From: Anaeromyxobacter dehalogenans 2CP-1
Lineage (GTDB): Bacteria; Myxococcota; Myxococcia; Myxococcales; Anaeromyxobacteraceae
Assembly (NCBI RefSeq): GCF_000022145.1
Contig: NC_011891.1
Coordinates: 4,260,501 to 4,324,500 of the forward strand
Direction: 5' to 3'
Length of the DNA: 64,000 bases
Shown here: positions 1-64,000 of the stretch, in pieces
How positions within the stretch are numbered: position 1 is the stretch's first letter
Layout: each line of letters starts with the position of its first letter
The notes under the pieces: model-generated
Databases searched by the model: none
What the model was told of the DNA's origin: nothing
Seen by the model: the letters and a program-made list of their open reading frames with translations, nothing else
Made by a program: the position numbers and the translations under genes

Positions 1-365
1 GGCCACCGCAGCCCCGCCGCCCGGAACGCGCGCTTCAGGAACCCGAGCTCGATGGGCGCGTGGTGGACGAGGAGGACCGCGCCGCGCAGGCGGCGCTCGA
101 GCTCGGGCAGAACCTCCGCCAGCGGCGGGGCGCCGCGCGTGTCGCCGGCCACGAGCTGGTGCGCCTGCACCGATCGCGGGCTCACCGCCTTCCCGTGCTC
201 CGGGCGGACCAGCGTGCGGTACGCCTCCCCGAGCCGCAGGTGCCCCTCGCGCACCGGGAGCATCCCGACCGCGAGGATGGCGTCGCGCCGCGCGTCCAGG
301 CCGCCCGTCTCGAGGTCGAGCGACCAGTAGACGGCGGACTCCCAGGGCGGCGACGAGAAGAGCAC
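1..365 (-). CDS. 3'-5' exonuclease, DnaQ/DEDDh family (partial, C-terminus beyond window)
   Basis: Reading leftward from a GTG at 365, the protein contains the exonuclease I motif DLETGGLD near residue 18, in which the Asp and Glu would bind catalytic metal ions, and an AHQL segment followed by a VHHAPIELGFLKRAF segment typical of motif II in DNA polymerase III epsilon-like nucleases. The gene runs off the left edge, so motif III is not visible. An exonuclease of this type is commonly found beside the DUF294 protein and DUF4212/symporter genes seen immediately upstream, so it probably belongs to that cluster although a 183 bp gap with a repeat separates them. The start is chosen because TACCAT lies 6 nt before GTG. 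What it does for transport or signalling is unknown. Confidence 0.75.
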   Translation of the reverse strand, partial: MLFSSPPWESAVYWSLDLETGGLDARRDAILAVGMLPVREGHLRLGEAYRTLVRPEHGKAVSPRSVQAHQLVAGDTRGAPPLAEVLPELERRLRGAVLLVHHAPIELGFLKRAFRAAGLRW

Positions 366-371
366 GGCGCG

Positions 372-377
372 ATGGTA
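372..377 (-). promoter_or_regulatory. -10 element for a probably leaderless transcript (exonuclease gene)
   Basis: TACCAT in the context GCTACCATC sits six bases before the GTG start, so transcription would begin at or next to the start codon. The same GCTACCATC context occurs before the gene at 44457. No convincing -35 box is visible. Confidence 0.45.
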
Positions 378-435
378 GCAGCCGGAAGCGGGAGGGGCTC
401 CGGTCGCAGGCCGGGGTGGGGCAACGCCGCTCCGC

Positions 436-546
436 GCGGAGACCCCCGCGGGCGCCCGCGCACGCGGGCCCGCGAGGTCACGCCCCGCGCAGCAGGGGTG
501 GGACGCCGACGGCTCCGCCGGCGGGGCGGGGACGCAGTCCCCGTCG
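436..546. repeat. Dispersed intergenic repeat, family B copy 1
   Basis: This GC-rich block shares an extended match with 20680-20776 and 39317-39426. The shared core includes CGCGAGGTCACG, then a CCCCGCG(C/A)AGC segment, then GACGGCTCCGCCGGCGGGGC and a GACGCAGTCC end. It contains short inverted repeats and begins directly after the stop codon of the minus-strand DUF294 gene. It fills the gap between two genes; no gene is evident inside it. Confidence 0.7.
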
Positions 547-548
547 GG

Positions 549-2354
549 TCAGAAATCCGTCTTGAAGTGGAACGCCGCGCGGTCCTGGAGCGTCTTCACC
601 GCGCGCAGCGCGTCCTTGAGCCGCGAGCGCTCCATGGCGCTCAGCGCCGCCAGCGTCGCCTCGTTCGACGGCGGGCGGCCCTCGGCCACGGCGCGGAGCT
701 GGAGGCGGAGGCGCAGGCCGTTCAGGAACCGGAACCCCTCCGCGGCCGCCGCGACCGCGTCGCCGTCCAGGATCCCGGCGTCGCGCGCGGCCTCCAGCCG
801 CTCCAGCGTGCCCCGGGCCTCGGTCCGCAGCTCCAGGCCGTAGCAGCGCGCCACCGCCACCACCGCGGCGATGCCCTGCAGCTTCAGGTCCACCGTGGTG
901 GAGCCGCCGCGCAGGCGCAGCAGCAGCGACGTGGGCGGGCGGAAGCCGAGCGCGGCGCGGGCCAGGAAGCGCAGGAACACCGGGCGGTCCACCGCGGTCG
1001 CCAGCACCGCGTCGAGCGGCCCGACGTCGAGCCGGCCGGCCACCCGGCGGTAGTCGAAGAAGATGGCCGCCTCGAGCAGCGCCTGCGGCCCGGGCGCGTC
1101 CAGCCACGCCTCGAAGCGGCCGCGCCACTCGGCCAGCGGCCCGACCCACCGGCGGGCCATGTAGCCGCCCGGGCACGCGGGGAACCCGGCCAGCTCCAGG
1201 TCCGCGTTGACGCGCTCGGCCAGCACCTCGTACCAGGCGCGCCGCGCCTCGCCCTCGTCCGCGTAGACGAGCGCGTTGTCCTGGTCGGTGAGCAGCGTCT
1301 GCTCGCGGCGCCCCTCCGACCCGAGCGCCAGCCACGCGTAGGGCGCCGGCGGCTCGCCCAGGTCGGCCTCGGCGAAGCGCAGGATGCGGTGCAGCAGCGC
1401 GTCGTTGAGGCGCGCCACGAACCCGGCGATCGCGGCGGCGTCGAGGCCGCCCGCGAGCAGCGCGCCCGCCATCTCGGCCACCCGCCGCCCGTAGCCGGCC
1501 AGGCTCTCGCGCGTCGAGACGCGCTCCACCCCGCGCAGCACGGCCATGGGGCCCTGCGCCGAGGCCCGGAGCAGCTCGCCCGAGGTGAGCACGCCCACGA
1601 TCTCCGCGCCGCGCGTGACCGGCAGGTGGTGCACCCGGGCGTCCAGCGCGAGCCCCCAGGCCTCGTGGATGGGCGCGGTCGCGGGCGTGGTGCGGAGCGG
1701 CGAGGTGGCGACGCGCGCGAGCGGCGTGTCCGGCCCGAGCCCCTCGGCGAGCACGCGGTTCCGGAAGTCGTGATCGGTGGCGATGGCGGGCGGGTCGGCG
1801 CGGAGCAGCACCGAGGAGACGCCCTCCGCCCGCATGAGCCGCGCCGCGTCGCCCACGGTGGCGTCCCCCGCGATCCAGACCGGCGCCCGGCGCACCAGGT
1901 CCCCCACCTGGCGCGAGAGGTCGGCCTGGAACGTGGTGATGGCCGAGTGCTCGAGGCTCGACTTGAGCCGCTCGGCCAGGCCCACCGCGAAGTGCGAGGC
2001 GAACTGCGCGTCACCGAGCAGGCGCTGGAACTCGGCGTCCGGCAGCCGGTACGCGAGCAGGTCGTCCTCGACCACCACGTCGATGGTGGCCTTGCGCGTG
2101 ATGAGCGAGGTGTAGCCGAAGGTCTCGCCCTCCTCGAGCACCTGGAGGATCTGGCCGTCGCGCTCGAGCCGCACCGCGCCCTTGCGGATCACGTACAGGT
2201 GGGCGAGCGGCTCGCCGCCCACCCGCGCCAGCCGCGAGCCGGCCGGGTAGTAGCCCACCTCCAGCGACGCGGCCGCCGCCTCGAACAGCGGCTGCGGCAG
2301 CGCGTGGAACGGGGGCGTCGCCCGCAGGTACGCGACCGGGTCGAGCGCGGCCAT
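549..2354 (-). CDS. cNMP-binding / CBS-pair / DUF294 nucleotidyltransferase-like signalling protein
   Basis: The 601-residue protein has four parts: a cyclic-nucleotide-binding fold (about 15-125), a CBS pair (about 155-270), a DUF294 nucleotidyltransferase-like domain with GSEGRREQ at 345-352 followed by TDQDN at 356-360, and a DUF294 C-terminal helical domain (about 440-600). The GSxGRxEQ and DxD-like residues match GlnD/KNTase-type metal-binding motifs. Proteins with this architecture are usually encoded beside acetate-type symporters and may modulate them in response to a small ligand; the enzymatic target is not known. It follows the symporter gene by 60 nt on the same strand and is likely cotranscribed with it and DUF4212. 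The ATG at 2354 is the first start giving a normal N-terminus. Confidence 0.88.
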   Translation of the reverse strand: MAALDPVAYLRATPPFHALPQPLFEAAAASLEVGYYPAGSRLARVGGEPLAHLYVIRKGAVRLERDGQILQVLEEGETFGYTSLITRKATIDVVVEDDLLAYRLPDAEFQRLLGDAQFASHFAVGLAERLKSSLEHSAITTFQADLSRQVGDLVRRAPVWIAGDATVGDAARLMRAEGVSSVLLRADPPAIATDHDFRNRVLAEGLGPDTPLARVATSPLRTTPATAPIHEAWGLALDARVHHLPVTRGAEIVGVLTSGELLRASAQGPMAVLRGVERVSTRESLAGYGRRVAEMAGALLAGGLDAAAIAGFVARLNDALLHRILRFAEADLGEPPAPYAWLALGSEGRREQTLLTDQDNALVYADEGEARRAWYEVLAERVNADLELAGFPACPGGYMARRWVGPLAEWRGRFEAWLDAPGPQALLEAAIFFDYRRVAGRLDVGPLDAVLATAVDRPVFLRFLARAALGFRPPTSLLLRLRGGSTTVDLKLQGIAAVVAVARCYGLELRTEARGTLERLEAARDAGILDGDAVAAAAEGFRFLNGLRLRLQLRAVAEGRPPSNEATLAALSAMERSRLKDALRAVKTLQDRAAFHFKTDF

Positions 2355-2414
2355 GCGGCGAGGATAGCGGGGCGCGCGGGCGGCGTCACGGCGCAGCGCC
2401 GGCGCCGGGGACGG

Positions 2415-4163
2415 TCAGCGGCGGTCGCCCACGCGCAGCGCGGTGGGCGCCGGCGCCGGACGCACCGGCTCCCGCGGATAGCGCAGGTTGGTGACCAGCT
2501 CCTGCACCGCCTGCGGCGGCGCCGGCGTCCGCAGGGACACGACGACCAGGACCGTGAGGTTCACCAGCATGCCCACCGTCCCGAACCCCTGCGGCGAGAT
2601 CCCCAGCCACCAGTGCGCCGGGACGTCCAGCTCCGGGTGCCAGAACTTGAACCAGTGGACGTAGGCGGTGGTCACCGCGAGCCCGGTCACCATGCCGGCG
2701 ATGGCCCCCTCGCGCGTGGCGCGCCGCCAGAAGATGCCGGCCACCAGCACCGGGAAGAACGACGAGGCGGCCAGGCCGAACGCCAGCGCCACCACCTCGG
2801 ACACGAAGCCGGGCGGGTGGACGCCCAGCCAGCCCGCCACCAGCACCGCCACGGTCGCCGCGCCGCGGGCCCAGGCCAGCTCGCCGCGCTCGGAGACGCG
2901 CGGGATCCACATGCCCTTCACGAGGTCGTGCGCCACCGCCGCCGAGATGACGAGCAGCAGCCCCGCCGCGGTGGAGAGCGCCGCCGCGAGCGCGCCCGCC
3001 GCCACCAGCCCCACCACCCAGGGCGGCAGGCCGGCGATCTCCGGGTTCGCCAGCACCAGCACGTCGGGGTCGATCCGCACCTCGTTGCGGGCCGGATCGC
3101 CGGAGATGCGCATCACGCCGTCGCCGTCGCGATCGGTGAACCGCACCAGGCCGGTGCGCTCCCAGTCCGCCACCCAGGCCGGCGCGTCCGCGTGGCGCTT
3201 GCCGTTCAGCGACTGGATCATCCCGGCCCGGGCGAACGCCGCCACCGCGGGCGCGGTGGTGTAGAGCAGCGCGATGAACAGGAGCGCCCAGGCGGCGGAG
3301 GCGCGCGCGTCGCGCACCTTCGGCACGGTGAAGAACCGGATGATGATGTGCGGCAGGCCGGCCGTGCCGATCATGAGCGCCAGCGTGCTGAACAGCACGT
3401 CGATGCGCGGCCGCGCGCCGGCGGTGTAGCGGCCGAAGCCGAGGTCTTCCCCGATGCGGTCGAGCACCTGGAGCAGGTGCACCCCGGGCTCGACGCCCAG
3501 GATCCGGGCGCCCTCCGCGCTGACCCGGCCGCCCAGCCCGAGCTGCGGCACCGGGTTCCCGGTGAGCATGATCGACACGAAGATGGCCGGCACCAGGTAC
3601 GCGGCGATGAGCACGACGTACTGGGCCACCTGCGCGTAGGTGACGCCCTTCATGCCGCCCAGCACCGCGTAGAACAGCACGATGGCCATGCCGAGCAGCA
3701 CGCCGCGCTCCACCGGCACGTCCAGGAAGCGCGCGAACACCACCCCGACCCCGCGCATCTGCCCGGCCACGTAGGTGAACGAGACGAACACCGCGCACAC
3801 CACCGCCACGCCGCGCGCCGAGCGCGAGTAGTAGCGCTCGCCCACGAACTGCGGGACCGTGTACTTGCCGTACTTGCGCAGGTACGGGGCGAGCAGCACC
3901 GCCAGCAGCACGTAGCCGCCGGTCCAGCCCATCAGGAAGATCGAGCCGTCGCGCCCGAGCAGCGCCACCACCCCCGCCATCGAGATGAACGACGCCGCGG
4001 ACATCCAGTCCGCGCCCGTCGCCATCCCGTTCAGCACCGGGCTGACTTGCTTCTCCGCCACGTAGTACGCGCTCGTGGTCCGCGCGCGGCCCCACAGGCC
4101 GGCGAGCGCGTAGAGCGCGAAGGACGCACCGACGAGCACCCAGGTCCAGGCGACGGGTCCCAC
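2415..4163 (-). CDS. Sodium:solute symporter family protein (acetate/carboxylate type)
   Basis: The 582-residue inner-membrane protein has about 13 hydrophobic segments and SSS-family signatures such as YYVAEKQVSPVLNGMATGADWMSAASF near residue 35-60 and GTAGLPHIIIRFFTVP near 270, which closely resemble ActP-type cation:acetate symporters. A hydrophilic insert around 325-370 (ERTGLVRFTDRDGDGVMRIS) distinguishes the DUF4212-linked subclass. It starts with GTG only 3 nt after the stop of the DUF4212 gene, so the two are probably translationally coupled and form a transporter with its small partner. Likely substrates are short carboxylates; the sequence does not settle which one. Confidence 0.88.
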   Translation of the reverse strand: MGPVAWTWVLVGASFALYALAGLWGRARTTSAYYVAEKQVSPVLNGMATGADWMSAASFISMAGVVALLGRDGSIFLMGWTGGYVLLAVLLAPYLRKYGKYTVPQFVGERYYSRSARGVAVVCAVFVSFTYVAGQMRGVGVVFARFLDVPVERGVLLGMAIVLFYAVLGGMKGVTYAQVAQYVVLIAAYLVPAIFVSIMLTGNPVPQLGLGGRVSAEGARILGVEPGVHLLQVLDRIGEDLGFGRYTAGARPRIDVLFSTLALMIGTAGLPHIIIRFFTVPKVRDARASAAWALLFIALLYTTAPAVAAFARAGMIQSLNGKRHADAPAWVADWERTGLVRFTDRDGDGVMRISGDPARNEVRIDPDVLVLANPEIAGLPPWVVGLVAAGALAAALSTAAGLLLVISAAVAHDLVKGMWIPRVSERGELAWARGAATVAVLVAGWLGVHPPGFVSEVVALAFGLAASSFFPVLVAGIFWRRATREGAIAGMVTGLAVTTAYVHWFKFWHPELDVPAHWWLGISPQGFGTVGMLVNLTVLVVVSLRTPAPPQAVQELVTNLRYPREPVRPAPAPTALRVGDRR

Positions 4164-4166
4164 GCC

Positions 4167-4424
4167 TCAGTCCTCGAACACGTCGTGGGCGCGGTCGAGC
4201 CGGTTGGCGATCGCCACGTAGGCCGCGACCAGCAGCACGAACACGAGCTCCGCGCCCTGCTGCCCGAACCAGAAGCCGAGCGGGAAGCCGCCGAGGTGGA
4301 ACGCGTCCAGCGCGTCGGCGAACAGGATCGCGGCGCCGCACGACACCGCCAGCCAGATCGCCAGGATCGCGGCGACGGTGCGCAGGTTGGCCCTCCAGTA
4401 CGCGTCCCGCCGATCCCGTTCCAT
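4167..4424 (-). CDS. DUF4212 symporter small subunit
   Basis: This 85-residue protein has two hydrophobic segments (about 14-36 and 58-77) separated by a short linker, plus the family's DAYWRANLRTVAAILAIW N-terminus and GFPLGFWFGQQGAELVFV core. DUF4212 proteins are encoded upstream of a distinct subclass of sodium:solute symporters and are thought to act as their small accessory subunit, by analogy with YjcH/ActP. The ATG at 4424 is preferred over longer upstream extensions, which are Arg-rich and unlike the family. A TACTCT hexamer on the minus strand at 4462-4467 could be its -10 box. Confidence 0.85.
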   Translation of the reverse strand: MERDRRDAYWRANLRTVAAILAIWLAVSCGAAILFADALDAFHLGGFPLGFWFGQQGAELVFVLLVAAYVAIANRLDRAHDVFED

Positions 4425-4769
4425 GCGAGCCCTCCGCGCGGCGTCCGGACGTCCGGGCCCGAGAGTACCCCGCCTGCGGCGTTCTGGCCTCTTCCGGGGC
4501 GCCAGATCCGTCCGCCGCGCCCCTGCCGGGCGCAACATTCGTCGGGACGGTGCACCTCTTGCGCGGACGCGCCGCGTCAACGACCCAACTCGGCGTACCT
4601 CCGCGATAAATCTCGCCACCGACAAGGGGCGTTCGTCGCAGTTCGTGCGCGCAGGGACTGCGCTAAGCGCGGTATTTGCGCGCAGACCGTTGTAAACGGC
4701 GAATCCGGTGTGCTACCTCGTACCTCAGGCCACGCGGCTGGCGTACCAACCTCACCGTGGAGGAAGAAA
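4425..4769. promoter_or_regulatory. Divergent promoter region between DUF4212 operon and MHS transporter
   Basis: No gene is seen in this 345 bp. The right part (4600-4720) is less GC-rich than its surroundings, as expected of a promoter. It contains CGCAGTTCGTGCGCG at 4637-4651, resembling two boxes before the DUF485/ActP operon (9086-9101 and 9119-9130). The ribosome-binding site GGAGGAA (4759-4765) serves the transporter gene at 4770. Confidence 0.5.
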
Positions 4770-6461
4770 ATGTCCGTGTCGTCGGCATCCCCTGTCCGAC
4801 CCGTCCCCCCCGACTCCGGGTCACGTGCTGGAATCACCCGCGAAGAGAAGATGGTCATCTTCGCGTCGTCCCTCGGAACCGTGTTCGAGTGGTACGACTT
4901 CTACCTGTACGGCTCGCTCGCGGCGATCATCAGCAAGCAGTTCTTCGCCGGCGTCGACGAGCGCACCGGCTTCATCTTCGCGCTGCTCGCCTTCGCCGCC
5001 GGCTTCGCGGTGCGCCCGTTCGGCGCGGTGGTGTTCGGCCGGCTCGGCGACATGATCGGCCGGAAGCACACCTTCCTCCTCACCATCCTCATCATGGGCG
5101 GCTCGACGGCGATCGTCGGCATGCTCCCCAGCTACGCCACGATCGGCGTGCTGGCGCCGATCATCCTCATCTCCATGCGCATGCTGCAGGGCCTCGCGCT
5201 GGGTGGTGAGTACGGCGGCGCGGCCACGTACGTGGCCGAGCACGCGCCCCCGGGCCGGCGCGGCAACTTCACGAGCTGGATCCAGACCACCGCCACCCTC
5301 GGCCTGTTCCTCTCGCTCCTCATCATCCTCGGCACCCGCATCGGCCTGGGGAACGAGGCGTTCGAGAAGTGGGGCTGGCGCGTCCCGTTCCTGCTCTCGC
5401 TGATCCTGCTCGGCATCTCCGTCTACATCCGCCTCCAGCTGAACGAGTCCCCGGTGTTCAAGCGGATGAAGGAGGAGGGCAAGGCCTCGAAGGCCCCGCT
5501 CACCGAGTCCTTCCTGCGCTGGAACAACCTGAAGATCGTCCTGATGGTGCTGTTCGGCGGCGTCGCCGGCCAGGCGGTGGTCTGGTACACGGGCCAGTTC
5601 TACGCGCTGTTCTTCCTCCAGCAGACGCTGAAGGTGGACCCGACCGCGTCGAACTACATGATCGCGGCCTCGCTGATCATCGGCACGCCGTTCTTCATCG
5701 TGTTCGGCACGCTGTCCGACAAGATCGGCCGCAAGCGGATCATCATGGCGGGCTGCGTGCTCGCCGCGCTGACCTACTTCCCGATCTTCAAGGGCATCAC
5801 GAAGTACGCGAACCCGGCGCTGGAGCACGCGCAGGCGACGAACCCCGTGACGGTGGTCGCCGATCCGAAGGACTGCAGCTTCCAGTTCGACCCGATCGGC
5901 AAGGCCAAGTTCACGAAGTCCTGCGACGTCGCCAAGGCCTCGCTCGCGAAGAAGGGCGTGCCGTACCGCAACGAGGAGGCGCCCGCGGGCACCGTCGCCA
6001 CCATCAAGATCGGCGACGTGGCGGTCTCGAGCTTCGCCGGCAACACGCTCTCGCCGGCAGACTTCAAGACGCAGAACGCCGCGTTCGAGAAGACCCTCGG
6101 CGACGCCATCAAGACCGCCGGCTACCCCGCCAAGGCGGACATGAACCAGGTGAACTACGTGATGGTCGTGCTGCTCCTGACCATCCTCGTCATCTACGTG
6201 ACCATGGTGTACGCGCCGATCGCGGCGTGGCTGGTCGAGCTCTTCCCGGCTCGCATCCGCTACACCTCGATGTCGCTGCCGTACCACATCGGCAACGGCT
6301 GGTTCGGCGGCTTCCTGCCGACCATCTCGTTCGCGATGGTCGCCGCCAGCGGCGACATCTACTACGGCCTCTGGTACCCCATCGTCATCGCGCTCATCAC
6401 CGCGGTCCTCGGCACCCTGTTCATGCCCGAGACCAAGGATCGCGACATCAACCACGAGTAG
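4770..6461 (+). CDS. MFS transporter, metabolite:H+ symporter (MHS) family
   Basis: The 563-residue inner-membrane carrier begins with the MHS signature SSLGTVFEWYDFYLYG (about 30-46) and has the MFS cytoplasmic loop motif GRLGDMIGRKHTF near 90-102 and its second-half copy GTLSDKIGRKRIIM near 310. It is longer than most MHS proteins because of a hydrophilic, probably periplasmic insert of about 120 residues (341-460) before the last four membrane segments. Family members import organic acids or zwitterions with protons (citrate, alpha-ketoglutarate, shikimate, proline/betaine); the substrate here is not determined. The start is fixed by GGAGGAA five bases upstream of ATG. A 29-codon reading frame follows one base after the stop. 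Confidence 0.88.
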   Translation: MSVSSASPVRPVPPDSGSRAGITREEKMVIFASSLGTVFEWYDFYLYGSLAAIISKQFFAGVDERTGFIFALLAFAAGFAVRPFGAVVFGRLGDMIGRKHTFLLTILIMGGSTAIVGMLPSYATIGVLAPIILISMRMLQGLALGGEYGGAATYVAEHAPPGRRGNFTSWIQTTATLGLFLSLLIILGTRIGLGNEAFEKWGWRVPFLLSLILLGISVYIRLQLNESPVFKRMKEEGKASKAPLTESFLRWNNLKIVLMVLFGGVAGQAVVWYTGQFYALFFLQQTLKVDPTASNYMIAASLIIGTPFFIVFGTLSDKIGRKRIIMAGCVLAALTYFPIFKGITKYANPALEHAQATNPVTVVADPKDCSFQFDPIGKAKFTKSCDVAKASLAKKGVPYRNEEAPAGTVATIKIGDVAVSSFAGNTLSPADFKTQNAAFEKTLGDAIKTAGYPAKADMNQVNYVMVVLLLTILVIYVTMVYAPIAAWLVELFPARIRYTSMSLPYHIGNGWFGGFLPTISFAMVAASGDIYYGLWYPIVIALITAVLGTLFMPETKDRDINHE

Positions 6462-6462
6462 C

Positions 6463-6552
6463 ATGAGCGGCGCGCAGTTCGGGATGATGGCCGGTGGCCT
6501 GGCCGTGCTGGGCCCCGTCATCTGGGGAGTGGCGGAGGTCACCAGCAGGTAG
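6463..6552 (+). CDS. 29-residue single-span membrane peptide downstream of MHS transporter
   Basis: The reading frame starts ATGAGCGGC one base after the transporter stop codon and ends TAG at 6550-6552, directly before a strong terminator, so it would be on the transporter mRNA. The peptide (MSGAQFGMMAGGLAVLGPVI, then WGVAEVTSR) has one hydrophobic helix of about 18 residues and a short polar tail. Small accessory peptides are known for other symporter classes, so it may assist the MHS carrier; this is inference from position and hydrophobicity. It has no obvious Shine-Dalgarno of its own and would rely on reinitiation. Confidence 0.5.
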   Translation: MSGAQFGMMAGGLAVLGPVIWGVAEVTSR

Positions 6553-6566
6553 TCGCCGCTCGTGCC

Positions 6567-6610
6567 GGGGCCGGACGTGCACATCCCGCACGTCCGGCCC
6601 CTTCCCTTTT
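6567..6610 (+). terminator. Rho-independent terminator after MHS transporter
   Basis: A perfect 14 bp stem (GGGGCCGGACGTGC, 6567-6580, pairing with 6588-6601) closes a 7 nt loop and is followed by TTCCCTTTT. This is among the clearest intrinsic terminators in the window and serves the transporter and 29-residue peptide. Confidence 0.9.
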
Positions 6611-6627
6611 GTCCGCGCGGCGCCGGT

Positions 6628-6666
6628 GGCCGCCGCGGCGACGGGAGGGGATGGGTTCACGTGCTC
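6628..6666 (-). repeat. Family A repeat, truncated copy 1
   Basis: Only one arm of the dispersed family A element is left. Read on the minus strand it begins GAGCACGTGAACCCATCCCC and continues through the CTCCCGTCGCCGCGGCGGCC segment. It starts at the base after the TGA stop of the minus-strand kinase gene, exactly as in the three full copies. Confidence 0.75.
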
Positions 6667-8067
6667 TCAGCGCCGGCCGGGCGGGCGCACCAGCGTCACG
6701 GTGCAGGGCGCCTCCAGCGCGACCTTCGTCGCGACGGTGCCGAGGATCCCGCGCAGCGGCACGTCGGGCGGGGGCGCGCCGATCACCAGGTGCTCGACGC
6801 CGTTGGCGCGCGCGTAGTCCACCAGCGCCTGCGCCGCGTCGCCGGACTCGATCACGTGCAGCGAGACCTGCCCGGCCGCGAGCCCCAGCGGCTCGGCCCA
6901 GTGGCGGAGCAGCGCCAGGTGCTTGATGCGCTGGTGCGCGGCCGTCTCGTCGGCGCTCGAGCCGCCCAGCTCCGGGGTGGGCCGGATGACCGTCGCCACC
7001 GCGAGCCGCCGCGCGTCCTGGAGCGAGAGGAGCCGCCGCACCGTCTGGCGGATGGCCTCGAACTGCGCCTCGTTCGTGTGCTGCGTGGCGATGCAGGCGA
7101 GCACGATCGCCGCCCCGGACAGCTCGGTGGACGGGAGCGCCAGCGGCGCCGGCTCGTAGCCGGCGGCCTTGATCCAGCGGCGGAGCAGGGTGAGCGGCCC
7201 GGCGGCGCGCCGGCGGCGCCCGCGCTCGGTGATCGTCACCTGGTCCGGGTGCGCCAGGTCGAACGCGACCTGCGCGGCCGAGGCGTGGCGGCGGCTCGCG
7301 TCCGGCTCGAGGCACCGCAGGACCAGCTCCTGGAACCACTCCGGCAGCGCCGGCACCAGGGCCCGCGGCGGGGTCGGATCGCGGTACAGCCGCCGGCGCA
7401 GGCCGCCGGGCGTGGTGGGCGTGCCGAACGGCAGCCGGCCGGTGGCGAGCTCGTACAGCACCACCCCGAGCGCGAACAGGTCGCTGCGCGGGTCGCTCCG
7501 CGCGCCGACCACCTGCTCCGGCGCGATGTACGGCGCCGATCCGATGGGGCGCCGGAACTCCTCGGCGAGGAGGTCCGGGTAGTGGGCGTGGTGCGCGAGC
7601 CCGAAGTCCACCAGCACCGCCTCGCCGGTGGGCCGGAACACCACGTTGGCCGGCTTCAGGTCGAGGTGGATCGCCTCCTGCTGGTGCAGGTCGTGAAGCG
7701 CGGTGGCGAGCGCGATCCCGATGCGCACCACCTCGTCGAGGGGGACCGGCCCGTCGCCGACCCACTCCTTGAGCGAGCGGCCGCGGACCTCCTCCATCAC
7801 GAGGTAGGGCTGCCGCTCCAGGTCGCCGGCGGCCACGAAGCGCGGCACGTGCGGCCCCTTCAGCGCGGCGAGCACGGTCTGCTCGACCTCGAAGGAGATC
7901 ACGCTGCTCGCCGGCTCCCCCGGGCCGAGGCGCGGGATCTTCATGATCAGCGGGAAGCCGGTGTCCGGGCCCGTGACCCGGTAGATCACGCCCATCCCGC
8001 CCGCGTGGAAGCGCTCGCCGATGCGGAAGCCGTCCACCACGTCGCCGGGCCCGGGCAGGTCGCTCAC
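6667..8067 (-). CDS. Serine/threonine protein kinase fused to a universal stress protein domain
   Basis: The 466-residue protein has an N-terminal eukaryotic-like kinase domain (about 10-275): glycine loop ERFHAGGMGVIY, a Lys in PLIMKIPR, catalytic loop IHLDLKPANVVF, DFGLAHH and the APEQ segment. The catalytic loop reads HLD rather than HRD, so the activation-loop-contacting Arg is missing. The C-terminal part (about 310-460) is a Usp-like domain, ending in VIGAPPPDVPLRGILGTVA and a CTVTLVRP strand, which approximates the Usp nucleotide-binding signature. No membrane segment is evident, so it is likely cytosolic. The GTG at 8067 is preferred because GGAGAG lies 8 nt upstream; an alternative GTG at 8076 overlaps the phosphoesterase stop. 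The two genes are therefore tightly coupled. Confidence 0.85.
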   Translation of the reverse strand: MSDLPGPGDVVDGFRIGERFHAGGMGVIYRVTGPDTGFPLIMKIPRLGPGEPASSVISFEVEQTVLAALKGPHVPRFVAAGDLERQPYLVMEEVRGRSLKEWVGDGPVPLDEVVRIGIALATALHDLHQQEAIHLDLKPANVVFRPTGEAVLVDFGLAHHAHYPDLLAEEFRRPIGSAPYIAPEQVVGARSDPRSDLFALGVVLYELATGRLPFGTPTTPGGLRRRLYRDPTPPRALVPALPEWFQELVLRCLEPDASRRHASAAQVAFDLAHPDQVTITERGRRRRAAGPLTLLRRWIKAAGYEPAPLALPSTELSGAAIVLACIATQHTNEAQFEAIRQTVRRLLSLQDARRLAVATVIRPTPELGGSSADETAAHQRIKHLALLRHWAEPLGLAAGQVSLHVIESGDAAQALVDYARANGVEHLVIGAPPPDVPLRGILGTVATKVALEAPCTVTLVRPPGRR

Positions 8068-8072
8068 TGGGC

Positions 8073-8819
8073 TCACTCTCCGTGCGCGAGGCGCTGCGCG
8101 AGCCGCTCGGGCAGCCCGGCCGCGCGCACCTTCGCGGCGGCCGCCGGCCAGTCGTAGGGGACGCGGTGGAAGGTGATGGACGCGCGCGCCACGTCCACGA
8201 TGGCGTAGCACGCCGCGGTGTTCCCGTCGCGGGGCTGGCCCGCCGAGCCCACCACCGCGAGCCAGCGGCGGCGGGGCGGGGCCGGGATGGCCACCCCCGG
8301 GATCGGCCGGAACGCCACCGGCCGGTCGGCCGCGCCGGTGTAGTAGAGCACCGGCTCGTGGACGTGCCCGCAGAAGACGTAGGGCGCGCCCGCCGCGGCG
8401 AGGCTCCGCTGCGCGTGCAGCGGATCGGTCACGTAGGTCCACTCCCGCGGCGCGTCGGCGCTGGCGTGCACCAGCACCAGCGGGTCGCGCCGGATCACCA
8501 GCGGCAGGCCGGCGAGGAACGCGCGCGCGGCCGGCCCGAGCCGCTCGCGGGTCCACGCCACCACCTCCTCGGCGATGGGGTTCATGGTGGCCGCCTCGCG
8601 CGGCTCGATCACCGCCGCGTCGTGGTTGCCGAGCACCACCAGCGCGCCGCGCTCCGCGTGCGCCTGGACGAGCTCGAGCACCGCGACCGGATCGGCGCCG
8701 TAGCCCACCAGGTCGCCGAGGAACGCGTGGCCGTCCACGCCCGCCGCCTCCGCGTGCGCGAGGCAGGCGGTGAGCGCCTCCAGGTTCGCGTGCACGTCGG
8801 CGAACAGCGCCAGCCTCAT
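8073..8819 (-). CDS. Metallophosphoesterase, calcineurin-like
   Basis: The 248-residue protein opens with LALFADVHANLEAL, then has FLGDLVGYGADP, VVLGNHDAA, VHASAD and YVFCGHVHEP, which together give the metal-binding D-x-H, GD, GNHD and GHxH motifs of binuclear phosphoesterases of the YfcE/ApaH-like group. The substrate (phosphodiester, phosphoprotein or dinucleotide) cannot be read from the sequence. The ATG at 8819 is chosen because the D-x-H motif then falls at residues 8-10, as in the family. It directly precedes the kinase-Usp gene, so a kinase/phosphatase-like pair is possible. A TATGCT hexamer on the minus strand near 8873-8878 is a candidate -10 box. Confidence 0.85.
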   Translation of the reverse strand: MRLALFADVHANLEALTACLAHAEAAGVDGHAFLGDLVGYGADPVAVLELVQAHAERGALVVLGNHDAAVIEPREAATMNPIAEEVVAWTRERLGPAARAFLAGLPLVIRRDPLVLVHASADAPREWTYVTDPLHAQRSLAAAGAPYVFCGHVHEPVLYYTGAADRPVAFRPIPGVAIPAPPRRRWLAVVGSAGQPRDGNTAACYAIVDVARASITFHRVPYDWPAAAAKVRAAGLPERLAQRLAHGE

Positions 8820-9277
8820 GCGCACCCCCGGGCCGCGTCGCCGCGGCGGACCGCCGGTCCGGCCCCGCGGGCCAGCATAGCAAGCGCAGCCCGTGCGGCC
8901 GCGCGGCGCCAGCATTGCGCCAGCGGCCGGACGTGCGGCCGGCTGCCTCCCCCGTTCCGGCGCCGCGCCGTCACGCTCCGTGCGTTTCGACCCAGGGGAA
9001 ACGCAAAGCGTTCGCGCAAGCGGTGCGTCGCGCGGGCATCATCGACTCGAAGCGGCGACGTCGATTGACCAAGGTCAGCAATTCGCGCAATTTTGTGCGC
9101 GGGCGACTCTATCGTTCGCGCATTTCGTGCTGTAGGCTTGCCGCTCGAAATGCCCGAACCCACGATGTGCGCGCTCCCCACGCAATCGCGGTCCTCGGGA
9201 GGCAGCCCGGCTGACTCGTCGCACCGCACTTTCGAGAGACGCCCGGCGCGTTCGCGCAGGCATCCAAGGAGAGTCAA
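8820..9277. promoter_or_regulatory. Divergent promoter region before DUF485/ActP operon
   Basis: There is no gene in this 458 bp. The portion 9000-9180 is noticeably richer in A and T than its surroundings and carries two similar boxes, CGCAATTTTGTGCGCG (9086-9101) and CGCATTTCGTGC (9119-9130), both preceded by TTCG. TTGACC at 9065-9070 and TATCGT at 9110-9115 are possible promoter hexamers but their spacing is poor. AAGGAGAG at 9267-9274 is the ribosome-binding site for the DUF485 gene. Confidence 0.45.
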
Positions 9278-9619
9278 ATGGCAGAAGCGGCACGGAGCGG
9301 TTCCAGCACGGACAAGGGCCACAAGAGCTCGCTCCAGGTCCTCGATTCCCCGGACTTCAAGGCGCTGGTGAAGAAGCGCTGGAGCGTCAGCATGGTGCTG
9401 CTCGCCCTGCTCTTCGTCGGCTACTACGGCTTCATCCTGCTGCTCGCGACGAACAAGGCCTTCGTCACGCAGAAGGTCGGCGAGGTCACCACGCTCGCCA
9501 TCCCGCTCGGCGTCGCGGTCATCATCTTCGCCTGGCTGCTCACCGCCTACTACGTGGGCTGGGCCAACAAGTCGTACGACCCCGAGGTCGAGCGGCTGAA
9601 GTCCCAGCTGAAGCGTTGA
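9278..9619 (+). CDS. DUF485 family small membrane subunit (YjcH-like)
   Basis: This 113-residue inner-membrane protein has a hydrophilic N-terminus of about 37 residues and two hydrophobic segments (about 42-60 and 73-93), with the DUF485 pattern SPDFKALVKKRWSVSMVLL and GYYGFILLLA. In acetate-using bacteria the DUF485 protein YjcH is encoded directly upstream of the ActP cation:acetate symporter, as here (22 nt gap). It probably forms part of or stabilises that transporter. The start is supported by AAGGAGAG four nucleotides upstream of the ATG. Confidence 0.9.
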   Translation: MAEAARSGSSTDKGHKSSLQVLDSPDFKALVKKRWSVSMVLLALLFVGYYGFILLLATNKAFVTQKVGEVTTLAIPLGVAVIIFAWLLTAYYVGWANKSYDPEVERLKSQLKR

Positions 9620-9641
9620 CCCGGATCGCACCAGGAGACCC

Positions 9642-11273
9642 GTGACCATGACCCACCTCGGCGTGATCCAGCAGCTCATCCTCCAGCAGGCGCAGCAGGC
9701 GGCGCCCCAGGCGACCACCACCCTCGGGAAGCCGACCGTCGCGTCCATCGGCTTCTTCTTCCTGATCGTGGCGGTGACGCTCGTCATCACCTACTTCGCG
9801 GCGAAGAAGACCAAGACCTCCTCCGAGTTCTACGCCGCCGGCCGCAGCGTGTCCGCGCTCCAGAACGGCTTCGCGCTCGCCGGCGACTACATGTCCGCCG
9901 CGTCCTTCCTCGGCATCTCCGGCATGGTCGCCCTCAAGGGCTACGACGGCATGATCTACGCCACGGGCTGGCTCGTCGGCTGGCCGGCGCTCATGTTCCT
10001 GGTGGCGGAGCCGCTGCGCAACCTGGGCAAGTTCACGTTCGCGGACGTGGTCGCGTTCCGCCTGCGCCAGAAGCCGGTCCGCATCGCGGCGGCCATCGGC
10101 GGCATCCTGACCGTGCTCTTCTACACCATCGCGCAGATGGTCGGCTCCGGCGCGCTCATCCAGCTCATGTTCGGCCTGAAGTACGAGATCGCCGAGATCA
10201 TCGTCGGCGTGGTCATGCTCGCGTACGTGCTGTTCGGCGGCATGCTCGCCACGACCTGGGTGCAGATCATCAAGGCCGGCCTGCTGCTGTTCGGCGTGAC
10301 CATCCTGACCGGGCTCGTGCTCGCGAAGTTCGGCTTCAACCCCGGCAACCTGTACCAGGCGGTGGTGGCGCAGTACGGCCAGCCGTCGCTCGAGCCGGGC
10401 GGCTTCGTCGCGAACCCGGTGGAGGCGGTCTCCCTGGGCCTCGCGCTCATGTTCGGCCTGCTGGGCCTGCCGCACATCCTGATGCGCTTCTACACGGTCC
10501 CGGACGCCAAGGCGGCCCGCAAGTCGGTGCTCTACGCGACCGGCCTCATCGGCTACTTCTACCTGATCATCCCGATCGTCGGCTTCGGCGCGGCCGTGCT
10601 CACGCCGGGCGGGCGCGCGTTCATCACCTCGGTCGACAAGGGCGGCAACATGGCCTCGCCGATCCTGGCGGAGCAGCTGCTCGGCTCCGGCTTCCTCGGC
10701 TTCATCGCCGCGGTCGCGTTCGCGACCATCCTCGCGGTGGTGGCGGGCCTCACGCTGGCCGGCGCGTCGGCCTACTCGCACGACATCTACGTGAACGTCA
10801 TCAAGGGCGGGCACGCGACCGAGGAGGAGCAGGTCAAGGCCGCCAAGACCGCGACGGTGGTGTTCGGCATCTTCGCGGTGGGCCTGGGCATCCTCTTCAA
10901 GGGCCAGAACGTGGCGTTCATGGTGGGCCTCGCGTTCGCCATCGCGGCCAGCGCGAACTTCCCGGCGCTGCTCATGTCCATCGTGTGGAAGCGCTTCACC
11001 ACCATGGGCGCGGTCTGGTCGATCCTGGTGGGCGCGTTCTCGTCCTGCATCATGATCCTGCTGTCGCCGACGGTCTGGGGCGAGGTGTTCCACCACCTCG
11101 ACGCCGCGGGCAAGCCCTACGGCATCCTGCCGTGGAAGAACCCGGCCATCTTCTCGATGACCGCCGCGTTCGTCGCGGGCATCGTGGTGTCGCTCGTGAC
11201 CGCCGACCAGACGGCGCAGGACAAGTTCGAGGACGAGAAGCTCCGCACGTACCTCGGCGTCGGCGCCGAGTAG
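9642..11273 (+). CDS. actP: Cation:acetate (monocarboxylate) symporter, SSS family
   Basis: The 543-residue inner-membrane symporter has about 13 hydrophobic segments and ActP hallmarks: SSEFYAAGRSVSALQNGFAL near 50-70, GDYMSAASFLGISGMVAL near 70-90, GLLGLPHILMRFYTVPDA near 270 and HDIYVNVIKGG near 375. It would import acetate, and possibly pyruvate or propionate, with sodium. It is cotranscribed with the DUF485 partner. GTG at 9642 is chosen because AGGAGA lies five bases upstream; the ATG two codons later is the alternative. A strong terminator follows 45 nt after the stop. Confidence 0.92.
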   Translation: MTMTHLGVIQQLILQQAQQAAPQATTTLGKPTVASIGFFFLIVAVTLVITYFAAKKTKTSSEFYAAGRSVSALQNGFALAGDYMSAASFLGISGMVALKGYDGMIYATGWLVGWPALMFLVAEPLRNLGKFTFADVVAFRLRQKPVRIAAAIGGILTVLFYTIAQMVGSGALIQLMFGLKYEIAEIIVGVVMLAYVLFGGMLATTWVQIIKAGLLLFGVTILTGLVLAKFGFNPGNLYQAVVAQYGQPSLEPGGFVANPVEAVSLGLALMFGLLGLPHILMRFYTVPDAKAARKSVLYATGLIGYFYLIIPIVGFGAAVLTPGGRAFITSVDKGGNMASPILAEQLLGSGFLGFIAAVAFATILAVVAGLTLAGASAYSHDIYVNVIKGGHATEEEQVKAAKTATVVFGIFAVGLGILFKGQNVAFMVGLAFAIAASANFPALLMSIVWKRFTTMGAVWSILVGAFSSCIMILLSPTVWGEVFHHLDAAGKPYGILPWKNPAIFSMTAAFVAGIVVSLVTADQTAQDKFEDEKLRTYLGVGAE

Positions 11274-11317
11274 CGTCCCGGGCGGCGGCCCCTCCTCGAC
11301 GCCGCCCTGAAGCCGCG

Positions 11318-11352
11318 CGGGCGGGCCCCTCCGGGCCCGCCCGTTCTTCTTT
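11318..11352 (+). terminator. Rho-independent terminator after actP
   Basis: An 11 bp perfect stem (CGGGCGGGCCC, 11318-11328, with 11333-11343), a CTCC loop and a TTCTTCTTT tail follow the symporter gene. Confidence 0.9.
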
Positions 11353-11389
11353 CGCGCGCGCCGCGGCGCGCGGCCCGGGCGGCGGCCGC

Positions 11390-13060
11390 CTAGAACCGGC
11401 GGAACTCGCCGTCGCCGGCCTTGCCGTTGCGCGCCGGGAGCGCGGGGAGCTCCGGCGCCACCGGCCGCGCGGCGGGGCGCGTCGGCGCCGCCGCGGTGAG
11501 GTGCGGCACGGGGGCCGGCTGCGCCCGCGGGGCGGTGTGGCCGGGGGCGCGGTGGTCGGCCGCGAGCTGGAAGAAGCTCATGAGCTGCTGGAGCGCCTCC
11601 GCCTGCGAGGCCATCTCCTCGGCGGTGGAGGACAGCTCCTCCGCGGCCGAGGCGTTCCGCTGCGTCACCTGGTCCACCGTGGCCATGGCCTTCGACACCT
11701 GCGCCACGCCGGCCGACTGTTCCTGCGACGCCGCCGCCACCTCCTGCACCAGGTCGGAGGTCTTGCGGATGGCGGGGATCATCTCGGCGATCATGTCGCC
11801 CGAGCGCACCGCCACGGCCACCGACGAGGACGCCAGCCCGCCGATCTCCTGCGCCGCCTTCTGGGCGCGCTCGGCCAGCTTGCGGACCTCCGTCGCCACC
11901 ACCGCGAAGCCCTTGCCGTGCTCGCCGGCCCGGGCCGCCTCGATGGCCGCGTTCAGCGCGAGGAGGTTGGTCTGGTAGGCGATCTCCTCCACGATGCCGA
12001 TCCGCTCGGCGATCGCGCGCATCGCCTCGACGGCCTCCTTCACCGCCGCGCCGCCCGCGTCGGCGCTGCGCGCGCCGTCCTTCGCCATCGCCTCCGACTG
12101 GCGGGCGGCCTCCGCGTTCTGCGTGATCGACGCGCTCATCTCCTCGAGGGACGAGGTGGTCTCCTCCACGCTGGCGGCCTGCTCGCCGGTGCCCTGGGAG
12201 AGCGACTGCGACGTGGCCGAGACCTGCGCCGACGCGCCGGTGAGCGCCTCGGCGCCGCCGCGCACCTCGGCGATCACCGTGGCGATGCGCTCCGCGGTGG
12301 CGCGCATGGCCGCCTGGAGCCGGCCGGCCTCGTCGGCGCGATCCACGGTGGGGAGCTCGCGCAGGTCGCCCTGCGCCATCCGCTCGAGCGCCGCGACCAC
12401 GCCGCTCACCGGCGTCACCACCGAGCGCGTGATCACCACGCTGAGCACGCCGCCGAACAGCACCGCGACGAGGAGCGTGACGGCGAGCGTGGTCCGGACC
12501 GAGGACGCGACCGCGGTCACCATCTCCGCCCGAGACTGCATCTGCCGGTGGTGCTCCTCGGCCAGCTCGTCGGCCGCGTCCACGACCCCGCGCGCCGACG
12601 CGTTGAACTCGGCCGCCGCGGCGCTGCCGGAGTCGGTGGACCCGTGCTTGCCGGCGCGGATCTCGGCCAGGAGCCGGCCCATCCCCGACACGTACGCGTC
12701 GAGGTCGCGGTGGATGGCCGAGAGCCGGACCCGGTCGTCCTCGCCCGCCAGCCGGTCCATCTCGCCGACGGACGTGCGGAGCTGCGTGAGGTCGGCCTCC
12801 CACTGCCGCTGGTAGTCGGCGACGGTGGCGGCCTGCTCGATGTTGATGAGGATGTCCTTCTCGAAGCGGCGCAGGCCGAGCGCCGCCGCGCGGGCGTCGT
12901 CGGCGTGCCGCGCCAGGAGCGCGTCGCCCCCGAGCATCTCGGCGGTGGACGCGCGGATGCGCTCGGTACCCCAGTAGCCGGATGCCGCGACCGCGGCGGT
13001 CGTCAGGGCCATGAGGCCGAAGGCGAGGAGCAGGCGGACTCGGATCGACAGGTCTTTCAC
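11390..13060 (-). CDS. Methyl-accepting chemotaxis protein with periplasmic helical-bundle sensor
   Basis: The 556-residue chemoreceptor has a membrane segment at about 9-28, a mostly helical periplasmic region (about 30-190) consistent with a 4HB-type ligand domain, a second membrane segment (about 192-212), a HAMP domain and a long signalling coiled coil. The conserved cytoplasmic hairpin tip reads [21 protein letters not shown] Pro/Ala-rich C-terminal tail of about 55 residues ends DGEFRRF rather than in a CheR-tethering pentapeptide. It would signal through CheW/CheA; the ligand is unknown. GTG at 13060 is supported by GGGAGG nearby. No che genes are adjacent, so it is an orphan receptor lying between the acetate transporter and a phosphotransferase. 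Confidence 0.9.
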
Positions 13061-13332
13061 ACAGCCTCCCGGCGCGGACGCGCCAACGGCCCGGGCGGGT
13101 GTGCAAGCACGGGCCCGGCCCCGGCGCGGCAGTGCGCCGCGCGCGTCGGGTGCGTGTGGGACGGCGGAACGCTCCAGGTCCCGCGGGCTTGGGACCAGCA
13201 GGGGCAGGTTTCCCCATCACCCGCCACAAATGGGTATGGGTCAACCCAGGGTCCGCGGATCGGCCCCGTTCTTGCTCTCCCAGTGATGGCGCGGCGCGGT
13301 GCGCGCGGCGGCGGCGCGAGGGCGCGCGCCCG

Positions 13333-14379
13333 CTACGGCGCCAGCTCGGGCACGTGGCGCGCGAGGACGCGCTGGAGCTCCGCCAGCTCGGGACGGCGCG
13401 CGAACGCGTCGCGCACGTAGCGCAGCGAGGCCGGGATGGAGACCAGGAACCCCGGGTTCCCCTTCACGCGGTCGATGAACACGAAGCGCCCGGCGTCCTT
13501 CAGCTTGCGCTGCACGGTGAGCAGGTCGAACGTGGCGCGGAACGGGCCGTACTCGAGGCGCGGACCGCCGGCCGCCGCGAACCGCTCCAGCCAGCGGCGC
13601 AGGAGCGCGTCGATCAGCTCGGGCGGGAGCTCCACGTAGCTGTCGCGCAGCAGCGCCACGAGGTCGTACTGGCGCGGCCCGAGCAGCGCGTCCTGGAAGT
13701 CGATGACCGCCTGCGCGCCGGCGGGCAGCACCATGATGTTGCGCGACTGGTAGTCGCGGTGGGTGAACCCGCGCGGCTCCGCCGCGAGCGCCGCCGCGAT
13801 CCGGTCGAAGTCGCGGTCCACCACCGCGCGCTCCTCCGGCGAGAGCCGCGCGCCCTTCCAGGCCTCGAGCCCCCACTCCACGAAGTGGTCCAGCTCCCAG
13901 CGGTACAGCTCCTCGTCGAACGCGCGGGTGAACGCGACGCACCCGGCCGGCCGGGCCTCGGCCGCGGCGCGCAGCCGGGCGAGCTGGTCGATCGCGTCCT
14001 CGTACAGGCGCGCGCGGGGCGCGCCGGCGAGCAGGCGCGTCTCGAGCATGTCGTCGCCGAGATCCTCCAGCACCATCAGCCCCTCGGCCTCCTCGAACGC
14101 GAGGATGGCGGGGACGCGCACGCCCAGGCCGGACAGGTAGCGCTGCACGTCGACGAACGGGTTCACGGCGGGCGCGCCGCCCTTCGTGACCTCCTCCGGC
14201 TTCGCGTCCGGCGGCATCACCATGACGACGTGCGAGCGCGGGCGCTCGCCGACCCGCCAGTAGCTGCGCAGCGACGCGTGGCCGGCCAGGCGCCGCACGG
14301 GCGCGCGGGAGACGTCCTCGCCGGTGGCGCGCGCCACCGCCGCGCGGACGCGGGCCTCGGTCTCCAAGGGTTCGCTCAT
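13333..14379 (-). CDS. Aminoglycoside-phosphotransferase-fold sugar kinase (AmgK-like)
   Basis: The 348-residue cytosolic protein has the APH kinase fold: a nucleotide-binding N-lobe with VVMVMPPDAKPEEV, a VLEDLGDDMLE hinge, the catalytic loop FTHRDYQSRNIMVLP and the metal-binding VIDFQDALLGPRQYDLVALLRD. This pattern matches COG3178 proteins, which include AmgK, the anomeric kinase of N-acetylmuramate/N-acetylglucosamine in peptidoglycan recycling. MurU, the usual partner nucleotidyltransferase, would lie downstream on the same strand but is not present here, so the assignment to recycling is tentative. The ATG at 14379 gives the expected N-terminus. Confidence 0.8.
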   Translation of the reverse strand: MSEPLETEARVRAAVARATGEDVSRAPVRRLAGHASLRSYWRVGERPRSHVVMVMPPDAKPEEVTKGGAPAVNPFVDVQRYLSGLGVRVPAILAFEEAEGLMVLEDLGDDMLETRLLAGAPRARLYEDAIDQLARLRAAAEARPAGCVAFTRAFDEELYRWELDHFVEWGLEAWKGARLSPEERAVVDRDFDRIAAALAAEPRGFTHRDYQSRNIMVLPAGAQAVIDFQDALLGPRQYDLVALLRDSYVELPPELIDALLRRWLERFAAAGGPRLEYGPFRATFDLLTVQRKLKDAGRFVFIDRVKGNPGFLVSIPASLRYVRDAFARRPELAELQRVLARHVPELAP

Positions 14380-14428
14380 GCCGTGGGCCTCGCCTCTCCT
14401 AGGGGTCGCGCCGCGCCGGTCCGGCGCG

Positions 14429-14458
14429 TTGACGCGGGTCACGCCGCCTGCCTATAAC
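14429..14458 (+). promoter_or_regulatory. Sigma-70-type promoter of the transsulfuration operon
   Basis: TTGACG (14429-14434) and TATAAC (14453-14458) are separated by 18 bp, the best housekeeping promoter in the window. It lies 40 bp before the cystathionine beta-synthase start. Confidence 0.75.
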
Positions 14459-14497
14459 GCCGGGATTCCCGTCGATCTTTCCGGATCCGGAGCCCCC

Positions 14498-15877
14498 ATG
14501 GCCTACCACGAGACCGTCCTCTCCGCGATCGGGCACACGCCGCTCGTCCGCCTGCAGAAGCTCACCGGTCCCGACGACGCGACCGTGCTCGTGAAGCTCG
14601 AGTACCTGAACCCCGGCGGCTCCATCAAGGACCGCATGGCGGTGCACATCCTCGAGAAGGCGGAGCGCTCGGGGCTGCTGCGGCCGGGCGGCACCATCGT
14701 CGAGAACACCAGCGGCAACACCGGCGTGGGCCTGGCCATGGCGGCGGCGGTGAAGGGGTACCGCTGCGTGTTCACCATGCCGGACAAGATGTCGAAGGAG
14801 AAGCAGGACACGCTGAAGGCGTTCGGCGCGAAGGTGATCGTGACGCCGACCAACGTGCCGGCCGACTCGCCCGACAGCTACTACTCGGTGGCCAAGCGCA
14901 TCGCGGCGGAGACGCCCAACAGCTTCTACGTGAACCAGTACCACAGCCTCGACAACGTCGAGGCCCACTACCAGCTCACCGCCCCCGAGATCTGGGAGCA
15001 GACCGGCGGCCGGCTCGACGCGTTCGTGGCCGGCCTGGGCACCGGCGGGACCATGAGCGGCTGCGGGAAGTTCTTCAAGGAGAAGGCCCCCGCCATCCTC
15101 AACGTCGGCGTGGACCCGATCGGCTCGGTGTACCACTCGATGTTCAAGACCGGGAAGCTCTCGCAGCCCCACGTCTACAAGGTGGAGGGCATCGGCGAGG
15201 ACATGATGTGCGGCGCGATGGACCTCTCGGTCCTCGACGACGTCCGCCAGGTGAACGACGCCGAGGCGTTCGTGATGGCGCGCCGGCTCGCCCGCGAGGA
15301 GGGCGTCCTCGCCGGCGGCTCCTCCGGGGCGGCGGTGCACGTCGCGGTGAAGCTCGCGAAGGAGCTCGGCAAGGGCAAGGTGATCGTGGTGCCGCTGCCC
15401 GACGGCGGGCGCGCCTACATCTCCAAGTTCTACTCGGACGAGTGGATGCGCGACAACGGCTTCCCGGTGGGCGCGGGCGGCCCGGTGTCCGCCGCCACCG
15501 TGAAGGACGTGCTCGGCCGCCGCCGCGGCGAGGTCATCTCCGCGCGCAAGACCGACAAGGTCGAGGCGGTGGTGAAGAAGATGAAGGAGCACGACATCTC
15601 GCAGATGCCGGTGGTGGACGACACCGGCCGCGCCATCGGGATGATCCACGAGTACGACCTGCTCAACTTCCTCATCGAGGGGAAGCACCGCCTCACCGAG
15701 GTGGTCGAGCCGCTGGTGCAACCGCTGCAGGGCGTGGTGGAGCCGGAGACGGCGCTCTCGCGCCTCCGCGACATCTTCAACGACGATCACGTGGCGGTGG
15801 TGAAGGAGGGCGATCGGGTCACCGGCATCGTGACCAAGATCGACCTCATCGAGTTCCTGGCGCAGCGGCTCCGCTAG
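14498..15877 (+). CDS. Cystathionine beta-synthase
   Basis: The 459-residue cytosolic PLP enzyme condenses serine with homocysteine to cystathionine. The Lys in GGSIKDRMA (Lys44) would hold PLP, and ENTSGNTGVGLA and GTGGTMSGCGKF bind substrate and cofactor phosphate. After the catalytic domain (about 1-325) comes a C-terminal CBS pair (about 340-455), the arrangement of cystathionine beta-synthases rather than of plain cysteine synthases, although residue-level proof of substrate choice is not available. The N-terminal heme-binding Cys-x-x-His segment of animal enzymes is absent. Cystathionine gamma-lyase follows 26 nt downstream, giving a complete reverse transsulfuration pathway from homocysteine to cysteine. 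Confidence 0.88.
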   Translation: MAYHETVLSAIGHTPLVRLQKLTGPDDATVLVKLEYLNPGGSIKDRMAVHILEKAERSGLLRPGGTIVENTSGNTGVGLAMAAAVKGYRCVFTMPDKMSKEKQDTLKAFGAKVIVTPTNVPADSPDSYYSVAKRIAAETPNSFYVNQYHSLDNVEAHYQLTAPEIWEQTGGRLDAFVAGLGTGGTMSGCGKFFKEKAPAILNVGVDPIGSVYHSMFKTGKLSQPHVYKVEGIGEDMMCGAMDLSVLDDVRQVNDAEAFVMARRLAREEGVLAGGSSGAAVHVAVKLAKELGKGKVIVVPLPDGGRAYISKFYSDEWMRDNGFPVGAGGPVSAATVKDVLGRRRGEVISARKTDKVEAVVKKMKEHDISQMPVVDDTGRAIGMIHEYDLLNFLIEGKHRLTEVVEPLVQPLQGVVEPETALSRLRDIFNDDHVAVVKEGDRVTGIVTKIDLIEFLAQRLR

Positions 15878-15903
15878 CCGCCCCGCCCTCCCACGGAGCG
15901 ACC

Positions 15904-17076
15904 ATGGCCGACGCCGAGACGAAGCCCGGGTTCGACACCCTCGCCATCCACGCCGGCCAGGCGCCGGATCCGACCACCGGCGCGATCATGACGCCGGTGT
16001 ACCTGTCGTCCACCTACGTGCAGGCCTCGCCCGGCGTGCACAAGGGCTTCGAGTACTCGCGCACCCGCAACCCGACGCGCGACGCGCTCCAGGGCTGCCT
16101 GGCGGCGCTGGAGGGCGGCCGGCACGCGCTCGCGTTCGCCTCCGGCCTCGCCGCCACCGACGCGATCCTCCACCTGCTCCAGGCGGGCGACCACGTCCTC
16201 GCCTCGGACGACGTGTACGGCGGCACCTTCCGCATCTTCGACAAGGTGTTCCGCCGCCACGGGCTGGAGTTCTCGCACGTGGACATGAGCGACCCGCGCA
16301 ACGTGGAGCGCGGGCTGCGCCCGAACACGCGGCTGGTGTGGATCGAGAGCCCCACCAACCCCATGCTGAAGATCGTGGACCTCGCCGAGGTGGCGCGGAT
16401 GGCGCGGGCGCACGGGGCGCGCACGGTGGTGGACAACACCTTCGCCACGCCGTACTTCCAGCGTCCGCTCGAGCTCGGCATCGACCTCGTCGCCCACTCC
16501 ACCACCAAGTACCTGAACGGCCACTCCGACGTGATCGGCGGGGCGCTGGTGACCTCGGACGACGCGCTGCACGAGCGGCTCGCGTTCCTGCAGAACGCGG
16601 TGGGCGGGGTGCCCGGGCCGCTCGACAGCTTCCTGGTGCTGCGCGGGCTGAAGACGCTGCACGTGCGCATGCAGCGCCACGCCGAGAACGCGCTCGCGCT
16701 GGCGCGCTTCCTGGAGGGCCACCCGCAGGTGGAGCGCGTCACCTACCCGGGCCTCGCCTCGCACCCGCAGCACGGGCTCGCGGCCCGGCAGATGAGGGGC
16801 TTCGGCGGCATGCTCACGTTCGTGATCCGCGGCGGCCTGCCGGCGGCGCGCGCCTTCCTCGAGCACGTGCGGATCTTCGCGTGCGCGGAGTCGCTCGGGG
16901 GCGTGGAGAGCCTCATCGAGCACCCGGCCATCATGACCCACGCGTCGGTGCCGAAGGAGACGCGCGAGGCGCTCGGGATCGCGGACGGCTTCATCCGCGT
17001 CTCCGCCGGGATCGAGGCGGTGGACGACCTCCGAGCCGACCTCGAGCGCGGCTTCGCCGCCGCGCGCCGCGCGTGA
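15904..17076 (+). CDS. Cystathionine gamma-lyase / gamma-synthase family PLP enzyme
   Basis: The 390-residue Cys/Met-metabolism PLP enzyme has FEYSRTRNPTRDALQGCLAALEGG near 45, FASGLAATDA near 80, VVDNTFATPYFQ near 180 and the PLP lysine in HSTTKYLNGHSD (Lys202). Being next to cystathionine beta-synthase, it most likely cleaves cystathionine to cysteine, 2-oxobutyrate and ammonia; a gamma-synthase role is the alternative, since the two are hard to separate by sequence. It starts with ATG seven nucleotides after ACGGAGCG-like ribosome-binding sequence and is in one operon with the synthase. Confidence 0.88.
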   Translation: MADAETKPGFDTLAIHAGQAPDPTTGAIMTPVYLSSTYVQASPGVHKGFEYSRTRNPTRDALQGCLAALEGGRHALAFASGLAATDAILHLLQAGDHVLASDDVYGGTFRIFDKVFRRHGLEFSHVDMSDPRNVERGLRPNTRLVWIESPTNPMLKIVDLAEVARMARAHGARTVVDNTFATPYFQRPLELGIDLVAHSTTKYLNGHSDVIGGALVTSDDALHERLAFLQNAVGGVPGPLDSFLVLRGLKTLHVRMQRHAENALALARFLEGHPQVERVTYPGLASHPQHGLAARQMRGFGGMLTFVIRGGLPAARAFLEHVRIFACAESLGGVESLIEHPAIMTHASVPKETREALGIADGFIRVSAGIEAVDDLRADLERGFAAARRA

Positions 17077-17108
17077 CGGCGGCCCCGGTCCGTGCCACGC
17101 TCGCGGGC

Positions 17109-17729
17109 ATGAGACCGCTCGCTGCCGCCTGCCTCGCCGCCGTCCTCGCCGTCACCGCGGCTCCGGCCGCCCGGGCCGACGACGAGGGCCTCGACGCGCA
17201 GGTGCTGGCGCTCCGGGTCGGCGCCTGGATCCCGGCCGGCCCTTCCATGGCCGGCCTCGAGCCCGGCCCGGAGGGTGAGCTCACCCTCGGCGTCCGCCTG
17301 CTCTCCTGGCTCGGCGCCGAGATGGGCGCGGGCGTCGCCCGCCCGTCCTCGACGTCGGCGGCCGTGCGCGACGCCGCCGGGGTGGCGCGCACGGTGGAGC
17401 CGCGGCTGTGGGACGTGCCGGTGGGCGGCGGGCTGCGCGCGTTCCTGGCCGCCGGCCCGGTGGAGCTCTCGGCAGCGGCCGGCGTCGCGGTGCACTTCGT
17501 CAGCGCCGAGCGCGACGTGGCGAGCAGCGCCACCACCGCGGTCACGACCGAGAAGGAGGAGGACGCGTCGCTCGGCGGCTGGGCCGCGGTCGCCGCCATG
17601 GTGCCGGTGGGACGCCACACCTCGCTCGGCGTGGAGGGCCGCTTCACCGTGCTGCGCCCGCACCTGTTCGGCGAGCGGCAGCGCCTCGACGCGTTCGCGG
17701 CCGGGCTGCGGATCGCGCAGGGGTTCTGA
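17109..17729 (+). CDS. Secreted outer-membrane beta-barrel-like protein, unknown function
   Basis: The 206-residue protein starts with a clear signal peptide (MRPLAAACLAAVLAVTAAPA then ARA before DDEG, cleavage about 23/24) and continues with alternating short amphipathic strands such as LTLGVRLLSWLGAEMGAGVA and GGLRAFLAAGPVELSAAAGV, ending in Phe (LRIAQGF) as outer-membrane barrels often do. It lies 32 nt after the lyase gene and could be its last operon member, though no functional link is obvious. The family is not recognised. Confidence 0.7.
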   Translation: MRPLAAACLAAVLAVTAAPAARADDEGLDAQVLALRVGAWIPAGPSMAGLEPGPEGELTLGVRLLSWLGAEMGAGVARPSSTSAAVRDAAGVARTVEPRLWDVPVGGGLRAFLAAGPVELSAAAGVAVHFVSAERDVASSATTAVTTEKEEDASLGGWAAVAAMVPVGRHTSLGVEGRFTVLRPHLFGERQRLDAFAAGLRIAQGF

Positions 17730-17756
17730 TCCGCCTCGGCCCGCGCGCGCCGCTCG

Positions 17757-17918
17757 GAGCGCGTGAATCCATCCCCGGACCGAGCCAGGCGGTCGAGCCG
17801 CGAGCAGCGCGAGGCGCGACGACCGAGCATGCCCGTCGGCATGTGAGGGAGGAGCAACGACGCGATGCGACGCGGATCGGCCGCCGCGGCGACGGGAGGG
17901 GATGGGTTCACGTGCGCT
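17757..17918 (-). repeat. Family A repeat, full copy 2
   Basis: This full-length copy (about 162 bp) lies between two convergent genes. Read on the minus strand it starts AGCGCACGTGAACCCATCCC directly after the TGA stop of the MFS gene and ends GGGGATGGATTCACGCGCTC. An internal hairpin around CATGCCGACGGGCATG (17828-17843) is shared with copies 3 and 4, as are the flanking segments. The far side is flanked by CGA instead of TGA. Confidence 0.85.
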
Positions 17919-19142
17919 TCAGCGCTCCTCGGGCGGGCGCAGCGCGCGGAAGCGCCGCCAGAGCAGCAGGTCGTACAGGACCTTGAGGCCGCCCGCGACC
18001 AGGAACGGGACGCTCGCCAGCGCGCCGGCGCCGGCGTAGAGCGGCCCCGCCACCGCCGGCGCGAGCGCCGAGCCCACCGTCCGCGCGATGCCCGTCACCC
18101 CCGCCGCGGCGGAGCGCTCGTCCGGGTCCACCACCGCGACCGTGTAGGACTGGCGCGTCGGGACGTCCATCTGCGAGATGGAGAAGCGCAGCAGCAGGAC
18201 GCCGATGGCGAGCGGCAGCGTGGGCATGAGCGGGACGAGCGCCAGCAGCAGGTTCGAGGGCAGGTGCGTCGCCACCATCGTGTTCACGAGGCCGATGCGC
18301 CGTGCGATGGCGGAGGCGGACAGCGCCGAGATCCCGGCGAGCACGTTCGCGCCGAAGAAGATCGCGCCGATGGTGGCGGGGCTGGCGCCGAACCGGCGGT
18401 GGAACCACCAGGCCACGAAGCTCTGCACCACCAGGCCGCCCGCGAACGCATCCAGCGAGAACAGCGCGGAGAGCTCCAGCACGACGCGCCGGGAGCGGTG
18501 CAGGCCGAGGAGCGCGGCGCGCGGCGAGGCCGCGGGGCGCGGGGCGGTCTCCACGCGCGAGGTCAGGCGCAGGAACAGCGCCGCGAGCGCGAGGCCGAGC
18601 GCGCCGTAGAGCGCGGTGACGGCGCGGTAGGAGGCGAGCGGGGCGAGGCCGCGGCGCTGCAGGCCCCCGGCGAGCGCCCCGCCGGCGAGCGCGCCGAGCG
18701 CCGTCGCGACCGCGCCGGCCAGCTGGTACCAGGCGAACGTCGCGGTCCGGCGCCCCGCCGGCACCGCCTCGGTGAGCGCCGCCTGCTCGATGGCGAGGAA
18801 CGGCCCCACCTCGTTGCCGGAGGGGCTCATCACGCCGACCGTCGCCGCGAGCAGCAGCAGCGGGAACGCGGTGGTGGCGGAGAACGCGGCGCCCGCGAGC
18901 ACCATGAGCAGCGCGCCGGCCACGAGCATGCGGCGGCGGCCGATCCGGTCGGCGCGGGTGGTGATCCAGAGCGACAGGGCGGTGTCGCCGAGCAGCGTGA
19001 GCGTGAGCAGCGCGCCGATGCGCGGCTGGTCGAGCCCGGCGGCCTCGAGGTGCAGCACCAGCACCACCGAGAGCAGGCCGTACGCGAACAGCCGCACGGC
19101 GCGCGTCGCGAACAGCGTGACGACGTCGGCGGGGCGGCTCAC
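17919..19142 (-). CDS. MFS transporter, 12-segment type
   Basis: The 407-residue inner-membrane protein has about 12 hydrophobic segments. The MFS loop motif appears as TRADRIGRRRMLVAG near 65, and a motif in the second half reads IARRIGLVNTMVATHLPSN. The N-terminal part (LFATRAVRLFAYGLLSVVLVLHLEAAGL) resembles uncharacterised exporters rather than sugar or organic-acid importers. It starts with GTG overlapping the TGA stop of the upstream DHA2 transporter (GTGA), so both are made from one mRNA with coupled translation. The substrate is unknown. Confidence 0.82.
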   Translation of the reverse strand: MSRPADVVTLFATRAVRLFAYGLLSVVLVLHLEAAGLDQPRIGALLTLTLLGDTALSLWITTRADRIGRRRMLVAGALLMVLAGAAFSATTAFPLLLLAATVGVMSPSGNEVGPFLAIEQAALTEAVPAGRRTATFAWYQLAGAVATALGALAGGALAGGLQRRGLAPLASYRAVTALYGALGLALAALFLRLTSRVETAPRPAASPRAALLGLHRSRRVVLELSALFSLDAFAGGLVVQSFVAWWFHRRFGASPATIGAIFFGANVLAGISALSASAIARRIGLVNTMVATHLPSNLLLALVPLMPTLPLAIGVLLLRFSISQMDVPTRQSYTVAVVDPDERSAAAGVTGIARTVGSALAPAVAGPLYAGAGALASVPFLVAGGLKVLYDLLLWRRFRALRPPEER

Positions 19143-20614
19143 GGGCGGTCCGGGGCCGGCGGCGCCCCGGCGCCGGCGCGCTCCGGGTTCCGCACCTCGA
19201 GCGCGAGGCGCGGGAAGCGCAGCGCCACCGCGAACGCCGCGCCGGCGATCACCGCCACCGCCGCGAAGATGCTGCCCATGGCGCCCTGCAGCGCCCCCGC
19301 CAGCGGCCCCAGGATGCTCGCGTCGATCGACGCCCGCTCCGGCCCGAGCAGCCGCGAGACCAGCGCCCCGTCGGCGCCGCCGCTCGCGAGCGCGTGCGCG
19401 AGCACGCCGCCGAGCACGCCCACCGAGAGCGTGCCGCCGATGGTGCGGAAGAACATGGTGGTGGCGGTCGCGACCCCGCGCCGGTTCCAGGGCACGCTCG
19501 CCTGCACCGCGATGACGAGCGGCGTGGAGGCGAAGCCCATGCCGGCGCCGTACGCGAACGCCAGCGCCTGGGGCACGAGGAGCGGCACGCCCGGGCGGAG
19601 CAGCAGCGCGAGCGCGACGGCGGCGAGCGCGGTCAGGCCCATGCCGGCCCGGACCAGCGCGCGGTAGCCGGTGCGCGGGAGGAGCCGCCCGGAGAGCGCG
19701 CTGCAGATCGGCCACCCCACCGCCATGGACGCGATGGCGCTGCCCGCCTGCGTGGGCGTCCCGCCGAGCACGCTCTGGACCCAGAGCGGCACGAACGTGA
19801 CCATGCCCAGCATCGCCGCGCCGAGCAGCGCGTTCGCCGCGGAGGACACCGCGATGACGCGGTCGCGGAACAGGTCGAGCGGGAGGAGCGGCTCCGGCGC
19901 CCGCCGCTCCACCGCGAGGAAGGCCGCCAGCGCGACGGCGGCGAGCGGCAGGGCCACCAGCCCGGTGGCGGGCGAGCGCACCGCGAGGAGCGCGGAGACG
20001 ACCGCGATCGAGAGCAGCGCCGCCCCGGCCACGTCGAGGCGGTGCGCGTGGCGCTCCGGCCGCTCGTGGTACACGAGCGCCAGCACCAGCGCCGAGCCGA
20101 GGCCGAACGGCACGTTCAGCCAGAACACCCAGCGCCAGGAGGCGAGGTGCACGATCGCCCCGCCGAGCAGCGGCCCGACCAGGCCGGCGATGCCCCAGAC
20201 CGCGCCGAACACGCCCTGGATGCGCGCGCGCTCCTGCGGCTCGAACAGGTCGCCGGCGATGGTGAGCGTGACGGGCTGGATGGCGCCGGCGCCCAGCCCC
20301 TGCAGCGCCCGCGCGGCCACCAGCGCCTCCATCGACCGCGCCATCCCGCAGGCGATCGAGCTCGCCACGAACAGCGCGAGCCCGAACAGCATCACCACCT
20401 TGCGGCCCTTCAGGTCGGCGAGCTTGCCGTAGATGGGCACGCTCACCGTGGCGGTCAGCATGTAGGCGGCGAAGGCCCAGGCGTACAGCGCCAGCCCGCC
20501 CAGCTCCCCCACCACCGACGGCATGGCGGTCGAGACGACCGTCATCTCCATCGCGGCGAGGAACATCCCGAGGAGCAGGGCGACGACGGTGAGTCCGCGG
20601 TGGGTCCGGCGCAT
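19139..20614 (-). CDS. DHA2-family MFS multidrug transporter (14 segments)
   Basis: The 491-residue drug:H+ antiporter-type protein has about 14 hydrophobic segments, motif A as GKLADLKGRKVVMLFG near 62-77 and motif C-like AVWGIAGLVGPLLGGAIV near 140-157, as in EmrB/QacA proteins. It would export hydrophobic compounds in exchange for protons across the inner membrane. No HlyD-type adaptor or TetR regulator is nearby, so it probably works alone or with the coupled second transporter. The ATG at 20614 gives a normal N-terminus directly before the first membrane segment. Confidence 0.85.
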   Translation of the reverse strand: MRRTHRGLTVVALLLGMFLAAMEMTVVSTAMPSVVGELGGLALYAWAFAAYMLTATVSVPIYGKLADLKGRKVVMLFGLALFVASSIACGMARSMEALVAARALQGLGAGAIQPVTLTIAGDLFEPQERARIQGVFGAVWGIAGLVGPLLGGAIVHLASWRWVFWLNVPFGLGSALVLALVYHERPERHAHRLDVAGAALLSIAVVSALLAVRSPATGLVALPLAAVALAAFLAVERRAPEPLLPLDLFRDRVIAVSSAANALLGAAMLGMVTFVPLWVQSVLGGTPTQAGSAIASMAVGWPICSALSGRLLPRTGYRALVRAGMGLTALAAVALALLLRPGVPLLVPQALAFAYGAGMGFASTPLVIAVQASVPWNRRGVATATTMFFRTIGGTLSVGVLGGVLAHALASGGADGALVSRLLGPERASIDASILGPLAGALQGAMGSIFAAVAVIAGAAFAVALRFPRLALEVRNPERAGAGAPPAPDRP

Positions 20615-20649
20615 GGTCGTGAATCGGGAGGGGCCCCAGCCACAGGCTG

Positions 20650-20780
20650 GGGAGGGGCACTGCCCCTCCCCGCGGGGACCTCGCGAGCACCCGCGCAGCG
20701 GGCCGCGAGGTCACGGGCCCCGCGAAGCAGGGGTGGGGCCCCGACGGCTTTGCCGGCGGGGCGGGGACGCAGTCCTCGTC
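20650..20780. repeat. Dispersed intergenic repeat, family B copy 2
   Basis: The core shared with copies 1 and 3 runs from CGCGGGGACCTCGCG to GGACGCAGTCC. This copy also has a hairpin at its left end (GGGGAGGGGCA ... TGCCCCTCCCC, 20650-20672), which could act as a terminator for the minus-strand DUF2892 gene. It fills most of the 262 bp gap between two minus-strand genes. Confidence 0.7.
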
Positions 20781-20876
20781 GTAGTGGAACTGGCCCGGCG
20801 CGTCAACGCGGAGCGCAGGCCGCGGCCCCCGGCCCGCCGGACGGCGGGCGGGACCGGGCCTGCGTGCGGCGGGAGC

Positions 20877-21107
20877 TCAGCGCTGCGACGACGCGGGGAC
20901 GGCGGCGCCCCGCAGGCCCGCCTTCCGCATGATGATCTCGGCCGGGCAGAAGCCGGTGAAGCCGCTCTGGAACAGGTTCGCGCCCACGAACACGGTGAGC
21001 CAGAGCCAGCGGGCGTTCACGAAGAGCGGGCTCGCCTCGACGCCCAGCAGGAGCGATACGAGGATGAAGGTCCCGGCCAGGATGCGGACACCGCGTTCGG
21101 CGGTCAT
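20877..21107 (-). CDS. DUF2892 / YgaP-like small membrane protein
   Basis: The 76-residue protein has the family pattern ERGVRILAGTFILVSLLLG, then WLWLTVFVGANLFQSGFTGFCPAEIIMRKAG. There are two hydrophobic helices (about 9-26 and 33-52) and the GFCP segment typical of DUF2892 proteins, which often occur fused to or near rhodanese domains. No rhodanese gene is adjacent. The ATG is supported by AAGGAGA six bases upstream. Function is unknown. Confidence 0.85.
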   Translation of the reverse strand: MTAERGVRILAGTFILVSLLLGVEASPLFVNARWLWLTVFVGANLFQSGFTGFCPAEIIMRKAGLRGAAVPASSQR

Positions 21108-21183
21108 GACGAGTCTCCTTCGGGGCGTCCGGCGCCCCTCATTGCAGGCGTGAGAGGCCGGGAACGCCGGGAAGGGTTCGCGA

Positions 21184-21189
21184 TAGAGT
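21184..21189 (+). promoter_or_regulatory. -10 element close to start of metallopeptidase gene
   Basis: TAGAGT lies eight bases before the ATG at 21198, leaving at most one or two nucleotides of leader. Confidence 0.4.
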
Positions 21190-21197
21190 GCGCGGCC

Positions 21198-23282
21198 ATG
21201 TCCATCGCCGCCGCGACCCTGATCGCCCTCGCCATGACCGCGACCCCGAAGCCCCCGCCCGCCCTCGCCCGCGCCGTCGATCGCTGCACCGCCGCCCTGG
21301 TCGCGAAGCACGGCGACGCCGAGCGGGATCGCGCCGCCCGCGGCGCCGCCCAGGCGGCCGCGTTCTGGCGGCCGTCGGACGGCGACGCGAAGGCGTTCGA
21401 GGCGCTCTGCGTCGAGCAGTTCCGCCCCCGCGGGAGCGACCTCGATCAGACCTTCAAGCGCTTCGAGGCGAGCTTCGAGGCGCTCGACGGCAACGGCCTG
21501 GAGATCGCCCGGACGCTCTCCTCCTTCGCGCAGCTGGACGTCGGGCCCATGCAGCCGGTGGACGGCCTGCTCGCCGCCTACGACCCGTCGGCGCACGTGG
21601 TGGACGACCTGTTCGACGGGAAGATCGCGTTCGCGGCGCTGCTCAACTTCCCGCTCACCACGCTCGACGAGCGGCTCCGCCAGGGCGAGGCCTGGTCCCG
21701 GCGCGAGTGGGCCGAGGCGCGGCTCGCGAACCGCTTCGCGCGCCGCGTGCCCGCGGCGGTGAACCGCGAGATCGCGAAGGCCGGCGCGGACGCCGACCTC
21801 TACATCGCCGACTACAACGTCTACGTGCACCACCTGGTGGACGACCAGGGGGCGCGCCTGTTCCCGAAGGGCAAGCGGCTCCTGTCGCACTGGAACCTGC
21901 GCGACGAGCTGAAGGCGCAGTACGCCGACCCGCAGGGCCTGGCGCGGCAGCGCGCCATCGCCAAGGTGATGGAGCGGATCGTGACGCAGACCATCCCGGC
22001 CGCGGTGGTGAACGACCCGGCGGTCGATTGGAACCCGTGGACGAACGCGGTGCGCCCCGCGCCGGCCGACGCCATCGAGGCCGGGGCGAAGCCGCGCGCG
22101 AAGGTGGACGGCGCGCGCGAGGCCGACGTGCGCTACGCCCGCATCCTCGCGAACTTCCGGGCGCAGCGGGCCGCCGACCCGTACTCGCCCTCGGTGCCCA
22201 CGCTCATCGCCCGCAAGTTCGAGCTGGAGCGCGAGCTGCCCGAGGCCCGGGTGGTCGCGATGCTGGAGGAGGTGCTGGGCGCGCCGGAGATCAAGCGCAT
22301 CGCGGCGCTCATCGAGGCGCGGCTCGGGCGCAAGCTGGAGCCGTTCGACATCTGGTACCCGGGCTTCAAGCCGCGCGCGCGCCAGTCGGAGGCGGAGCTG
22401 GACGCGATGACGCGCAAGCGCTACCCGACGCCGGCCGCGTTCGCGAAGGACCTCCCGAACGTGCTCCAGCGCCTCGGGTTCGCGCCGGAGAAGGCCGCCT
22501 GGCTCGCGGAGCGGATCGCGGTGGACCCGGCCCGCGGCTCGGGCCACGCCATGGGCGCCGCGCGCCGCGGCGACCAGGCGCACCTGCGCACCCGCGTCGG
22601 CCCGGACGGCATGGACTACAAGGGCTTCAACATCGCCGTCCACGAGCTGGGGCACAACGTCGAGCAGACCTTCTCGCTCTACGGCGTGGACTCGACGCTG
22701 CTGCAGGGCGTGCCGAACACCGCGTTCACCGAGGCGATCGCGTTCGTGTTCCAGGCGCGCGACCTCGAGGTGCTGGGGCTGCCCGGCCCCGGCGCCGAGG
22801 AGCAGCGGCTGCGCGCGGTGAGCGACCTGTGGGACGCCTACGAGATCTCCGGCGTGGCGCTGGTGGACCTCGGGATCTGGAAGTGGATGTACGCGCACCC
22901 CCAGGCCACGCCGGCGCAGCTCCGCGAGGCGACGCTCGGGATCGCGCGCGACGTGTGGAACCGCTGGTACGCACCGGTGCTGGGCGCCCGCGACGTCCCG
23001 CTGCTCGCCATCTACTCGCACATCGTCTCGAACGTCCTCTACGTCCCCGACTACCCGGTGGGCCGGCTCATCTCCGCGCAGATCGAGGACCACCTCGCCG
23101 CGCTGCCGAAGAACGCGACGCTGGGCTCGGAGATCGAGCGGATGACCACGGTGGGCGCGGTGTCGCCGGATCTGTGGATGAAGAAGGCCACCGGCGCGCC
23201 CGTCTCCGCCACCCCGCTCGTCCGCGCCGCGGCCCGCGCGCTCGACGCGATGCCGGCGCAGGGCGCGACCGGGAGCCGGTAG
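21198..23282 (+). CDS. Zincin metallopeptidase-like protein (HELGH)
   Basis: The 694-residue protein has a short hydrophobic N-terminus (MSIAAATLIALAMTA) that may be a signal peptide. It contains the zinc motif HELGH at 482-486 and a Glu (TAFTEAIAF, Glu512) about 26 residues later, the spacing of gluzincins such as M3 oligopeptidases. The C-terminal half is rich in helices, as in that clan. The N-terminal half is not recognised. Peptide hydrolysis outside the cytoplasm is the simplest reading. The gene stands alone, followed by a GC-rich inverted repeat region (23284-23336). Confidence 0.72.
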   Translation: MSIAAATLIALAMTATPKPPPALARAVDRCTAALVAKHGDAERDRAARGAAQAAAFWRPSDGDAKAFEALCVEQFRPRGSDLDQTFKRFEASFEALDGNGLEIARTLSSFAQLDVGPMQPVDGLLAAYDPSAHVVDDLFDGKIAFAALLNFPLTTLDERLRQGEAWSRREWAEARLANRFARRVPAAVNREIAKAGADADLYIADYNVYVHHLVDDQGARLFPKGKRLLSHWNLRDELKAQYADPQGLARQRAIAKVMERIVTQTIPAAVVNDPAVDWNPWTNAVRPAPADAIEAGAKPRAKVDGAREADVRYARILANFRAQRAADPYSPSVPTLIARKFELERELPEARVVAMLEEVLGAPEIKRIAALIEARLGRKLEPFDIWYPGFKPRARQSEAELDAMTRKRYPTPAAFAKDLPNVLQRLGFAPEKAAWLAERIAVDPARGSGHAMGAARRGDQAHLRTRVGPDGMDYKGFNIAVHELGHNVEQTFSLYGVDSTLLQGVPNTAFTEAIAFVFQARDLEVLGLPGPGAEEQRLRAVSDLWDAYEISGVALVDLGIWKWMYAHPQATPAQLREATLGIARDVWNRWYAPVLGARDVPLLAIYSHIVSNVLYVPDYPVGRLISAQIEDHLAALPKNATLGSEIERMTTVGAVSPDLWMKKATGAPVSATPLVRAAARALDAMPAQGATGSR

Positions 23283-23333
23283 GCGCGCGACGGCTCCGCC
23301 CCCGGCGCGGGTCGCCGCCCCGGGGGCTCGCCG

Positions 23334-23648
23334 TCAGCGCGCGGCGCCGGCGTCCTGCGCGCCGGCGCTCCCGCAGGCCCGGCACGAGGCCACGAACGCG
23401 TGCGCCTCGTCGTAGGCGCCCACGAAGCAGCGGCGGCCGCCGGGCGCGTCGTCGTAGACGGCCACCGCGCGGCTGTACGAGAAGGCGGGCTCGAACTCCT
23501 CCCAGCCCACCTCGGCCAGCTCCGCCGGGCACGACTCGCCCGGCATCGCCAGCGCGAGCCGGCCGCTCGCCTCCTCGCGGCAGGGCCGGGCCGCGCGGGC
23601 CTCGGCCCAGCGGCGCAGCTCGACGACGTCCTGCGTGGTGCGAAGCAT
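23334..23648 (-). CDS. Conserved-looking small cysteine-containing protein, unknown
   Basis: The 104-residue hydrophilic protein has segments RRWAEARAARPCREEASGRL, VGWEEFEPAFSYSRAVAVYDD and HAFVASCRACGSAG. It contains four Cys (one at about 23, one at about 40, and a final CRAC pair near residue 90), so metal binding is possible. AAGGAG five bases before the ATG supports translation. I do not recognise the family. A plus-strand gene starts 120 bp to the right on the opposite strand. Confidence 0.65.
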   Translation of the reverse strand: MLRTTQDVVELRRWAEARAARPCREEASGRLALAMPGESCPAELAEVGWEEFEPAFSYSRAVAVYDDAPGGRRCFVGAYDEAHAFVASCRACGSAGAQDAGAAR

Positions 23649-23768
23649 GGCGGCTCCTTCCGTCGCGGGGTGCGGGCCCGGACATGGCGCGCGGGGCCGA
23701 CGCGCGCACGAGAAGATGGAGGGGCCCCCCGCGCGGCGCCGTCGCCGGGGGATGCGCAGCATGCGGGC

Positions 23769-24041
23769 ATGGCCGAGAACGAGTGGACGGACGGGGCGGC
23801 CGACCGGGCGCGCGAGGCGGCCGAGCGGCGCGAGACCGGCGGGGCGAGCGTGCCGGCGGGTGGATCGAAGGGGCCGGGGGACCTGCGGGTGCCGGGCGAG
23901 CGGCGCGAGCCTGAGGACGCACCGCCGCGGCGCGCGGGCGTGGTGCCGCCGCCGGAGCGCGAGGAGGCGCCGGAGCTGCTGGGCGAGCAGAGCGACTACC
24001 CGATCTCGCGGCCGGATCCCGACCGCGAGCCGGGGTCCTGA
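23769..24041 (+). CDS. Small disordered hydrophilic protein (uncertain)
   Basis: The 90-codon frame encodes a charged, Pro/Arg/Glu-rich sequence with no hydrophobic core (starting MAENEWTDGAADRAREAAER). Third positions are mostly G or C but that is uninformative here. Its last 46 bp overlap, tail to tail, the end of the debranching enzyme gene on the other strand. No good ribosome-binding site is visible. It may be a real stress- or spore-type disordered protein or a chance frame. Confidence 0.4.
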   Translation: MAENEWTDGAADRAREAAERRETGGASVPAGGSKGPGDLRVPGERREPEDAPPRRAGVVPPPEREEAPELLGEQSDYPISRPDPDREPGS

Positions 24042-26077
24042 GCGCCGGCGCCGGCGACGCGCAGCAGCGTGCGGAGGAGCTCCGCGACGCCCCACGCCTG
24101 CGCCACGCAGCCGCGCGGCGTGTACGGCGGCTCGGCGTCGAACACCTCGGAGATCTGCCCGAGGCAGGCGTGGCCGAGCTCGCGAACGAGCCCGTCGAGC
24201 GCCCGCCGCGCGCCCTCCAGGTCGCCGGGGTGCACCCGCAGCCAAGCGTCCACCCACGGGCCGATGAGCCAGCTCCACACCGTGCCCTGGTGGTAGGCCG
24301 CGTCGCGGGTCCTCAGGTCGCCGTGGTAGGTCGCCTTGTAGTCCGGGTGGTCGCGGGACAGCGACCGCAGCCCCACCGGCGTGAGCAGCCGCTCGCGCAC
24401 CGTCTCGAGCACAGGCGCCCAGCGCTCGCGGTCGAGCACCGGGCTGGGCAGGGAGATGGCGAGGAGCTGGTTGGGCCGGCACGCGGGGTCGTCCCGCCCG
24501 TCCTCGCCGTCCACCACGTCGAAGAGCTGCCGCCCCGGCCCGTTCCAGAAGCGCCGGTTGAAGGACGCGCGGGCGCGCGCCGCCGCCGCTCCCGCGGCCC
24601 GGGCCGCCCCGCCCTCCCCCTCCTCCTCGAGCCAGCGCGCCAGGTTCGCGAGCGCGTTGAACCACAGGGCGTTGATCTCGACCGCCTTGCCGCGGCGCGG
24701 GGTCACCACCCAGCCCTCCACCTTCGCGTCCATCCAGGTGAGCTGGTAGCCCTGCTCGCCCTGCCGGAGCAGCCCGTCCTCCGGGTCCACCCCGATGCCG
24801 AAGCGCGTGCCGCGCTGGTGGTGCGCGACCACGTCCCGGAGCACCGGCAGCAGGCGGCGCAGGAGCTGCCGGTCGCCGGTCGTCCGCACGTACCGGTCCA
24901 CCGCGTGGAACATCCAGAGCGTCGCGTCGGCGGTGTGGTACAGCCCCGCCGCGTCGCCCTCGGGGAACAGGTTGGGGATGAGCCCGTCGCGCGCGTGGCG
25001 GGCGAACGCGCGCAGGATCGCCGCGGCGTCGCGCGCCCGGCCGGTGCAGAGCGCCAGGCCCTCGAGCGAGATCATGGTGTCGCGGCCCCAGTCGGTGAAC
25101 CAGTGGTAGCCGGCGATCACGGTGCGCGGCGCGTCGCCCTCGGCGCGCGCCTGCGCCTCCTCCTGCACCCGGCCGGCGGGCTCCACCACGAACGCGTCGG
25201 CTGCGAGCACCAGCTCGGCCGCGGGACTCTGCCGCGCCGCCTCCGGCGCGCGGGCCAGCAAGGCCTCCCGCCGCGCGCGCTCTGCCCGGAGCGCCTCCTC
25301 CGGCGCGAGCGCCGTCACCCGCTCCCACGGCTCGGTGGACGCGACCAGCGTCACCGGCGCCTCGCGCCCGAGGTCCACGCGGAAGCGCCCCGGGCTGAAC
25401 AGGTCGCCCTGCGTGTCGTAGCCGCGGCTCGCCTCCACCCGGTAGACCACCTCGGCGAGCCGCTCCTCCTCCACCGTGAACGCGGCGCGGGCGCCGTGGA
25501 GGACCAGGCGCAGCGGCGGGAAGCGCGGGTCGTCGCCGGCGACCTCGAAGCGCCCGCGCGCCGTCACCAGCCGGTAGGCCGTCACCGGCCCGGACACCGG
25601 CGCGTCCTGGGGACGGAAGTGGACGCCGGGCCGCAGCGTGAGCCGCACCGGGCCCTCGCCGTCGAGGAGGCGGTAGGAGACGTGGACCGTGTTCTGGCCG
25701 TGCACGAGCACCACGCGCCGCTCCAGCACCAGCCCGCCGAGCCGGTAGGTCCACACCGGCAGCCCGCCCTCCAGCCGGAACGCGCGCAGGTGCTCCGCGC
25801 CGTGCAGCGCGAGCCCCACCGAGCGCTCGTCCCCGGCCAGCCGGATGGCCCTGCCGTCGGCGAGCCGGACCCGGTCGGAGAGGTGCGAGAGCATCACCGC
25901 GCGCCCGACGCCCGGCAGCGCCGCCACGAGCAGCCCGTGGTAGCGCCGCGTGCAGGCGCCGGCGAGCGTGCCGCTGGCGTAGCCGCCGAGGCCGTTCGCG
26001 ACCAGCCACTCGCGCTCGAGCAGCGCCTCGGCGCCGTCGCCCGGCGCCCAGCCCTGCCGCACCGGAAGCTCGATCAC
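23996..26077 (-). CDS. Glycogen debranching enzyme, amylo-alpha-1,6-glucosidase (GH133)
   Basis: The 693-residue cytosolic enzyme has an N-terminal beta-rich domain (about 15-240) starting with EREWLVANGLGGYASGTLAG and TRRYHGLLVAALP, the signature of bacterial GDE proteins. The C-terminal (alpha/alpha)6 barrel (about 300-680) includes GYHWFTDWGRDTMISLEGL, NLFPEGDAAGLYHTADATLW, LTWMDAKVEGW and YHQGTVWSWLIGPW. It would hydrolyse alpha-1,6 branch glucose of glycogen-like glucans. It starts with GTG overlapping the last stop codon of the trehalohydrolase remnant upstream (GTGA), so it was once cotranslated with that gene. Confidence 0.88.
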   Translation of the reverse strand: MIELPVRQGWAPGDGAEALLEREWLVANGLGGYASGTLAGACTRRYHGLLVAALPGVGRAVMLSHLSDRVRLADGRAIRLAGDERSVGLALHGAEHLRAFRLEGGLPVWTYRLGGLVLERRVVLVHGQNTVHVSYRLLDGEGPVRLTLRPGVHFRPQDAPVSGPVTAYRLVTARGRFEVAGDDPRFPPLRLVLHGARAAFTVEEERLAEVVYRVEASRGYDTQGDLFSPGRFRVDLGREAPVTLVASTEPWERVTALAPEEALRAERARREALLARAPEAARQSPAAELVLAADAFVVEPAGRVQEEAQARAEGDAPRTVIAGYHWFTDWGRDTMISLEGLALCTGRARDAAAILRAFARHARDGLIPNLFPEGDAAGLYHTADATLWMFHAVDRYVRTTGDRQLLRRLLPVLRDVVAHHQRGTRFGIGVDPEDGLLRQGEQGYQLTWMDAKVEGWVVTPRRGKAVEINALWFNALANLARWLEEEGEGGAARAAGAAAARARASFNRRFWNGPGRQLFDVVDGEDGRDDPACRPNQLLAISLPSPVLDRERWAPVLETVRERLLTPVGLRSLSRDHPDYKATYHGDLRTRDAAYHQGTVWSWLIGPWVDAWLRVHPGDLEGARRALDGLVRELGHACLGQISEVFDAEPPYTPRGCVAQAWGVAELLRTLLRVAGAGAQDPGSRSGSGREIG

Positions 26078-26826
26078 GCCGCGCCTCCGCCGCCGGCTCG
26101 AGCAGCAGCGCGGCGTGCGCCGGCACGAGCCATCCGGCCGCGTCGTCCAGCGCCGGCGTCCCCGCGCCGCCGTAGCGCGGGTCCTCGGTGGAGAGCGCGA
26201 CGCGCCAGGCGTGCCCCTCCGGCGGCGCGACCAGCGGCTCCGGCAGCGCGTCCGCCTCGAGATCCGGGCCCAGGTTCACGAGCAGGAGCCGGTCGCCCGC
26301 GCCGTCGGCGAGCCAGCGGAGCGAGCCCCATGCCGCCCTCGGCGCGCGACCGGAGCAGCGCGGTGTCCTGGGGCTCGTTCTCGGCGACCACCAGGATGCT
26401 CCGGCCCGCGGCGACCGCGGCCGCCCGCGCGCGCCGGGCGACGAGCGCCACCACGTGCTCCTCGGAGGCGTCGAACATGCCCTGGGTGGCGTCGAGCCGC
26501 AGGCCGTCCACCACCTGCGACGGTCCGTGCGGCCCCTCCGGCTGGAAGCGCGAGGCGGGATCCGGGTAGGCCGCCCCGCCGTCCAGGCGGTAGCGGTAGC
26601 GCGCCCCGTCCCCCAGGCCCGGCACCAGCCCCGCGTGCCAGCCGCCGGGCTCGGCCGCGAGCGCGTGGCAGCCGGCGCGCGCGCCCTCGAGGCGCACCTC
26701 GACCTGCGCGCAGGTCGGCGCCCACACGCGGAAGTGCACGCCCCCGTCCGCCACCTCGGCGCCGGCGGCGAGCCGGCGGTGCGGGACGGAAGGTGGCGCC
26801 TTCGCCGGCGGAGCGTCGATCCTCAC
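26078..26826 (-). pseudogene. treZ: Malto-oligosyltrehalose trehalohydrolase (TreZ) remnant with two internal deletions
   Basis: Starting from GTG at 26826, the first about 105 codons encode the TreZ N-terminal CBM48-like domain (GVHFRVWAPTCAQVEVRLEG ... SRFQPEGPHGPSQVVD). The frame then jumps straight to the barrel region with the catalytic Asp, GLRLDATQGMFD, continues to LVVAENEPQDTALL and then loses frame near 26325. The C-terminal domain (GSLRWLADGAGDRLLLVNLG ... DPRYGGAG) is present in the next frame down to about 26090. Most of the TIM barrel is missing, and about 250 codons remain where family members usually have 550-620. It cannot be an active trehalohydrolase. No treY or other trehalose genes are adjacent. 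Sequencing or assembly error could explain the frameshift but hardly both deletions. Confidence 0.8.
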
Positions 26827-26910
26827 GCACGTCACCGTAAGGCGCGCGCCGCCGGACGGCGCCCCGGGCCGCGGCGCCGTGGTTAGCGTGACGTGCGGAC
26901 GGGGGCGGTC

Positions 26911-27735
26911 ATGACACTCGGGATGATCCGGCGCGGGCGATCGGGCCGGGCGGCGGCGATCGGGGCGGGCGGGCTGGCGGCCGCCTCGGCGCTCGCGTCG
27001 CTGGCGTGGTTCCTCTCGCCGGGGCAAGGGGCGGAGCGGCGGGCGCGCGCCACCAGGGCGTTGCGGCAGGCGCCGGGGAAGGCGCGCGCGCAGCTCGAGC
27101 GGCTGGAGGTGCGCGCGTCCCTCACGGCGGAGCGCGCGGCCGGGGCGGTCCAGCAGGCCCGCGCCGCCGCCGCGCGGCGCCCCGAGCGGCCGGCCGGCGC
27201 CGCGGCGGGCTTCCTGCTCGTGCGCGCGCTCGTCGGGCGCGGGCTGCTCCGCGTCCCGGGCGGCCTCGTGGGCGCGTGGCTGCTGGCGCGGACGGCGTCC
27301 GCGCGGCGCGCGTTCGCGGCGACCTCGGGCGCGCTCCGGGCCGCGGCGGCGCGGCTGCGCGGGCTGCGAGGCGGCGGCGCGCCGGCGGCGGGGCACGCGC
27401 GGCGCGAGCCGGAGGTGGTCGAGGTGAAGAGCCCCGCCGAGCTGGAGGCCGGGGTGGCGCGTGGGCGGCCGGAGCCCACCTACCGCGATCGTGCCGACCG
27501 GAGCGGCCCGCACATGCGGGCCGGCGCCGTTCCCCGCACGCGACGGGCGCCCGCGCCGGCGCTCCACTCGCCGGGCAGCGACGACGTTGCGCCGCGCGCC
27601 GACTTCGACGCGCCGGATCCGGGCGCCTCCGTCCGGACCTCCGAGCTCGGCGCCGTCGAGCCGCGAGAAGGCGAGCCCGCGGCGGAGGACGAGGGCGAGC
27701 CGGGTGGGCGCGAGCCCACCGGCGACGGCGGGTGA
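26911..27735 (+). CDS. Hypothetical membrane-associated Ala/Arg-rich protein
   Basis: The 274-residue protein has a hydrophobic stretch at about 14-34 (AAAIGAGGLAAASALASLAWFL), a basic helical region with possible coiled coil, a second weakly hydrophobic stretch (about 98-125) and a long polar, probably disordered tail from about 160 with acidic C-terminus. No family is recognised. TAGCGT at 26884-26889 is a possible -10 box, which favours the ATG at 26911 over the GTG at 26893. It diverges from the trehalohydrolase remnant. Confidence 0.55.
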   Translation: MTLGMIRRGRSGRAAAIGAGGLAAASALASLAWFLSPGQGAERRARATRALRQAPGKARAQLERLEVRASLTAERAAGAVQQARAAAARRPERPAGAAAGFLLVRALVGRGLLRVPGGLVGAWLLARTASARRAFAATSGALRAAAARLRGLRGGGAPAAGHARREPEVVEVKSPAELEAGVARGRPEPTYRDRADRSGPHMRAGAVPRTRRAPAPALHSPGSDDVAPRADFDAPDPGASVRTSELGAVEPREGEPAAEDEGEPGGREPTGDGG

Positions 27736-27789
27736 CCCGCTGCGCCGCTGCGCCGACCCGGAGGCTCGACCCACCCGCCCCGAGTCGAA

Positions 27790-27801
27790 CCGTACGTACG
27801 G
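27790..27801. promoter_or_regulatory. 12 bp perfect palindrome upstream of Cache chemoreceptor
   Basis: CCGTACGTACGG is a perfect palindrome in the AT-richer part of the 203 bp gap before the chemoreceptor gene. It could be an operator. Nothing else in the gap is clear apart from GGAGG at 27930-27934 before the start codon. Confidence 0.35.
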
Positions 27802-27938
27802 GTGAACGCGCACCGAGCGGGGCACAAGTCGTTGAAAACATGTGCTTACGCTCCACGCGGATCTGACCCGTGCGGGATGGCGCACCCATCGGCACGAACC
27901 TTCCATTGCGCTCGGGCGGGGAGCCCCTTGGAGGACGG

Positions 27939-29519
27939 ATGCTGCACGCACTCGCCAACCTGTCGATCTCCACCCGCCTTCGCCTGGTGCTGCTCGCCGG
28001 CGCCGCCGGCCTGTTCCTGCTCTCGTGGCAGTCGGTCCGCGTGCTGGAGGCGCGCATGCTCGCCGAGCGCCAGGCCAAGGTCCGCGCGCTCGTGGAGGCG
28101 GCGCACGCGCTCGTCGAGCACCAGGGCGCCCGCGCCACCCGCGGCGAGATCTCCGCCGAGGAGGCCCGCCGCGCGGCGCTCGAGGCGCTGCGCGCGCTCC
28201 GCTACGACGGCGCCGAGTACTTCTGGGTGAACGACCTCGAGCCGCGGATGGTCATGCACCCGACCAACCCGCAGCTCGACGGCCAGGACCTGTCCGGCTA
28301 CCGGGACCCGAACGGCAAGCTGCTGTTCCAGGAGTTCGTCCGCACGGTGCGCGCGCGCGGCAGCGGCTTCGTGGACTACCTGTGGCCGAAGCCGGGCAGC
28401 ACGGTGCCGGTGCCGAAGATCTCCTTCGTGACGCAGTACCAGCCCTGGGGCTGGGTCGTCGGCTCGGGCCTGTACGTGGACGACCTCGACGCGGCGGTCC
28501 GGAGCGAGGCGCGGCGGGTGCTCGGCACGGGCGCGCTCATCGTGGCGGTGATCCTGGGCGGCGCGGCGCTGGTGGCCCGCGGCGTCCGCCGCTCGCTGGC
28601 GCGCGCGGTGAACGCGGCCGGCGCGGTGGCGTCCGGCGATCTCACCGTGCGGATCCCCGACGCGGCGCGGGACGAGCCGGGCCGCGTGCTGGACGCGCTC
28701 TCCGGCATGGCCGACCGCCTGTCCGCGGTGGTGGGCGAGGTCCGCGGCGCCTCGGAGTCGATCGCCTCGGCGGCCGAGGAGACGCGCACCGTGGCGGGGA
28801 CGCTCGCGGAGGCGTCGAGCGGGCAGGCCTCCGACGTGGCCCGCTCCAGCGAGGCGGTCCGCGAGCTGGTCGCCGAGATCGACGGCGCCGCCTCGGAGGC
28901 GCGGGCCACCGACGCGCTGGCGCGGCGCGCCGCGGACGACGCCGGCGAGGGCGCCCGGGCGGTGCGCGAGACGGCGCTCGCCATGCGGGCCATCGCCGAG
29001 AAGATCGGCGTGGTGGGCGAGATCGCCTACCAGACCAACCTGCTCGCCCTCAACTCGGCCATCGAGGCGGCCCGCGCCGGCGTGCACGGGCGCGGGTTCG
29101 CGGTGGTCGCGACCGAGGTGCGGCGCCTGGCCGAGCGGAGCCGCGCCGCCGCGCAGGAGATCGGCGAGCTGGCCGGGGGCAGCGTGGCCGCGGCGGATCG
29201 CGCCGCCGAGCTGATCGCGCGCGCGCTGCCCTCCATCGGCGCCACCAGCGAGCGGGTGCAGCGCATCACCGAGGCCGCCGGCCGGCAGCACCAGGCGGCG
29301 CGCGCCATCGGCGACGTGCTCCACGGGCTCGCCGGCGCCTCCGAGCGCCAGGCGGCCGCCTCCGAGGAGCTGGCCGGCTCGGCCGCCGCGCTCTCCGACA
29401 ACGCCGAGGAGCTGGCCCGGACGGTGGGCTGGTTCCGCGTGCCCGAAGGAGGGAGCGCCCTCGCGCCGGTCCCGGCCCGCGTCGAGGCGCCGCGGCGCCC
29501 CGGCCGCGAGGCTGCGTGA
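27939..29519 (+). CDS. Methyl-accepting chemotaxis protein with single Cache sensor
   Basis: The 526-residue receptor has a membrane segment at about 16-34 and a periplasmic single Cache domain (about 45-185) with the characteristic [40 protein letters not shown] and [16 protein letters not shown] second membrane segment (about 192-212), a HAMP domain and the signalling coiled coil with tip [20 protein letters not shown] follow. Such sCache_2 domains often bind small carboxylates, which would suit the transporters in the window, but the ligand is not shown. The ATG at 27939 has GGAGG four nucleotides upstream. Confidence 0.9.
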
Positions 29520-30623
<1,104 letters not shown>

Positions 30624-30647
30624 CGCCGCGGCGGGCGCCGCCGTGGC

Positions 30648-32939
30648 TCAGGCGCGCCCGCCCGCCCGCGCGTCCTCCTCGGTGACGTCGGTGGCGCCCT
30701 CGGCCACGTGGCCGGTGCGGCGCAGCGACCAGCCGGTGGCGAGCCCCAGCACGAACCAGCCCAGCACCACCGCGCCGGCGGCGAACACCGTGTCGCCCGG
30801 CACGCGCAGCCAGCGCAGCGTGTTCATGAGCGGGGTCTGCATGAACTCGGCGCTGCGCGCCCACCAGGTGCCGGTCTCGACCGCCGCCCAGGTCTGCAGG
30901 ATGCCCACCGGCAGCACCGAGATCATCACCATCATCGCCAGCCCCACGTTGATGAGCCAGAACGACCACGCGATGGGGCGCTCCTTCCACGCCGCGCCGG
31001 GGCGCAGGGCGCGCAGGCAGAACAGCATCAGCCCGATGCCCAGCATGCCGTAGACGCCGAACAGCGCGGCGTGGCCGTGCACCGGGGTCGTGTTGAGCCC
31101 CTGCATGTAGTAGAGCGCGAGGGGCGGGTTGATGAAGAAGCCGAACAGCCCCGCGCCCACCAGGTTCCAGAACGCGACCGAGACGAAGAAGTAGATCGGC
31201 CAGCGGTACGCGCTCACCCAGGTCCGCGCCCGGGTGAGCCGGATGTTCTGCCAGACCTCGAGGCCAACCAGCGTGAGCGGGACCACCTCGAGCGCGCTGA
31301 ACGTGGCGCCGAGCGCCATCACCGAGGACGGCGTGCCGGCGAAGTAGTTGTGGTGGAACGTGCCGACGATCCCGCCCGCCAGGAACACGGTGGTGGAGAA
31401 GAACGTCGCGCGCGTCGCCTTCTCCGGGTGGAGCAGCCCGAGGCGCACGAACAGGAACGCGATCACCACCGTCGCGAACACCTCGAAGAAGCCCTCGACC
31501 CACAGGTGCACCACCCACCAGCGCCAGTACTCCACCACCGCGAGGTTGGTGGTGCGGCCGTACATGAGCCCGGCGCCGTAGAACAGCGCGATGGCGAGGC
31601 TGGAGAGGACGAACAGGAGCAGGAGCGGCCGCGTGGCGCTCGGGCGCCGCAGGGCCGGCCAGAGCGCCCGGAGCATGAGGCCGAGCCACAGGAACAGGCC
31701 CACGAACAGGAAGATCTGCCAGAAGCGCCCCAGGTCCACGTACTCGTAGCCCTGGTGGCCGAACCAGTACCAGCTCTCGCCGGGGAGCCGCTGCATCACC
31801 GACAGCCACTGCCCGGCGAGCGAGCCGATCACGATGACGAGCAGCGAGACGAACAGCAGGTTCACGCCGAGGCGCTGCCCCGGCGCCTCGGTGCCGGACA
31901 CCGCCGGCCCCATGTACAGGCCGGTCGCGAGCCAGGCGGTCGCGATCCAGAAGATGCCGAGCTGCGTGTGCCAGGTGCGGGTCACCGAGTACGGCAGGAT
32001 CTCGGCGAGCGGGAAGCCGTACAGCTTCGAGCCCTCCACGCCGTAGTGCGCGGTGAGCGCGCCGAGCGCGATCTGCACCACCAGGAGCGCGGCCGCCACC
32101 CAGAAGTACTTCACGGTGGCGCGCTGGCTCGGCGTCGGGTTCAGCCCGAACAGCGGGTCGCGCAGCGGCAGCTCGTCCGCGGCGACCTCCGGCTCCTTGC
32201 GGCTCCCGTGGTACCAGGCGAGCGCGCCGATCCCGGCGAGCAGCAGCACGAAGGAGATGACGCTCCAGACCACCGCCTGGCCGGTGGGGCGGTTCCCGAC
32301 GAGCGGGTCGTGCGGCCAGTTCTGCGTGTACGTGACCTGCTCGCCGGGGCGGTCGGTCACCGCGGCCCACGCCGTCCACCAGAAGAACGCGGCCATGTCG
32401 CGCGCGCGCGCCGGGTCGGTCAGCGCACCGGCCGGGATCGCGTACGCGTCCACGCCGTCGCGGAACACCGAGGCGTAGTGGCGCGCCAGCTCCTCGAACG
32501 CCGCGGCGCGCTCCGGGCCGACGCGGATGGTGCGGGCGTCCTCGCTGTAGGTGTTCTCGTGCAGCGTGGTGCGCAGCCGCTCGCGCAGCGCCGCCTGGCG
32601 CTCCGGCGACAGCGCCGCGTAGCGGCCCCCACCCTCCGCCCGCGCCCACGTGTCGAGGATCGCGTTCGCCTCGCGGTGCAGCCAGTCCGCCGTCCAGTCC
32701 GGCGCCACGTACGCGCCGTGCCCCCACACCGAGCCGACCTCCTGGCCGCCGATCGACTGCCACACGTTCTGCCCGCGCAGGATCGCGCTGCCCTCGATCA
32801 CGGTCGTGCCGCCCGGCCCGATCACGCGCTCCGGCAGCGGCGGCGCGGACGAGCGGATGCGGGGCGCGTAGCCGCCCAGGATGGCGAACGAGCCGGCGAG
32901 GACGATGAACAGCGCGATCCAGTGGGCACGATAGGGCAC
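30648..32939 (-). CDS. norZ: Quinol-dependent nitric oxide reductase (qNor), single subunit
   Basis: The 763-residue inner-membrane enzyme reduces 2 NO to N2O with electrons from quinol. The N-terminal extension (about 10-215, beginning with a membrane anchor) corresponds to the cytochrome-c-like quinol-binding region of qNor, including GSVWGHGAYVAPDWTADWLH. About 12 further membrane segments follow. Heme and non-heme iron ligands are visible as HLWVE (His478, Glu482), FHHNYF (His529, His530) and HGH (His621, His623). GTG at 32939 has GGAGG eight nucleotides upstream. No norQ/norD or regulator gene is adjacent, and I see no convincing NsrR or FNR site. It probably serves NO detoxification or denitrification. 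Confidence 0.92.
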   Translation of the reverse strand: MPYRAHWIALFIVLAGSFAILGGYAPRIRSSAPPLPERVIGPGGTTVIEGSAILRGQNVWQSIGGQEVGSVWGHGAYVAPDWTADWLHREANAILDTWARAEGGGRYAALSPERQAALRERLRTTLHENTYSEDARTIRVGPERAAAFEELARHYASVFRDGVDAYAIPAGALTDPARARDMAAFFWWTAWAAVTDRPGEQVTYTQNWPHDPLVGNRPTGQAVVWSVISFVLLLAGIGALAWYHGSRKEPEVAADELPLRDPLFGLNPTPSQRATVKYFWVAAALLVVQIALGALTAHYGVEGSKLYGFPLAEILPYSVTRTWHTQLGIFWIATAWLATGLYMGPAVSGTEAPGQRLGVNLLFVSLLVIVIGSLAGQWLSVMQRLPGESWYWFGHQGYEYVDLGRFWQIFLFVGLFLWLGLMLRALWPALRRPSATRPLLLLFVLSSLAIALFYGAGLMYGRTTNLAVVEYWRWWVVHLWVEGFFEVFATVVIAFLFVRLGLLHPEKATRATFFSTTVFLAGGIVGTFHHNYFAGTPSSVMALGATFSALEVVPLTLVGLEVWQNIRLTRARTWVSAYRWPIYFFVSVAFWNLVGAGLFGFFINPPLALYYMQGLNTTPVHGHAALFGVYGMLGIGLMLFCLRALRPGAAWKERPIAWSFWLINVGLAMMVMISVLPVGILQTWAAVETGTWWARSAEFMQTPLMNTLRWLRVPGDTVFAAGAVVLGWFVLGLATGWSLRRTGHVAEGATDVTEEDARAGGRA

Positions 32940-33118
32940 GGCGGACACCTCCGGCTGCAAGGTGGGTCCCGCGCTCGGGGTGGGCAGCGGGGACGCACGC
33001 GGGGTGCGGGCAATCTGGCGCCCGTCTCCACGCCGCGCCCGACCCTCTCGGGCCTCCACCGTACGTGATGGCTGCGCGCGCCGCCTCGCCGGGCGATCCG
33101 GCGGACGCGCGCGTGGTG

Positions 33119-33124
33119 TAGCGT
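33119..33124 (+). promoter_or_regulatory. -10 element for leaderless MBL hydrolase transcript
   Basis: TAGCGT lies seven bases before the ATG at 33132. No ribosome-binding site could fit, in line with leaderless translation. Confidence 0.45.
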
Positions 33125-33131
33125 TCGTTTC

Positions 33132-33986
33132 ATGCGCGTCGGCAGGTACGAGATCGCGAGCCTGGTGGACGCACGGTACGCGGTGGACGGCGGTGCGCTG
33201 TTCGGGGTGGTGCCCCGGCCGCTCTGGGAGCGGCAGCTCGCGCCGGACGCCCGGCACCGCGTGCCGCTCGTGTCCCGCTGCCTGGTGGCGGTGGACCGCG
33301 GCGCGGGCCGGGTGGTGCTCGTGGACGTGGGCCTCGGCGACCGCTGGGACGCGCGGCGGCTCGAGCGCCACGCGGTGGACCGCGCCGGCGCCGGGCTGGA
33401 CGCGGGGCTGGCGCGGCTGGGCCTGGCGCGCGGCGACGTGACCGACGTGCTCCTCACGCACCTCCACCTCGATCACGCCGGCGGCCTGGTGCGGCTCGAC
33501 GCGGGCGGCGCGCCGCGGCTGGCGTTCCCGCGCGCCGTGCATCACCTGCAGCGCCGCGCGTGGCACTGGGCCCACTCGCCCAGCGAGAAGGACGCGCGCG
33601 GCTTCCTGCCCGAGGACTTCGAGCCGCTGGAGCGGTCGGAGCAGCTGCACCTCGTCGAGGGCGAGCTGCAGCTCTTCCCGGGCCTGGACCTGGTGGTCTC
33701 GGAGGGCCACACCGCCGGTCTGCAGCTGCCGCGCTTCGAGGGGGACGACGGCTCGCACCTCGTGTTCGCGGGCGACCTCATCCCCACCCACCTGCACCTC
33801 CGCCCCGCCTGGATCTCGGCCTGGGACGTGCAGCCGCTCCTCTCGCTCGAGGAGAAGCGGGTGCTGATGGCCGAGGCGCTGGAGGACGACGGCGTGGTCG
33901 TGTTCGGCCACGACGCGCAGATGGCCGCCTGCCGGCTGCAGGAGGCGGACGGCCTGCCGGCGTTCCGGGAATCGGTCGAGCTGTAG
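33132..33986 (+). CDS. Metallo-beta-lactamase-fold hydrolase
   Basis: The 284-residue cytosolic protein carries the zinc motif THLHLDHAGG (His110, His112, Asp114, His115), a later VSEGHTAGLQL His, FAGDLIP Asp and a final FGHDAQ His, so both metal sites are complete. The overall layout resembles MBL proteins related to quorum-quenching lactonases, but substrate cannot be assigned. It is divergent from norZ across a 192 bp gap in which no other gene is seen. Confidence 0.85.
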   Translation: MRVGRYEIASLVDARYAVDGGALFGVVPRPLWERQLAPDARHRVPLVSRCLVAVDRGAGRVVLVDVGLGDRWDARRLERHAVDRAGAGLDAGLARLGLARGDVTDVLLTHLHLDHAGGLVRLDAGGAPRLAFPRAVHHLQRRAWHWAHSPSEKDARGFLPEDFEPLERSEQLHLVEGELQLFPGLDLVVSEGHTAGLQLPRFEGDDGSHLVFAGDLIPTHLHLRPAWISAWDVQPLLSLEEKRVLMAEALEDDGVVVFGHDAQMAACRLQEADGLPAFRESVEL

Positions 33987-34044
33987 CGGGCCTGCGCCGG
34001 TCTCCGCTGGCGCCGGAGCGCGTCCTCGGGTACGGAGTGCCGCC

Positions 34045-35214
34045 ATGGACGAGCGGAAGGTGACGGTCACGCGCCGCGGCGCCGAGCGGATCGCCCGGGG
34101 CCACCTCTGGATCTACCGGACGGACGTGGAGAAGGCCCCGGCGGGCGCCGAGGCGGGCGACGTGGTGGCGCTGGTGGACGGGCGCGGGCGGTTCCTGGGG
34201 AAGGCGTTCTGGTCGGCGCGCTCCAAGATCGCGCTGCGGCTCGTCACCCGCGACGAGGTCCCGGTGGACGAGGCCTTCCTCGCCGCGCGCCTGTCGGACG
34301 CCATCGCGCTGCGGCGGCGCGTCTTCGGCGAGGAGCGCTTCGTGCGGCTGGTGCACGGCGAGGCCGACCTGTTCCCGGGCCTGGTGGCGGACCGCTACGG
34401 CGACGTGGGGGTGGTGCAGACGCTCGTGCCCGCCACCGACCGGCGCAAGGGGCTCATCGCCGAGCTGCTCGCGGGCGCGCTCGACCTGCGCACGGTGGTG
34501 GAGCGGAACGACGTGCGCGTGCGCGAGCTCGAGGGGCTGGAGCAGGTGAAGGGCGTGGTGCGCGGCCCTGCGCCCGGGCCGCTCGAGTACCGCGAGGGCG
34601 AGGTCCGGATGCGGCTGGACGTGCTCGCCGGCCAGAAGACCGGCGCGTTCCTCGACCAGCGCGAGAACCACCTGCGCGCCGGGGAGTACGCCACCGGCCG
34701 CTGCCTGGACTGCTTCAGCTACGCGGGCGGCTTCGCGCTCCACCTCGCGCGCCGCGCCGAGCGCGTCACCGCGGTGGAGATGCAGCCGGTCGCGGCCGGG
34801 CTCCTGCGCGAGAACGCGGCGCTGAACCGCGCCGAGAACCTGGAGGTCGTCGAGGAGAACGCCTTCGACTACCTGCGCGACCGCTCCGAGGAGGAGCCCG
34901 CCTTCGACCTGGTGGTGCTCGACCCGCCCGCGTTCGCGAAGAACAAGGAGTCGCTGCCGGCGGCGCGGCGCGGGTACAAGGAGGTGAACCTCCGCGCGCT
35001 CCAGGTGCTGGTGCCGGGCGGCATCCTGGTGACCGCCTCGTGCAGCTATCACCTGTCCCCCGAGATGCTGGAGGAGCTGGTGCTCGACGCCGCCAACGAC
35101 GCCGGGCGCCGCGTGCAGGTGCTCGAGCGGCGCGGCGCCGGCCGAGACCACCCCGAGCTCGCCGGCGTGCCGGAGACCCGGTATCTGAAGGCCCTGTTCC
35201 TGCGGGTGCTGTGA
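34045..35214 (+). CDS. rlmI: Class I rRNA (cytosine-C5) methyltransferase, RlmI-like
   Basis: The 389-residue protein has an N-terminal PUA-like RNA-binding domain (about 1-75: RRGAERIARGHLWIYRTDVE), a central EEHD-like region (about 80-200) and a Rossmann methyltransferase domain with LDCFSYAGGFALHLA, a VVLDPPAFAKNK motif IV and TASCSYHLSPE containing the Cys expected for m5C chemistry. The best-known member, RlmI, methylates C1962 of 23S rRNA. ATG at 34045 gives the full PUA domain. Confidence 0.85.
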   Translation: MDERKVTVTRRGAERIARGHLWIYRTDVEKAPAGAEAGDVVALVDGRGRFLGKAFWSARSKIALRLVTRDEVPVDEAFLAARLSDAIALRRRVFGEERFVRLVHGEADLFPGLVADRYGDVGVVQTLVPATDRRKGLIAELLAGALDLRTVVERNDVRVRELEGLEQVKGVVRGPAPGPLEYREGEVRMRLDVLAGQKTGAFLDQRENHLRAGEYATGRCLDCFSYAGGFALHLARRAERVTAVEMQPVAAGLLRENAALNRAENLEVVEENAFDYLRDRSEEEPAFDLVVLDPPAFAKNKESLPAARRGYKEVNLRALQVLVPGGILVTASCSYHLSPEMLEELVLDAANDAGRRVQVLERRGAGRDHPELAGVPETRYLKALFLRVL

Positions 35215-35270
35215 GGCGCTTCCGCCGGCCCCCCGTCCGCCCGGCCGCCGGGGGCGCGCACGCAGGGACC

Positions 35271-35307
35271 GGGTGCGCTTTCGCGCGCACCCTGGACGCG
35301 CTAGCAT
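35271..35307 (+). promoter_or_regulatory. Inverted repeat and -10 element before nucleoside kinase gene
   Basis: GGGTGCGC (35271-35278) and GCGCACCC (35285-35292) form an inverted repeat just upstream of TAGCAT (35302-35307). It is placed where an operator overlapping the -35 region would be. The gene's ribosome-binding site GAGGAGG follows at 35322-35328. Confidence 0.4.
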
Positions 35308-35338
35308 CGTAGGCCCCCGCCGAGGAGGCGCCCACCGG

Positions 35339-37486
35339 ATGGCCATCCGGCCACAGGACCTGTCCCGCCCGCCCGGCCCCGCGCTGGAGCGCGGCCCCCT
35401 GCTCGCCCGCATGGACGCGGCGGGCCGCGAGCGGCTGCTGGCCCGGGCCGAGCGGCTCACGTTCGCCGCGCGCACGCGCGTGCACGGGGACGCCGACGCG
35501 GGGCGCCACCTGTACCTGATCCTGGAGGGCACCGCGACGCTCCGGCGCGAGCAGCTCGCGCTGCGCCGGCTCGGGCCGGGCGACCACTTCGGCGAGCTGG
35601 CGGGGCTGGGCGGGCGGCACCGGGGCGAGACGGTGATCTCCGACGGCCCGCTCACCGTGGCGCGCCTGTCCCCGGCCGCGCTCGCCGACCTGGAGCGCGA
35701 GGCGCCCGCGGTCGCGACCCAGCTCGCCATCGGCGTGGCGGCGGCGCTCGCCGAGGACCTCGAGCGCGTGAGCGGCGACATGGACCTGCTGCTGCGCGGC
35801 CGCTCGCTGCCGCGCGCGCAGGAGGTCACGGTCCAGGTGATGGGCGAGGCGCGCCGGATCCGCACCGGCACGCGCGTGCGCGACCTGCTGCCCGAGGCCA
35901 TCGAGGGGGACCTGGTGGTGGCGGGGCTGCTCGGGCAGAAGCCGGTGTCGCTCGCGACGCCGGTGTTCACCGACACCACGGTGGCGCCGCTCACCGTCTC
36001 GCACTGGGAGGGGCGCCAGGTCTACGCCCACTCGCTCGGGCTGGTGCTGCTGGAGGCCGCGCACCAGGTGGCGCCGGCGCTGCGGGTGCGCATGGGCCCG
36101 TCGCTCGGGGTGCGCCAGCTCGTGGTGGTGGAGGGCGCGGGCGGGGAGGATCGCGCCGCGCTGGCGGCGCGCCTCGCGGCCGGGATGGAGCGGATCGTCG
36201 CCGCCGACGCGCCGTTCCGGAGCGAGTACTGGTCCACCGACGAGGCGCAGGGGTGGTTCCTGGAGCGCGGCTGGAGCGACGCCGCCCGGCTGCTGCGCGT
36301 CCGCCGGCAGGCCACGGTCCGCCTGGTCTCCTGCGGCGACGTGTACGCGCTGTCCATGGGGCCGCTGCTGCCGTCCACCGGGGCGCTGCACGGCTGGACG
36401 CTGGAGCCGGCGGACGGCGACGACGGCCTGCTGCTCGACCTCGGCCGGCTCGACCCGCGCAACGGCCACGGCGCGACCCCGCGCCCGCGGCCGCGCCGGG
36501 CCGGCGACATGGTCCGCGACCACCGGGCCTGGCTCGACGCCATGGACGTCACCAGCGTGGGCGCGTTCAACGACCTGTGCATCTCCGGCCAGGTGACGCA
36601 GCTCATCCGCGTGGCGGAGGGCTTCCACGAGAAGCGGATCGGCCAGATCGCCGACGCCATCGCGGCGGGGCGCGAGCGGATCCGGATCATCTCCATCGCC
36701 GGCCCGTCGTCGTCGGGCAAGACCACGTTCATCAAGCGGCTCACCGTCCAGCTGCAGATCGACGGCGTGAACCCGGTGGGCATCTCGCTCGACGACTACT
36801 ACGTGGACCGCGAGAAGACCCCGCGCGACGCCCGCGGCGAGTGGGACTTCGAGGCGCTGGAGGCGCTCGACCTGCCGCTCCTGCAGGACCACGTCCGCCG
36901 GCTGCTCGCCGGCGAGGCGGTGCGCACGGCGCACTACCACTTCCTCACCGGCCGGAGCCACCCGGAGGGCGGGCCGGTGATCCAGCTCCGCCCGGGCGAC
37001 GTGCTCATGCTGGAGGGGATCCACGGCCTGAACCCGCGGCTGCTCGGCGCCATCCCGCGCGCGGGCGAGTTGTTCCGCGTGTTCGTGCACCCCGCCACCA
37101 CGCTCCCGTTCGACCGGCTCACGCGCGTGTCGGCTACCGACCTCCGCCTGCTGCGCCGGATCATCCGCGACCGCCACCACCGCGGCTACTCCGCGGCGGA
37201 CAACATCGTGCGCTGGCCGTCGGTGCAGGCGGGGGAGCGCGAGCACATCTTCCCGTACCAGGACGAGGCCGAGGCGGTGTTCGACACCTCGCTCATCTAC
37301 GAGCCCGCCGTCCTGAAGGTCTACGCGGAGCGCTACCTGCTGGAGGTCCCGCCGGACCACCCGGCCTTCCCGACCGCGCACCGGCTCCGCTACCTGGTGG
37401 ACCGCTTCGTCTCCATCTACCCGGACCACGTCCCGCCGACCTCGCTCATCCGCGAGTTCATCGGCGGGAGCGGGTTCGAGTACTGA
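35339..37486 (+). CDS. Nucleoside (uridine-type) kinase with N-terminal cyclic-nucleotide-binding domain
   Basis: The 715-residue protein combines a cNMP-binding domain (about 20-150: HLYLILEGTATLRREQLALR, GPGDHFGELAGLGG), a TGS-like segment (about 160-230) and a region like the second additional domain of threonyl-tRNA synthetase (about 235-400, HSLGLVLLEAAHQV). The C-terminal phosphoribulokinase/uridine kinase domain (about 440-650) has Walker A GPSSSGKTT (455-463), SLDDYYVDREKTPRD and LMLEGIHGLNP. The TGS plus kinase arrangement is known in uridine-kinase-like proteins; the cNMP domain in front is less usual and suggests allosteric control. It is followed 10 bp later by a histidine kinase gene. 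Confidence 0.85.
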   Translation: MAIRPQDLSRPPGPALERGPLLARMDAAGRERLLARAERLTFAARTRVHGDADAGRHLYLILEGTATLRREQLALRRLGPGDHFGELAGLGGRHRGETVISDGPLTVARLSPAALADLEREAPAVATQLAIGVAAALAEDLERVSGDMDLLLRGRSLPRAQEVTVQVMGEARRIRTGTRVRDLLPEAIEGDLVVAGLLGQKPVSLATPVFTDTTVAPLTVSHWEGRQVYAHSLGLVLLEAAHQVAPALRVRMGPSLGVRQLVVVEGAGGEDRAALAARLAAGMERIVAADAPFRSEYWSTDEAQGWFLERGWSDAARLLRVRRQATVRLVSCGDVYALSMGPLLPSTGALHGWTLEPADGDDGLLLDLGRLDPRNGHGATPRPRPRRAGDMVRDHRAWLDAMDVTSVGAFNDLCISGQVTQLIRVAEGFHEKRIGQIADAIAAGRERIRIISIAGPSSSGKTTFIKRLTVQLQIDGVNPVGISLDDYYVDREKTPRDARGEWDFEALEALDLPLLQDHVRRLLAGEAVRTAHYHFLTGRSHPEGGPVIQLRPGDVLMLEGIHGLNPRLLGAIPRAGELFRVFVHPATTLPFDRLTRVSATDLRLLRRIIRDRHHRGYSAADNIVRWPSVQAGEREHIFPYQDEAEAVFDTSLIYEPAVLKVYAERYLLEVPPDHPAFPTAHRLRYLVDRFVSIYPDHVPPTSLIREFIGGSGFEY

Positions 37487-37496
37487 GAGGTCTCCC

Positions 37497-39275
37497 GTGC
37501 CGCCGACTCCGGATCGCCGACGGCTCCTCGAACGGCTGGGCGCGCTGCTGGACGACGCGGCGCGGAGGGGATCGCTCCCCGAGGCCGCCACGCTGCGCGA
37601 CGGGCTGCGCACGCTCGCCGAGGACCAGGCGGTCGCCGAGGCGGTGGCGGACAGCGCCGGCACGCTGGTGGTGGTGCTCGATCGCGAGGGGCGCGTGGTC
37701 CGCTGGAACCGCACCTGCACGCGGGTGACCGGCTGGCGCGCGGGCGAGATCGTCGGCCGGCCGTTCTGGGACGTGCTGCTGCTGCCCGAGGAGCGCGACG
37801 GGATCCGCAAGGCGTTCTCGCGGATGCTCGCCCGGGACTTCCCGAACCAGCAGGAGGTGCACTGGCGCACCCGCGACGGCGAGGCGCGCCTCATCGCCTG
37901 GTCCAACGCCGCGCTGTTCGACGCCGCCGGCGAGGTGGACCGCATCGTCTCGACCGGCATCGACGTGACCGACCGCACCCGGGCCGAGACGGCGCTGCGC
38001 CGGCAGGCGCGCCGGCTGGAGGCGCTGGCCGAGGCCTCCCGCGTGTTCGCGGCCGGGCTCGACTACAAGACCACGCTCGACACCGTGGCGCGGCGGCTCT
38101 CCGAGCTCATCGGGGACGGCGCGCTCATCCGCGTGGTCTCCGAGGACGGCGAGTGGCTGGTGCCGGTGGCCGTCTACCACCCGTCCCCCGAGCGCGCCGC
38201 GCTGCGCCGCAGGGTGCTGCTCGCGTCCCCGCAGCGCACCGGCGAGGGCATCACCGCCGGCGTCCTCGCCTCCGGGAAGCCCCTGCGCATCCCGCACCTC
38301 ACCCGCGAGATCATCCGCAACGAGATGAAGCCGGAGTACCTGCCCTACCTCGAGGGCGTCTCCAGCCTGCTCATCGCGCCGCTGGAGCAGCGCCGCACCG
38401 TGGTCGGGCACCTCACGCTCATGCGCGACGCGGGCGGCGCCCCGTACACCTCGGAGGACGAGGCGCTGCTCGAGGACCTCGCCCACCGGGCCGCGCAGGC
38501 GCTCGAGAACGCGCGGCTCTACGGCGAGGCGCAGGCGGCGGTGGCCGCCCGCGACGAGTTCCTCTCCATCGCCTCGCACGAGCTGCGCACCCCGCTCACC
38601 GCGCTGCGCCTCGCGCTCGAGAACATGCGCCGGGTGGCGAGCCGCGAGGCGCTCGAGTCGCTCCCGGCCGCCTACGTCGAGCGCGTGCTCGCCACCGCCG
38701 AGCGGCAGGGGCAGCGGCTCGAGAAGCTGGTGGCCGCGCTGCTCGACGTGTCGCGGATCCACATGGGCCGGCTGGAGCTCGAGATCGAGGACGTGGACCT
38801 CGGCCACGCGGTGTCCGAGGCGGTCGCGCAGGTGGAGGACGAGGCGGCGCAGGCGGGCTCGCAGGTGACCGTGCAGGGGGAGCCGGTGCGCGGCCGCTGG
38901 GACCGGCTGCGCATCTCGCAGGTGGCGACGAACCTGCTCTCCAACGCGGTGAAGTACGGGGCCGGCAAGCCGGTGGAGGTCTCGTTCGGCACGCGCGACG
39001 GGCGCGCGTACCTGCGGGTGCGCGACCAGGGCATCGGCATCGACCCGGCCGACCAGCGGCAGATCTTCGAGCGCTTCGAGCGGGCGGTGTCGTCGCGCAA
39101 CTACGGCGGGCTCGGGCTGGGCCTGTACATCGTGAAGCGGATCGTGGAGGCGCACGGCGGGGCGGTCCGGGTCGAGAGCGCGCCGGGCGAGGGCGCCGCG
39201 TTCGAGGTGACGCTGCCGCTCCGGCCGGCCGTGCCGCTCCCGGGCGGCGAGGCCGCGCCGCCGGTGCAGCACTGA
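37497..39275 (+). CDS. Hybrid-less sensor histidine kinase, PAS-GAF-HisKA-HATPase
   Basis: The 592-residue protein has no membrane segment. It consists of an N-terminal helical region, a PAS domain (about 50-165, VVVLDREGRVVRWNRTCTRVTGW), a GAF domain (about 180-340), a HisKA domain with the phosphorylation motif SIASHELRTPLTALR (His near 361) and a HATPase domain with N box NLLSNAVKYG, DQGIGID and GLGLGLYIVKRIV. It is an orphan kinase: no response regulator gene is adjacent. GTG at 37497 has GAGAGG six nucleotides upstream and the gene likely shares an mRNA with the nucleoside kinase. Confidence 0.88.
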   Translation: MPPTPDRRRLLERLGALLDDAARRGSLPEAATLRDGLRTLAEDQAVAEAVADSAGTLVVVLDREGRVVRWNRTCTRVTGWRAGEIVGRPFWDVLLLPEERDGIRKAFSRMLARDFPNQQEVHWRTRDGEARLIAWSNAALFDAAGEVDRIVSTGIDVTDRTRAETALRRQARRLEALAEASRVFAAGLDYKTTLDTVARRLSELIGDGALIRVVSEDGEWLVPVAVYHPSPERAALRRRVLLASPQRTGEGITAGVLASGKPLRIPHLTREIIRNEMKPEYLPYLEGVSSLLIAPLEQRRTVVGHLTLMRDAGGAPYTSEDEALLEDLAHRAAQALENARLYGEAQAAVAARDEFLSIASHELRTPLTALRLALENMRRVASREALESLPAAYVERVLATAERQGQRLEKLVAALLDVSRIHMGRLELEIEDVDLGHAVSEAVAQVEDEAAQAGSQVTVQGEPVRGRWDRLRISQVATNLLSNAVKYGAGKPVEVSFGTRDGRAYLRVRDQGIGIDPADQRQIFERFERAVSSRNYGGLGLGLYIVKRIVEAHGGAVRVESAPGEGAAFEVTLPLRPAVPLPGGEAAPPVQH

Positions 39276-39316
39276 CGCGCCCTTCCCGCCGAGGGCAGCG
39301 CGCCGCCAGGCGCGCC

Positions 39317-39430
39317 CGCGGGGACTTCGCGCGAGCCCGCGCAGGCGGGCGCGCGGGGTCACGGGCCCCGCGCAGCCGGAGCGGGGCCGCGACGGCTCCG
39401 CCGGCGGGGCGAGGGCGCAGCCCTCGGGGG
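39317..39430. repeat. Dispersed intergenic repeat, family B copy 3
   Basis: This block matches copies 1 and 2 through CGCGGGGACTTCGCGCGAGC, GGTCACGGGCCCCGCGCAGC and GACGGCTCCGCCGGCGGGGC. It occupies most of the 194 bp between the histidine kinase and the methyltransferase. Confidence 0.7.
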
Positions 39431-39469
39431 TGATTGCCCCACGGCCGCGGCCGCGGCACATCCCGCTCC

Positions 39470-40147
39470 ATGGGATCACCTGACGTGAAGGCGTTCGGCG
39501 CGGCGGACCCGGAGCTGGCGGCCTGGGCCGCGGCCACCTACCGGCCCGAGGACGAGGTGCTGCGCGGCATCCGCGAGCGCTCGATCGCCGCGGGCCTGCC
39601 GGCCATCCAGGTCGGCGCCATGGATGGGCTCCACCTCGAGGTGCTGGCGCGCGCCTGCGGCTGGCGGAGCGCGGTGGAGATCGGTACGCTCGGCGGCTAC
39701 AGCGGCGTCTGCCTGCTCCGCGGCATGGGCGAGCGCGGGCGCCTGGACACGTTCGAGCTCGACCCCGGGCGCGCCGCCCTGGCGCGCCGCCACTTCGAGG
39801 AGGCCGGCGTGGCGGACCGGGTGCGGGTGCACGTGGGCCCGGCGCTGGAGCGGCTGGCGGCCGTCGAGGCCGAGGGGCCGTTCGACGTGGTGTTCATCGA
39901 CGCGGACAAGAAGGGCTACCCGGCCTACCTGGACTGGGCCGCCGAGCACCTGCGCGTGGGCGGTGCCGTGCTCGCCGACAACACCTTCGGCTTCGGGCAG
40001 GTGCATCGGGCCCGCCCTCAGGGCGAGGACCCCGAGGCCATGGAGGCGCTGCGGACCTTCAGCGCACGGCTCGCGCAGGGCGGCCGCTTCCGCGCCACGC
40101 TGCTGCCCACCGGCGAGGGGCTCTCGCTCGGCGTGAAGGTGCGCTGA
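39470..40147 (+). CDS. SAM-dependent O-methyltransferase (caffeoyl-CoA OMT-like)
   Basis: The 225-residue cytosolic protein has the Methyltransf_3 pattern: PAIQVGAMDGLHLEVLARAC near 42, the SAM-binding VEIGTLGGYSGVCLLRGM near 70, ELDPGRAALARRHFEEAG near 97, VFIDADKKGYPAYLDW near 140 with metal-binding acidic residues, and ADNTFGFG near 170. Members methylate catechol-type oxygens; the actual substrate is unknown. Its TGA stop abuts the left end of the insertion sequence, so the natural C-terminus may have been altered, though VKVR is a plausible end. Confidence 0.85.
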   Translation: MGSPDVKAFGAADPELAAWAAATYRPEDEVLRGIRERSIAAGLPAIQVGAMDGLHLEVLARACGWRSAVEIGTLGGYSGVCLLRGMGERGRLDTFELDPGRAALARRHFEEAGVADRVRVHVGPALERLAAVEAEGPFDVVFIDADKKGYPAYLDWAAEHLRVGGAVLADNTFGFGQVHRARPQGEDPEAMEALRTFSARLAQGGRFRATLLPTGEGLSLGVKVR

Positions 40148-41648
40148 GAGAGCGTGAAGGAATCGGCCGGTGCCCCATGGACTGGGGCCGCCGGCCGTGA
40201 TCTTCTCGGGGCGTGAGCGAACACGACGCGCCGCGGGTGGTGAGGCCGGTCCGAAATCAACTCTCGCTGCAGCCGACGGACCTCGAAGCGCTGGTCCCGG
40301 ACGAGCACCCGGTTCGCGCCATCTGGACGTTGGTCGAGCGGCTGGACCTGTCGGCGTTCTACGACGAGATCGCGTCGCGCGGCAGCAATGCTGGGCGGCC
40401 AGCAACGGACCCGGCGGTGCTGCTCGCGCTGTGGCTGTTCGCCAACTCGGAGGGCGTGGGGAGCGCGCGGTTGCTCGAGCGGCTGTGCGAGCGGGACGCG
40501 CCCTACCGCTGGATCTGCGGCGGGGTGCCGGTGAACCACCATACGCTCGCCGACTTTCGCGTGGAGCACGGGAAGAAGCTCGACCGGCTCATGACGCAGG
40601 TGCTGGCCGCGCTCATGAAGGAAGGCGTGGTGCAGCTCCGGCGCGTGGCGCAGGACGGGATGAAGGTCCGGGCGAGCGCCGGCGCGGCGAGCTTCCGGCG
40701 TCGTCAGTCACTGGAGCGCTGCCGCAAAGAAGCCGAGGAACAGGTCCGAAAGCTCAGGCGCGAGATCGAGAGCGATCCGTCAGCTTCGACGAAGCGTGTG
40801 CAGGCTGCGAAGGAGCGGGCCGCGCAAGCTCGGCTCGATGCCGTCGAGGCCGCACTTGCGGAGGTCGAAGTCGTCGAGAAGCAGCGCGTCGAGCGAGACG
40901 AGAAGAAGCCCTCGGACGCGAGGCGTCGCGGCGAGATCCGCGTCAGCACCACGGACGCGGAGAGCCGCGTGATGAAGATGGCGGACGGTGGGTTCCGGCC
41001 CGCCTACAACGTGCAGTTCGCGACGGACGAGAGCGGTGTCATCGTGGGCACCGACGTCACGAACAACGGTACCGACCAGCCGCACGTCGTGCCGATGCTC
41101 GACGAGATCCGGCGCCGAACGGGCGAGACGCCACGCGAGTACCTGGTCGACGGTGGCTTCGTGACGCTCGACAACATCGAGGCCATCGCAGAGCGGGGCG
41201 CGACTCCGTATGCGCCGCTGCCGAAGCCGAAGAGCAAAGCCGTCGATCCGCACGCTCCGAAGCGCAACGACACACCTGCGATCGGGGCCTGGCGCGTGCG
41301 GATGGGGACAGAGGACGCCAAGCGCGTCTACGTGCAGCGCGGCGTCCTCGCCGAGAGGACGAACGCAGATCTCCGTGTGCACCGGCGACTCGACCGGCTG
41401 AACGTCCGAGGGCTGGTAAAGGTGAAGACGATCGTGCTGCTCGCCGCGATCAGCTTCAACATCATGCGTCTCGTCGCGAGCAGACTCTCGGCCTAATCGC
41501 CTCCGGACGGGACTCCCGGCGCCGGACCGAGCTCCGCCGGCTGAACGAGCCCTCCGACGCCCCTGCGTCCCCGAAGGTGGGCGCGTCTCGACCCCGGGCG
41601 CCTGCCCGCGCCGCTTCCCTCAGCGCGGACGGATTACTTCACGGTCCC
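40148..41648 (+). mobile_element. IS1182-family insertion sequence (complete, about 1501 bp)
   Basis: The ends are imperfect inverted repeats: GAGAGCGTGAAGGAATC at 40148-40164 and, read inward from 41648, GGGACCGTGAAGTAATC, with 14 of 17 positions alike. Both ends are flanked by TGA (40145-40147 and 41649-41651), consistent with a short target duplication. Only one gene, an intact transposase, lies inside. About 150 bp of non-coding sequence follows the transposase, in which I see nothing else. Base composition is clearly less GC-rich than the host genes, indicating recent arrival. Confidence 0.8.
40213..41496 (+). CDS. IS1182-family transposase
   Basis: The 427-residue DDE transposase has the N-terminal DUF772-type domain (RNQLSLQPTDLEALVPDEHP, then NHHTLADFRVEH), a central catalytic Asp in AQDGMKVRASAG, a long charged helical insertion (about 165-245) and the DDE domain with GFRPAYNVQFATD, GVIVGTDVTNNGTDQPHVVP and YLVDGGFVTLDNIEAI. 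The C-terminus ends KTIVLLAAISFNIMRLVASR. All parts are present and no frameshift is seen, so it may be active. The GTG start at 40213 is the first in frame. Confidence 0.88.
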   Translation: MSEHDAPRVVRPVRNQLSLQPTDLEALVPDEHPVRAIWTLVERLDLSAFYDEIASRGSNAGRPATDPAVLLALWLFANSEGVGSARLLERLCERDAPYRWICGGVPVNHHTLADFRVEHGKKLDRLMTQVLAALMKEGVVQLRRVAQDGMKVRASAGAASFRRRQSLERCRKEAEEQVRKLRREIESDPSASTKRVQAAKERAAQARLDAVEAALAEVEVVEKQRVERDEKKPSDARRRGEIRVSTTDAESRVMKMADGGFRPAYNVQFATDESGVIVGTDVTNNGTDQPHVVPMLDEIRRRTGETPREYLVDGGFVTLDNIEAIAERGATPYAPLPKPKSKAVDPHAPKRNDTPAIGAWRVRMGTEDAKRVYVQRGVLAERTNADLRVHRRLDRLNVRGLVKVKTIVLLAAISFNIMRLVASRLSA

Positions 41649-41664
41649 TGAGCGGGCCCGGGGC

Positions 41665-42684
41665 TCAGTCCCAGAAGCCGTGCGCGGGGAAGAGCAGCAC
41701 GTCCTCGATGGACGCGCCGCCGGTGAGCAGCATGAGCACCCGGTCGAAGCCGACCGCCACGCCGCCGGCCTCGGGCATGCGCCCCACCGCCTCCAGGAAC
41801 CGCTCGTCGAGCGGGTACGCGGGCCGGCCGAGCCTGCGCCGGAGCGCCTGCTCCTCCACGAGCCGCGCCCGCTGCTCGCGCGCGTCGGTCAGCTCGGTGA
41901 ACCCGTTCGCGAGCTCGAGCCCCCCTGCGTACAGCTCGAACCGCTCCGCCCAGCGCGGGTCGCCGGCCTTCACCTTCGACAGCGCGGCCATCGAGGCGGG
42001 CCAGTCCACCAGCCAGGTGGGCCGGTCCACGCCGAGGCGCGGCTCCACCGCGTCGAGCATCACCCGGAAGAAGACGTCGTCGAACGGCTCGCCGGGCGGG
42101 CCGGGATCGTGCCCGGCCTCCCGCGCCGCGCGGGCCAGCCGGTCCGCGTCGCCGGCGCACGCCTCCAGGTCCACGCCGGCGTGGCGCCGGAACGCCTCGG
42201 CGACCGTGAGCGTCTCGAACGGCGCCCCCAGCCACAGCGCCCGGCCGTTCCGCGTCACGCGCGGCTCGCCGCCGGGCAGGAGCGCGCGGGCGGCGCCCTC
42301 CAGCAGCGCCTCCAGGTCGGCCATCATCCCCCGGTAGTCCGTCCCGGCCCGGTAGAACTCGAGCATGGTGAACTCCGGGTTGTGGGTGCGCGAGACCTCG
42401 CCGTTGCGGAACACCCGGGCGAGCTGGAACACCCGCTCGAAGCCATCGGCGAGCAGCCGCTTCATGGCGTACTCGGGGCTGTTCTGGAGCCACAGCGGCC
42501 GCGACGCCCCGCCGCCCTCCGGCACGAAGGTGGCCTGGAACGCGTCGATGTGCGGCTCCATGCCCGGCGCGGGCACCAGGGACGGCGTCTCCACCTCTTC
42601 GTACCCGAGGCCGCCCAGGATCCGGCGCACCTCGGCGGAGAGGCGGGCCCGCGCCCGGGCGGCCTCCCTGCGGCGATCGCTCAT
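41665..42684 (-). CDS. epmA: Elongation factor P (R)-beta-lysine ligase, EpmA/GenX
   Basis: The 339-residue class II lysyl-tRNA-synthetase-like enzyme lacks an anticodon-binding domain. It shows PSLVPAPGMEPHIDAFQA, WLQNSPEYAMKRLLA, the motif 2 segment FRNGEVSRTHNPEFTMLEFY, GLELANGFTELTDAREQRAR and motif 3 GGVAVGFDRVLMLL. EpmA activates (R)-beta-lysine and attaches it to a lysine of elongation factor P, which relieves ribosome stalling at polyproline. The partner genes epmB and efp are not in the window. The ATG at 42684 gives the usual short N-terminus. Confidence 0.92.
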   Translation of the reverse strand: MSDRRREAARARARLSAEVRRILGGLGYEEVETPSLVPAPGMEPHIDAFQATFVPEGGGASRPLWLQNSPEYAMKRLLADGFERVFQLARVFRNGEVSRTHNPEFTMLEFYRAGTDYRGMMADLEALLEGAARALLPGGEPRVTRNGRALWLGAPFETLTVAEAFRRHAGVDLEACAGDADRLARAAREAGHDPGPPGEPFDDVFFRVMLDAVEPRLGVDRPTWLVDWPASMAALSKVKAGDPRWAERFELYAGGLELANGFTELTDAREQRARLVEEQALRRRLGRPAYPLDERFLEAVGRMPEAGGVAVGFDRVLMLLTGGASIEDVLLFPAHGFWD

Positions 42685-42739
42685 GCGGCGGACTCTACCG
42701 CCGCGCCCTCCCGTGCGCGCGAGAACCCGCGCGCCGCGC

Positions 42740-42745
42740 TAAGAT
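42740..42745 (+). promoter_or_regulatory. -10 element close to lipoprotein start
   Basis: TAAGAT in the context GCTAAGATC ends nine bases before the GTG at 42755, allowing only a leader of about two nucleotides. Confidence 0.45.
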
Positions 42746-42754
42746 CCCCGCCTC

Positions 42755-44380
42755 GTGAAGCGCCTCCGCCCGATCCCCGCCCTGCTCGCCGTGCCGCTCG
42801 CGCTGCTCGCCGCGTGCGCGCACCGCGCGCCCGCCACCCCCCCGACGCCGGCGACCGCCGCGCCGCCGTCGCCCGAGCCGGGCAGCGCCGCCACCACCGC
42901 CGCGCTCGCGCCGCTGCGGGCCGGCGCCGACGCGGTGCTGCGCGCGCAGGCGGAGGCGTACTGGGAGGTGTTCACGAAAGGTGCGGACGCGGACCCGGCG
43001 GGCGCCTGGAAGGGCCACGAGGACCTGCTCGCGGATCCGGCGCTCGCGGCGGCGCGGGCGGCGGTGGAGGCCGAGCGCGGCGACGGGCGACGGGCCGCGG
43101 CGTACCTGCGCGCCTGGCTCGTCGGCGAGCGGCTGGCGCGCGACCTCGCCGAGCCGGTGCGGCGCGTCGCCGAGGCGCGCACCGCCGCGCACTTCCGCTG
43201 GGCCGGGCACGAGGTGCCGGTGCGCGAGTCGGCCGCGCTGCTCGCGGCGGAGCCCGAGCCCGCCCGCCGCCGCGCGCTCGCCGAGGCCGCCGCCCAGGCC
43301 GCGAGCCCGGTCGCGCCGCTGATCGAGGCGCGCGACGCCCGGCTCGCGGCCGCTGCCCGGACGCTCGGCTATCCGTCGCCGGAGGCGCTCGCGACCGACC
43401 TGCGCGGCGAGTCCCCCGCGGTGCTGGGCGCGCTCGCCGACGCGGTGCTCGCCCGGACCGACGCGACCTGGCGCGCGCTCGTCGCCGACCTGGCCGGGCG
43501 CGAGGGGATGGCGCCGGAGGCGGTCCGGGCCCGCGACCTGCCGCGGCTGGTGCGCCCGGCGGCGCCCGCGTCCGCGTTCCCGGCCGGCAAGGCGCTCGAC
43601 GCCGGCGCGGCGATCCTGTCCGGCCTGGGCCTCGACCTCGCGGCCCAGCGCAACCTGCTCCTCGACGCGGCGGCGCGGCCCGGCAAGCTGCCTCACGCCA
43701 TCGCGCTGCCGGTGGACCCGCCGCGCGACGTGCGGCTCTCCGCGGCGCCGGTCTCGGGCATGGAGGCGCTCCGCGGCGTGCTCCACGAGCTGGGCGCGGC
43801 GCTCGCCTACGCGCACGTGGCGCCCCAGGCGCCGCTCGAGTTCCGGCGGCTCGGCCCGGGCGCGGTGAGCGGCGCGTGGGCCATCCTGCTCGAGGAGGTG
43901 GCCGGCGCGCCGCAGTGGCTCGAGGCGCAGGGCCTCGACGCCGACCAGGCGCGCGCCGAGGCGCGCAGCGCCGCCGCGCGCCGGCTCATGCGCACCCGCG
44001 AGGCGGCCGCCCGCGTGCTCGCGGCGCTCGCGCCGGCCGGCCCCGCCGGCGCCGAGGCCCGCGCCGCGCTCCCCGCGCGCGCCTACGGGTGCCCGGTGGA
44101 GGAGCCGGACCTCGCGGCCTGGCGGCTCGAGCCCGATCCGCTGCTGCGCTCCGCCGAGGCGCTCCGCGCCGAGCTGCTCGCCGCGCAGGCCGAGCAGTTC
44201 CTCGCCGGCCGCGCCGCGGCGCCGGCCTGGTGGGGCTCGCCGGCGGCCGGCGCGTGGCTGGTGCGCACCTGGGCGGACGGCACGCGGCGCACGCCGGAGG
44301 AGCTGTCGCTGGCCATGGGCATGCCCGGCCTCGACGCGGCCGCGCTCGACCAGGTGGTGCGGGCGAGGACCGGGCTGTAG
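42755..44380 (+). CDS. Lipoprotein resembling a metallopeptidase with degenerate zinc motif
   Basis: The 541-residue protein has a lipoprotein signal (KRLRPIPALLAVPLALLAAC, lipidated Cys21) and a Pro/Ala-rich linker (about 24-50). The rest is helical and resembles M3-type peptidases in layout, including a segment VLHELGAALAYAHV (His344-Ala348). Where an active enzyme would have HExxH, the second His is Ala, so zinc binding is probably lost. A later LLEEVAGAPQWL matches the region of the third zinc ligand. It may be a pseudo-enzyme scaffold or binding protein anchored in the envelope. The start is GTG. Confidence 0.65.
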   Translation: MKRLRPIPALLAVPLALLAACAHRAPATPPTPATAAPPSPEPGSAATTAALAPLRAGADAVLRAQAEAYWEVFTKGADADPAGAWKGHEDLLADPALAAARAAVEAERGDGRRAAAYLRAWLVGERLARDLAEPVRRVAEARTAAHFRWAGHEVPVRESAALLAAEPEPARRRALAEAAAQAASPVAPLIEARDARLAAAARTLGYPSPEALATDLRGESPAVLGALADAVLARTDATWRALVADLAGREGMAPEAVRARDLPRLVRPAAPASAFPAGKALDAGAAILSGLGLDLAAQRNLLLDAAARPGKLPHAIALPVDPPRDVRLSAAPVSGMEALRGVLHELGAALAYAHVAPQAPLEFRRLGPGAVSGAWAILLEEVAGAPQWLEAQGLDADQARAEARSAAARRLMRTREAAARVLAALAPAGPAGAEARAALPARAYGCPVEEPDLAAWRLEPDPLLRSAEALRAELLAAQAEQFLAGRAAAPAWWGSPAAGAWLVRTWADGTRRTPEELSLAMGMPGLDAAALDQVVRARTGL

Positions 44381-44442
44381 CGCCGCGGCCGGGCTGCCGC
44401 GCGCGCGACGGAATGTGCGTGCCCCGCCGCCGCGCCCGGCGC

Positions 44443-44448
44443 TACCAT
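44443..44448 (+). promoter_or_regulatory. -10 element for leaderless histidine kinase transcript
   Basis: TACCAT in GCTACCATCGCGCC lies eight bases before the ATG at 44457. The 14 bases GCTACCATCGCGCC are identical to those before the GTG at 365 on the other strand. Confidence 0.5.
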
Positions 44449-44456
44449 CGCGCCGG

Positions 44457-46288
44457 ATGGCCGCCGCACCTGCCCCCTCCCCCGCGCCCGCGCGCGCCCC
44501 GCTCCGCGTGGCCGCGCCCGCCGACCTCGCGCCGGTCGGCGAGGCGCTCGCGGCGCTCGGGATCGGCCTCACGCTGGTCGACCGCGAGATGCGGGTCCAG
44601 CTCGCGAACGACCTCGTCCGCGACCAGGCCCCGGAGCTGTCCTGCGGCGCGGATCACTGCTTCGCGGCGCTGTGGCGCAAGGCGCAGCGCTGCTCCGACT
44701 GCCTCCCGCTCCTCGTCTTCCGCACCGGCGAGCCGCAGGAGGGCCTGCGCGAGCGCGGCCGCCCGGGCGCGGCGCCGGAGGCGTGGCGCGTCCGCGCGGT
44801 GCCGGTGCACGACGCCGGGGGGCGGCTGGCCTGGGTGGCGGAGTCGTTCATCCGGCTCGCCTCGCTCGCGCCGGACCTCGCCGGGCGCGCCCCCGCGGCC
44901 GAGGCGGGCGCCGCTGCGCTGGTGGTCATCGACCGCGAGGAGCGCATCGTCTCCTGGAGCCCGGCGGCGGCGGCGATGTTCGGCTTCCCGCTGGAGGAGG
45001 CGCTGGGCCGGCGCATCGATCTCATCGTCCCCGAGGACAAGGTGGACGAGGAGCGGGCGCGCGCCGCGCGGGTGGCCGCCGAGGGGCGCGCCCCGCGCAC
45101 CGAGACGGTCCGGCGCGCCCGCGACGGGCGGCGCGTCCCGGTGGCGGTCTCGGCGGTCGCGCTGCGCGACGAGGCGGGCGCGCTGGTGGGCAGGACCTGC
45201 GTCATCGAGGACCTCTCCGCGCTGCACCAGCTCCGGGGCCAGGTGCGCGCGCAGGAGCAGCTCCTCGCCCACATCACCCGCGAGGCCGCCGACGCGATCC
45301 TCGCCGTCGATCTCACCGGGAACGTGACCAGCTGGAACCGCGGCGCGGAGCAGCTCCTGGGCTGGTCCGCCGCGGAGATCACCGGCCAGCCGCTCACCCG
45401 CGTCGCGCCGGCCGGCCCGGTGGCGCGGCTGCTGGAGCGGGCGGTGCAGCGCGGGGCGCAGCGCGGCGTCCGGATGGAGTGGCAGGACGCGCGGGGCGCG
45501 CCGGTGCCGGTGGACGTCTCGGCGGCGGCGCTGGGCGGCGACCGCGCGCCGAGCGGCGTGGCGCTGGTGGCGCGGGATCTGTCGGCGCAGGTCCGGCTCG
45601 ACCGGCAGCTGGTGCGCTCGGAGAAGCTCGCCATGGTGGGCAGCCTGGCGGCGGGCCTGGCGCACGAGATCGGCACGCCGCTGAACGTGATCAGCGCGAC
45701 CGCGGAGTTCCTGCTGCCCGACGCCGGCGAGGAGGCGCGGGCCCAGCTCCGCGGCATCGTCGCCGAGACCGAGCGCATCAGCCGGCTGGTCCGCGACCTG
45801 CTCTCCTTCGCGCGCGGCACCTCGCCCGGCAAGACCGCGGTGGCGCTGCCCGGCGCGGTCGCGCGGGTGCTGTCGCTGCTGCGCATCACGCTGGAGCGCC
45901 GCCGCGTGCGCCTCGAGACCCGGCTCCCGGACGACCTCCCCGCGCTGCACGCCGACCCGGACGGCCTGCACCAGATCCTCCTCAACCTGGTGGTGAACGC
46001 CTCGCAGGCGGTGGCCGAGGGCGGGCGCGTGGTCGTGGCGGCGCGCGCGGTGGAGGAGGACGGCGAGCGCTCGGTCCAGCTCGAGGTGCACGACGACGGT
46101 CCGGGCGTCCCGCCCGCGCTGCGCGAGCGCGTCCTCGATCCGTTCTTCACCACCCGCGCCGAGGGCACCGGGCTCGGCCTGGCGGTGGTGGCGCGCATCG
46201 TGGCCGACCACGGCGGCGACCTCCGGGTCGGCACCGGGCCGCTCGGCGGCGCGTCCTTCACCGTGCAGCTCCCGGCCGAGGAGGGGCG

Positions 46289-46292
<4 letters not shown>
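44457..46292 (+). CDS. Sensor histidine kinase with three PAS-like domains and a Cys/His cluster
   Basis: The 611-residue soluble kinase has a first PAS-like domain (about 20-130) containing LSCGADHCFAALWRKAQRCS then DCLP: Cys63, His67, Cys68, Cys79 and Cys82, a possible metal or redox site. A second PAS (about 150-265) and third PAS (about 285-385) follow, then a HisKA domain with SLAAGLAHEIGTPLNVIS (phosphorylated His403) and a HATPase domain with NLVVNASQAV, DDGPGVPP and GTGLGLAVVARIV. This kinase type pairs with NtrC-like regulators. The regulator gene overlaps its stop codon by ATGA, and cydAB follows, so it may sense redox or oxygen state. Confidence 0.88.
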
Positions 46293-47743
<1,451 letters not shown>

Positions 47744-47902
47744 GAGCACGTGAACCCATCCCCTCCCGTCGCCGCGGCGGCCGATCCGCGTCGCATCGCG
47801 TCGTTGCTCCTCCCTCACATGCCTCGGGGCATGCTCGGTCGTCGCGCTTCGGTGCTCGCGGCTCGACCGCCTGGCTCGGTCCGGGGATGGATTCACGCGC
47901 TC
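47744..47902 (+). repeat. Family A repeat, full copy 3
   Basis: This 159 bp element runs from GAGCACGTGAACCCATCCCC to GGGGATGGATTCACGCGCTC; the ends are imperfect inverted repeats of about 20 bp. TGA flanks it on both sides, the left one being the stop codon of the response regulator. The interior has the shared hairpin CATGCCTCGGGGCATG (47819-47834). It lies between the regulator and its presumed target promoter. Confidence 0.88.
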
Positions 47903-47970
47903 TGAGCGCCGGCCAACGTACAAGACGATCCCACCGCCGCCCCCGCAGATCCGCCCCACCCCCCGCCCGC

Positions 47971-47998
47971 CGCGCCTGCGCGCCCGCGCGCAGGCGCG
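47971..47998. promoter_or_regulatory. Putative upstream activating site for NtrC-type regulator
   Basis: Two 13 bp arms, CGCGCCTGCGCGC and GCGCGCAGGCGCG, form a perfect dyad with a 2 bp centre. The centre lies about 93 bp before the transcription start predicted from the sigma-54 promoter, a typical enhancer distance. High GC makes chance inverted repeats more likely here, which lowers certainty. Confidence 0.5.
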
Positions 47999-48050
47999 CA
48001 GCTGCCCGGCCCGCCTCGGAGATCCGGCGCGGCGCGCCCCGGCCGACCGG

Positions 48051-48066
48051 TGGCACCCCGGTTGCT
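48051..48066 (+). promoter_or_regulatory. Sigma-54 (-24/-12) promoter of cydAB
   Basis: TGGCACCCCGGTTGCT matches the consensus TGGCAC-N5-TTGCW at every defined position, with the -24 GG and -12 GC ten bases apart as required. Transcription would start near 48078. Confidence 0.85.
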
Positions 48067-48149
48067 GAAGCGGGCCCCGGCGCCCGCGCGGCGGGCCGCG
48101 GCGATCCACGGTGGACGCCCCGGGCCGCGCGCCGGCGAAGGAGGCCCCC

Positions 48150-49490
48150 ATGGACGCACTCACGCTCGCGCGGCTCCAGTTCGCGGTGACCGCCGGGTTC
48201 CACTTCCTGTTCCCGCCCATCACCATCGGCCTGGGCTGGCTGCTCGTCCTGGCCGAGTGGTTCGGCTGGAAGCACCAGGACGCGGTCTACGTCGAGGTGG
48301 CGAAGTTCTTCGGCAGGCTGTTCGCCATCACCTTCGCGGTCGGCGTGGCCACCGGCATCGTGATGGAGTTCCAGTTCGGCACGAACTGGTCGGCGTACTC
48401 GAAGTTCGTGGGCGACATCTTCGGCGCCCCGCTCGCCGCGGAGGGCGTGTTTGCGTTCTTCCTCGAATCCACCTTCCTCGGGCTCTACCTGTGGGGCCGC
48501 GGGCGGGTCTCGAAGGGCCTGCACTGGTTCTCGGCGCTCATGGTCGCGGTGGGCGCCACGCTGTCGGCGTTCTGGATCATCGTCGCGAACTCCTGGCAGC
48601 AGACGCCCACCGGCTACGTGGTCCGGAACGGCCGCGCCGAGCTGGTGGACTTCTGGGCCGCGGTCTGGAACCCGTCCACGCTCCCGCGCTACTTCCACAC
48701 CGTGGTGGGCGCGCTGGTGGTGGGCGCGTTCGTGATGGCCGGCGTGGCCGCCTGGCACCTGCTCCGCGACGCCGAGTCGGCGTTCGCGCGCAAGGCCCTG
48801 AAGCTCGCGGTGGCGTGGGGCCTCCTCGTCTCCTGCCTGGAGGTGATGCCGTTCGGCCACCTCCACGCGCAGCAGGTGGCGCGCACGCAGCCGGAGAAGT
48901 TCGCGGCCATCGAGGGGCTCTACACCAGCCAGACCGGCGCGCCGCTGGTGCTGTTCGCGGTGCCGTTCTCCGAGCCGCCGCGGCTGAAGGGCACGCTCGA
49001 GATCCCGGGGCTCCTCTCCTGGATGGCGTTCGGCGACACCGGCGCCCACGTGCAGGGCCTCGACCAGTTCCCGCCCGCGAACCGGCCGCCGCTGTGGCTC
49101 ACGTTCGTCTCGTTCCACAACATGGTGCTGCTGGGCGTCTGGTTCATCGCCATCATGGCCTGGTCCGCCTGGCAGTGGTACCGCGGGCGCCTGTGGACCG
49201 ACCGCTTCACGCTGCGTGCGCTGGTCTGGTCCATCCCGCTGCCCATCGTGGCCTGCCAGCTCGGCTGGGTGGCCGCCGAGGTCGGGCGGCAGCCCTGGAT
49301 CGTCTACGGCCTGCTGCGCACCGGCCAGGCCCACTCGCCGACGGTGACCGCCGCCGAGATCGCGTTCTCGCTCGGCCTGTTCGGCCTGGTGTACCTGGCG
49401 CTGGGCGCGCTGTGGCTGACCCTGATGGTGAAGAAGGCGCGCGTCGCGCCGCGCCTCCCCGCCGCCGAGCGCGCGCGGGCCGCCGCCTGA
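48150..49490 (+). CDS. cydA: Cytochrome bd-type quinol oxidase subunit I
   Basis: The 446-residue inner-membrane subunit binds three hemes and oxidises quinol, reducing oxygen to water. It opens MDALTLARLQFAVTAGFHFL, where His18 corresponds to the heme b595 axial ligand. The segment STLPRYFHTVVGALV carries the second heme His, and GRQPWIVYGLLRT is the conserved late motif. The Q loop is short, as in CIO-type enzymes lacking the long insertion. GAAGGAGG before the ATG supports this start. It is the first gene of cydAB. Confidence 0.93.
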   Translation: MDALTLARLQFAVTAGFHFLFPPITIGLGWLLVLAEWFGWKHQDAVYVEVAKFFGRLFAITFAVGVATGIVMEFQFGTNWSAYSKFVGDIFGAPLAAEGVFAFFLESTFLGLYLWGRGRVSKGLHWFSALMVAVGATLSAFWIIVANSWQQTPTGYVVRNGRAELVDFWAAVWNPSTLPRYFHTVVGALVVGAFVMAGVAAWHLLRDAESAFARKALKLAVAWGLLVSCLEVMPFGHLHAQQVARTQPEKFAAIEGLYTSQTGAPLVLFAVPFSEPPRLKGTLEIPGLLSWMAFGDTGAHVQGLDQFPPANRPPLWLTFVSFHNMVLLGVWFIAIMAWSAWQWYRGRLWTDRFTLRALVWSIPLPIVACQLGWVAAEVGRQPWIVYGLLRTGQAHSPTVTAAEIAFSLGLFGLVYLALGALWLTLMVKKARVAPRLPAAERARAAA

Positions 49491-49503
49491 GAGGAGACCG
49501 ACC

Positions 49504-50550
49504 ATGGATCTCAACGTCATCTGGTTCGTGCTGGTGGGCGTCCTCATCGCCGGCTACGCGGTGCTCGACGGGTTCGACCTCGGCGTGGGCGTGCTGTCGC
49601 TGTTCGCCCGCGACGAGGAGGAGCGGCAGGTACACCTGAAGGCCATCGGCCCGGTGTGGGACGGGAACGAGGTGTGGCTGCTCACCGGCGGCGGCGCGCT
49701 GTTCGCGGCGTTCCCGGTCGTCTACGCCACGGTGTTCAGCGGGTTCTACCTCGCGCTCATGCTGCTCCTGCTCGCGCTCATCGCCCGCGCGGTCGCGCTC
49801 GAGTTCCGCGCGCAGCTCGACGGGGCGGCCTGGCGGCGCGGCTTCGACCTCGCGTTCGGCATCGGCAGCCTGCTCCCGGCGGTGCTGCTGGGCGTGGCGG
49901 TCGGCAACGTCCTGCGCGGCGTCCCGGTGACCGCCGAGCAGGAGTGGGCGGGCAGCTTCCTCGGGCTGCTCCACCCGTACGCGGTGCTGGTGGGGCTCGT
50001 CTCCCTCTCGATGTTCGCGATGCACGGCGCGCTCTGGCTGCGCCTGAAGGCGGAGGGCGCGCTCGAGGCGCGGATGGCCCGCTGGATCCCGCGGCTGTGG
50101 GGCGCGTTCGTCGCCACCTACGCGATCGCCACCGCGGCGTCGCTGGTCGAGGCGCCGCACCTGTTCGCCGGCGTGCTCGCGAACCCGCTCTTCCTCGCGC
50201 TGGCCGTGCTGGTGGTCGCGTCGATCGCCGCCATCCCGGCGCTGAGCCGCCGCGGCGCCGCCGGCAAGGCGTTCCTCGCCTCGTCCGTCGCGATCGTCGC
50301 GATGATCCTGGTGGCGGCGGTCTCGATGTTCCCGCGGCTCGTGCCCTCCTCGATCGACCTCGCGAACAGCCTCACCATCTACAACGCGTCCTCCTCCCCC
50401 CGGACGCTCGCGGTCATGCTGGTGATCGCGCTGGTCGGGATGCCGCTCGTGATCGGCTACACCGTGCTCGTCTATCGCGTGTTCCGCGGCAAGGTCCGCC
50501 CCGGGACCGGCGGCCACTACGGGGAGCCGGCCCGCGCGATCCAGCCCTAG
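49504..50550 (+). CDS. cydB: Cytochrome bd-type quinol oxidase subunit II
   Basis: The 348-residue membrane subunit has about nine hydrophobic segments and family motifs YAVLDGFDLGVGVLSLF near 18-34, GPVWDGNEVWLLTGGGALFAAFP near 50, LALIARAVALEFR near 86 and SLTIYNASSSPRTLAVM near 290. It packs against CydA and is needed for assembly of the oxidase. It starts 13 nt after cydA with AGAGGAGA upstream. No cydX-like small gene is evident after the stop. Confidence 0.93.
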   Translation: MDLNVIWFVLVGVLIAGYAVLDGFDLGVGVLSLFARDEEERQVHLKAIGPVWDGNEVWLLTGGGALFAAFPVVYATVFSGFYLALMLLLLALIARAVALEFRAQLDGAAWRRGFDLAFGIGSLLPAVLLGVAVGNVLRGVPVTAEQEWAGSFLGLLHPYAVLVGLVSLSMFAMHGALWLRLKAEGALEARMARWIPRLWGAFVATYAIATAASLVEAPHLFAGVLANPLFLALAVLVVASIAAIPALSRRGAAGKAFLASSVAIVAMILVAAVSMFPRLVPSSIDLANSLTIYNASSSPRTLAVMLVIALVGMPLVIGYTVLVYRVFRGKVRPGTGGHYGEPARAIQP

Positions 50551-50599
50551 GGGCCGTCCCCGCCCCGAAGGTCCGGCGCCCCCCTTCCGCCGGTCCCCG

Positions 50600-50642
50600 C
50601 CGCCTCGTCAACCGTGACCTCCGGGTACGGTTGACGAGGCGG
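50600..50642 (+). promoter_or_regulatory. BirA-type biotin repressor operator
   Basis: Perfect 16 bp arms CCGCCTCGTCAACCGT and ACGGTTGACGAGGCGG are separated by 11 bp. The core GTCAACC-N15-GGTTGAC (50607-50613 and 50629-50635) fits the known BirA operator layout of two half sites 14-15 bp apart. It overlaps the -35 box of the bioH promoter, so bound BirA-biotin would block transcription. Confidence 0.75.
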
Positions 50643-50658
50643 TCCTCGCTGGTATCCT
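50631..50658 (+). promoter_or_regulatory. Promoter of bioHC
   Basis: TTGACG (50631-50636) and TATCCT (50653-50658) are spaced by 16 bp, with an extended -10 TG at 50650-50651. The right half of the biotin operator covers the -35 box. Confidence 0.65.
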
Positions 50659-50677
50659 GCGCCACTCCGGCCCAGCG

Positions 50678-51493
50678 ATGCCCCTCCTCGTCACCGACAG
50701 CGGCGTGCGCCTCGCGTACGCGGATCGCGGCGCCGGCGCGCCGCTGGTGCTGGTCCACGGCTGGTCGCTCTCCTCCGCCGCGTTCGACGACCTCGCCGTG
50801 CGGCTCCCCGGTCGCCGCCTGGTGACGCCCGACCTGCGCGGCCACGGCGGCTCCGGCGCGGCGCCCTTCGCGCTGGAGGACCTGGGCCGCGACCTCGCGC
50901 TCCTGCTGGATCGGCTCGACCTCCGCGGCGCGGTGCTGGCCGGCTGGTCGCTCGGCGCGCAGGCCGCGCTCGCCGCGCTCCCGGCGGTGCGCGCACGGCT
51001 CGCGGGGCTGGTGCTGATCTCCGGGACCCCGCGCTTCACGCTCTGTGACGGATGGCCGCACGGGCTGCCCGCGCAGGCGCTGGAGGTGCTGGCGCACCGG
51101 GTCCGCCGCGAACCGGCGCGCGCGGCGGCCCGCTTCTTCGACGGCATGTTCGCGCCCGGCGAGCTCGACCCGGCCGCGCGCGCGCGCACCGGGGCGCTCC
51201 GCGCCGCGATCCCCTCGCCCGGCTCCGCCGCGGCGCTCGCCGGGCTGGACGTGCTCGCCGCCGCGGATCTCCGGCCCACGCTCGCCGGCGTCGGGGTGCC
51301 CGCGCTGGTGATCCACGGCACGGCCGATCCGATCTGCCCGCCCGGCGCCGGCAGGGCGCTCGCGGCGGGCATCCCCGGCGCGCGCCTCGCCCTGCTCCCC
51401 GGCGCCGGCCACGCGCCGCACCTCACCCGCCCGGACGAGGTCGCCGCGCTGCTCCAGGCGTTCCCCGCCGGGGCCGGGGCGGTGGCCGCGTGA
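50678..51493 (+). CDS. bioH: Pimeloyl-ACP methyl ester esterase (BioH-like alpha/beta hydrolase)
   Basis: The 271-residue cytosolic alpha/beta hydrolase has the oxyanion HGWSLSS, nucleophile elbow GWSLGA (Ser91), catalytic Asp217 in HGTADPICP and His245 in GAGHAPHL, a complete triad. BioH removes the methyl ester from pimeloyl-ACP once chain elongation in biotin synthesis is finished. The assignment rests on its coupling to bioC and the BirA-type operator upstream; the hydrolase fold alone would not be specific. The ATG at 50678 is 19 nt after the -10 box. Confidence 0.82.
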   Translation: MPLLVTDSGVRLAYADRGAGAPLVLVHGWSLSSAAFDDLAVRLPGRRLVTPDLRGHGGSGAAPFALEDLGRDLALLLDRLDLRGAVLAGWSLGAQAALAALPAVRARLAGLVLISGTPRFTLCDGWPHGLPAQALEVLAHRVRREPARAAARFFDGMFAPGELDPAARARTGALRAAIPSPGSAAALAGLDVLAAADLRPTLAGVGVPALVIHGTADPICPPGAGRALAAGIPGARLALLPGAGHAPHLTRPDEVAALLQAFPAGAGAVAA

Positions 51494-52278
51494 ACCGCGT
51501 CGACAAGCGCCGGGTCCAGGCCGCGTTCTCGCGCTCCGCCGCGGCGTACGACGCGCGCGCCTCGGTGCAGCGCGAGGTGCAGGACCGCGTGCTCGCGCTG
51601 GTGGCCGAGGCCGCCCCCGACGCGCGGCGCGTGCTCGACGTCGGCGCCGGCACCGGCGCGCTGCTGGCCCGGCTCGCCGCCGCGCGCCCCGGGCTCCGGC
51701 CCGCGGCGGTGGACCTGGCCCCGGGCATGGCGGCGGCGGCGCGCGCGCGCCTGCCCGGCGCCGCGGTGGCGGCCGGCGACGCGGAGGCCCTGCCGTTCGG
51801 CGACGCGCGCTTCGACCTGTTCCTCTCCACCTCGGCGTTCCAGTGGCTGCCGCGGCTCGCGCCGGCGTTCGCCGAGGCGCGCCGCGTGCTCGCGCCGGGC
51901 GGCGTGCTCGCCGTGGCGCTGTTCGGCGCCCGCACGCTCCACGAGCTGCGCGGCGCCTGGCGCGAGGCCGCCGGCCCGGGCCCGGGCGAGCGCACCCATC
52001 GGTTCTTCGACCGCGACGAGGTCGCCGCCGCGCTCGCCGCCGCCGGCCTGCGGGTCCGCGCCGTCGTCGAGGAGGAGCGCCGCGAGCAGCACGCCGACGC
52101 GCGCGCGGTGCTGCGCGCGCTGAAGGAGATCGGCGCCACCGCGGCGGTGCCCGGCGCGCGCGGGCTGGGCGGGCGACGCGCCACGCTCGAGCTGCTCCGG
52201 CTGTACGAGGCCCGCCACGGTGGCCCCGCCGGCGTGCCCGCCACCTGGCACGTGGTGTACGCGCTCGCGCAGCGCTGA
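51490..52278 (+). CDS. bioC: Malonyl-ACP O-methyltransferase BioC
   Basis: The 262-residue SAM-dependent methyltransferase begins with the BioC-typical NRVDKRRVQAAFSRSAAAYD, followed by VLDVGAGTGALLARLA (SAM site), DLAPGMAAAAR, AGDAEALPFGDARFDLFLST and a FQWLP segment. It methylates malonyl-ACP so the fatty acid machinery can build the pimeloyl chain. The GTG start overlaps the bioH stop by four bases (GTGA), so the two are translated together. Other bio genes are not in the window. Confidence 0.87.
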   Translation: MNRVDKRRVQAAFSRSAAAYDARASVQREVQDRVLALVAEAAPDARRVLDVGAGTGALLARLAAARPGLRPAAVDLAPGMAAAARARLPGAAVAAGDAEALPFGDARFDLFLSTSAFQWLPRLAPAFAEARRVLAPGGVLAVALFGARTLHELRGAWREAAGPGPGERTHRFFDRDEVAAALAAAGLRVRAVVEEERREQHADARAVLRALKEIGATAAVPGARGLGGRRATLELLRLYEARHGGPAGVPATWHVVYALAQR

Positions 52279-52334
52279 CCCACCTGTGGGCGCTGCACCC
52301 AGCCCGGTACCCTGCCGCCCGGCGTCCGCCGCGC

Positions 52335-52340
52335 TACCCT
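52335..52340 (+). promoter_or_regulatory. -10 element for leaderless beta-barrel transcript
   Basis: TACCCT in GCTACCCTC lies six bases before the ATG at 52347. Confidence 0.45.
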
Positions 52341-52346
52341 CTCGCG

Positions 52347-53036
52347 ATGTCCCGACCGCGCCCCTTCCCCGCCGCCGTGCTCGCCGCGCTCGCCGTGGCG
52401 ACGCTCGCGGCCGCGCCGGGGATCGCGGGCGCCGACGCGGCCCGGGACGCCGACCGGGCGGAGGAGGAGGTCGCCGCGCCGGAGCGCGGGGCGGCCCGGC
52501 CGCTCCACCGCTCGCCCTGGTACGTGGGCTTCGGCCTGGGCTACGGGACCGGGGCGGTGGGCTCGAGCGTCGACCGACGCAGCTTCCGCGACCTGGTCGG
52601 CGGGACCTCCACGTCGCTCGCGGCGCAGCTCGAGGCGGGCGCCACGCTCGGCGCCCGTACCCTGCTCGGCGGCGAGCTGCTGGTGGCCGGCGCCGCCGCG
52701 CACCCGGACGATCCGCTGCTCGGCCGCACCACGCGCACCGTCCGCGTCGCGAACCTCGACGCGGTGCTCACGTTCTTCCCGCTCGGCGACGGGCTCTTCT
52801 TCCGCGCCGGCGCCGGCGCCTCGCGGCTCTCTCTCTCGGTGAAGTCCGCCTCGGGCAGCGAGGGCGACGCCTGGCTCGGGACGAACGTGCTCGGCGGGAT
52901 CGGCTACGCGTTCCGGATCGGCCGCCGCTTCAGCCTGAGCATGAAGCTCGACGGCTCGCGCCAGTGGTACCGCGGCGCGGCGGGCCCCGGCGCGTCGCGC
53001 TTCTGGGCCGCCTACGGCGGCTTCGCGTGGTACTGA
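52347..53036 (+). CDS. Outer-membrane beta-barrel protein, unknown function
   Basis: The 229-residue protein has a signal peptide (hydrophobic 9-28, cleavage likely after GADA or AGA), a charged linker to about 52 and then alternating strands (WYVGFGLGYGTGAVGSS, TSLAAQLEAGATLGARTLLG, FRAGAGASRLSLSVKSASG) ending in aromatic GGFAWY, the usual C-terminal signal of outer-membrane barrels. No specific family is recognised. It precedes the ECF sigma operon on the same strand after a 160 bp gap, so a link to that system is possible but unproven. Confidence 0.7.
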   Translation: MSRPRPFPAAVLAALAVATLAAAPGIAGADAARDADRAEEEVAAPERGAARPLHRSPWYVGFGLGYGTGAVGSSVDRRSFRDLVGGTSTSLAAQLEAGATLGARTLLGGELLVAGAAAHPDDPLLGRTTRTVRVANLDAVLTFFPLGDGLFFRAGAGASRLSLSVKSASGSEGDAWLGTNVLGGIGYAFRIGRRFSLSMKLDGSRQWYRGAAGPGASRFWAAYGGFAWY

Positions 53037-53199
53037 GCGTCCGGTGGGGGCCCGGCGCGCGCGGACCGTCTCCCGGCCACGGGACACCCCCTCGGCGCCG
53101 CCCTCGACGTGGGGAGGCGAGAAGGTCGGAGCACCCACCATCCCTGACCGGCTCGCACCCGATAGCGTCGCGTCGCGCGTTCACGGCCCTTTCCGCCCC

Positions 53200-53892
53200 A
53201 TGGCGGCCGCGCTAGTGTTCGCTCGAAGCGTCGTTCGATGGTCGAAGGGGGATCCCATCGCTCGCCTGGCCCAGAGACTCGCGCTCGCCGCTCCCGTGAC
53301 GCCGCAGGCCGAGGCGGACGTCCTCGACCTCGCCGAGCTCGCGGATCGCGACGCGGTCGAGCGCACCCTCGCCGGCGACACCGACGCGTTCGCGGGCGTG
53401 GTCCGCCGCCACGCCGGCGGCCTGGTCGGCATGTGCAGCCGCATGGTGAGCGACCCGCGCCTGGGCGAGGAGCTCGCGCAGGAGGCGTTCGCGCGCGCCT
53501 ACACGCGGCTCGCCTCGTTCCGCGGCGACTGCCGCTTCCGCCACTGGCTCTACCGCATCGCCGTGAACGGCTGCCGCGACTGGCTGAAGGCCGGGGCGCG
53601 GGCGGAGCGCGCCAGCGACCTCTCCGGCGACGAGCTGGTCAGCGCGGTGGACCCGGAGCGCGACGCCGCCGCCCGGCAGGCGCTGCTCGCGCTGCAGGGC
53701 GCGCTCGCCGCGCTCCCGGCCAAGTACCGCGAGGCGTTCACGCTGTTCCACGTCGAGAACCTTCCCTACGAGGAGATCGAGGCGGCCACCGGCGTGCGCG
53801 TCAACGCGCTGAAGGTGCGCGTGCACCGCGCGCGCCTGATGCTGCGCGAGCGCCTCGGCGACCTGCTCGATCCCGACGAGGTGACGCCGTGA
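53200..53892 (+). CDS. ECF-type RNA polymerase sigma factor
   Basis: The sigma factor has region 2 at about 60-125 (AFAGVVRRHAGGLVGMCSRM, DPRLGEELAQEAFARAYTRL, FRHWLYRIAVNGCRDWLK) and region 4 at about 165-220 (LQGALAALPAKYREAFTLFH, LPYEEIEAATGVRVNALKVRVHRARLMLRERL). The start is uncertain: ATG 53200, GTG 53215 and GTG 53296 are all in frame, and a TAGTGT -10-like element at 53213-53218 would place the mRNA start after the first two. The sequence before about residue 35 looks unlike the family, favouring a later start. It overlaps the next gene by GTGA, as expected of a sigma/anti-sigma pair. Confidence 0.85.
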   Translation: MAAALVFARSVVRWSKGDPIARLAQRLALAAPVTPQAEADVLDLAELADRDAVERTLAGDTDAFAGVVRRHAGGLVGMCSRMVSDPRLGEELAQEAFARAYTRLASFRGDCRFRHWLYRIAVNGCRDWLKAGARAERASDLSGDELVSAVDPERDAAARQALLALQGALAALPAKYREAFTLFHVENLPYEEIEAATGVRVNALKVRVHRARLMLRERLGDLLDPDEVTP

Positions 53893-54509
53893 CGGAGCGC
53901 GAGCTCCAGGACCTGCTGGACGGCCGCCCCGGTCCGCTCGCCGCGGAGCGGCTGCTGTCGTCCCTGCCGCCGGAGGAGCGCCAGGCCGCGCTCCGCCTGG
54001 TGGCGCTCTCGCGCCTGGCCGGCGCCGGCCCGCGCCCCACGCCGTCCGACGACTTCGTCCGGCGTACCCTCGTGCGCGTGCGCGCCAGCCGCCCGCCGCG
54101 GCGGCGGCCGCTGCTCGCCTGGCTGACGGCGCCGCGCCTCTCGCCGCTCGGCGCGCTCGCCGGCGCGGGGGCCGCGGCGTTCCTGGCGCTGGCGGTGGCC
54201 CGCTTCCCGGCGCCGCCCCCGCCGGACGCCGCGCGCGCCCCCGAGGCGCGGGTGGTGCGGGCGCGGCTCGCGCTGGCCGCCCCCGACGCGCGGGTGGTGC
54301 GCGTCGCCGGCGACTTCAACGGCTGGAAGCCCGAGGTGACGCCGCTCCGGCGCGGCGCCGACGGCGTGTGGACGGTGGAGGTCCCGCTCCGGCCCGGCCG
54401 CCGCTACGAGTACATGTTCGTGGTGGACGGCTCGTGGACCACCGACCCGGGCGCGCGCGCCCTCGCCGACGACGGGTTCGGCGGGAAGAACGCGATCCTG
54501 GACCTGTAG
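53889..54509 (+). CDS. Putative anti-sigma factor with extracytoplasmic CBM48 (glycogen-binding-like) domain
   Basis: The 206-residue protein has a cytosolic N-terminal region (1-75) with an anti-sigma-like SDDFVRRTLVRVRAS segment, one membrane segment (about 85-107), a Pro/Ala linker and a C-terminal CBM48/AMPK-type domain (about 137-206): VRVAGDFNGWKPEVTPLRRG, GVWTVEVPL, RRYEYMFVVDGSWTTDP and DDGFGGKNAILDL. Trp146, Trp161, Trp183 and Asn201 occupy positions like the glucan-binding residues of this family. It has no Cys and no zinc-finger anti-sigma motif. The GTG start overlaps the sigma factor stop. I infer that it holds the sigma factor at the membrane until the outer domain senses a glycan. 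Confidence 0.75.
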   Translation: MTERELQDLLDGRPGPLAAERLLSSLPPEERQAALRLVALSRLAGAGPRPTPSDDFVRRTLVRVRASRPPRRRPLLAWLTAPRLSPLGALAGAGAAAFLALAVARFPAPPPPDAARAPEARVVRARLALAAPDARVVRVAGDFNGWKPEVTPLRRGADGVWTVEVPLRPGRRYEYMFVVDGSWTTDPGARALADDGFGGKNAILDL

Positions 54510-54511
54510 GC

Positions 54512-55405
54512 GTGCTCGCGCCGAGCCTCGTCGCCCTCGCGCTGTGCTCGGCCGCGCACGGCGGCAACGGCCGCCTGGTGCTCTCGGCGCGCGCCGGCGC
54601 CGGGTGGGCCGGCGACACCTACCTGGGCGCGGACATGGGCGGCGGCGCGTTCGCAGAGCTGGCGCCCTCGGCGCGGCTGGATCTCTCGCTGGCGCCGCGC
54701 CTGAAGCTGGACGCCACCGGCGAGGTCTCCCTCGCGCGCTACCAGGCCGGCGGCTTCGGCGCCACGTCCGGGTCCGCCGGGGTCCGTACCCGCTGGCTCG
54801 GCGACGGATGGGACGCCTCGCTCGCCGCGGCCGTCGAGCACGCCGCGTTCACCTCCGGCGTGCCGCTCGGCGACCTCGCCGCCGGGCCACAGGTGGACGC
54901 CACCACCGCGGCGCTGCTCACGCCGCAGCTCCGGGTGCGGACCGGGCCGGTCGCGCTGCGCGCCGCGGTCACCGGCGCGCTGCGCTCCTCGCGCGCGTCC
55001 GGCGACCGGGTGGGCGAGCGCGGGCTCGCGGCGCTCGCCGCCGCGGAGTGGGCGCCGTGCCGGCGCGCGGCGCTGGAGCTGTCGCTCCGGCACGAGCGCG
55101 TCGCGAGCGAGGACCCCGCGTTCGAGCTGCGCGCCTGGGGCGGCGCGGCGAGCGCGCTCCTCAACCCCGCCGGCGCGCTGGAGGCGTCGGCGGTCGCGCA
55201 GGTGCACCGCGCCGCGCTGCACGGCGGCGTGGACGAGACGGCCTGGCGCGCCACGCTGGACCTCGCCCATCCGGCGGGCCCGGTCTGGCTGGTGGTCTCC
55301 GGCGGCTGGGCCCGCAGCGCGACCGGCGGCGCCGGGCGCGCCGTGGCCGACCGCGCGACGGTGTTCGCGGGCGTGCGCGGCAGCGCGCGGGTGCTCTCGT
55401 GGTGA
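54512..55405 (+). CDS. Predicted outer-membrane beta-barrel protein in ECF/CBM48 operon
   Basis: The 297-residue protein has a short signal peptide (LAPSLVALALCSAAHG) and then many alternating amphipathic strands (RLVLSARAGAGWAGDTYLGA, RLDLSLAPRLKLDATGEVSL, LRVRTGPVALRAAVTGALRS), ending FAGVRGSARVLSW with a terminal aromatic residue. Two nucleotides separate it from the anti-sigma stop, and its own stop overlaps the next gene by four bases (GTGA), so it is an integral operon member. It could be a glycan-export or sensing channel; the family is not recognised. Confidence 0.68.
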   Translation: MLAPSLVALALCSAAHGGNGRLVLSARAGAGWAGDTYLGADMGGGAFAELAPSARLDLSLAPRLKLDATGEVSLARYQAGGFGATSGSAGVRTRWLGDGWDASLAAAVEHAAFTSGVPLGDLAAGPQVDATTAALLTPQLRVRTGPVALRAAVTGALRSSRASGDRVGERGLAALAAAEWAPCRRAALELSLRHERVASEDPAFELRAWGGAASALLNPAGALEASAVAQVHRAALHGGVDETAWRATLDLAHPAGPVWLVVSGGWARSATGGAGRAVADRATVFAGVRGSARVLSW

Positions 55406-55770
55406 GCGGGCGCGGCCGGCTCGCGGCGCTGGCCCTCGCGGCCCTCGCCGGCGCGGGCGCCTGCGCGCCGCGCGCGACCGTCCGCGCGCCCGCGCGGGCA
55501 TCCACCCAGGGTGAGCGCGCGCCCACCGTGTTCACGTTCCGGGGCCCCGCCGAGGCGGTCGCGCTGCGCGGCACCATGACCGGGTGGGACGCGCTCCCGC
55601 TCGAGCGCGAGGGCGATCGCTTCGTGCTCGCGATATCGCTCGCGAGCGGTCGCTACGAGTACCGCTTCGAGGTGCGCCGCGGCGGCGAACTGCGTATCGT
55701 GCTCCCGGCGGACGCCGAGCGGGTGGACGACGGCTTCGGGGGCGAGAACGCGGTCCTCCGTGTCCCGTAA
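55402..55770 (+). CDS. Envelope protein with CBM48-like domain, probable lipoprotein
   Basis: The 122-residue protein has a hydrophobic N-terminus ending LAGAGAC (Cys21; the lipobox is atypical with Ala at -3), a linker and a CBM48-like domain (about 42-122): TVFTFRGPAEAVALRGTMTG then W, RFVLAISLASGRYEYRFEV and DDGFGGENAVLRVP. The C-terminal DDGFGGxNA(I/V)L motif is shared with the anti-sigma-like protein two genes upstream, so both domains may bind the same ligand. The start GTG overlaps the barrel gene stop. Confidence 0.7.
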   Translation: MSGRGRLAALALAALAGAGACAPRATVRAPARASTQGERAPTVFTFRGPAEAVALRGTMTGWDALPLEREGDRFVLAISLASGRYEYRFEVRRGGELRIVLPADAERVDDGFGGENAVLRVP

Positions 55771-55833
55771 CCGCGTGCTCCCACGCTCGTCGGGTCGGGT
55801 GGTGCGGACGTCGGCAGAACGGAGACACCGTCG

Positions 55834-56718
55834 GTGATCGTCGCGCTTTTCCTCACCTCGCTCGTCCTCGGCGTCCCCGCGCCGTCGGCGCCGTCCGCGC
55901 CGGACCCGGTGCAGGCGGCGGGCGCCGCAGGCGTCCCCGCCGCGCTGGCCCGCGACGTGGCGAGCCGGGCGGGGGCGCGCGGCGTCGCGCCGGAGCGGGC
56001 GCTCGCGCCGGTGGTCGCGGCTGCCCGCGCCGGCCTGCCGGGCGAGGTGGTCGCGGCGAAGATCCTCGAGGGCCTGGCCAAGGGCGCCCCGCCGGAGCGC
56101 GTGCTCGAGGTCGCCGCGGAGCTGGGCGGCCGCCTCTCGCGCGCGGCGGCGCTGGTGGCGCAGGCGCGCGCCTCCGGGCTGCCGCTCCGCGGCGACCGGA
56201 CCGCGGCGCTCGCCGACCTGGCCGGCGCGCTCGGCGCGGGCGTGCCGCCGGACGCGGTGCTCCAGCTCGTCGACGCGGCGCGGGGCGCGTCCGGCGGGAG
56301 CTGCGAGGCGGTGGTGGCGGCGGCCCGCACGCTCGGTGAGCTGGCACGGCGCGGCGTGCCGGTCCGGGAGACGCTGCCGCTCGGCGCGGCGCTCGCGCAG
56401 CGCGCGCCAGCGTCCGCCGGCGAGGTGGCGGCGCTCTACGACGCGTACCGGGCCGAGGGCGGCCGGGACGCGGCGGCGTTCCTGGTCGAGGCCGAGCGCC
56501 GCGTCCAGGCCGGCGCGGCGCTGCAGGGCATGGTGGACACGTTCGGCGAGTCGCCCGACCACCTGGTGCGCGCGCGGAGCCGCGCCGCCGACGCCGCCGC
56601 CGGCGGCCTGGACAAGGCCTCCGAGCACGTCCGCAGCGCGCGCGAGGGCGTCGGCCCCGGGTCGCCGCCCGGCCTGGAGCGCGTTCCACCCGGCCGCGGG
56701 CCGAAGAAGCCCAAGTAG
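55834..56718 (+). CDS. Secreted Ala-rich helical protein, unknown function
   Basis: The 294-residue protein has a signal-like N-terminus (VIVALFLTSLVLGVPAPSAP) and then repeated amphipathic helices such as ERALAPVVAAARAGLPGEVV and ERVLEVAAELGGRLSRAAAL, with a basic Pro/Lys end (GRGPKKPK). It starts 63 nt after the CBM48 lipoprotein, with ACGGAGA upstream of GTG, and may be the last gene of that operon. No family is recognised. Two Cys are absent from the mature helices except one at about 153. Confidence 0.6.
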   Translation: MIVALFLTSLVLGVPAPSAPSAPDPVQAAGAAGVPAALARDVASRAGARGVAPERALAPVVAAARAGLPGEVVAAKILEGLAKGAPPERVLEVAAELGGRLSRAAALVAQARASGLPLRGDRTAALADLAGALGAGVPPDAVLQLVDAARGASGGSCEAVVAAARTLGELARRGVPVRETLPLGAALAQRAPASAGEVAALYDAYRAEGGRDAAAFLVEAERRVQAGAALQGMVDTFGESPDHLVRARSRAADAAAGGLDKASEHVRSAREGVGPGSPPGLERVPPGRGPKKPK

Positions 56719-56743
56719 GACCGCCGCCCACCGGTGCGTCGCC

Positions 56744-56773
56744 TTGTGGTCCCCCGAGGGGGCGGGCTAACAT
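56744..56773 (+). promoter_or_regulatory. Promoter of leaderless kinase transcript
   Basis: TTGTGG (56744-56749) and TAACAT (56768-56773) are 18 bp apart, and TAACAT ends six bases before the GTG start at 56780. This is the best-supported example of the short-leader promoters in the window because a -35-like box is also visible. Confidence 0.6.
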
Positions 56774-56779
56774 CCCGCC

Positions 56780-58561
56780 GTGGTCGAGGCCGCCCCTTCC
56801 ATCCCGACGGACTTCAAGCCGCACCTGTTCGGCAAGTTCTTCCTCCTCCAGCGTCTCGCCATCGGCGGGATGGCGGAGATCTTCCGCGCGCGCGTCCCGG
56901 GCGCCGGCGGGTTCGAGAAGGAGCTGGTGGTGAAGCGCATCCTGCCCGCGCGCGCGCAGGATCACGGCTTCATCAAGATGCTGGTGAACGAGGCGAAGCT
57001 CACCGTCCAGCTCACCCACTCGAACATCGCCCAGGTCTACGAGTGCGGGAAGATCGACGGGAACTACTTCATCTCGATGGAGCTGGTGAACGGCGTCTCC
57101 CTCAAGGAGATGATGCAGGCCTTCGCCCGCGCCGGCGCGCAACTCTCGCCCGAGCAGGCCATCTACATGGTGCTGCAGCTCCTCACCGGGCTCGACTACG
57201 CGCACAAGAAGACCGACGCGCAGGGCCAGCCGCTGCAGATCGTCCACTGCGACGTCTCGCCCGACAACGCGCTCGTGTCCTGGGAAGGCGAGATCAAGCT
57301 GCTCGACTTCGGCATCGCGCGCGCCGCCACCGGGCTGTCGAACTACAAGGAAGGCATGCTGATGGGGAAGCTCGGGTACGTCGCGCCCGAGCAGGCCTCG
57401 CTGGAGCGGCGCTGGGATCACCGGGTGGACCTGTTCGCCGCGGGGATCCTGCTGTACGAGCTGCTCACCAAGCAGAAGCCGTTCCCCAAGGCCACCGACG
57501 TCGAGTCGCTCGTCGCCGCGCGCAAGGCGCGGGTGGTGCCGCCGACCTCGATCGACCCGCGCCTGCCCAGGGAGATCGACGCCATCGTGGCGCGGGCGCT
57601 CGCCTACGATCCCGACGAGCGCTTCACCGACGCGCGCGCGTTCGCCGGCGCGCTGGTGGACGTGCTCTTCCCGACCCCGCAGTCGTCCATCCAGGACCTG
57701 CTCGGCAAGCAGATGCAGCAGGTGTTCGCGGAGAAGATCGCGCGGCAGCGCAGCGCGCGCGCCCACGACCCGCTCATCATGAAGGTGCTCTCCAACCTCG
57801 CCGAGAAGCAGCAGGCGCAGGCGGAGTACGAGCGGCTCTCGGCGCCGGCCACCACGCCGCCGGCGGGGCTGCCCGCCGCGGCCGGCTCCGGCGCGTCGCC
57901 CTTCGACCCCATCGCGCCGCTGCCCTCGGACGTGCTCCCGGCCGCCGAGCCGGCCCGGCCCCCGCCGCGGAAGGCGCGCAGCCACCGCCCGCCGCCGCGC
58001 GAGGGCATCCGGCTGCGCACCGCCGTGCTGGTCGGGCTGGTGCTGGCGGTCGGCGGCGCCGCCGGGCTGCACTACGCCGAGACCTGGCTGCGCACCGGCA
58101 TCCTGGTGGTCACGTCCGAGCCGCCCGGCGCCGAGGTCACGCTGGATGGCGTCCGCTCCGGCGCGACCACGCCGGCGGTGCTGGAGGGGCTCGTCCTGTC
58201 GAGGCCGCACCAGGTCGCGCTGGACGGGCCGGGCGTGCGCGCGGTGACGATGGACCTGGCGCCGGTGCCCGGCACGCTGGTGCGCCGCGTCCACGCCCGG
58301 CTCGAGACCGCGCTCGGCGCGGTGACGATCGAGAGCCAGCCGGCGGGCGCCGAGGTGCGCCTGGACGGGCGCGTGGTCGGGCGCGCCCCGGTGACGGTGC
58401 TGGGGGTGCGCCTCGACGAGCGCCACCGCGTGGACCTCACCCTCCCCGGCCACGAGATCGACCAGTTCGTGGTGCTGCCGGAGAAGGACGGGACGCGCTT
58501 CACCCGCAAGCTCGGCCGCAGCGATCAGCCCGAGCCGCGCGAGAAGGCGATCGGGCCGTAG
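56780..58561 (+). CDS. Membrane Ser/Thr protein kinase with PEGA repeats
   Basis: The 593-residue protein has a kinase domain (about 18-300) with LAIGGMAEIFRARV, catalytic Lys in ELVVKRILP, IVHCDVSPDNALV, LLDFGIARA and a VAPEQ segment. The catalytic loop has HCD in place of HRD, common in myxobacterial kinases. A Pro-rich linker leads to one membrane segment (about 411-430) and two PEGA domains outside (about 443-510 and 515-585; EPPGAEVTLDGVRSG and QPAGAEVRLDGRVVG). PEGA domains are thought to bind the cell surface. An FHA-domain gene follows 19 nt later and is a natural partner for phosphothreonine signalling. Confidence 0.88.
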   Translation: MVEAAPSIPTDFKPHLFGKFFLLQRLAIGGMAEIFRARVPGAGGFEKELVVKRILPARAQDHGFIKMLVNEAKLTVQLTHSNIAQVYECGKIDGNYFISMELVNGVSLKEMMQAFARAGAQLSPEQAIYMVLQLLTGLDYAHKKTDAQGQPLQIVHCDVSPDNALVSWEGEIKLLDFGIARAATGLSNYKEGMLMGKLGYVAPEQASLERRWDHRVDLFAAGILLYELLTKQKPFPKATDVESLVAARKARVVPPTSIDPRLPREIDAIVARALAYDPDERFTDARAFAGALVDVLFPTPQSSIQDLLGKQMQQVFAEKIARQRSARAHDPLIMKVLSNLAEKQQAQAEYERLSAPATTPPAGLPAAAGSGASPFDPIAPLPSDVLPAAEPARPPPRKARSHRPPPREGIRLRTAVLVGLVLAVGGAAGLHYAETWLRTGILVVTSEPPGAEVTLDGVRSGATTPAVLEGLVLSRPHQVALDGPGVRAVTMDLAPVPGTLVRRVHARLETALGAVTIESQPAGAEVRLDGRVVGRAPVTVLGVRLDERHRVDLTLPGHEIDQFVVLPEKDGTRFTRKLGRSDQPEPREKAIGP

Positions 58562-58580
58562 CCCGGGGGATCGGCGTGCG

Positions 58581-59357
58581 ATGAAGCTCGTCATCGAGGA
58601 CGCCGAGGGGACGCGGTCGGTGGTGCCGTTCGACGGCGACGAGGTCAGCGTCGGCCGGGCGCCGGAGGGCAACTCCTTCCACATGGCCGATCGCGACGTG
58701 TCGCGCCGCCACGCGCGGTTCGTGCGCGCCGGCGGCGCGGTGTTCGTCGAGGACCTGGGCAGCCTCACCGGCACGCGCGTCAACGGCGAGCGGATCTCCG
58801 GGCGGCGGCGGCTGCGCGAGGGCGACCTGGTGGAGATCGGCGCCTACGATCTCGCGCTGCTGCCCGACGTGGACGCGGCCGGCGCGGGCGCGCCCCCGCC
58901 CATCCCGCACGGCGCGCGCACGCCGGATCCGACCGCCGGCCGCCGCACGCCCGAGCCGGGCACCGCCGCGCCGCCGCCCGGCCGCCCCACCCCGCCCAGC
59001 CTGCGGATCCCCGTTCCTGCGGCGGCTGTCGCGCCCGCTGCACCGACCCCGGCCGCGGCGCCTGCCCCCGCGCCGTCCGCGCAGCCCCCGCCGGCCGCCG
59101 CCGCGCCGTCGCGGCCCACGCCGCGCCCGTCCGCGCCGGCCCACGCCGCCCCCGCGCCCTTCCCCTCCGCCCCGACCCCCGCCGCGCCCGCGGTGGCGCC
59201 GCCCGCCCCGCGCACCTCGCGCACCGGCCGCACCGTGGCGGTCGCGCTCGTCGCGGGAGCGGTGGCGCTCGCGCTCGGCATCGCCGCCGGCTGGACGGTG
59301 GGCCGGCTCGGCGCCGCGCCCGCCGCGGAGCCGCCCGGCGCCCCCGCGTCGCGCTGA
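58581..59357 (+). CDS. FHA domain protein with C-terminal membrane anchor
   Basis: The 258-residue protein has an FHA domain (about 1-95) with VGRAPEGNSFHMADRDVSRRH, VEDLGSLTGTRVNGERI and LREGDLVEIG, carrying the Gly-Arg, Ser and His/Asn residues that read phosphothreonine. A Pro/Ala-rich disordered linker (about 100-215) leads to one membrane segment (about 224-245, VAVALVAGAVALALGIAAGW) near the C-terminus. The FHA domain would face the cytosol, close to the upstream kinase. Confidence 0.85.
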   Translation: MKLVIEDAEGTRSVVPFDGDEVSVGRAPEGNSFHMADRDVSRRHARFVRAGGAVFVEDLGSLTGTRVNGERISGRRRLREGDLVEIGAYDLALLPDVDAAGAGAPPPIPHGARTPDPTAGRRTPEPGTAAPPPGRPTPPSLRIPVPAAAVAPAAPTPAAAPAPAPSAQPPPAAAAPSRPTPRPSAPAHAAPAPFPSAPTPAAPAVAPPAPRTSRTGRTVAVALVAGAVALALGIAAGWTVGRLGAAPAAEPPGAPASR

Positions 59358-59372
59358 GGCGCGCCCGCGCCG

Positions 59373-60161
59373 TCACTCACCGCGGAAGCGGGGCGGCCGC
59401 CGCTCGGCGCGCGCCTGCCGCGCCTCGCGCATGTCCGCGCTCTCGAACGCGCGGCGCCGGAGGCCGGCGATCTCCTCGCGCTCCCGCTCGGACAGCCCGC
59501 GCTCGTGCATGCCCTCCAGGAGCTGGAGGATCCGCTTCATCCCCTGCACCGCCAGCGGCGCGTTGGCCGCGATCTCGTCGGCCAGCGCGAGCGCCACCGC
59601 CTCGGCGCCGGCGGCGGGCGCCACCCGGTTCACCAGCCCCCACGCCAGCGCGGTGGCGGCGTCCACCGGACGGCCGACCAGGAACAGCTCGCGCGTGCGC
59701 GCCGCGCCCACCAGGCCGAGGAACCGCCGGATCCCGCCCTCCGGGTAGACCACCCCGAGCTTCGCCGGCGGCAGGCCGAGCAGCGCGCCCTCGCGCGCGA
59801 CCCGCAGGTCGCACGTGGCCGCGAGCTCCAGCCCGCCGCCGAACGCGCCGCCGTTCAGGAACGCGACCGTCGGGCAGGGGACCGCCGACAGCGCGTCCGC
59901 GACGCGCTCCACCGCCTCGTCCGGGCGCAGCCCGGCGCGCGAGGTGCGGCCCATCTCGGCGAGGTCGAACCCGGACGAGAACGCGTCCTCGCCTGCGCCG
60001 CGGAGCAGCAGGCAGCGCACCCCGTCCCGCGCGGCGGCGGCGCAGGCCTCCTCGAGCTCGTCCAGGGCGCGGAAGTCGAGCGCGTTCCGCTTCGCGACGT
60101 TGTCGACGACGAGGACCCGGACCAGGCCGCGGTCCTCGGTGCGGACGCGCCGGCCGGTCAT
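59373..60161 (-). CDS. Enoyl-CoA hydratase/isomerase family protein
   Basis: The 262-residue crotonase-fold protein has VLVVDNVAKRNALDFRALDE, the oxyanion segments FSSGFDLAEMG and FLNGGAFGGGLELAATCDLR, and LGLPPAKLGVVYPEGG with RRFLGLVGAARTRELFLVGR. It acts on acyl-CoA thioesters; which reaction is catalysed (hydration, isomerisation or methylglutaconyl-CoA hydration) is not clear. The ATG overlaps the stop of the biotinyl carrier gene (ATGA). In branched-chain amino acid degradation clusters such a crotonase accompanies a biotin-dependent carboxylase, but the carboxylase is not in this window. Confidence 0.85.
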   Translation of the reverse strand: MTGRRVRTEDRGLVRVLVVDNVAKRNALDFRALDELEEACAAAARDGVRCLLLRGAGEDAFSSGFDLAEMGRTSRAGLRPDEAVERVADALSAVPCPTVAFLNGGAFGGGLELAATCDLRVAREGALLGLPPAKLGVVYPEGGIRRFLGLVGAARTRELFLVGRPVDAATALAWGLVNRVAPAAGAEAVALALADEIAANAPLAVQGMKRILQLLEGMHERGLSEREREEIAGLRRRAFESADMREARQARAERRPPRFRGE

Positions 60162-60370
60162 CCGACGACCAGCAGCACGTCACCCTCGGTGACCGACTGG
60201 CCCTCGCGGCAGCGCACCTCCTGCACCGTGCCGCCGTCCTCGGCCTCGAGCGGCATCTCCATCTTCATCGACTCGAGGACCACCAGCACGTCCCCGGGGC
60301 TGACCGGGTCCCCGGGCTTCTTCTCGATCCTCACCACGGTGCCGGTGATGTGCGCCGCCACGTTCGCCAT
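60158..60370 (-). CDS. Biotin/lipoyl carrier domain protein (biotin carboxyl carrier)
   Basis: The 70-residue single-domain carrier has the biotinylation motif VLESMKMEMP with acceptor Lys36, plus TVVRIEKKPGDPVSPGD and VRCREGQSVTEGDVLLVVG framing the barrel. The MKM motif indicates biotin rather than lipoate. It would carry CO2 in an acyl-CoA carboxylase whose other subunits are elsewhere. It heads a two-gene minus-strand operon with the crotonase. Its need for biotin ties in with the bioHC genes 9 kb away. Confidence 0.88.
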   Translation of the reverse strand: MANVAAHITGTVVRIEKKPGDPVSPGDVLVVLESMKMEMPLEAEDGGTVQEVRCREGQSVTEGDVLLVVG

Positions 60371-60529
60371 CGGTGTCTCCGTCTCGGGCGCCGGACCTGG
60401 GGCGCGTGCGGGCCGAAGGTAGCTTGCCCGCCCGGGCCCGGCAACGGGCACGGTGGGCGCCGTCGGCGCCGCGCGCTCCGACCTCGCCCGGCACCCGCCG
60501 CGCCCCGCGCGCCCGCCCGGCAGGGCGGC

Positions 60530-60535
60530 TATCCT
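60530..60535 (+). promoter_or_regulatory. -10 element of thioesterase gene
   Basis: TATCCT in GGCTATCCTC is the likely -10 box, about 50 bp before the thioesterase ATG, which has its own ribosome-binding site GGGAG at 60575-60579. Confidence 0.4.
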
Positions 60536-60584
60536 CGGGAGGCGGGGTCAACCGTCCTTCCCCGCCGCCACCCCGGGAGCCGCC

Positions 60585-61058
60585 ATGTCCGACGCCGCCG
60601 AGCCCAGCCTGCAGGAGCGCTACGCCCCCCGGAACGCCTGCTTCGGCTGCGGCCCGGCCAACGCGAAGGGGCTGCGCGTGCGGAGCTTCGAGCGTGGGGA
60701 CGAGGTCGTGGCCGAGTGGCAGGCCGAGCCGCACCACGAGGCGTTCGAGGGCATGCTCTCCGGCGGCATCACCGGCACGCTGCTGGACTGTCACTCGAAC
60801 TGGACCGCGGCGGTGCACCTGATGCGCAAGGCCGGCCTGGACGCGCCGCCCTGCACCGTGACGGCGGACTTCCACGTGCGGCTGCTGCGCCCGACGCCCA
60901 CCCGCGGCCCGGTCCAGCTGGCGGCGCGGGTGGTGGAGTCCGGCGAGGACCGGGCGGTGGTGGAGGCGACGCTGACCGCGGACGGGAAGCTGCGGGCCAC
61001 CTGCCGCGGCACGTTCGTGGCGGTGAAGGAGGGCCACCCCGCGTATCACCGCTGGTGA
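60585..61058 (+). CDS. Hotdog-fold thioesterase, PaaI family
   Basis: The 157-residue cytosolic protein has the N-terminal NACFGCGPANAKGLRVRSF segment, EGMLSGGITGTLLDCHSNWTAAVHL with the catalytic acidic residue, TVTADFHVRLLRPTP and ATLTADGKLRATCRGTFVAV. These are typical of PaaI-type acyl-CoA thioesterases, which release CoA from short or aromatic acyl-CoAs. The gene has its own promoter and a terminator directly after it. Confidence 0.85.
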   Translation: MSDAAEPSLQERYAPRNACFGCGPANAKGLRVRSFERGDEVVAEWQAEPHHEAFEGMLSGGITGTLLDCHSNWTAAVHLMRKAGLDAPPCTVTADFHVRLLRPTPTRGPVQLAARVVESGEDRAVVEATLTADGKLRATCRGTFVAVKEGHPAYHRW

Positions 61059-61089
61059 GCGCCGCCGCGCGGCCGCGGCCTGAACGCGA

Positions 61090-61113
61090 GAGGGCCCGCC
61101 GTGGCGGGCCCTC
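61090..61113. terminator. GC-rich hairpin after thioesterase gene
   Basis: GAGGGCCCGCC (61090-61100) pairs perfectly with GGCGGGCCCTC (61103-61113) around a 2 nt gap. It lies between convergent genes (thioesterase and PilZ-receiver). There is no T-rich tail on the plus side, so it may act on both strands or need Rho. Confidence 0.6.
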
Positions 61114-61145
61114 GAGCGCTGGAGGCTTCGTGCTGCTGCCCCCGT

Positions 61146-61985
61146 TCACCGGCGGGAGGCCGGTTTCGCGTCTGCCCGATCAGTGCCAACCTCGGCGTCC
61201 GCCGTCAACGCCTCCCGGCGGGCCTCCTCGCGAGGGGGAGCCGCCTGCAGGTGAGCCGCCCGCCCGTCGAGCAACGATCGGACCGCGCCGGAGAGATCCT
61301 GGTAGCTCACCGGCTTGCGCAGGAACAGCGAGACGCCGAGCCCGGAGAGCCGCTCGCGCTCCTGCTCACCCCCTGCGGTGATCACCACCACCGGCAGGTG
61401 GGCCAGCGTCGGCTCGGCCCGGATCCGCTCCACCAGCGTGATGCCGGAGACGATGGGCATGAAGACGTCGGTCACCACCACGTCCACGGCCGGCGCGCGC
61501 AGCAGCCGGTCGAACGCGGCCGCGCCGTCGCTCGCCACCTCGATGCCGAGGCCCGGGACGTGCTCGGTCTCGGACAGCCGGCGCAGCGCCGCCGCGTACA
61601 TGGTGGCGACGAGCGCGTTGTCCTCCACGAGGAGGATCCGGAACGACGGGTCCGGGTGGCGCACCCCGGCCACCCGCCGCGCCACGTCGGCGAGCCGCGC
61701 GCGGTCCTCGGGGCGATCGTCGGGGACGCGCACCGCCACGCCGGCCGGCGAGCCGTCCGAGCCGTCGCGGCGGCGCACCACCTCGATCTGGAGCTCGACG
61801 GGCTCGAGGAGCTGCGGGAACGAGAGCACCAGCGTGACGCGCTCGCCCTCGTCGAACGAGCGCTCGGTGCGGATGAACAGGCCGCCCGCCGAGAGGTTCT
61901 CGGTGTAGTCGAGCACGTTCTCGGCGCCCAGGTACTGGACCGCCAGGATCAGCGGGAACCTGGGGTGGGCGCGCCGTTCGTCCAT
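61146..61985 (-). CDS. PilZ domain plus response-regulator receiver protein
   Basis: The 279-residue cytosolic protein has an N-terminal PilZ domain (about 1-110) with the c-di-GMP motifs RRAHPRF (residues 4-10) and NLSAGGLFI (30-38), then a receiver domain (about 115-245) with acidic pair VEDN (Glu121, Asp122), phosphoacceptor Asp173 in VVTDVFMP and LRKPVSYQDL. A disordered charged tail follows. The PilZ motif has NxSxxG rather than DxSxxG, a seen variant. Such proteins could join a phosphorelay to c-di-GMP control of motility or surface behaviour. ATG at 61985 gives the complete RxxxR motif. Confidence 0.87.
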   Translation of the reverse strand: MDERRAHPRFPLILAVQYLGAENVLDYTENLSAGGLFIRTERSFDEGERVTLVLSFPQLLEPVELQIEVVRRRDGSDGSPAGVAVRVPDDRPEDRARLADVARRVAGVRHPDPSFRILLVEDNALVATMYAAALRRLSETEHVPGLGIEVASDGAAAFDRLLRAPAVDVVVTDVFMPIVSGITLVERIRAEPTLAHLPVVVITAGGEQERERLSGLGVSLFLRKPVSYQDLSGAVRSLLDGRAAHLQAAPPREEARREALTADAEVGTDRADAKPASRR

Positions 61986-62190
61986 CGCCGCTCCTCGTCC
62001 GCGCCGCACGCCGGCGGGACCTCCATGACGCTCGCCTACTGTAGCGCTTCGCCCGCGGGTCCGCGCCTTCCCGGCCGCGCACCACGGTGCACCATGAGGA
62101 CGCGACGCGCAGAGGGGTGACGCCGTCGGTGCGCCGCGGCGCGGGGGTCGTGCGGGCGGGTGTGCGGCCGTGCGGCGCGCACGCCGGAGG

Positions 62191-62220
62191 TTGCACCTCC
62201 CCTCGCGCCGCCGCTATCGT
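62191..62220 (+). promoter_or_regulatory. Promoter of SDR gene
   Basis: TTGCAC (62191-62196) and TATCGT (62215-62220) are separated by 18 bp. A GGGAGG ribosome-binding site follows at 62244-62249. The rest of the 269 bp between the divergent PilZ and SDR genes shows nothing else. Confidence 0.6.
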
Positions 62221-62254
62221 CGCACGGGCTCGCCCGGGCGAGCGGGAGGCGATC

Positions 62255-63028
62255 ATGGCCGGCATCGAGGGGCGCGTGGCGCTGGTCACCGGCGGTGGGC
62301 GCGGCATCGGGCGCGCCATCGCGCTCGCGCTGGCGCGCGCCGGGGCCGACGTGGCGGTGTCGGCCCGCAGCGTGCCGGAGATCGAGGCGGTGTCGGCGGA
62401 GGTGGCGGCGCTCGGGCGCCGCACCCTGTTCCTGCCGCTCGACGTCTCGGACCGCGCGCAGCTCGCCGCCGCACCGGCGGCGGTGGCGGCCCGGCTCGGC
62501 CCGGTGGACGTGCTCGTCAACAACGCAGGGATCCACGCGAGCGCGCCGCTGCAGCGCATGGACGACGAGACCTGGGACGCGCTCGTCGCGGTGGACCTCA
62601 CCGCCCCGGTGCTGCTCACCCGAGCGTGCCTGCCCTCGATGTACGACCGCGGCTTCGGCCGCGTGATCAACGTCTCCTCGGTGGCGGGCCGGATCGGCCT
62701 GAAGTACGGCTGCGCCTACTCCTCGGCCAAGCACGGGCTCATCGGCTTCACCCGGAGCCTGGCGCTGGAGGCGGCGCGCAAGGGCGTGACGGTGAACGCG
62801 ATCTGCCCGAGCTGGACGGAGACGCGGATGCTGGACGAGGCGGTCGAGGACATCGCCCGCGCCACCGGTCGCAGCGAGGCGGAGGCGCGCGCGGCGATCC
62901 TGAGGGCGAACCCGCTCGGCCGCGCGGCGCTGCCGGAGGAGGTGGCCGACGCGGCGGTGTTCCTCGCGCTGAACGGCGCGGTCACCGGCCAGGCCCTCCA
63001 CGTCGACGGCGGCGAGGTGATGGCCTGA
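62255..63028 (+). CDS. Short-chain dehydrogenase/reductase (3-oxoacyl-ACP reductase-like)
   Basis: The 257-residue NAD(P)-dependent enzyme shows the classical SDR set: TGGGRGIG nucleotide-binding site (12-19), NNAG near 88, catalytic Ser in INVSSVAG, Tyr and Lys in YSSAKHG, and CPSWTETRM. It resembles FabG and 3-hydroxybutyrate dehydrogenases; the alcohol/ketone substrate is not certain. The stop TGA abuts a family A repeat. Confidence 0.88.
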   Translation: MAGIEGRVALVTGGGRGIGRAIALALARAGADVAVSARSVPEIEAVSAEVAALGRRTLFLPLDVSDRAQLAAAPAAVAARLGPVDVLVNNAGIHASAPLQRMDDETWDALVAVDLTAPVLLTRACLPSMYDRGFGRVINVSSVAGRIGLKYGCAYSSAKHGLIGFTRSLALEAARKGVTVNAICPSWTETRMLDEAVEDIARATGRSEAEARAAILRANPLGRAALPEEVADAAVFLALNGAVTGQALHVDGGEVMA

Positions 63029-63184
63029 GAGCACGTGATCCCCTCCCGTCGCCGCGGCGGCCGATCCGCGTCGCATCGCTTCGTTGCTCCTCCCTCACAT
63101 GCCGACGGGCATGCTCGGTCGTCGCGCCTCGCGCTGCTCGCGGCTCGACCGCCTGGCTCGGTCCGGGGATGGATTCACGCGCTC
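63029..63184 (+). repeat. Family A repeat, full copy 4
   Basis: This 156 bp element runs from GAGCACGTGATCCCCTCCCG to GGGGATGGATTCACGCGCTC and is flanked by TGA on both sides, the left one being the SDR stop codon. Its left inverted repeat has lost a few bases (ATCCCC where the others have ACCCATCCCC). The internal hairpin CATGCCGACGGGCATG is identical to that of copy 2. Confidence 0.88.
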
Positions 63185-63234
63185 TGAAGACGGCGCGGCC
63201 GGGCGCGCCAGGGGCGCGTCCGGCCGCGGAGGAC

Positions 63235-63258
63235 GCCGCCGCCCGTGCGGGCGGCGGC
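63235..63258 (-). terminator. Hairpin after OmpA-family gene
   Basis: GCCGCCGCCC and GGGCGGCGGC form a perfect 10 bp stem with a 4 nt loop just past the OmpA stop codon on the minus strand. A T-rich tail is lacking. Confidence 0.5.
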
Positions 63259-63271
63259 CCCGGTGCGATCG

Positions 63272-64000
63272 CTACGGGTTCGCGTTCTGGATGGTGAACT
63301 CGACCCGGCGGTTGGCCTCGCGGCCCTTGGCGGTCTTGTTGGACTCGACCGGCTGATCCGGGCCGAAGCCCTTCGCCTCGAGGCGCGACGCGTCCACGCC
63401 CTTCGAGACCAGGTAGTCCTTCACGGCCTCGGCGCGCTTCTGCGAGAGCGCCCGGTTCGTCGCGGCGGAGCCGGTGCTGTCGGTGTGGCCCTCGATCGTC
63501 ACCACGCCCACCTGCGGGTTGGCGGCGACGAGCTTCGCCACGTCGTCGAGCAGCGCGTTGGACTTCGCCTTGATGGTGTCCTTGCCGGTGTCGAAGTAGA
63601 CCTTCTCCTTGATGTCGATCTTGCCGGCCTTGATCTCGGCGCGCTCCGGGGGGCAGCCCTGGTTCTCGGGGATGCCCGGCTTGTCGGGGCAGCGGTCCTT
63701 GTCGTCCGGCACGCCGTCCTTGTCGGAGTCCTTCGGGCAGCCCTGGTTGTCGGTGGCGCCGGGCACGCTCGGGCAGCGATCGAGGCGATCCGGCACGCCG
63801 TCACCGTCGGTGTCCTTGTCCGGGCAGCCCTGGTTCTCGGCGACGCCCTTCTCGAGCGGGCAGCGGTCCTGACCGTTGGCGACGCCGTCGCCGTCGTCGT
63901 CGAGCGTCGGGCACTGCTCGGGCGTGTGCGACTGGCCGGCCGCGCAGGGATCCGGGGGCGGCGGGGGCGGCGGCGGGGCGGCCTTCTTGCCGCCGGTGAA
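63272..64000 (-). CDS. OmpA-family outer-membrane protein with thrombospondin type 3 repeats (partial, N-terminus beyond window)
   Basis: The visible 242 residues begin with a Pro-rich linker (AKKAAPPPPPPPPDPCAAGQ), then several calcium-binding thrombospondin type 3 repeats (DDDGDGVANGQDRCP, DTDGDGVPDRLDRCP, DSDKDGVPDDKDRCP) separated by GVAENQGCP-like spacers. The C-terminal OmpA/MotB peptidoglycan-binding domain follows, with KVYFDTGKDTIKAKSNALLD, IEGHTDSTGSAATNRALSQKRA and the peptidoglycan-contacting Asp and Arg in GREANRRVEF. An N-terminal barrel presumably lies outside the window. It anchors the outer membrane to the cell wall. Confidence 0.9.
   Translation of the reverse strand, partial: FTGGKKAAPPPPPPPPDPCAAGQSHTPEQCPTLDDDGDGVANGQDRCPLEKGVAENQGCPDKDTDGDGVPDRLDRCPSVPGATDNQGCPKDSDKDGVPDDKDRCPDKPGIPENQGCPPERAEIKAGKIDIKEKVYFDTGKDTIKAKSNALLDDVAKLVAANPQVGVVTIEGHTDSTGSAATNRALSQKRAEAVKDYLVSKGVDASRLEAKGFGPDQPVESNKTAKGREANRRVEFTIQNANP

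Follow-up and report, generated by a model that had tools for sequence, protein, structure and literature searches.

What is an ECF-type sigma factor gene doing at the head of a tight gene cluster in which its neighbors encode a membrane protein ending in a CBM48 domain, a putative outer-membrane barrel, and a second CBM48 protein? We examined this locus in a 64,000-nucleotide stretch of the Anaeromyxobacter dehalogenans 2CP-1 genome (contig positions 4,260,501–4,324,500; the window, to which all coordinates refer; every feature described lies on the forward strand). A sequence-only reading of the window had placed four overlapping or nearly touching genes here. That placement was borne out gene by gene: the sigma gene (53200–53892) and the membrane-protein gene (53889–54509) overlap by 4 nt, the barrel gene (54512–55405) begins with GTG 2 nt past the preceding stop codon, and the barrel gene overlaps the second CBM48 gene (55402–55770) by another 4 nt. 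The gene list itself held for these four genes but missed a fifth member (55834–56718) and the regulatory sites. The first gene product (230 aa, start codon uncertain) matched Pfam Sigma70_r2 and Sigma70_r4_2 at 48.5 and 54.2 bits, respectively, both above the Pfam cut-offs, and also exceeded the cut-off of the NCBIfam sigma70-ECF superfamily model. It has regions 2 and 4 only, as expected for an ECF sigma factor, confirming the initial call.

A scan of 84,980 genomes combined with a phylum search yielded 53 loci in which a sigma gene adjoins a gene for a CBM48-bearing membrane protein, including some close relatives, notably among Nitrospira; a script recovered 52 of these pairs. Thus, the pair occurs in ~50 loci from at least eight phyla, with record titles that name Deltaproteobacteria/Myxococcota, Nitrospirota, Gemmatimonadota, Vicinamibacterales (Acidobacteriota), Eisenbacteria, Krumholzibacteria, Elusimicrobia, Spirochaetes, and Brocadiia. 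Because the arrangement recurs in the 52 pairs from the automated scan, it is not a product of chance. Lack of conserved gene order in related genomes had been named beforehand as grounds for abandoning the proposal, and the order proved to be conserved far beyond Myxococcota. A second CBM48 domain was present in 40 of the 53 loci, in 19 of them at the C-terminal end of a long barrel protein, and a relative of the fifth gene adjoined the sigma/membrane-protein pair in 38 of 53. Some loci had no detected barrel or second CBM48, and about a quarter were without the second CBM48 or without the fifth gene, an observation that weighs against the best explanation given below. Within the genus of the window, the cassette is patchy: it was found in G000 (the window's own genome), G031, G032, and G033 (split over contigs in the last), and in the phylum search other members of the genus gave at most weak matches resembling branching enzymes. 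The nearest named relative found was A. oryzae Red232 (L053), with 62% identity over the membrane protein. The plasmid collection searched gave 0 matches.

The membrane protein sits where an anti-sigma factor would be expected. As first noted from the sequence, it contains no Cys and no HxxxCxxC zinc motif, which places it outside the zinc (ZAS, zf-HC2) class, and on its own it matched CBM48-type models only, with no significant match to an anti-sigma model. Both observations could be taken to mean that it is not an anti-sigma factor at all and is instead a separate surface protein that adjoins the ECF gene by accident. Comparisons at the family level make that reading hardly credible, as does the same adjacency in ~50 loci. 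A profile of 16 zinc-less N-terminal domains only, chosen to avoid circularity, found RsiW as its best match in the PDB (E = 1.7e-10), followed by weak matches to RsrA, DdvA, MucA, and RseA. The N-terminal half of a whole-family profile matched RsiW (7.4e-10) and RseA (0.0018), and its C-terminal half matched AMPK beta and pullulanase. NCBIfam anti-sigma models matched 29 of 37 relatives, all below the model cut-offs. The HxxxCxxC motif is kept in the N-terminal part of 11 of the 52 pairs (script-found), proteins at the same gene position in two genomes begin in the classical zinc-type manner (HLAQCPSC in G194, locus L040; HVEQCSSC in G188, locus L043), and one relative (L037) scored above the Pfam zf-HC2 cut-off (26.3 versus 22.2 bits). 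A helical sigma-binding domain before a single span, the arrangement typical of RsiW and RseA, is therefore recognized at the level of the family profile; taken singly, the window's protein falls short of significance. The RsiW profile match and the zinc-bearing orthologs in the same gene position thus bear out the suspected anti-sigma role, and this homology argues strongly that the membrane protein is an RsiW/RseA-like anti-sigma factor even without a zinc motif. The likeness to RsiW/SigW and RseA/RpoE comprises the homologous N-terminal domain, the one span, and the adjoining ECF gene; by contrast, RsiW has a zinc motif and neither RsiW nor RseA carries a CBM48 sensor.

AlphaFold modeled the whole protein with a mean pLDDT of 88.9 and a pTM of 0.50, placing helices at residues 3–10, 16–24, 28–46, and 56–67, a transmembrane helix at 86–105, which is the only hydrophobic segment, and CBM48 strands at 123–205. 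An Arg-rich stretch on the N-terminal side of the membrane helix suggests, by the positive-inside rule, that the N-terminus lies inside the cell. The predicted layout is thus a cytoplasmic zinc-less anti-sigma domain (3–67), a transmembrane helix (86–105), and a periplasmic CBM48 domain (123–205).

The CBM48 assignment of the C-terminal half is supported by matches to CBM_48 (39.1 bits; cut-off 22.4) and AMPK1_CBM (37.0 bits, also above cut-off), by a model pLDDT of 97–98, and by Foldseek hits to AMPK glycogen-binding domains (TMt 0.83–0.90). The second CBM48 protein (122 aa) matched AMPK1_CBM at 40.0 bits, has an exported N-terminus, and is possibly a lipoprotein (AGAC); a lipobox-like Cys occurs in many of its short relatives (LFSLGC in L058, LLPGC in L091). 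The two domains share the DDGFGGxNA(I/V)L motif, as the sequence-only reading had correctly stated. To score the sugar-binding site, we used the cyclodextrin-contact positions of AMPK beta1, which we take to be those of the 1Z0N structure. In the anti-sigma CBMs, the equivalents of W100, W133, and N150 are kept in 52/52, 46/52, and 51/52 proteins, respectively, in agreement with the Trp and Asn initially picked out at glucan-contacting positions, and Phe replaces L146 in 51/52. The corresponding numbers for the second CBMs are 39/39, 28/39, and 30/39. The likeness to the AMPK beta glycogen-binding domain thus extends from the fold (TM up to 0.90) to W100, W133, and N150, whereas the change of L146 to Phe in the window's family and the loss of K126 set the two apart. 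The domain's setting also differs: in AMPK beta, branching enzymes, and isoamylases, CBM48 brings a kinase or enzyme of the cytosol to glycogen, whereas here it forms the half of an anti-sigma factor that lies outside the cytoplasm. The initial statement that CBM48 domains normally occur in cytosolic glycogen enzymes was too broad, as our phylum search also found them in secreted myxobacterial proteins. Three further CBM_48 matches lie in long open frames of the window's own genome. The kept contact residues favor a sugar ligand for the sensor CBM48, short of proof, and that ligand would probably be an alpha-1,4-glucan-like oligosaccharide or an envelope glucan. On the other side of a glycan reading stand the missing K126 and the window's second CBM48, in which Arg occupies the W133 position.

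The barrel protein (297 aa) had no Pfam match. AlphaFold (AF2) modeled it as a signal helix (2–15) followed by 14 strands (pLDDT 87.8, pTM 0.78), a predicted signal peptide and closed even-stranded barrel that uphold the original call of an outer-membrane protein. Profile–profile comparison linked it to the CBM48-fused barrels of relatives (probability 95.3% over 238 columns), and related Nitrospirota barrels gave sub-threshold BBP2_2 matches. An even-stranded barrel has both of its ends in the periplasm, and a CBM48 domain fused to the barrel C-terminus should therefore be periplasmic, which would place both CBM48 domains in one compartment. The predicted topology of the anti-sigma factor leads to the same side of the outer membrane, and the models therefore do not support the display of CBM48 outside, on the cell surface, that had been suggested. 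Both domains most likely face the periplasm.

A co-encoded ECF sigma factor, membrane anti-sigma factor, and outer-membrane barrel recall FecA/FecR/FecI, and the barrel might import an external glycan while its periplasmic CBM48 signals to the anti-sigma CBM48 by direct contact. The periplasm-facing CBM48 at the barrel C-terminus fits this scheme, as do the closest folds found by Foldseek, the 14-stranded channels CymA and OmpG, the former a cyclodextrin channel. These matches reach a TM of just ~0.5, however, and the match to CymA says more about the number of strands than about kinship; we do not carry over its cyclodextrin specificity. Unlike the Fec system, the cassette lacks a TonB-dependent receptor and a plug as well as STN and FecR domains, and several Nitrospirota encode the CBM48 as a short protein of its own, with the barrel gene located beyond the fifth gene. 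We consider this type of signaling quite improbable.

The fifth gene encodes an exported, helix-rich protein (294 aa) that combines a conserved EGLAKG motif with a low-complexity tail; it has no Pfam or NCBIfam assignment and is conserved beside the sigma/anti-sigma pair. A promoter-like, exact GTAAC-N16-CGTC site (55767–55791) straddles the stop codon of the second CBM48 gene and ends 43 nt 5' of the fifth gene. This site is one of just five exact matches in the 5.03-Mb genome, and an exact site occurs at the same place in six Myxococcota relatives (L033, L034, L035, L036, L037, and L041) and, in three Eisenbacteria loci (L075, L085, and L092), ahead of the fifth gene. Upstream of sigma genes, the motif was found in 9 of 44 deduplicated loci, compared to a mean of 0.03 and a maximum of 1 in dinucleotide shuffles. 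Five Nitrospirota genomes have such sites grouped around the cassette, G196 carrying four exact ones within 9 kb, and one 3.4-kb operon (G047) has three exact sites, preceding the sigma gene, a DUF4382 lipoprotein gene, and the fifth gene. Seven distinct genomes encode DUF4382 lipoproteins close to the cassette; three of these have an exact site and one has a variant.

The window's own sigma gene is preceded by a weak variant of the motif, CTGAC(C)-N16-CGTC (equivalent to CTGAC-N17-CGTC; 53144–53169), a low-confidence, promoter-like feature that is conserved only in the near-identical L033. The variant occurs at chance level in its own genome (4 matches versus 4 control matches), and we rejected a genome-wide regulon based on it. 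Genes for a Cys-rich lipoprotein (L180) and a Fis-type regulator (L177) were likewise rejected as distal targets, since both sites are still present in G036, a genome that yielded no relative of the anti-sigma factor. Four operon-free Anaeromyxobacter genomes, G036 among them, contain 3–10 exact sites each. Because exact motifs, and in G036 also the distal sites, are kept in such genomes, the motif is not exclusive to the cassette, and other sigma factors may read similar promoters. This lack of exclusivity, like the weak site 5' of the sigma gene, counts against the best explanation. Among the five exact sites in the genome, we count only the fifth-gene site as supported, and our claim is limited to promoter-like sites within the cassette, as judged from motif matches and conservation.

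These results bring us to a periplasmic, glycan-responsive ECF sigma/anti-sigma cassette that provides self-contained transmembrane signaling, a reading to which we assign a probability of roughly 0.6. Sequence evidence for the sigma/anti-sigma pairing is strong, and we infer the ligand and the direction of signaling. The helical domain homologous to those of RsiW and RseA would hold the ECF sigma factor at the inner membrane, and the single membrane helix would connect it to the periplasmic CBM48, whose fold and aromatic glucan platform suggest a sensor. The second CBM48, tethered or fused to the periplasmic face of the barrel, may bind, at the outer membrane, the type of glycan that the sensor recognizes; alternatively, it may present glycan to the sensor or compete with it. 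Altered glycan occupancy would then release the sigma factor, with regulated proteolysis of the anti-sigma factor as the simplest route. The freed sigma factor would act at the GTAAC-N16-CGTC sites seen before its own operon and the fifth gene and, in relatives, also at those in the barrel region and before the DUF4382 lipoprotein gene.

The gene neighborhood bears on this proposal. Among 124 neighboring proteins scanned, no alpha-glucan enzyme or sugar-metabolism family was recurrent, an observation that counts against a glycan reading; the commonest family was DUF4382, with 4 of the 124. The lack of recurrent sugar-metabolism neighbors keeps alive the main rival explanation, in which the CBM48 domains of the anti-sigma factor and of the barrel or lipoprotein touch each other and lost contact or misassembly frees the sigma factor, as in RseA/RseB. 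E-set sandwich folds often serve as protein–protein modules. Such an envelope-assembly sensor would also fit the co-encoded barrel and second CBM48, which are fused in relatives, the loss of the W133 position in the window's second CBM48, and predicted outputs that are exported proteins and lipoproteins. We nevertheless judge it unlikely: without a sugar ligand it is difficult to account for the near-invariant Trp, Asn, and aromatic residues at the sugar-contact positions of the anti-sigma CBM48 in at least eight phyla, and at some loci no barrel or second CBM48 was detected.

The glycan-responsive reading resembles a Gram-positive system. In Clostridium thermocellum, RsgI has an N-terminal sigma-binding part, one span, and a C-terminal carbohydrate-binding module outside the cell; its gene adjoins that of the sigma factor that it regulates, and the modules, displayed on the Gram-positive surface, are CBM3, PA14, or GH10 (PMC4711584). 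The cassette shares with sigma-I/RsgI a membrane anti-sigma factor with one span and a C-terminal extracytoplasmic carbohydrate-binding module, encoded next to its sigma gene. RsgI, however, has a sigma-I partner and an RsgI-N domain, neither of which was matched here by Pfam or NCBIfam, whereas the cassette pairs an ECF sigma factor with an RsiW/RseA-like N-domain and a periplasmic CBM48, and adds the barrel, the second CBM48, and the helical exported protein. The two anti-sigma factors are analogous, not homologous. The initial view that no characterized system has this layout stands for the exact layout, which was not found in the literature searched, but not for the idea, which C. thermocellum RsgI anticipates (PMC4711584). 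In that literature, largely limited to non-subscription papers, we found no description of anti-sigma factors with a CBM48 or glycogen-binding domain, although these may have been described as an unnamed ECF group.

More broadly, and at somewhat less than even odds, the cassette may represent a widespread glycan-responsive class of Gram-negative ECF systems in which one periplasmic glycan is sampled by two CBM48 domains, that of the anti-sigma factor and that of the barrel or lipoprotein, with a new family of exported helical (EGLAKG) proteins as the chief output. If the glycan-responsive reading is true, the glycogen-binding fold, familiar from metabolic enzymes and AMPK, would enter transmembrane gene regulation, and Gram-negative bacteria of at least eight phyla would gain a polysaccharide-sensing sigma system. 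The predicted promoter and output protein offer handles for finding the signal, and polysaccharide-sensing gene control would become testable outside the well-studied Gram-positive case.

Downstream of the operon, on the forward strand, the window encodes a Ser/Thr kinase with PEGA domains (56780-58561) and an FHA protein (58581-59357), and a PEGA-domain Ser/Thr kinase and an FHA protein hold the same place in other Anaeromyxobacter genomes. A further CBM_48 match in the window (29.4 bits; 26575-26763, reverse strand) falls inside a 725-aa open frame that possibly encodes an alpha-glucan enzyme and shows no link to the operon. A CBM48-like domain also forms the N-terminal part of other myxobacterial proteins that are secreted; these are encoded at L046:1-1344 and L047:6356-7780, carry Cys-rich ends (LLCxFRNxxPxVCGL), and bear no relation to any sigma gene.

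Exact copies of the promoter-like site, GTAAC-N16-CGTC, also lie upstream of a small Fis-type (HTH_8) regulator in five Anaeromyxobacter genomes (loci L177, L186, L202, L204, and L215), one of which lacks the cassette, and the spacers of these sites diverge among the five; this regulator is probably a target of a different ECF sigma factor. In three Anaeromyxobacter genomes (loci L180, L190, and L219), the exact site precedes a Cys-rich exported lipoprotein of ~492 aa, whose knottin-like repeats weakly matched the I2 conotoxin and Toxin_12 families of Pfam; this likeness is one of disulfide pattern and is no evidence for a toxin.

Among relatives, a single open frame at L041:7284-8333 (genome G163) runs from sigma region 2 straight into the anti-sigma/CBM48 portion and lacks sigma region 4, which reflects either a genuine gene fusion or the collapse of sequence during metagenome assembly. 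At two Nitrospirota loci, L151 and L152, some of the candidate targets close to the cassette are exported proteins rich in Gly and Met, and others are repeated lipoproteins (SKGPVSGATVNGYA); L152 also has an apparent metal-transport P-type ATPase ~3 kb past the last site. DUF4382 lipoproteins repeatedly adjoin the cassette in different phyla, as at L035:6688-7365 and L092:3762-4517 (reverse strand), and some carry the promoter-like site of the sigma factor.
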